From: a virus | Length of the DNA: 23,285 bases | Virus record (IMG/VR): IMGVR_UViG_3300021197_001826 | Coordinates: 1 to 23,285 of that record | Strand: one strand, 5' to 3' | Part shown: positions 1-23,285 of the stretch, piece by piece | Layout: each line of letters starts with the position of its first letter | Numbering within the stretch: the first letter of the stretch is position 1 | Program-made: the position numbers and the translations under genes | Notes under the pieces: model-generated | What the model was told of the DNA's origin: nothing | What the model saw: only the letters and a program-made list of their open reading frames with translations | Database searches by the model: none

Positions 1-1
1 C

Positions 2-154
2 AATAAAAAAGCACTATATATTTTAATTAGAGAAATAACTGACAACAAAAAACAACACATTACAAAGGTCGTTAATGTCATAAGGAAGATTTTAGTGATA
101 AATTCAAAAAATTTCAAGAAGGTAAATTTTTTAATTAAAAAAGTATATTTATAA
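2..154 (+). CDS. Possible 3' end of an upstream gene (partial)
   Basis: Reading frame 2 is open from the left edge for 50 codons and stops at a TAA at 152-154; it has no internal ATG, so it could only be the tail of a gene starting outside the window. The peptide is Lys/Ile/Val-rich with no recognisable domain. In DNA this AT-rich, 50 open codons in one frame are uncommon but not rare by chance. The candidate promoter at 145-153 overlaps its end, which is common for phage late promoters. I cannot name a product. It may be an AT-rich spacer rather than a gene. Confidence 0.35.
   Translation, partial: NKKALYILIREITDNKKQHITKVVNVIRKILVINSKNFKKVNFLIKKVYL
145..153 (+). promoter_or_regulatory. Candidate phage promoter element, ATATTTATA
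   Basis: The nonamer ATATTTATA lies about 110 bases upstream of the outer-membrane-like gene, and the same nonamer precedes the genes starting at 1061, 3955 and 14104. It resembles, in AT-rich composition and single-box form, the T4 late promoter box, but it is not identical to it on this strand. Here it runs on into TATAAATGG, which is close to the T4 box TATAAATA. Function is inferred from recurrence in gaps only. Confidence 0.45.
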
Positions 155-169
155 ATGGTTATAACAAAA

Positions 170-218
170 GGTTATTAAATAAAGGTTATATGAATAGCGC
201 GTGGTTATTCAATAAAGG
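170..218 (+). repeat. Direct repeat pair in a leader region
   Basis: GGTTATTAAATAAAGG (170-185) recurs as GGTTATTCAATAAAGG (203-218), 15 of 16 bases identical and 33 bases apart, about three helical turns. The GGTTAT core also occurs at 157 and 184, giving four copies within 52 bases. This lies between the candidate promoter and the first gene. It could be a binding site for a regulator or an RNA leader element. No gene is seen between 155 and 265. Confidence 0.5.
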
Positions 219-265
219 CTTAAACAGAGAGCATTCTAAATAAGCAAAGAACAGAGGAGAAAATT

Positions 266-676
266 ATGAGAACAATTATTTTAACAGTAGTATTGGCATG
301 TGCATCTATTATAGGAACACAAGCACAGACAAAAGGCGATTGGTACATTGGTACTGGAGACGTGGCAAACGTAGCTTGGACAGATTGGGCAGTTTCGCCA
401 ACTGTAGGATATGGGGTAACAGACAACTTAATGGTTGGCGTTTCCATAGCTCAAGCAGACTCAACGGTTGATATGGAATTAGATTTCCATGCAAGATATT
501 TCCACAAAGGATATTTTGCGTATGCTGCAACATCGGGCCTAGACACTGAATCTTTAAAGATTGGTTTAGGTAAATTATTCACTATACGTAACAACGTATA
601 TGTAGATCCTAAAGTGGTTTACAACACAGGAGAAAAGACTACAAACCTTATGTTAGGGTTTGGTCTTAAATTTTAA
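266..676 (+). CDS. Small secreted outer-membrane beta-barrel-like protein
   Basis: This 136-residue protein begins with a clear signal peptide (MRTIILTVVLACASIIGTQA). Predicted cleavage after A20 leaves an N-terminal Gln, a pattern frequent in Bacteroidota exported proteins. The remainder alternates polar and hydrophobic or aromatic residues, with turns such as GYGVTDNL, and ends in FGLKF, a terminal Phe after an amphipathic strand, as in outer-membrane barrels. The length suggests a small barrel of roughly 6-8 strands. The start is supported by AGAGGAGAAAATT just upstream. It is followed after 65 bases by a small membrane protein, and the pair is closed by a terminator. A host-envelope role (surface modification, superinfection exclusion) would fit but is inferred. 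A secreted virion protein is the alternative. Confidence 0.8.
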   Translation: MRTIILTVVLACASIIGTQAQTKGDWYIGTGDVANVAWTDWAVSPTVGYGVTDNLMVGVSIAQADSTVDMELDFHARYFHKGYFAYAATSGLDTESLKIGLGKLFTIRNNVYVDPKVVYNTGEKTTNLMLGFGLKF

Positions 677-681
677 TTAAC

Positions 682-694
682 GTCCATATTGGAC
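682..694 (+). other. Short hairpin between membrane-protein genes
   Basis: GTCCA-TAT-TGGAC forms a perfect 5-bp stem with a 3-base loop a few bases after the stop of the first gene. No T-run follows, so it is unlikely to be a terminator by itself. It may be an mRNA-stability or processing element, or chance. Confidence 0.3.
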
Positions 695-741
695 AAATGC
701 TCTCGACAATTATTAACGATTAAAAAAACGGAGAAAACAAA

Positions 742-966
742 ATGGATAACGTAATTAAATATATTACAGGATTCTTTGGCGGATTACTTTCAGTACTTAT
801 GGCAGTTCTTCCAGTAACGATCTTATGGTTCGTATTAACTGGTGGTTCAGTATTCGGAATGGATGTGATTGCAAATCTTACTGCATTAGTAGATGGATTT
901 GGTCAAGGTGGATTCACAGGATTAGTAGTATTACTAATTGTGGCCTCATTCTTTATTAAAAAATAA
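742..966 (+). CDS. Small two-helix membrane protein
   Basis: This 74-residue protein has two hydrophobic segments, about residues 9-33 and 54-71, joined by a Gly-rich loop with a few acidic residues, and it ends in two lysines. The start is supported by ACGGAGAAAACAAA immediately upstream. The size and topology resemble a small holin, but no lysis gene is adjacent, and the neighbour is an outer-membrane-like protein rather than an endolysin. A membrane-stress, exclusion or envelope-anchoring role is equally possible. The gene ends just before a strong terminator, so it is the last gene of its transcription unit. I do not recognise the family. Confidence 0.75.
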   Translation: MDNVIKYITGFFGGLLSVLMAVLPVTILWFVLTGGSVFGMDVIANLTALVDGFGQGGFTGLVVLLIVASFFIKK

Positions 967-990
967 TAAGAATAGGTACAAATAATTATT

Positions 991-1026
991 AGGCTCGGAG
1001 TTAATTCTCCGGGCCTTTTATTTTTT
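991..1026 (+). terminator. Strong intrinsic (rho-independent) terminator
   Basis: AGGCTCGGAG and CTCCGGGCCT pair over 10 bp (one G-T wobble) around a TTAATT loop and are followed by a T-rich tract, 1016-1026. It is the most GC-rich hairpin I noticed in this AT-rich window and separates the membrane-protein cassette from the tail genes. Confidence 0.9.
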
Positions 1027-1036
1027 ACGGAATCTG

Positions 1037-1045
1037 ATATTTATA
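1037..1045 (+). promoter_or_regulatory. Candidate phage promoter element, ATATTTATA
   Basis: GATATTTATAC lies directly after the terminator and about 16 bases before the start codon of the next gene. It shares the nonamer ATATTTATA with 145-153, 3910-3918 and 14066-14074. The position just downstream of a terminator is where a new transcription unit must start, which strengthens the call. Confidence 0.55.
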
Positions 1046-1060
1046 CTAAAGGGAATTATT

Positions 1061-1429
1061 ATGTTTGAAGAAGAAATATTTCAAGGTAAGAATTTTTCCG
1101 ACTTATTAAAAGAAATTCATACGAATTCTAAGAAAAAAGATAAGCAGATAAATTCTTTAATTGCTCAATTGCATCCACTAATTAAAAATATAAGTGATGC
1201 AACAATACTAGTACCATTAATAAAGGATTATCTAGACGTAGGAATAAAAAATGACGACATGCTAGTTAAAATGGCTAGTATTGTTCAAAGAGCGCAAACC
1301 AGATCTGAGTCTGAAGGAAGTGATTTTAGTCTTAGCGATGATGAACGAAAACAACTATTAGATACAATAAAGGAAACTGAAAAGCCCGTTAAGTGGGAAG
1401 AAGAACATGCCAAGGATAAAACCAAGTAA
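1061..1429 (+). CDS. Helical protein of unknown function upstream of the spike gene
   Basis: This 122-residue protein is highly charged and predicted largely helical: an acidic N-terminus, a Lys-rich stretch around residues 20-30, a hydrophobic helical middle (about 30-80) and a charged C-terminus rich in Asp, Glu and Lys. There is no signal peptide or membrane segment. The start at 1061 follows a weak Shine-Dalgarno-like AAAGGG. Its last 23 bases overlap the start of the peptidase-bearing spike gene, so the two are probably translationally coupled. The position suggests a tail or baseplate assembly factor or chaperone for the hub, but nothing in the sequence identifies it. Confidence 0.8.
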   Translation: MFEEEIFQGKNFSDLLKEIHTNSKKKDKQINSLIAQLHPLIKNISDATILVPLIKDYLDVGIKNDDMLVKMASIVQRAQTRSESEGSDFSLSDDERKQLLDTIKETEKPVKWEEEHAKDKTK

Positions 1430-3035
1430 AAAAAGTACTCCATCCGTAAAAGGTCAAAATAATCAAGCCAAAGCAATTCAATCAGCTTTACTCGAATCGG
1501 CTGAAGTTGTTGATATAATAATGGATCCATCTCACCCAGCCTTTAATCCTAGCCAATATAGGGTTATTGGTAGTATACAGGCTCGAGCTTTTCCAAGAGA
1601 GTTTGGTATTTCCGGAGATAGTTGTAGTTGGTATAATCCTTTATTTCCAAACCTAAGACAATATCCTTTACTAGGAGAAATAGTTGTACTTTTAGCAGCT
1701 GCTGGAAGAGCAGCCCAATTAAGTACAGCATCAACTGAAAAGTATTATATTAGTATGCCAGTTGGAGTATGGCAAGGAGTTAACCAAAACGGATTACCAG
1801 CCGCAAGCTATAATATAAATAAAGCCGGTGGTGATGATAAGAATTATAGAACTTTTACTGGTAACTCTAAGGGAGACGTAAATGACCTTCCGTTTGGTAA
1901 TACATTTGAAGCAGATACAATAGCTAGAATTTTTCCATATGAAGGAGATACTATATTAGAAGGAAGGTTTGGTCAATCGTTAAGGTTTGGTAGTACGGTA
2001 TCTGAACCTGATACAGAAAACGATTGGTCTAAAGACGGTATTGATGGAGATCCAATAACTATATTATCAACCGGTCACTCAACAACCGATGGAGGGTATC
2101 ATATAGAAAGTATAAATGAAGATTCCTCAGGAGTATGGATGTTATCAGGACAAAGCGTTCCAATAGATGTAGCCTCTAAATTAGCAGATTCATATGGTCA
2201 AGCCTATGAAAGTGCAAAAGAAGCAGAACGAGAAGCCATTGCTGGACCCGATGCCGCTGAAATTCCAACTGCTGGTGGAGCAACTAGTGGAGGTAAAGCT
2301 GAAGGAGATCAAAGAGCTGGTGGTGGAGGTGCAGAAAACGGAGAAGACGATCAAGGCCCAGTATCTGAAACAGAAGTAGAGCCAGACAAAGATATAGAAG
2401 AAGCTGTTGAAGAACTACAAGATGCTGGAGAATACGATGCATTTAGAAGAGGTAAATTTGTTGAAACAATAACATGTGTAGTTATTGACGGTAAAATTGT
2501 AAACAAAGCTTTTGCAGATAAAATACTAACAGTAAAACAGGCAGCTTCAAAAGATGGAGTCACAGTTAAAGTTAATAGTGGATTTAGGCCCATGGAGGCA
2601 TATTCAGGACAAGGGTTTGGAGGCGATGGTCAAATGACTCTTAGAAGAAAAAATGCTGATAGAGCCTATCAAGGTACCAAATCTGGATTGTCAAAACCGG
2701 ATGGAGTATACGACGATGGTTGGTCAAAGCAAATAAGACAAGGTGGATATTTTAAACCTCTGACCGCTGGTCCAGGACATTCAAACCACCAAAACGGTAA
2801 AGCATTTGATCTACAGACTGACATGGAAAAAAGATGGGGAAACCCAAAAACAGATCCAGACTTTAAAGGATATAAAGAAACATCTAAAACGTGGAGATGG
2901 CTTGTTGCAAATATGCATAAGTATGGATTTATTAGAACGGTTGCAAAAGAGCGTTGGCACTGGGAATATTCACCAGGAACTGGTATGTTTTCTAGAGTAC
3001 CTAGAAGCCACCCAACATGGGACTTTTTAGTATAG
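1407..3035 (+). CDS. gp5-like baseplate hub/spike protein with M15 peptidase domain
   Basis: This 542-residue protein has three parts. Residues about 30-110 (around VIGSIQARAF and GEIVVLL) resemble the OB-fold region of T4 gp5-type spike proteins. Residues about 260-345 are a low-complexity Ala/Gly/Glu linker. Residues about 350-542 form an M15 (VanY / L-Ala-D-Glu peptidase-like) domain with SGFRP (391-395), the zinc motif SxHxxGxAxD (H461, D468) and ERWHWEY with E515 as the likely catalytic base and H518 as the third zinc ligand. It would cleave peptidoglycan peptides during tail penetration, in place of the lysozyme domain of T4 gp5. There is no signal peptide, consistent with delivery as part of the virion. 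The following gene supplies a separate spike tip. The M15 call is strong; the OB call is moderate. Confidence 0.88.
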   Translation: MPRIKPSKKSTPSVKGQNNQAKAIQSALLESAEVVDIIMDPSHPAFNPSQYRVIGSIQARAFPREFGISGDSCSWYNPLFPNLRQYPLLGEIVVLLAAAGRAAQLSTASTEKYYISMPVGVWQGVNQNGLPAASYNINKAGGDDKNYRTFTGNSKGDVNDLPFGNTFEADTIARIFPYEGDTILEGRFGQSLRFGSTVSEPDTENDWSKDGIDGDPITILSTGHSTTDGGYHIESINEDSSGVWMLSGQSVPIDVASKLADSYGQAYESAKEAEREAIAGPDAAEIPTAGGATSGGKAEGDQRAGGGGAENGEDDQGPVSETEVEPDKDIEEAVEELQDAGEYDAFRRGKFVETITCVVIDGKIVNKAFADKILTVKQAASKDGVTVKVNSGFRPMEAYSGQGFGGDGQMTLRRKNADRAYQGTKSGLSKPDGVYDDGWSKQIRQGGYFKPLTAGPGHSNHQNGKAFDLQTDMEKRWGNPKTDPDFKGYKETSKTWRWLVANMHKYGFIRTVAKERWHWEYSPGTGMFSRVPRSHPTWDFLV

Positions 3036-3044
3036 GAGAAAATT

Positions 3045-3434
3045 ATGGCTTACAAACCAGATAGCCCAAATAAATATGCAGGAAAACAGGTAATAATAAA
3101 TTCTGATAGATTACTATTTAACGCAAAAGAAGACGCGATTTTAATTATAGGTAATGAAACGGTTGGAATATCTACTAACGGAACTTTTAATGTTGATAGT
3201 GGAGGCGAAACAATAATAAATAGTCCGGAAATATACCTTGGATTAGACGCTGTAGAACCAGTAGTATTAGGAGATACTTTACTAGGACTGCTTGAAGAGT
3301 TATGTGACGCACTAGCAGCAGAAACTCATCCTACTCCGGTTGGTGTTAGTGGCCCACCTATAAACGCATCTCAGTATTCATCGATAAAAAGTAGATTAAA
3401 AGAATTTTTAAGTCCACAAAATAAAACACTATAA
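3045..3434 (+). CDS. Tail spike tip / beta-helical needle protein
   Basis: In this 129-residue protein, residues about 15-65 are short repeating beta strands (VIINSDRLLFNAKEDAILI, then VGISTNG, FNVDSGG, IYLG), the pattern of gp5 C-terminal or gpV-type trimeric beta-helical needles. A helix follows (LLGLLEELCDAL), then HPTPVGVSGPP, which matches the HxH/PTP-G-SGPP signature common in phage spike proteins. The start is supported by AGGAGAAAATT. It lies 9 bases after the M15-bearing spike gene. In T4 these parts are one polypeptide (gp5), so here the needle is encoded separately. It probably trimerises below the hub and pierces the outer membrane. No metal-binding HxH tip is obvious. Confidence 0.75.
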   Translation: MAYKPDSPNKYAGKQVIINSDRLLFNAKEDAILIIGNETVGISTNGTFNVDSGGETIINSPEIYLGLDAVEPVVLGDTLLGLLEELCDALAAETHPTPVGVSGPPINASQYSSIKSRLKEFLSPQNKTL

Positions 3435-3436
3435 CT

Positions 3437-3889
3437 ATGCCGTTTAACCCAGCATTATTCGCAGCCGCAGTAGATAAATTGGAAGCAAATCCTCCAACTA
3501 ATGCAATTGCATTTGCAAATGGATGGGCAGACGCATTTTATAATGGGTTTGGAAAACCAGCACCTCCATCTGTTTCAGCAGAAATAGCTAGACAAGCAGC
3601 CTTTGGAATATTTATAACAGCATATAATCAACCAGAAGACCCAGGAAAAACACTCATGAAACAAGGAGCAGCTGCATTTGCTGCATCACTAGGGTTAGGA
3701 ATGCTACCAGCCTTTGCGGCAGTTCCACCACTTTCCCCATGCCCAATATGGGAACAGCAAGGTGCAACGATTGTTAAAATAACCCAATTAGGAAGCGCCG
3801 GAAACATTATGTCTCTAGTAGCTCTTCAATGGTTTGCTACAGGAAAAGCTGTAAATACTACATCTGGTGTAACATTGCCATGGTTATAG
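3437..3889 (+). CDS. Unknown Ala-rich baseplate-cluster protein
   Basis: This 150-residue protein starts 2 bases after the spike-tip gene, and is likely cotranslated with it. The first 60 residues are Ala-rich and probably helical (MPFNPALFAAAVDKLEANPP). A moderately hydrophobic stretch at about residues 75-97 (AAAFAASLGLGMLPAFAAV) is followed by PPLSPCPIW and a C-terminal part ending TLPWL. There is no signal peptide and no known motif. The position between the spike and wedge genes argues for a baseplate or spike-associated role. It ends the first tail transcription block: a new promoter-like element follows. I do not recognise it. Confidence 0.78.
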   Translation: MPFNPALFAAAVDKLEANPPTNAIAFANGWADAFYNGFGKPAPPSVSAEIARQAAFGIFITAYNQPEDPGKTLMKQGAAAFAASLGLGMLPAFAAVPPLSPCPIWEQQGATIVKITQLGSAGNIMSLVALQWFATGKAVNTTSGVTLPWL

Positions 3890-3899
3890 TTAATATTTG

Positions 3900-3931
3900 C
3901 TATTTATTGATATTTATATATTGATAAATAG
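3900..3931 (+). promoter_or_regulatory. Candidate promoter with flanking 8-bp inverted repeat
   Basis: ATATTTATA (3910-3918) is the third copy of the recurring nonamer, in the gap after the hub genes and about 36 bases before the ATG at 3955. It is enclosed by a perfect inverted repeat, CTATTTAT (3900-3907) and ATAAATAG (3924-3931). There is no GC-rich stem or T-run, so a terminator is unlikely. The inverted repeat could be an operator or could reflect a promoter readable in both directions. Confidence 0.5.
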
Positions 3932-3954
3932 TGTATTATAAAAGAGGAAAAATT

Positions 3955-4404
3955 ATGAAAAAATCAAATTTACTAGAGGTTATAAAAAAAGTTGTTAGAA
4001 AAGAAGTACGTTTAGCGATAAAAGAAGAACTAAACAAAAAACAACCCTCAAAAAAGACAGAATTTAATCAAATGATGGAACATGCAGATGGATTGTTTAA
4101 TACAGAAAAACAAAACTTTACAAAAGACCCTATTTTAAATGAAGTATTAAATGAAACTGCAGCTACTCCTAATGAACAATGGAAAACTATGGGAGGAAAA
4201 ACATTAAATGCAGCTGATGGCAGAGCTGGTTTAGCTTCAATGATGGGAATGGGATCAGCAGACGAAATGTTTGGAGGAAAACCAACAGCCAAACAAATGT
4301 TGCCAGACGACAGAAAACATGTACAAATAGACGATGAACTAGCAGGAGTATTAACTAGGGATTATAGCGGTTTAATGAAAGCAATCGATAAAAAGAAAAA
4401 ATAA
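3955..4404 (+). CDS. Small helical protein preceding gp25
   Basis: This protein has 149 residues when started at the ATG at 3955, which has a good ribosome-binding site (AGAGGAAAAATT). The in-frame GTG at 3931 would add eight residues but falls inside the inverted repeat and has no such site. The N-terminus is strongly basic and helical (VIKKVVRKEVRLAIKEELNKK), the middle is acidic and polar, there is a Gly/Met-rich patch (LASMMGMGSADEMFGG), and the C-terminus is a poly-Lys tail. It has no known catalytic motif. It lies 9 bases upstream of the gp25 gene, so a baseplate assembly or structural role is likely but not shown by the sequence. Confidence 0.8.
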   Translation: MKKSNLLEVIKKVVRKEVRLAIKEELNKKQPSKKTEFNQMMEHADGLFNTEKQNFTKDPILNEVLNETAATPNEQWKTMGGKTLNAADGRAGLASMMGMGSADEMFGGKPTAKQMLPDDRKHVQIDDELAGVLTRDYSGLMKAIDKKKK

Positions 4405-4413
4405 TAACGTATA

Positions 4414-4950
4414 ATGGAACCAATAGTAGATAACGAAAATAATGTTCAAATTGATCCTTCAAGGGGTAAAATTGTAAAGCGATCTTCAAACCCTGGACCA
4501 GGAAGAGAGGAGTTTAAAATAGAGCCTTTAGATTTTGAACAGGATATATCGCTGGGATTATCTTTACCTTTAAAAGGAGATGATGGGAGGTTATTTAATA
4601 AAAACTATTTGTCTATAGATCAAGCAGTATCAAACGTTAAAAATTTAATATTAACCATTAAAGGTGAAAGGGTAATGCATCCAAACTTTGGAACAAATAT
4701 ACGGAGATTTTTATTTGAGCCAAACTATCCAAACCTTAGAGAGGCAGTTTTAACTGAAATAACTGACGCAATAGCATTTTGGTTGCCATATATTGTAATT
4801 AAGAATCCTTCAGCAGAAATACCAAAAAATCCGCAAGAAGGAACGTCATTTGCAGATGTAAATCACGGTATTATTGTCCATTTAACTATAGGTTTAATTA
4901 ATAATACAATAGACGAAAGAACTATTATACTAGACATAAAGGCGGATTAA
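4414..4950 (+). CDS. gp25: Baseplate wedge protein, gp25 (GPW/gp25 family)
   Basis: This 178-residue protein contains the GPW/gp25 signature: a helix (AVSNVKNLILTIKGERVMHP) followed by NFGTNIRRFLFEP, roughly residues 69-103, then a second helical segment and a C-terminal strand region. T4 gp25 (132 residues) is a core wedge subunit that contacts the gp6 ring and initiates sheath assembly. This one is longer because of an N-terminal extension of about 50 residues (PSRGKIVKRSSNPGPGREEF region). It is separated from the gp6 gene by a single base, the expected gp25-gp6 order. No strong ribosome-binding site is visible, so coupling to the upstream gene is likely. Confidence 0.93.
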   Translation: MEPIVDNENNVQIDPSRGKIVKRSSNPGPGREEFKIEPLDFEQDISLGLSLPLKGDDGRLFNKNYLSIDQAVSNVKNLILTIKGERVMHPNFGTNIRRFLFEPNYPNLREAVLTEITDAIAFWLPYIVIKNPSAEIPKNPQEGTSFADVNHGIIVHLTIGLINNTIDERTIILDIKAD

Positions 4951-4951
4951 T

Positions 4952-6835
4952 ATGGGACTACAAACAATTAAAAAAGATTTAAGATACCTAAATAAAGATT
5001 TTCAGCAGTTTAGAACAAAACTAATAGACTACTCTAAAACTTATTTTCCAGATGTGTTTAATGACTTTAATGAATCTTCTCCTGGAATGATATTTATGGA
5101 AATGGCAGCTTATGTTGGAGACGTATTATCTTATTATATAGATAACCAGCTTAGAGAAAGTTTAATAACAGAGGCTCAAGAAAGAAGCAACATAATGTCA
5201 ATTGCAAGAGGATTAGGTTATAAGGTTAAGCCAACTGTTGCAGCAAACGTAGAACTGGATGTATTTATACTACTTCCCCCAATAGGATCTGGAGCAAACG
5301 TTGTTCCTGACTTTAGATACGCTCCAGTAGTAGATGAAGGAATGCGGGTAAATGCTCCAAACCAAGGAGCACAAGAATTTTTTACAACTGCTCCAATAGA
5401 TTTTACCTTTTCTAGTTCAATTGATGAGACTGATATATCAGTTTATAAAATAGACGCAAATGGTAACCCAGAAAGTTTTTTATTAAAGAAAGCTATTTAT
5501 GCAAAATCTGGAACAGAAAAATCAAGAACATTTGAATTTGGTAGTCCAATTAAATTTGACAAAAGACTTTTACCTGAAGAAAATGTTATAGAAATATTAA
5601 ACATTGTAGATACGGATGGAAATAAATATTACGAGGTAGATTATTTAGCACAAGAAACTTCTTATATAGATGTAAAAAATACAGCCCTTCAAGACGAAGA
5701 GCTTGCTCAATTTAATGAAGATACTCCTTACCTTTTAAAATTAAAAAGAACTGGTAGAAGATTTGTGACTAACATAAGGCCAGACATGTCAACTGAAATA
5801 TTATTTGGTGCTGGAAACTCCGGACAAGCAGACGAAATAATTGTTCCTAATCCAGACAATGTTGGATTAGCATTACCATACGGAAACGTTTCTCAAATAG
5901 ACAACGCCTGGGATCCATCAAATACAATGTTTACTAGAGCATATGGACAGGCGCCTGCAAATACAGATTTAACTATAAAGTATTTAGTTGGAGGAGGAGT
6001 TGAAGCTAATGTTCCTGCAGGAACCATAACCGATATAAGCTCAGTAGCATTTTCACTTGACAACGATGGACTAGCGGCAGATACAATAAATTTTGTTAAC
6101 GGATCTATAGCGGTAAACAATCCAAGACCAGCTGCTGGTGGAAAATCCGCTGAAACAATAGAAGAAATAAGGCAAAATGCATTGGCATTTTTTGCTGCTC
6201 AAAATAGAGCCGTAACTAGAGAAGATTATATTGCTAGAATATACTCAATGCCAGGTAGATTTGGAAACGTGGCAAAAGCGTATTTAATCCAGGACGAACA
6301 AGAAAACCTAGATACAGGAGGTTCAATTTCAAATCCTTTAGCTATAAATTGCTACATGCTTGCCTATAACGCAAGTGGCCAATTAGCACCTGCAAACATA
6401 GTGACAAAGGAAAACGTTAGAAACTACTTAAGTAAATTTAGACTTTTAACGGATGCAGTAAATATTAAAGACGGTTTTATAATAAACCTTGGCGTTGATT
6501 TTTCGATAGTGCCTCTACCTGGGTATCAAGGAAAAGAAGTAATTGCCAAGTGTATACTTAAAATACAAGATGTTTTTGCTATAGACAAATGGCAATTTAA
6601 CGAACCAATATTTTTAGGAAACATAGCCACAGAGTTAGATAAAGTTGAAGGTGTACAAACAGTTGCTGACCTTCAAATACATTGTAAATTTGATAAGGCC
6701 TCTGGCTATTCTGGAAATTTTTATGATATAGAATCAGCAACAAAAAACAAAGTAATTTATCCTTCTCAAGACCCAGCAATATTTGAAATCAAGTACCCAG
6801 CAAAAGATATTAGGGGTAAGGTTGTAGGCTACTAG
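4952..6835 (+). CDS. gp6: Baseplate wedge protein, gp6 / baseplate J-like
   Basis: This 627-residue protein is close in length to T4 gp6 (660). The N-terminus has the typical block DFNESSPGMIFMEMAAYVGD, then LSYYIDNQLRESLITEA and MSIARGLGYKVKP (to about residue 90). The central region is beta-rich, and the conserved baseplate-J core occurs at about 395-450: ETIEEIRQNALAFFAAQNRA, then VTREDYIARI and FGNVAKA. In T4, gp6 forms the iris-like inner ring of the baseplate that triggers contraction. It sits directly after gp25, and the next gene starts 11 bases later behind AGGAGAAAAAAT. I see no truncation or frameshift. Confidence 0.92.
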   Translation: MGLQTIKKDLRYLNKDFQQFRTKLIDYSKTYFPDVFNDFNESSPGMIFMEMAAYVGDVLSYYIDNQLRESLITEAQERSNIMSIARGLGYKVKPTVAANVELDVFILLPPIGSGANVVPDFRYAPVVDEGMRVNAPNQGAQEFFTTAPIDFTFSSSIDETDISVYKIDANGNPESFLLKKAIYAKSGTEKSRTFEFGSPIKFDKRLLPEENVIEILNIVDTDGNKYYEVDYLAQETSYIDVKNTALQDEELAQFNEDTPYLLKLKRTGRRFVTNIRPDMSTEILFGAGNSGQADEIIVPNPDNVGLALPYGNVSQIDNAWDPSNTMFTRAYGQAPANTDLTIKYLVGGGVEANVPAGTITDISSVAFSLDNDGLAADTINFVNGSIAVNNPRPAAGGKSAETIEEIRQNALAFFAAQNRAVTREDYIARIYSMPGRFGNVAKAYLIQDEQENLDTGGSISNPLAINCYMLAYNASGQLAPANIVTKENVRNYLSKFRLLTDAVNIKDGFIINLGVDFSIVPLPGYQGKEVIAKCILKIQDVFAIDKWQFNEPIFLGNIATELDKVEGVQTVADLQIHCKFDKASGYSGNFYDIESATKNKVIYPSQDPAIFEIKYPAKDIRGKVVGY

Positions 6836-6846
6836 GAGAAAAAATA

Positions 6847-8025
6847 ATGATATATTCAATTAAAGCAAATAGAGACACAACACTATACGAATTTACTTCT
6901 AGTATGAATACCGGGGTAGACGAAGTACTACAAATACAAAAAATTGTTTCAGCATCTAATACTGCTAAAACGTTTAACTCTAGAATACTAATTGATTTTG
7001 ATTTGTCAGTTTTATCTAGCTCCGTTGCAGCAGGAGTATTAGGCGAAAATTATCCAAATACTTCATCCCCTAAATACTATCTTAACTTATATACTCTACA
7101 AGCAGCTGCAATTGATTATAAGTACGGAATAGAAGCTTTTCCAGTAAGCGAATCGTGGAATATGGGTAAAGGAAGAAGAATAGACCGTCAAAGTGAAGGT
7201 GGAGTAATAGTTACCCAAACAGAAGGCTCTAGTTGGAAATATAGAGATGGAGAAAAATACTTTGGTACCCAATGGGCTAGCGGTAGTGTACTTGAAGGGT
7301 CAGACGGTACTGGATCTTTTTCAAATAATCCTGGAGGAGGAACATGGTATTTCAATTCAGGTAGTGCTTCACAGTCGTTTGATTATGAATTAACAGATTT
7401 AAGATTAGACGTTACTGATATAGTAAATAATTGGTTTAACACAGAAATTGAACAAAATGGATTTATAGTACTTAGAAGTGGATCGCAAGAGTCAGGAGAA
7501 GTTGATGAAGAGAGAAATGGAAAGCCTCTTGGAGAACTCAGCTTTTTCTCAACTGATACCCATACCGTATACCAACCAAAACTAGAAGTCGTAACAAAAG
7601 ATTTCGTGTATGACACAGCTCTACAAGTATTAGATACCACGTTAACAGAAAGTATTGTTGACATTAAAAATTTAAAATCAAAATATAACTCAAAGTCTAG
7701 AGAAACATTTAGACTTGTTGTCAGAGAAAAATTCCCAGCAAAAACATATGATACGGTATCAGCCGCTCTAACACAAATGGTTTTACCCGAACAAACATAC
7801 TATTCTGTTAGAGACTATGTAACTGATGAAGTTGTAATTCCTTTTGATGAGCCTGGTACTCAATTGTCTGCTGATAGCAATGGAAACCATTTTAAACTTT
7901 GGATGGACCAATTTTATCCTGAAAGAAGATATAGGTTTATATTTAAAACTATTGGAGGAGACGTTGATTTTCCAACTAGTCAATCTCTTTTTGATAACGA
8001 TTATATATTTAAGGTGATTAACTAA
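6847..8025 (+). CDS. Baseplate/tail structural protein with DNRLRE-like domain
   Basis: Residues about 1-250 of this 392-residue protein follow the DNRLRE (CBM96-type) pattern: RDTTLYE near the start, SRILIDFDLSVL, a strand LNLYTLQAA, aromatic Trp-rich turns (SESWNMGKG, GSSWKYRDG), LDVTDIVNNWF, NGFIVLRSG, and PKLEVVTKD closing the fold. The remaining 140 residues are beta-rich with no known motif. The DNRLRE fold in other proteins is linked to carbohydrate binding. On a baseplate it could be a structural sandwich or a glycan-binding module. It follows gp6 where T4 has gp7 and gp8, and its stop overlaps the next start codon by one base (TAATG), indicating translational coupling. Confidence 0.75.
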   Translation: MIYSIKANRDTTLYEFTSSMNTGVDEVLQIQKIVSASNTAKTFNSRILIDFDLSVLSSSVAAGVLGENYPNTSSPKYYLNLYTLQAAAIDYKYGIEAFPVSESWNMGKGRRIDRQSEGGVIVTQTEGSSWKYRDGEKYFGTQWASGSVLEGSDGTGSFSNNPGGGTWYFNSGSASQSFDYELTDLRLDVTDIVNNWFNTEIEQNGFIVLRSGSQESGEVDEERNGKPLGELSFFSTDTHTVYQPKLEVVTKDFVYDTALQVLDTTLTESIVDIKNLKSKYNSKSRETFRLVVREKFPAKTYDTVSAALTQMVLPEQTYYSVRDYVTDEVVIPFDEPGTQLSADSNGNHFKLWMDQFYPERRYRFIFKTIGGDVDFPTSQSLFDNDYIFKVIN

Positions 8026-9395
8026 TGGCATACTCAAACAAAGGAAAATTTAGAAGAACTTCTCCTAAAAAATCTAGAAGCAATAAGCGTAGGTTTCCAA
8101 CTAGCCCTATAACGCCTAGATCAAATAAATATGGAGCAAATAAACTTGTCAGGCCTGTAAAGGGTACATCTAATAGGTTTGAAGTTATTGATGAAGAATA
8201 TACTCCTTTTGCACGAGCCTGTAAAATTGAGCTAGCAAAAGAAAACCCAGAGCAATTTGAATATAGAGATGATTTCGATTATTCACTAGGTTCAATATCA
8301 ATACGACCATCCGATAAAAACAGAATAGCTTCTGACGAAGGAGACGAAGACGGAAACAATCAAGTCGCAACAGAAAAAGTTGTGCGCAACCCAGCAGGAA
8401 TAATAATTTCAACAGAAGATAGCGAAGAAAATGGAGAACGAATGGTGATTGCAAACGCTCGATATGTTTTTGACAACGCAGACTTTAGAAGGATAGTTGA
8501 TACTGAAATTACTGAACTAGCAGTTCAACCTCAACCATTAGACGGTCCAAATAAAGCACCTATAGTGATAGATACCCAATGTTATCCAGGATATGGATTA
8601 TTAGATGGTAGTAGAAGTGATGGATACACCATTCAAACACTACCAGAGCTAGGAGAACCTAGTTATCAAATACCATCTAATAATAATGTTGCTTTTTATG
8701 CAGATGCATATAGTTATATTGATGATGACGGTACTAGAAAAAACGAAGGATTAACCTACATTTGGAGATTTACAGCAGACGGAATAGGAAATGCCCAAGC
8801 TGCAATAGTTGGAAACGAACCTGTTCTTAGACTATATAATGTTCAACTACAACAACGAGGTAGATATACTTGTGAGGTTCAAAACGAAAAAGGTAGCTCG
8901 TATACAAAAACTATATTTCTTAACCCTCTTGGAGGTTTATTAAGGGAATTAGATGACAATGGATTACCAACTGGAGCTCTTGTTAGAGATGACGATCATG
9001 ACGCAGAATTTAGTCAATTTGATTCATACTTTGACTATGACACAGAAGATGGACGATGGTTCTTAGTAGACTGGAATGGAAACCAGTGGGTAGAGTCAAA
9101 TCAAGAACCAAACTTCTATAAAGGAAAAGATTTGCCTAAGTCAACAAACCAAGCAAAGACTATAATTTCAAAGGCAAGCGCTATAGCAACTAGAAGTCAA
9201 AACCTTTCTAGGTCAAGGGCAATTGGAAAGTATTTTCAAGATTCAACTTCAAATATTTTCTTTATTGAACCAGGAAAACCAAACGTTAAATTTACAAGTA
9301 TGAGTGAATATGAATCCCATAAAGAAACAACAGGATTTACTTTCCAAGGAACAAACGAAGTAGATAAATTAACGTATAAAGACCAGGAGCTCTAA
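8025..9395 (+). CDS. Tail structural protein with Ig-like domain and basic N-terminal tail
   Basis: This 456-residue protein begins with about 45 residues rich in Lys, Arg, Ser and Pro (FRRTSPKKSRSNKRRFPTSP), probably disordered. An Ig-like domain spans about residues 215-300, with the core W247 (YIWRF) and the YxC signature Y281-x-C283 (GRYTCEVQNEKG). The usual B-strand cysteine is replaced (VAFYADA), so the typical disulfide is absent. After it come an acidic Tyr/Asp-rich stretch (about 325-365) and a helical, basic segment. Ig domains on phage structural proteins are usually surface-exposed and may bind glycans weakly. The gene lies between the DNRLRE-like and the giant wedge protein, so it is probably a baseplate or fibre-connecting component. 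Confidence 0.8.
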   Translation: MAYSNKGKFRRTSPKKSRSNKRRFPTSPITPRSNKYGANKLVRPVKGTSNRFEVIDEEYTPFARACKIELAKENPEQFEYRDDFDYSLGSISIRPSDKNRIASDEGDEDGNNQVATEKVVRNPAGIIISTEDSEENGERMVIANARYVFDNADFRRIVDTEITELAVQPQPLDGPNKAPIVIDTQCYPGYGLLDGSRSDGYTIQTLPELGEPSYQIPSNNNVAFYADAYSYIDDDGTRKNEGLTYIWRFTADGIGNAQAAIVGNEPVLRLYNVQLQQRGRYTCEVQNEKGSSYTKTIFLNPLGGLLRELDDNGLPTGALVRDDDHDAEFSQFDSYFDYDTEDGRWFLVDWNGNQWVESNQEPNFYKGKDLPKSTNQAKTIISKASAIATRSQNLSRSRAIGKYFQDSTSNIFFIEPGKPNVKFTSMSEYESHKETTGFTFQGTNEVDKLTYKDQEL

Positions 9396-9402
9396 AATAT
9401 AT

Positions 9403-12400
9403 ATGGCAACTAGAATAAATACATACGACCCAAAAGATATAAAGCTTATTAGAAGTAGACCAATGTTTACCAACTTTGGAACCGGTTTATTTGATGACTA
9501 TGTTGAAATGCACGTTGTTAGCGGAGATAACACTTTAGAGAGTGCATATAATATTAGCACTTGGTCTGTTAACGAAGAAGATACAAAAAATCAATCTCCA
9601 ACGATTCAACTTAGTATTCACGACGATATAAGAAATCTTGGATATAGGTCTGGCCGATTTGATGTACAGTATAATTTCTTTAGAAATATTGTAGGTAATA
9701 ATTTTGATAGTTTAATTATAGACGAAATATCAAACAGTCGTATGGAAATAAGGGTTAGACCAAAAGATCCTGACAACTCAGCATTATCTGATGAATTTTT
9801 AGCCTTTGGAAGACGAGAACAAAACCCAGACTTAATAGACGTAGAGGTAGATTTTTACCGTGATGTAAGACTAAACTTTGGTGGAAATGAAATAGTCTTA
9901 GCAACCAACTGGCTAGTTGACTACAAAGCATACCCAGAACCACCACACTCTTTGGTAATAAAACTATACGAACCGCTACCAGGCGATATCGAAGAAAAAG
10001 ATGAGTTATGGATAGTTAAAGCCATAATAGAATCTATAACTGAACCTATACTTGTAGAGTATACACCACCTACTGCCCAGCCAAACTTCCTAGCTTCAGC
10101 TGATTTTAGCATACCTATTCAATATGATACCCCTACCCCAACCGGTTGGAAAACCTTTGACGATTTAGTTGGCACACAACCAACTGTTAGAGATAAAATA
10201 TTAGACAGACTATCTCAAAAAACAGGAAGTTTAGGTGACGTTAGATTAAATTTTGATTTTAAAATGCAAGGAACAGATTTTTCTAATCTAGTTCATTTTG
10301 GTAGTGCAGTTGAAAAGTTAGAAAACTTTAAATACAAATTACAACAAATAGAAGGATATGATACTTCAATCTCTTCTCTTTCAACAGACTTGATTGGATT
10401 GTCAGGAACTGCAGCAACAGGTTCTCCTCACTACAAACTAAATATTACAAAATTTACAAACTTGAAAAGGCAACTAATAAGCACGTTTGATGAGTTTGAA
10501 CAACATTTATATTACAATAAAGATACCCATGAATCTTCATCATATGGAGAATTTTGGCCTTTAACATGGCCTAAAAATTCAGACACGCAACCGTTTAATT
10601 TAGAAAGCGTTAATTCTGTAGAAGCTCAAAGTTGGTTTGGAAGCATAACGCCTGGTGACAAATACTTCGGTACTGGAGCAATATATTCTGCTTCTATTTT
10701 TGATGTAAATAACCAAAATAGCCTTAAAAATCTTATTCCTTCCCACATTAGAGAAGACGAAAATAACCGCAGCTTTGAACTATATATTGATATGATGTCT
10801 CAGCACTTTGACTACATATATTCCTATACCAAAGAGCTTTTATCTATTCACGATAGAAGTAATCCTCTATATGAAGGATTATCTAAAGATCTTATTCAGC
10901 CAGTACTCGAGTCCTTTGGATGGTATCCTCACCAAGGATTTGATTTCAATGACCTATGGGAATATACAAATGGAACAGATGTTTCTGGAAGTTATGGTAA
11001 CGCAAATATAAACTATACAACAGATTTTAGTCAATCAATTACGTACGCAAACAATACGCAAGCAACTGAATCGTTTTCAAAAGAAGATATATCAAAAGAA
11101 CTGTGGAAAAGAATATTAAATAATCTTCCAATGATTTATAAGACAAAGGGAACGGAAAGAAGTGTTAGAGCAATAACTAATCTTTATGGTTTACCATCTA
11201 CAATATTAAAGGTATATGAATATGGAGGTCCTCAAAAACTTCCAAATAGACATTCTAAGATAATATATGATAAGTTTAATTATGCTTTAAGAATAGAAAG
11301 TAGTTCTGCCTTTGGAGGAGCACATCTTGAAGCTCCTTGGGCCGTTGCAACTGCTGATGTTGGCCCACAAAGGTACCCAGATACAGTTGAATTTAGATTT
11401 AAAATACCAGATTTATCTCATCAAGGAGTTATTGCAAATTCAAAATTAAAAAAGAACACTGTACTTTGGAATACTCATAGTGGTAGTTTATCAATAATAG
11501 CTGAACACACAACATCAATGAATCCATCGGCTCCAACAGACAGTCCATATGGAAGACTTGTCTTTGCATTGAGTGGAAGCCATGGCGTTTCTTCAGTTAC
11601 TGCTTCTACAGATTATGGTCCAATTTTTGACGGAGATTTTTGGAACGTTGCATTCATGAGATATGATGCAGAAAAGCTTGATAAAGTTCTACATGACTAT
11701 GCCTTTACAGAATCGGTATCAATAAATGACCATCACGGCCAAAGTTTAACATACGATTTATTTTGTAAAAAACAAGGAGACTTTAGTGCGTTTGGAAGAA
11801 TAAGTCATAATCTTACTGCCAGCCATTTAACAGATGGAACAACTGAAGCAGGGTTTGTATTAAATTCTGCATGGGGAAAAGCAGCTTCTGGTTCTGGTTT
11901 AGCAGATGACGATTATCCAACAGCTGAAACAGCAAGTACCCTCCGTCAATACTTAGGAGGTGATCCAGACACGGCAATTTGGGCAGGAAACTTAGCAGAA
12001 GAATTTAATTCTTTATCTGAGGCAAAAACTTTATCAGGGTCTGTTCAAGAATGGAGAGTCTATCACAACCATTTAACAGAGTCATATTTTAACTATCACG
12101 TTTCAGCGCCTAGAACAATTGCAAACTCTACAAATGAGACTAGTTCATTTTCCGATTTGATAGCTAGATGGAGTCTTGGTGCTAACTTACATAAGGTTGA
12201 CTTTGTAAATGGAGCTGTAGTTTCATCTAGCCACCCAGATAATTCATATACAAGATTTAGACTTCTTAATGCTGACGGCACTCATGCAGCAGATATACAA
12301 ACTTCAGCATCTTTTAGAGGATTTACAAATACTGGATTATTGCAATACGAAGAAGTTGAAGAAAGATATTATACTCTTAGTCCTAGAAACATTGGACCTT

Positions 12401-14040
12401 CTCCATATTCTGAAAAAATAAGACTTGAAAATAACGAACTAAGAGGAAATCTTTCGGTTGAAAATAAAAAAGAATTTAGTTCGGCAGATAAAAACCCGGT
12501 AGACGAAAATAGACTTGGTATTTACTTCTCTCCAGTAGACGAAGTAGAATTAGATATAGCTCATGAGTTTGGACCGTTTGAATATGATGATTTTGTTGGA
12601 GCTCCAAGTGACGAATATAAACCATCATACGGATCTTTAAAAGATTTACGTGAAAAATATTTTAGAAAATATACGGGTAATCCGTCATTTTTTGACTTTT
12701 TATATATATTAAAATATTTTGATGATTCATTATTTAGAACAGTAAGGCAATTATTACCTGCTAGAACAAACGCACAGGTTGGATTATTAGTTAAACCTCA
12801 CGGACTAGAAAGACCTAAAATTATATCAAGACCTAGTGCTAGCCTTGAAGGATACAGTTTTAAAGATGGCGCAACTAATAATTTTCAACAAACAGTAATT
12901 AATGGATCTATAAATTTATTTATAGCATCTGCTAGCGGAAACACTACTGAAGTTGGAGGAGTATATAAAGAAATATCTCAAAGCGCGTTAACCGACCCAG
13001 CAAACGACCCAGACGGAAATAGAAATCAAACATACTACAAGGGACTTGTTCCAGCAGCAAGCTATTCTTTTGATAAAGGAAGAAGAACTGGTACCCAAGC
13101 CTTAACAGCTGCCCACAAAAACCAACAGATAAATAAAAACTTTGTTGCAACAACAAACAAAGAAAGAGAACAGGCCTTAATAAATACAGCCGTTGGTGAA
13201 TTAGAAGGTGGAGTAGATTATGCAGGATACTATGACCATAGGTTTGAAGGGTCAAGATACATATATACAACTGTAGATTTATCTAACGTCTCGGCAACAG
13301 GAGAAAATGGTGCTAGAATTTGGAATCCTTATTGGGAAAGAGATAGTATTGGTATGACAATACATACTCCTCCTCACCCAAATATACACGCTGGTGGAGG
13401 TGGCGGTAATTTAGACAATTACACGTGTTCTTATAGTTCATATGAAGGGATTGTAATTAGTAGTTCTGCACAAGAAGGAGACGCAGTAACAGATGCCTAT
13501 CATAAGTGGGGATTAAATAGAAAGTTTACAACTGAAATAACTATACCATTTGTTAGTCAATCTAGATTTTCATTTGAAAGAAAAAAACAATTATTTTATT
13601 ATGCATCAGCGTATAGCCAATCTTTAGGAAGGCCAATTCCTGAAAGTCATATATTATCAAATAGGGTTAGTGACTATGTAGGAGATAGATTATTTGGAAC
13701 ACCAATACCATCTCATTCCTTATCAGAAGCTGCTCAATTTCAAGACTATAAAGCAACAGCAATTCACAATGTATATTATAACGGGTGTAAGCTTGTTGGA
13801 TCTGATTTTAATATGGAATCTTCTCAAACCATTGATGGTGGACCAGTAGTAGAATTTAATGAAATAAGTCCATATAAGTATGTTGCAGCAGATGATGGAG
13901 CAGACGGAAAGATTAGAACGGCTGGAGAAGGAACTGGTGGTGGCCCACAAAGAGTAACAAACATAACTAGAGGTGGAGCTTCTGGAAGGGTGAATGCTAG
14001 ACCTAATCCTAGAACCGGAAGGTTTAATAGAGGAAGCTAA
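9403..14040 (+). CDS. Giant baseplate/tail protein with tail-protein-I-like motif and lectin-like domain
   Basis: This 1545-residue protein is the largest in the window. The N-terminal 220 residues are a beta-rich domain. At about 565-612 lies ELWKRILNNLPMIYKTKGTE followed by RSVRAITNLYGLP and KVYEYGG, which resembles the phage tail protein I (P2 gpI-like) / large-wedge pattern. Residues about 655-905 look like a concanavalin/LamG-type sandwich (VEFRFKIPDL, GRLVFALSGS, FWNVAFMRYD, VQEWRVY). A second conserved-looking helical stretch occurs at about 1095-1140 (FFDFLYILKYFDDSLFRTVR). The C-terminus is Gly/Arg-rich and basic. By position and size it may occupy the role of T4 gp7 (1032 residues), but direct homology is not claimed. 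AGGAG lies 13 bases before the ATG, a long spacing. Confidence 0.85.
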   Translation: MATRINTYDPKDIKLIRSRPMFTNFGTGLFDDYVEMHVVSGDNTLESAYNISTWSVNEEDTKNQSPTIQLSIHDDIRNLGYRSGRFDVQYNFFRNIVGNNFDSLIIDEISNSRMEIRVRPKDPDNSALSDEFLAFGRREQNPDLIDVEVDFYRDVRLNFGGNEIVLATNWLVDYKAYPEPPHSLVIKLYEPLPGDIEEKDELWIVKAIIESITEPILVEYTPPTAQPNFLASADFSIPIQYDTPTPTGWKTFDDLVGTQPTVRDKILDRLSQKTGSLGDVRLNFDFKMQGTDFSNLVHFGSAVEKLENFKYKLQQIEGYDTSISSLSTDLIGLSGTAATGSPHYKLNITKFTNLKRQLISTFDEFEQHLYYNKDTHESSSYGEFWPLTWPKNSDTQPFNLESVNSVEAQSWFGSITPGDKYFGTGAIYSASIFDVNNQNSLKNLIPSHIREDENNRSFELYIDMMSQHFDYIYSYTKELLSIHDRSNPLYEGLSKDLIQPVLESFGWYPHQGFDFNDLWEYTNGTDVSGSYGNANINYTTDFSQSITYANNTQATESFSKEDISKELWKRILNNLPMIYKTKGTERSVRAITNLYGLPSTILKVYEYGGPQKLPNRHSKIIYDKFNYALRIESSSAFGGAHLEAPWAVATADVGPQRYPDTVEFRFKIPDLSHQGVIANSKLKKNTVLWNTHSGSLSIIAEHTTSMNPSAPTDSPYGRLVFALSGSHGVSSVTASTDYGPIFDGDFWNVAFMRYDAEKLDKVLHDYAFTESVSINDHHGQSLTYDLFCKKQGDFSAFGRISHNLTASHLTDGTTEAGFVLNSAWGKAASGSGLADDDYPTAETASTLRQYLGGDPDTAIWAGNLAEEFNSLSEAKTLSGSVQEWRVYHNHLTESYFNYHVSAPRTIANSTNETSSFSDLIARWSLGANLHKVDFVNGAVVSSSHPDNSYTRFRLLNADGTHAADIQTSASFRGFTNTGLLQYEEVEERYYTLSPRNIGPSPYSEKIRLENNELRGNLSVENKKEFSSADKNPVDENRLGIYFSPVDEVELDIAHEFGPFEYDDFVGAPSDEYKPSYGSLKDLREKYFRKYTGNPSFFDFLYILKYFDDSLFRTVRQLLPARTNAQVGLLVKPHGLERPKIISRPSASLEGYSFKDGATNNFQQTVINGSINLFIASASGNTTEVGGVYKEISQSALTDPANDPDGNRNQTYYKGLVPAASYSFDKGRRTGTQALTAAHKNQQINKNFVATTNKEREQALINTAVGELEGGVDYAGYYDHRFEGSRYIYTTVDLSNVSATGENGARIWNPYWERDSIGMTIHTPPHPNIHAGGGGGNLDNYTCSYSSYEGIVISSSAQEGDAVTDAYHKWGLNRKFTTEITIPFVSQSRFSFERKKQLFYYASAYSQSLGRPIPESHILSNRVSDYVGDRLFGTPIPSHSLSEAAQFQDYKATAIHNVYYNGCKLVGSDFNMESSQTIDGGPVVEFNEISPYKYVAADDGADGKIRTAGEGTGGGPQRVTNITRGGASGRVNARPNPRTGRFNRGS

Positions 14041-14065
14041 ACTGAACTAATTTTATAGAAAAGAT

Positions 14066-14074
14066 ATATTTATA
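14066..14074 (+). promoter_or_regulatory. Candidate phage promoter element, ATATTTATA
   Basis: GATATATTTATATAC (14063-14077) holds the fourth copy of the nonamer, in the 63-base gap after the giant wedge gene and about 30 bases before the next ATG. An AAGGAG ribosome-binding site lies between it and the ATG. This is one of the few sizeable gaps in the tail cluster. No terminator hairpin precedes it. Confidence 0.5.
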
Positions 14075-14103
14075 TACGAATAAAAATGTAAGGAGTACAC
14101 AAT

Positions 14104-14775
14104 ATGGGATATTTAGATAAAACAACAATAACAGTCGACGCAATTTTAACAAAAAAAGGTAGAGAACTTTTAGCAAAGGGTTCTGAATTTTTTAATATTT
14201 CGCAGTTTGCATTAGCAGATGATGAAATAGACTATAATTTATGGGACGTTAATCACTCTCTTGGATCAAACTATTACGGTCAAGCTATCGAAGCTTTGCC
14301 ATTAGTTGAAGCAGTTCCAGACGAAACACAAACTATGAAATATAAACTGGTAACTTTACCTAAAAATGTTGCAAGAATGCCTGTTTTATCTGTACAACCT
14401 TCTGCAATAACTCTTACAGTTGGAGGTCAGCAAGCAACTATTACTCCTACAACAGTTAACTTTGCTGGTGGAAATAATACTTATGGATATACTGCTATTT
14501 TATCTGATACAGATGCAGCCTACTTAAATATTGCTCCAGGAGGAGAAATAGACAGTAGATTTAATCCAACCATTGCAGATTTTGCTGGTGACAGTACTAA
14601 GTCTATTTCTGTTGTTGGTAGAAGATTTCAAATTGTTGCAAAACCTCAACCTATTGAAACAAAAACAGCAACAATAACCATTATTGGTAACGAAACTGGT
14701 GGAGTACAAACAATAAGCTTAACAGTTAATAAAGAAAACTTAAGTTCTAATATATTAGAACGAGCAGTATATTAA
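14104..14775 (+). CDS. Virion structural protein with C-terminal Ig/BACON-like domain
   Basis: This 223-residue protein has a compact N-terminal domain (about 1-88) starting GYLDKTTITVDAILTKKGRE and containing FNISQFALADDEIDYNLWD. I recall this block as common in tailed-phage structural genes but cannot name a function. Residues about 98-215 form a beta-sandwich resembling Ig-like or BACON domains (ITLTVGGQQATITP, YGYTAILSDTDAAYLNI, KTATITIIGNETGG, ISLTVN). It has the best ribosome-binding site of the late genes (AAGGAG) and its own promoter-like box, suggesting high expression, as for an abundant virion component. BACON/Ig domains are often surface decorations that bind glycans; that role is inferred. 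Confidence 0.78.
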   Translation: MGYLDKTTITVDAILTKKGRELLAKGSEFFNISQFALADDEIDYNLWDVNHSLGSNYYGQAIEALPLVEAVPDETQTMKYKLVTLPKNVARMPVLSVQPSAITLTVGGQQATITPTTVNFAGGNNTYGYTAILSDTDAAYLNIAPGGEIDSRFNPTIADFAGDSTKSISVVGRRFQIVAKPQPIETKTATITIIGNETGGVQTISLTVNKENLSSNILERAVY

Positions 14776-14786
14776 GAGGATAAACC

Positions 14787-15983
14787 ATGGTAAAATATAG
14801 CGATAGATTTAGTCGTTCACCTAGAAGAAATCAAATAGAAAGGGTTGGACGTAGAAGAGACCTTCCAAGAATAAGACAAGTTAGAAGAAGACCAACGTCT
14901 CCAGTTCTACAACCATTATATAAAAGGTTTGGTGGAGATGACATCGTTGAAAGTGCAGATACTGATGTAATAACTGCAGCAATGTGGTCTAACCAAGATG
15001 GAGTTATGGGAACAGGAGAATTTCATACTTCTTCTGTACAAAGTGCTAGTTCCGGTGAATACTATTTAGACGTATTTAGACAAGCTGCGTCATCAAACGC
15101 AGACAGAGAATCTCAATTTTCTATAGCATATGGACACTTATACGGTTCAGGATCCCACCAACCACAATATGCAAGTGTTGGTTTTAGTCCTTCAAAAGCT
15201 ATATACTCTCAATACGCAAATCTTTTACTTGCACCAGACGATAATACGTTTTCTTTAACAAACAGGTCTGGATCATTATCTACCGATATTGAACAAATAT
15301 ATTCTGTAAATATACAAAGGAATAGATTTAAAGAAAAAGTAGACCCTGCAAACTGGGAATTACATATATCAGGAGCATATGACGTAAATAACGTACAATC
15401 CGCAGACAATGAAAAGAAAATAAAACTTATTGATGACTCTTCAGTATCTGATGGAAGCATTACTGAAGGTGGTAAGGTATATAAAATTGTTAGTGGTACC
15501 ATTGCAAACGGTCCAGCTGGAACATCCCCATTCACAGAGTACGGATTATTTTATCCAGACAATGGTGTATTAGTTTTAGATACACAAGGTATAGATGGAG
15601 AAATAGGGTTAAACATAAATTCTGAATCATATGCATATTGTGCAGATCCAGTAACTGTAAATAATCAAAATACTACTTTCTTTTTCGACCATTTATCAGA
15701 CGCAGGATATTTTGCTGCAAGAAACAAAGAAACAGTTCATGCTTCTCACTATTTTATTAGATTAAGAAACAACGAATATAATTTTAGTAATAACCCAACA
15801 TTTACTTCGGGTTCACAAGGAACGTTTACTCATCCAACCTTTTTTAAGGATCCTAAAGTTTATATAACAACTGTTGGTTTATACAACGATAATAACGAAT
15901 TACTGGCTGTTGCAAAATTAAGCAAGCCATTACTTAAAACATATAATAGAGAAGCTTTAATCAGAATTAAGTTAGAATACTAG
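14787..15983 (+). CDS. Tail structural protein with shared C-terminal module and Arg-rich N-terminus
   Basis: This 398-residue protein begins with about 47 residues very rich in Arg (RVGRRRDLPRIRQVRRRPTSP), probably disordered. It shares the string RRxPTSP with the N-terminal tail of the Ig-domain protein at 8025. The middle is beta-rich and Ser/Asp-rich. The last 150 residues form a module homologous to the end of the next gene's product: NNEYNFSNNPTF, then YITTVGLYND, LLAVAKLSKPL and a terminal strand. The shared module may be a common attachment or trimerisation unit. The start is supported by AAGAGGATAAACC. No enzyme motif is present. The role is probably an appendage or connector of the tail. 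Confidence 0.8.
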   Translation: MVKYSDRFSRSPRRNQIERVGRRRDLPRIRQVRRRPTSPVLQPLYKRFGGDDIVESADTDVITAAMWSNQDGVMGTGEFHTSSVQSASSGEYYLDVFRQAASSNADRESQFSIAYGHLYGSGSHQPQYASVGFSPSKAIYSQYANLLLAPDDNTFSLTNRSGSLSTDIEQIYSVNIQRNRFKEKVDPANWELHISGAYDVNNVQSADNEKKIKLIDDSSVSDGSITEGGKVYKIVSGTIANGPAGTSPFTEYGLFYPDNGVLVLDTQGIDGEIGLNINSESYAYCADPVTVNNQNTTFFFDHLSDAGYFAARNKETVHASHYFIRLRNNEYNFSNNPTFTSGSQGTFTHPTFFKDPKVYITTVGLYNDNNELLAVAKLSKPLLKTYNREALIRIKLEY

Positions 15984-15997
15984 ATTAGGGTAATGTT

Positions 15998-18900
15998 ATG
16001 TCTACAACATTTAGAAAGTTTAGAACGGACAACATTGTCAAAACAAAGTATACCGCTCACAAACAATATGAAGTAAGACTGGTTGACTTTATAGGCTCTC
16101 ATGAGGGATTTGAAGATTATCAGGTTATTGGTTATGACTCATTGCATGTAAACGCATTCTTAAAGGATTCTGATTCTGGAAGAATACTAAGACACGATGA
16201 ATTTTTAACTGGATCAATAGCTGGAACAACTTACACCGAATTAACAACAACAAATGGATTTTTCAAAAGAAGCCTGCATACTTCTCTGGCTCACCTTTAT
16301 TATAATGGATCTCATGCCGTAAACGTTAAGCTTGACAAATCATTTTGCGTAGAACCTACAAGAAATGAATATAGAGAACTAAACGGAAATGCCCAAGTAT
16401 TGTCTATACCTCAACAATTATTTGGTGACAAACTTTTAGAAAACGATATAAATTTTGATATAGATAATCCGTCTTTAAAAATTATAAATAAAGGTGGAAG
16501 CGTAGTATTGCATGAAGATGGTTTTGGTAATTTATATGATACAGCTGCAGGAGGCATATCTAATCCTTTACAAGTGTATCGCTCAATAACAGGAAGTGTA
16601 GTTGGATATTGGGGCTTTAACGAACTTTACCCATATCACCAGGATGGAATAAAAGGACATTGTCCTAGTTTTTTTGTAGAGATAAAGGATGGATCTCAAT
16701 ACGAAACAAAAACAAAGGGAAGTAGTGTATTTATAACATCACAGAGTAAACACGGATCTGGAGCAATGCTAACTGGTCAAAAAGGAAATCTCTATGACCC
16801 GTCAAAATATAGTTATTTTACGGCAAAAAAACATGAAAAACTAGATTTTAGAAAAGATGAAGACTTTGCAGTATCTCTATGGGCTCAACTTCCTCCATCT
16901 CAATCAAACACCGATAGGCTATTTAATTATATACTTACATCAGGACAAGGAGATCATCCTGAAGGAATAGGCCAATGGAGAAGTAAATATCCATTTGATT
17001 TGGTTATGTACAATCAAACGGCAGGAACAAGAGAAGCTGCTCAATTAAATTTCTTTCAACAAAATTATTCTGGATCTAGTAGACAATTACTTAGAGTATT
17101 TAAAAATTGTATAGAAACGGGATCAGCTGCATCTGCTTCAATTGCCTTTGGTATTGGTAATTTTGCAAACCCAGATGTTTCTGCTAGTTTTGAAATAGGA
17201 AGAGATGCATCAAACCTACTAGAAATTGTTATCACGGGTAGTACATACTCTCTGCCAGCTGGATCAAATAACTCAAACCAAATATTTATTCCTTCTACAG
17301 GAGGAGTATTTAACGATGGGTTGGCAATTGTTAATCACATAAACTCTGCAGCTACACAATCAGCGTATGCAGCAAAAATAGGAATGATAAGTGCAGATAT
17401 TGACAGTGGAGGAGGAAACTCAACATACTCAAGATTAACCTTTGGCTATAGTGGCCACCTCAATAAACAAAACGGCTCTACTGTAAACACTAACTTTAGT
17501 CCTCATGCAGGAAATGATTTTGTATGGCAAGACGCATCTTCTTCTTTTGGTCCTTATTTTTGGAACCAAAACAACCTTTGGGCGTCTAATGTTAATGGTA
17601 TTAGGTTTGAATCAGGAGTCAATAGTGTATCTGTTGTTGGTGGACCTAGCAGAAAAGGAAACATACTACATCAGCCATCAGAATCTGCCAGCTTTAGACT
17701 AAAAGACGTTCTTGGAACATCAGTAGACTTTATAATAACTTCTGCTTCAGAAGCGCAATACCCAAATATATCTGTACACGGAGACGTTACTTCTTCTGTT
17801 GGCAATTTTATGGATAGAGTTGTTTCTGTTGTTAATGCTGGAATAGAGACAGGTGCAACTGCGTCTAGCACTCAAGAATCAATACTAAGACTTAGTTCTA
17901 GTTGGAATTCGTATAGACCAGGTACTGGTGAGAGTTCAATATATGTAGCAGAATTAATTATGACATCATCAATAGCTGGTGATTTTTCACAATTTGGAAA
18001 CTTTGCAGCTGGCCCAGGACACAAAAACATGCAAGTAGTCTTAGATGAAGGTAACGTATTTAATAACTATGGAATTGCAGGAACACCAGAAGAAAATGAT
18101 ACTTCAACTGTTGATGGATTCCAACAAGTTGGTCGTCCACTAATAACACAATTTACAGAAAGCTATTTTATACTTTCTTGTCAACCGGAAGGATATACTC
18201 CAGCATCTGGATCAGACTTTGAAGAAAGGCATGTATTTTATTGGCATAGTGGTTCAGACACAGCTTCAACGGCTCCAGACTTAGGAGCATTTGTTACGGC
18301 AAGTACGACCGTTATAGATTTAGGAGCTGCACACTTTTACCCAGGAACAACTGCCCACATTAGTGGAGCCCATGATTACTTTAATATAGCGTCAAGATCA
18401 TATAATGCAATAGATTCACATCCATCATTTAGTGTAACTGTAGAATATAGATATTTTAATGAAACAGCAGGGGTAATGGCATCTTTTGGCGGCACCGATA
18501 CAGAATACGGATGGAAGCACAATGATCTTGCAGTACTAATACAGCCAGAACACAACAATCCTACAATAACAGGCTCAAGCAATTTTCATGTTTTTCCAAA
18601 GTTTCATGATATAGGCTCAAGTGCAACGTCTGACACAGAAAGAAATCATATTAGATTAAATATTGAAGCAGTTACACAGGGAAACACCCCACCTATTCAA
18701 AGTGGTAGTGAACCTGGCGCAATGTTTAGTGCTTCAGCCGTAATACCTCTTCCAATAAATAGTTGTAGTATGACTTTAATTGATGGTAATGTTGGTAGAC
18801 CTGGACAAATATTGGCTAGAAGAAATGACGGAGTTGATACATATATACTTAGTGCATCTCAAGAACACCTATTCACAGACGAAGGCGTAGAATTTAAACA

Positions 18901-19603
18901 TATATTGTACCAAAAAACAGGTTCAAATTTAGAGCTATATATTGATAATACCCTAACCCACGCAATAACACAGTCGGATATTGGTGATCCTAAAAATAAG
19001 GATGATATTTATTTTGGTGTAGCAACCAGATTAACTTGGTCAGGAGAGTATGAAAGAACTAACGATGGATTGTATAGAATAAACCCAGGAACAGGAAATC
19101 CAATTAGAAAAATGGCCCGCGAGTTTATGTCACCAATATCTGGTGCACTTGACGAAATTAAAATATTTGACAAGGCATTAGACTCGACACAAAGAGATTT
19201 TATTTATAATTGCCCAAATGGAACTCCATTTGTTGGAAACGTAATGCATGAACATGGGATAATAACAATAACCCACCCTTCATCAGCATATGATGGAATT
19301 TCTCAATTTTGTACTGCATCTTTTAAAAACACCTTTGAAATAACAGAAAATTCATATACTGCAGAAATTAAAAGAGGAGAGTTTAACTTTACAACAAATC
19401 CAACAATACTTGATAGGTCGGCTCAAGGATTAAGAGAAGCAAAAATATCGTCGTTTGTGACTGATACGGACTGGGATCCTTATATAACAACAATAGGTTT
19501 ATACGATGACAGTGCAAGACTCTTGGCAGTTGGTAAATTATCTCGTCCACTTAGAAAAGACGATGGTTACGATACAACAATAGAAGTAAGATTTGATACA
19601 TAA
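15998..19603 (+). CDS. Large tail fibre/adhesin with LamG-like domains
   Basis: This 1201-residue protein has a first concanavalin/LamG-type domain at about 195-370 (GSVVGYWGFNELY, GSGAMLTGQ, DFAVSLWAQLPPSQS, YPFDLVMYN). Two degenerate fibre-type repeats follow, about 375-500 and 565-660 (ITGSTYSLP ... IVNHINSA; DFIITSASEAQ ... VVSVVNAGI ... ESILRLSSS). A second LamG-like domain lies at about 770-1075, closing with SGALDEIKIFDKAL. The C-terminal module (about 1075-1201: HEHGIITITHPSSAYDG, RGEFNFTTNPT, YITTIGLYDD, LLAVGKLSRPL) is homologous to the end of the preceding protein. It has no signal peptide. It is the best candidate here for host-surface binding, but receptor specificity cannot be read from sequence. 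A weak AGGG precedes the start. Confidence 0.85.
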   Translation: MSTTFRKFRTDNIVKTKYTAHKQYEVRLVDFIGSHEGFEDYQVIGYDSLHVNAFLKDSDSGRILRHDEFLTGSIAGTTYTELTTTNGFFKRSLHTSLAHLYYNGSHAVNVKLDKSFCVEPTRNEYRELNGNAQVLSIPQQLFGDKLLENDINFDIDNPSLKIINKGGSVVLHEDGFGNLYDTAAGGISNPLQVYRSITGSVVGYWGFNELYPYHQDGIKGHCPSFFVEIKDGSQYETKTKGSSVFITSQSKHGSGAMLTGQKGNLYDPSKYSYFTAKKHEKLDFRKDEDFAVSLWAQLPPSQSNTDRLFNYILTSGQGDHPEGIGQWRSKYPFDLVMYNQTAGTREAAQLNFFQQNYSGSSRQLLRVFKNCIETGSAASASIAFGIGNFANPDVSASFEIGRDASNLLEIVITGSTYSLPAGSNNSNQIFIPSTGGVFNDGLAIVNHINSAATQSAYAAKIGMISADIDSGGGNSTYSRLTFGYSGHLNKQNGSTVNTNFSPHAGNDFVWQDASSSFGPYFWNQNNLWASNVNGIRFESGVNSVSVVGGPSRKGNILHQPSESASFRLKDVLGTSVDFIITSASEAQYPNISVHGDVTSSVGNFMDRVVSVVNAGIETGATASSTQESILRLSSSWNSYRPGTGESSIYVAELIMTSSIAGDFSQFGNFAAGPGHKNMQVVLDEGNVFNNYGIAGTPEENDTSTVDGFQQVGRPLITQFTESYFILSCQPEGYTPASGSDFEERHVFYWHSGSDTASTAPDLGAFVTASTTVIDLGAAHFYPGTTAHISGAHDYFNIASRSYNAIDSHPSFSVTVEYRYFNETAGVMASFGGTDTEYGWKHNDLAVLIQPEHNNPTITGSSNFHVFPKFHDIGSSATSDTERNHIRLNIEAVTQGNTPPIQSGSEPGAMFSASAVIPLPINSCSMTLIDGNVGRPGQILARRNDGVDTYILSASQEHLFTDEGVEFKHILYQKTGSNLELYIDNTLTHAITQSDIGDPKNKDDIYFGVATRLTWSGEYERTNDGLYRINPGTGNPIRKMAREFMSPISGALDEIKIFDKALDSTQRDFIYNCPNGTPFVGNVMHEHGIITITHPSSAYDGISQFCTASFKNTFEITENSYTAEIKRGEFNFTTNPTILDRSAQGLREAKISSFVTDTDWDPYITTIGLYDDSARLLAVGKLSRPLRKDDGYDTTIEVRFDT

Positions 19604-19610
19604 TAGTTAG

Positions 19611-19751
19611 ATGATAGAATGGCTTAGACATATATTGGGTATTTGTGGTGAACCGCACCCAAGTCTATTGACAATAATTTACGGTACACCAATTTTAGGT
19701 TATATTACATACAGAATAAGGGATTACATAAATGGCAAGAAGAATAAGTAA
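19611..19751 (+). CDS. 46-residue single-pass membrane peptide
   Basis: An ATG at 19611 opens a 46-codon frame ending in TAA at 19749-19751, overlapping the start of the resolvase gene by 20 bases. The peptide has an N-terminal amphipathic part with a compact motif, GICGEPHPSL (residues 10-19), a hydrophobic segment (LLTIIYGTPILGYITY, about 19-34) and a basic C-terminus (NGKKNK), consistent with one membrane helix with the C-terminus inside. It fills the 128-base gap between the adhesin and the resolvase. No Shine-Dalgarno sequence is obvious. The ordered composition and gene-packing argue that it is real; the function is unknown. Confidence 0.6.
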   Translation: MIEWLRHILGICGEPHPSLLTIIYGTPILGYITYRIRDYINGKKNK

Positions 19752-20133
19752 AGCTAGGTCAAATGCAATTAAGCATGGATACCGGTCAGGATTTGAACAT
19801 AAAGTAGCAGATCAACTAAAAGAATCAAAAACTAAATTTGAATACGAAACTACAGTTATAGATTATATTAAACCAGAAACTCAACACAAATATACTGTAG
19901 ATTTTACATTACCAAACGGTATATTGGTAGAAACAAAAGGCAGGTGGGTTCTTGAAGATCGCAAGAAACACCTACTAATAAAAAAACAGCACCCAAAATT
20001 AGACATAAGAATTGTTTTTCAAAACCCAAAGGGAAAAATAAGAAAAGGAAGCAAAACAACTTATGCAGATTTTTGTGAAAAACATGGAATAGTTTGGGCA
20101 GAAAAAGAAATACCAACTGACTGGTTAAAATAA
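19732..20133 (+). CDS. T7 endonuclease I-type Holliday-junction resolvase
   Basis: This 133-residue protein matches T7 gene 3 endonuclease I along nearly its whole length: RSGFEHKVADQL, KFEYET, YTVDFTLPNGILVETKG, DRKKHLLIKKQHPKLDIRIV, YADFCEKHGI and a C-terminal PTDWLK. The four catalytic residues of the PD-(D/E)XK-type active site align as E22, D57, E67 and K69 (T7: E20, D55, E65, K67). It should cut four-way and branched DNA, resolving replication and recombination intermediates before packaging. T4 itself uses the unrelated endonuclease VII (gp49). It overlaps the 46-residue gene and precedes primase and SbcD-SbcC, making a replication-recombination block. Confidence 0.95.
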   Translation: MARRISKARSNAIKHGYRSGFEHKVADQLKESKTKFEYETTVIDYIKPETQHKYTVDFTLPNGILVETKGRWVLEDRKKHLLIKKQHPKLDIRIVFQNPKGKIRKGSKTTYADFCEKHGIVWAEKEIPTDWLK

Positions 20134-20180
20134 TCACCTAAAATTTTACCAACACAAATATTTTTATTATATTATTACTA

Positions 20181-21095
20181 ATGAAAAGTGTAAGATTAGT
20201 ACAACTATTAGAGTCTGTTTTATTAAAAGGAGACCATAACCATAAACAAAGTGAAATCTCATTTAAGTGTCCTTTTTGCAAACACCACAAGAAAAAACTG
20301 AATGTTAATTTATTAAGTCAAAAGTGGCATTGTTGGGTTTGTGGAATGGGTGGCCACACAATACTTGGATTATTTAGAAAGTTAAGAGTAGAAAAAAGGT
20401 TTTATGATTTACTTAATAAAATAACAGGCGGTAAAACTTATTCTGTCGATAAACAATATGAACATCTAAGTTTACCAGCTGAATTTTTACCTTTGTGTAA
20501 AGCCAAATTAAAAAACCCAGAAGCTAAAAATGCGCTACACTACTTAAACAGTAGAAATATAACTAGTCAAGATATATTAAAATATAATATAGGCTATTGT
20601 GAATCTGGAAAATATAACGGAATGATAATTATTCCGAGTTATGATGAAGATGGAAAATTAAATTTTTTTACGGGTAGAAGTTATTATGATGTTAATTTTA
20701 AACACCTAAACCCAGTGGTAACAAAAGACATTATAGGATTTGAACTATTTATAAATTGGAATCAACCGATAACAATTGTTGAAGGAGCTTTTGATGCAAT
20801 AGCAATTAAAAGAAATGCTATTCCACTGTTTGGAAAACTAATTTTAGATAAGTTAAAAATAAAAATTTTAGAAAAAGGCGTAAAGAGAGTAAACGTTGCC
20901 TTAGATAAAGATGCCATGGCAAACGCTATAGATATGTGTGAGTATTTTATTTCAAACGGAATATCAGTACACTTTGTAGATTTGCCAGAAAAAGATCCTT
21001 CTGAAATAGGATTTTTTAATATAACAAATATAATAAACAATGTTAAAGAGTTAACACCTTTAAAACTCTTGGAGTATAAAATAAATGCATATTAA
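20181..21095 (+). CDS. DnaG-type phage DNA primase (T4 gp61-like role)
   Basis: This 304-residue protein is near the size of T4 gp61 (342). The N-terminal zinc-binding domain has C30-x-x-C33 (KCPFCKHHKK) and C51-x-x-C54 (WHCWVCGMGGH). The catalytic TOPRIM part shows GRSYYD near residue 170, the conserved Glu E201 in IVEGAFDAIAI, and the DxD pair D242/D244 in ALDKDA. It would lay RNA primers for lagging-strand synthesis with a replicative helicase not seen in this window. No Shine-Dalgarno sequence is present in the 47-base AT-rich gap upstream. Its last 11 bases overlap the start of the SbcD-SbcC gene, indicating coupled translation. Confidence 0.93.
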   Translation: MKSVRLVQLLESVLLKGDHNHKQSEISFKCPFCKHHKKKLNVNLLSQKWHCWVCGMGGHTILGLFRKLRVEKRFYDLLNKITGGKTYSVDKQYEHLSLPAEFLPLCKAKLKNPEAKNALHYLNSRNITSQDILKYNIGYCESGKYNGMIIIPSYDEDGKLNFFTGRSYYDVNFKHLNPVVTKDIIGFELFINWNQPITIVEGAFDAIAIKRNAIPLFGKLILDKLKIKILEKGVKRVNVALDKDAMANAIDMCEYFISNGISVHFVDLPEKDPSEIGFFNITNIINNVKELTPLKLLEYKINAY

Positions 21096-23285
21096 TTTAG
21101 GATTTAACGAAGTTGAAAAAATATTACATGTTGCAGATGTACATATTAGAAATTACAAAAGACACAAAGAATATAGGCAGGTGTTTAGAAAATTATATAA
21201 GGCTGCTAAAGCTTTGCCTGAAAATAGTATAATATATCTAGCTGGAGATATTGTACACACAAAAACAGACATTAGCCCAGAACTGGTAAGTATAGTAAGC
21301 GAATTTTTTAATAAACTTGCTAACATACGACCAACAGTTTTGATAGCCGGTAATCACGATGCCAACCTTAATAATAGATCAAGGCTAGACGCATTAAGTC
21401 CAATAGTAGAAAATTTAGCAAATGAAAACTTATATTATTTAAGAGATAGCGGAATATATACGTTTGCAGACGTTGACTTTATAGTATACTCTGTTCTAGA
21501 AGAAACAAAAACTTGGCCAAACGCAAAAAAATCAAAATCTAAAAATAGGATAGGTTTATTTCATGGAGCAGTAAACAATTCAAAAACAGATGCAGGCTAT
21601 ACTGTAAGAGATGAAAATTTACCTTTAAAAACTTTTGATGGTTGCCACATGGTAATGTTAGGAGATATACACAAATACCAACATTTAAACAAGTCTGAAA
21701 CAATAACATACGCAGGATCTCTTATACAACAAAACTTTGGAGAAACTTTTGAAGATCATGGATACGTTATTTGGGATATTAAAACTAGAAAATCTGAATT
21801 TTTTAATATAACCAATGAATATGGATATTATACGATAAGAATGAAAGATGGAATATTACCAAACATTGATAATATACCAAAATATCCTAGGCTAAGGTTT
21901 ATAACGGAAAATACAACCCAAGCCCAGGTAAAAGAGTCTTTGTTAGAAATAAGAAAAAAATGCAGAGTTCAAGATTATGTTGTAATACGTGGAGATAGGG
22001 TTTCAAATATATCAAATAATTCTAGGTCTTCAACCGAAATTACCAGAGATATTAGAGATTCTGAATATCAAAACAAACTAATAATAGAACACCTTCAACG
22101 AAATTTTGCCGACATAGACGAAGAAAAAATATCTAGAATAAGAAACATAAACAGAGAATTAAATAAGATGTTGCCTGATATTGAAATAGGCAGAAATATA
22201 AAGTGGAAACCTAAAAAGTTTGAGTTTTCTAATATGTTTAGTTATGGAGAAGGAAACACCATAGACTTTAATAATATGAAAGGAGCCGTTGGAATATTTG
22301 CAGCAAATCATGCTGGAAAATCTGCAATATTAGACGCTCTATCCTTTTGCATATTTGATAAATGCTCTAGAACTAAAATGGCAGCTGCCGTAATAAACAA
22401 TAAAAAAAATAATTTTTCTTGTAAATTAAATTTTGAAATTGATGGCGTTGATTATTTTATAGAAAGAAAGGCAAAAAGAAAAAAAGATGGTGGCGCACGA
22501 GTTGATGTAAATTTTTGGATGGTTGGAGAAGATGGATCCATAATATCATTAAATGGAGAGCAGCGAGTATATACAAACAGAAATATTAGAGGAATGCTTG
22601 GTAGCTATGAAGATTTTGCACTAACATCTCTATCAGTTCAAAATAATAATACTGGATTTATAGATAAAACACAGACAGAAAAAAAGGACTTATTGGTGCA
22701 GTTTTTAGATATAACAGTCTTTGAAGAACTATACCAATTAGCAAATGAAGAAATAAAAGACGTACAAGTACTATTAAAAGACTTCAATAAAACAGACTTT
22801 TCTGAAAATTTAACAGGAGCAACAGACTCCTTAAAAGGTTTAGAACTGGAATACTCAAACCTAAATGTAGAAAAAACCAAAATACAAAAAAGTGAAAAGA
22901 CTGCAAATAAAAAGATTATTGAATATACGTCTAAGTTAATTAGACTAGGTTCAGATGTACCTGAAAGTGTAGAGGCACTAAAAGAATCACTTACTGTCTT
23001 ATCTAAACAGTTAAAGGATGAAAACGAAAAATTAAGTAAGTATGAAAAATACACCGAAGAAAATAAAAAATTGTTTGTAGAGCTATCTGAAGAAATAAAA
23101 TCTTATAATAAGCAAGAACTAACAACTGAATCAGAGTCATATAATAGCATAGAAAAAAAATTACAAAAGGTAAACAATAGTATAGACTTAATGAAGGTAG
23201 AGGTTAAAAATAAGTTAGATACCGTTAAAAGATTACATAGTCATGAGTACGATCCAGACTGTGAATACTGCCGAGACAATGCTGT
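21085..23285 (+). CDS. sbcDC: Fused SbcD-SbcC (gp47-gp46-like) recombination nuclease, 3' partial
   Basis: This is one open frame of 733 codons with no stop, running off the right edge. Residues 1 to about 330 are an SbcD/Mre11/gp47 phosphoesterase with DVH (D18, H20), GD (D55), GNHD (N90, H91, D92), H160 and GDIH (D194, H196) as metal ligands. A helical linker (about 330-370) leads into SbcC/Rad50/gp46: FSNMFSYGEG, Walker A AANHAGKS (406-413, K412), Q-loop Q519, a coiled coil from about 540, and a zinc-hook CxxC (C726, C729) close to the window end. The returning coil, signature motif and Walker B lie beyond. It would process DNA ends for recombination-dependent replication. GGAG lies 10 bases before the start, and the start overlaps the primase end. 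Confidence 0.92.
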   Translation, partial: MHINLGFNEVEKILHVADVHIRNYKRHKEYRQVFRKLYKAAKALPENSIIYLAGDIVHTKTDISPELVSIVSEFFNKLANIRPTVLIAGNHDANLNNRSRLDALSPIVENLANENLYYLRDSGIYTFADVDFIVYSVLEETKTWPNAKKSKSKNRIGLFHGAVNNSKTDAGYTVRDENLPLKTFDGCHMVMLGDIHKYQHLNKSETITYAGSLIQQNFGETFEDHGYVIWDIKTRKSEFFNITNEYGYYTIRMKDGILPNIDNIPKYPRLRFITENTTQAQVKESLLEIRKKCRVQDYVVIRGDRVSNISNNSRSSTEITRDIRDSEYQNKLIIEHLQRNFADIDEEKISRIRNINRELNKMLPDIEIGRNIKWKPKKFEFSNMFSYGEGNTIDFNNMKGAVGIFAANHAGKSAILDALSFCIFDKCSRTKMAAAVINNKKNNFSCKLNFEIDGVDYFIERKAKRKKDGGARVDVNFWMVGEDGSIISLNGEQRVYTNRNIRGMLGSYEDFALTSLSVQNNNTGFIDKTQTEKKDLLVQFLDITVFEELYQLANEEIKDVQVLLKDFNKTDFSENLTGATDSLKGLELEYSNLNVEKTKIQKSEKTANKKIIEYTSKLIRLGSDVPESVEALKESLTVLSKQLKDENEKLSKYEKYTEENKKLFVELSEEIKSYNKQELTTESESYNSIEKKLQKVNNSIDLMKVEVKNKLDTVKRLHSHEYDPDCEYCRDNA

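Follow-up and report, generated by a model that had tools for sequence, protein, structure and literature searches.

Towards the end of a viral contig, one open reading frame seems to encode homologues of both Mre11 (SbcD) and Rad50 (SbcC), which raises the question of whether the two proteins are truly fused in this virus and what such a fusion would do. The window analysed here is the whole of the IMG/VR record IMGVR_UViG_3300021197_001826; the record is 23,285 bases long, the same as the window, and the window's own contig could not be extended. The frame lies on the plus strand, starts with the ATG at 21085 and is free of stops through the last full codon (23283), giving 733 codons before the contig ends shortly past a CxxC hook.

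One frame with two separately detectable halves

We searched the two halves of the predicted protein apart from each other. Residues 1-370 alone matched nuclease families (Metallophos, E 9.9e-14; phrog_100 SbcD, 5.6e-29), and residues 371-733 alone matched ATPase families (AAA_23, 1.6e-11; phrog_77 SbcC, 5.8e-27); the matches from an NCBIfam search were all under the curated cut-offs. The initial annotation of this DNA had proposed that Mre11 and Rad50 homologues are joined in one polypeptide, and this was borne out, as each half is detected independently and all 733 codons are open. The single-chain Mre11(SbcD)-Rad50(SbcC) fusion is thus confirmed as genuine.

The missing 3′ end could be read in a relative. 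L002, an IMG/VR contig, is 97% identical to the window over residues 1-733 and carries the complete gene (1051 aa), with the hook CEYC (726-729), TSGMEK at 962, IDEGFGNLD at 992 and ISH at 1024 in a single frame. The signature motif and Walker B, which had been expected in the same frame beyond the contig end, were therefore found there together with the D-loop. Along the chain the order is nuclease, cap, helix-loop-helix, 11-residue linker, Rad50 head, coiled coil and CxxC hook, the head being completed in relatives (Table 1).

Further relatives came from two scans, the first of which gave 25 loci and the second, with an alignment, the best 80 of 588 relatives. The 102 aligned rows comprise 77 new loci from these best 80, 24 of the 25 first-scan loci and L027; L026, a 467-base piece, was left out. 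Two contigs are present twice (L006/L034 and L012/L033), so the 102 rows represent 100 contigs, and the ORF is closed on 85 of these. Because a full-length ranking favours long matches, we rescanned with the nuclease part only and examined 75 new identifiers among the best 80 of 589 loci, many of them on contigs of the first set.

Table 1. Coordinates of the fusion gene, its parts and the two preceding genes in the window.
Feature	Position	Strand	Basis or remark
T7-type endonuclease I	19732..20133	+	PF05367 E 3.9e-55; precedes primase
DnaG-type primase gene	20181..21095	+	phrog_47 E 4e-39; 11-base overlap with start of fusion gene
Mre11/Rad50 (SbcD/SbcC) fusion gene	21085..23285	+	733 of ~1051 codons present, 3′ end lost at contig end; open frame; Pfam and PHROG matches; L002
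Mre11-type phosphoesterase (nuclease) domain, residues 12-241	21118..21807	+	PF00149 residues 12-198 E 4.9e-13; AF2 models; PDB match
Motif V GDIH, Asp194 replacing P. furiosus Mre11 His206 (metal ligand)	21661..21672	+	column alignment
Predicted capping domain, residues 246-302	21820..21990	+	AF2 strands 246-254, 267-275 and 297-302, helix from 279; aligned with nuclease-and-capping structure 7dog
Predicted Mre11 helix-loop-helix (Rad50-binding part), retained, residues 326-361	22060..22167	+	two AF2 models; profile and structural alignments
Inter-domain linker, residues 362-372 (11 residues)	22168..22200	+	row alignment
Rad50 N-terminal ATPase half-head, residues 373-543	22201..22713	+	Walker A FAANHAGKS, SVQ at 517; PF13476 E 1.6e-11, second part alone
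Predicted ascending coiled-coil arm, residues ~544-722	22714..23250	+	interrupted helices 544-719 in AF2 model of L002
Zinc-hook CEYC, residues 726-729	23260..23271	+	both Cys in 87/87 closed rows (including best 80 of 588)

Metal site of the nuclease domain

The nuclease motifs of the window read DVH from residue 18, GDIVH from 54, GNHD from 89, H160 and GDIH from 193, and the top PDB match of the nuclease part (VIA) is S. aureus SbcD (7dog_A, Z 24.8, 3.1 A, 272 residues). The frame had been credited with the full set of phosphoesterase motifs; this holds for motifs I-IV, but motif V is GDIH and not GHxH, with an aspartate in place of His206. We took D8, H10, D49, H52, N84 and H85 to be the metal-site positions of P. 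furiosus Mre11. For His173, His206 and His208, the P. furiosus Mre11 numbering is that given in the available text of PMC3175470, which also describes the aspartate for His206, within GDxxH, in Mimivirus R555.

In the alignment, whose rows include the best 80 of 588 relatives, the D8, D49 and H52 columns are invariant (102/102 rows), as are those of N84, H85, H173 and H208 (101/101 covering rows), while the H10 column in motif I is mixed, with Gln in 13 of the 102 rows and His in the remaining 89. The His206 column is Asp in every covering row (101/101, or 99/99 distinct contigs). The nuclease-ranked scan (best 80 of 589) gave GDIH at 75/75 loci and GHxH at none. By comparison, 21 of 22 split proteins have GHxH, the exception being Vibrio phage PG07 D12 with GDLH. 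The family's metal site is therefore unlike that of the characterised enzymes, given the replacement of the motif V histidine by aspartate throughout and of the motif I histidine by glutamine in some members.

These substitutions bear on what the enzyme does. The nuclease site might be re-tuned or weakened, in which case the fusion would chiefly tether DNA ends, driven by ATP, or would be a nuclease that prefers a different metal or strand. The aspartate in all covering rows and the glutamine in 13 of 102 (both counts including the best 80 of 588), set beside the GHxH of nearly all split comparison proteins, would fit such a change. However, aspartate can likewise bind metal, the remaining ligand columns plus H52 and H85 do not vary among the same rows, and the split PG07 D12 has the aspartate too, so that we consider this alternative quite unlikely. 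A broader version, in which the whole viral fusion clade, with its own metal site and near-fixed 11-residue tether, is a re-engineered nuclease-ATPase whose cleavage and metal rules are unlike those of SbcCD, beyond mere convenience of expression, appears doubtful. The protein is most likely the SbcCD-type end-processing enzyme of the phage.

We also considered Asp194 as a mark of fusion and rejected it: the fused protein of Sphingomonas phage PAU has GHIH, and since the split PG07 D12 carries GDLH, the aspartate is not tied to fusion. The conserved aspartate at the metal site, together with the glutamine-bearing rows, is a loose thread of this analysis.

Junction, ATPase head and integrity of the frame

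To examine the junction, we used AlphaFold2 monomer models of full-length L002 (pLDDT 82.6, pTM 0.49) and of window residues 1-372 (pLDDT 85.9, pTM 0.76). Residues 330-370 had initially been read as a linker that takes the place of the Rad50-binding helices at the Mre11 C-terminus. We rejected this reading on the two structure models and a profile alignment: both models predict helices at 326-340 and 346-361, and a 40-sequence profile aligned to T. maritima Mre11 (3qg5_C) places residues 187-359 on 203-375, reaching its residue 375. Structural alignments to 3tho_B, 7yzo_B, 6s6v_A, 6s85_B, 7yzp_B and 3qg5_C likewise extend to residue 363-372, with an rmsd of 5.0-22.4, high values in some being expected if the helices sit at a different angle. 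On these models and alignments, the Rad50-binding helix-loop-helix is predicted to be kept and the linker proper to be residues 362-372. Its length is 11 residues in 98 of 100 rows and 12 in the other two (96 and 2 of 98 distinct contigs; rows including the best 80 of 588). A linker of 9-12 residues spanning a gap of ~28 Angstrom is what the available text of PMC3175470 expects from the T. maritima complex.

On the ATPase side, all 87 closed rows (including the best 80 of 588) share the Lys-Ser of Walker A, SGME, the Asp-Glu of Walker B, the His of the H-loop, the hook Cys pair and the Asp of the D-loop, which follows Leu in 72 rows, Met in 13 and Ala in 2. The head of the L002 model matches E. 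coli SbcC (7yzo_D) with Z 30.2 at 3.3 A over 348 residues, and, given its low pTM, this model places the nuclease relative to the head only tentatively.

Known Mre11-Rad50 complexes are already 2:2, so the suggestion that a covalent link fixes an otherwise free stoichiometry is not supported. One might also imagine a precursor chain from which a protease releases the nuclease and the ATPase as free subunits. A stretch near 305-320 is poorly modelled in both AlphaFold2 models; in the nuclease-part model, residues 305-321 have pLDDT below 50 and may be exposed. This stretch, however, precedes the helix-loop-helix, and a cut there would leave the Rad50-binding part attached to Rad50; the linker itself is of near-fixed length (100 rows, including the best 80 of 588). 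We hold such processing to be very improbable.

As for the frame itself, every one of the 87 closed ORFs among the 102 rows (including the best 80 of 588) is single, at 1040-1066 aa, and the other 15 leave the contig. The junction is passed by 100 rows, all of them unsplit at that point; L023 and L025 end ahead of it. In the nuclease-ranked scan (75 new identifiers, best 80 of 589), 73 of 75 loci carry an in-frame Walker A across the junction; the ORF is complete in 53, with 1037-1057 aa measured from where the match begins. The two loci lacking Walker A both stop at contig ends. Over codons 311-385, dN/dS was 0.006-0.126 in six of seven comparisons, several of them with dS > 1, the seventh not being computable. 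Microcystis phage Mel-JY01 has the fusion homologue as one CDS in GenBank. Single-chain matches in related phages, which the initial annotation had proposed to look for, are the rule in these rows.

Two-gene relatives had been named as evidence that would speak against the fusion. None was found among the near relatives (100 rows, including the best 80 of 588), but of the 46 distant cellular loci examined out of 56, 33 have two genes in the same order, 3 are fused and 10 have a single half. Many of the two-gene loci are from Candidatus Daviesbacteria MAGs, with best-segment identities of 22-31%, and the same order of two genes occurs in Enterococcus phage phiM1EF22 and Pectobacterium phage CBB. 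Although the window comes from a single metagenomic contig and these distant pairs are adjacent, an assembly or base-calling artefact, in which a missed stop or frameshift near the junction makes two neighbouring genes look fused, is already contradicted by the closed single ORFs, the Mel-JY01 CDS, the constraint on the junction codons and the nuclease-ranked scan, and we reject it as having next to no probability. The fusion gene of LR756508.1 (484 kb) is broken by an insert after motif V, and the insert in L031 had no Rfam match. Among plasmids, three records matched, with a best cover of 22%.

Family, neighbourhood and proposed role

The fusion gene follows endonuclease I and primase genes (Table 1), and the window also encodes a gp25-like and a second baseplate wedge protein, the latter presumably gp6-like by name. 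Among the 94 rows with at least 1500 upstream bases (rows including the best 80 of 588), 93 have a primase match upstream and 54 an endonuclease I match. We further searched 14 contigs of up to 245 kb, possibly fragments. On each of them the fusion is the sole AAA_23 match, and a second SbcC on the same phage was accordingly not found on these contigs; on contig G010, PF00149 missed the fusion and AAA_23 found a 1050-aa frame. A RecA-family match is present on 6 of these possibly fragmentary contigs and absent from 8, and endonuclease I is present on 7 and absent from 7. Stand-alone PF00149 frames of 220-278 aa gave 10 matches on 6 of the 14.

Fusions of this type are not new. Yoshida, Claverie and Ogata reported Mre11/Rad50 fusions in 2011 in Mimivirus (R555), a Bacillus phage, plasmids, bacteria and eukaryotes, marine phage-like scaffolds included, and argued that the abundant aquatic R555 homologues are viral in origin, many of them perhaps from phage (PMC3175470, available text). 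Only a few long sequences in their environmental data confirmed the fusion as such, and R555-like sequences on marine (GOS) scaffolds adjoin phage primases and gp3-type endonucleases, the neighbours seen in the window. As described there, R555-type fusions are, like the window's, single chains with the Mre11 part first and the capping and helix-loop-helix region kept; the linker of the window's family fits the expected length, and R555 shares the aspartate for His206 and GDxxH. R555 is 1351 aa, and the phage protein is shorter (L002, 1051 aa). On that description, the window belongs to the marine phage-like kind reported in 2011, only as a longer piece, and the fusion is real and an ordinary member of a known, already described family. 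A search of open-licence papers, by titles and abstract openings, found no later work on phage Mre11/Rad50 fusions beyond PMC3175470 and no activity assay of any fusion member; the available parts of PMC7824862 and PMC8616854 held nothing bearing on the fusion.

The best viral structure match is a Tupanvirus ‘Putative DNA repair protein’ (E 1.0e-76, 27% identity); further giant-virus proteins come next, with alignments that cover most of each protein. The Mel-JY01 protein WWT39521.1 (‘AAA domain containing protein’) is 42.1% identical across all of L002 and has GDIH; a primase-like gene lies two genes upstream of it, and a GIY-YIG gene occupies the position of the window's endonuclease I. Both folds of E. 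coli SbcCD match the parts of the fusion (the head as above, and 7yzo_B with Z 24.1), but sbcD and sbcC, although in the same order, are two genes whose ends overlap by 4 bases, with GHIH in motif V. The T4 proteins gp47 and gp46, phage Mre11 and Rad50 homologues with presumably the same role, are encoded, unlike the window's single ORF, by two genes separated by 46.1 and 46.2, and have GHFH. The gene layouts of T4 and E. coli K-12 thus agree with the separate genes assigned to them at the outset. PAU gp288 is one 1301-aa frame with nuclease motifs followed by Walker A and CxxC; with its GHIH and very long branch, it is perhaps a separate fusion.

Trees of the nuclease and head regions were of a ‘quick’ kind with hand-picked rows: 20 IMG/VR fused loci, 3 MAG contigs, the window, named phages, uncultured huge phages, 14 cellular split loci and E. 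coli K-12. The phage-type fusion rows group apart from the split proteins in both (25 rows at 99 for the nuclease, 26 at 99 for the heads), and all fused rows lie on one side of a branch (support 71 and 96, respectively). PAU, a 735-kb phage, E. coli, PG07, CBB and others have long branches at risk of false joining, and the deep joins with PAU and the 735-kb phage depend on such branches. In these trees, a single origin of all viral fusions is at most tentative.

Taken together, these data favour, with a probability of roughly 0.88, a tailed-phage enzyme of the SbcCD/Mre11-Rad50 type that processes DNA ends as a single chain and belongs to a family of fusions like Mimivirus R555 as that protein is described in PMC3175470. 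Two chains would pair through their nuclease parts and ATP-bound heads, the helix-loop-helix gripping the root of the coiled coil as in the two-subunit complex, and the linker would merely bridge the gap given for the T. maritima complex (PMC3175470). By homology, the tether would keep the nuclease and ATPase parts together, and ATP hydrolysis would open the heads so that the nuclease trims or clips DNA ends. Such trimming may leave 3′ tails that recombination-dependent replication and repair can use, as with T4 gp46/gp47.

The importance of the finding is limited. Since its nuclease and ATPase cannot separate, a natural single chain of ~1050 residues would lend itself to structural and single-molecule studies, and the conserved metal-site aspartate could readily be put to the test. 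The many relatives on viral contigs fit the 2011 proposal, as given in the available text, that viruses are the main home of such fusions (PMC3175470).

Motif I and motif V variants

Motif I read DxQ, not DxH, in 13 of the 102 aligned fusion rows, which were drawn partly from the best 80 of 588 relatives. This variant places a Gln at the metal-ligand His, and the same 13 rows additionally carry an Asp at motif V and, in the ATPase head, a D-loop of the form MD, not LD. An Asp at motif V also occurs outside the fusions, since D12, a split Mre11 homologue encoded by Vibrio phage PG07, has GDLH at this position.

Features of the window and of related loci
Feature	Location	Observation
Outer-membrane beta-barrel match	window 266-676	136-aa protein; E 0.0023
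VanY D-Ala-D-Ala carboxypeptidase domain	window 1407-3035	residues 365-523 of 542 aa; E 1.4e-12
Immunoglobulin-like matches	window 8025-9395	456-aa protein; best E 0.0015
D12, PG07	L169:2148-3029	motif V
Interrupted fusion gene, LR756508.1	L031:3692-4609	~1-kb insert
DxQ fusion rows (alignment)	L059, L060, L061, L063, L064, L065, L066, L074, L079, L085, L092, L093, L104	motif I

Other genes of the window

The VanY-domain protein is perhaps a virion peptidoglycan hydrolase. The beta-barrel and immunoglobulin-like matches are weak, both falling under the curated cut-off.

Interrupted and MAG-binned fusion genes

In the uncultured phage LR756508.1 (484 kb), an insert breaks the fusion gene directly past motif V. 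This insert, possibly a mobile intron or a similar element, contains a 305-aa ORF with a match to a TnsA-like endonuclease (E 5.8e-6), and an Rfam search of the insert matched no families. Fusions of the same kind, 1053-1055 aa long, were found on L110, L111 and L112, contigs placed in Nitrosopelagicus, Chloroflexi and Gammaproteobacteria MAGs, and these are probably viral contigs inside the MAG bins.
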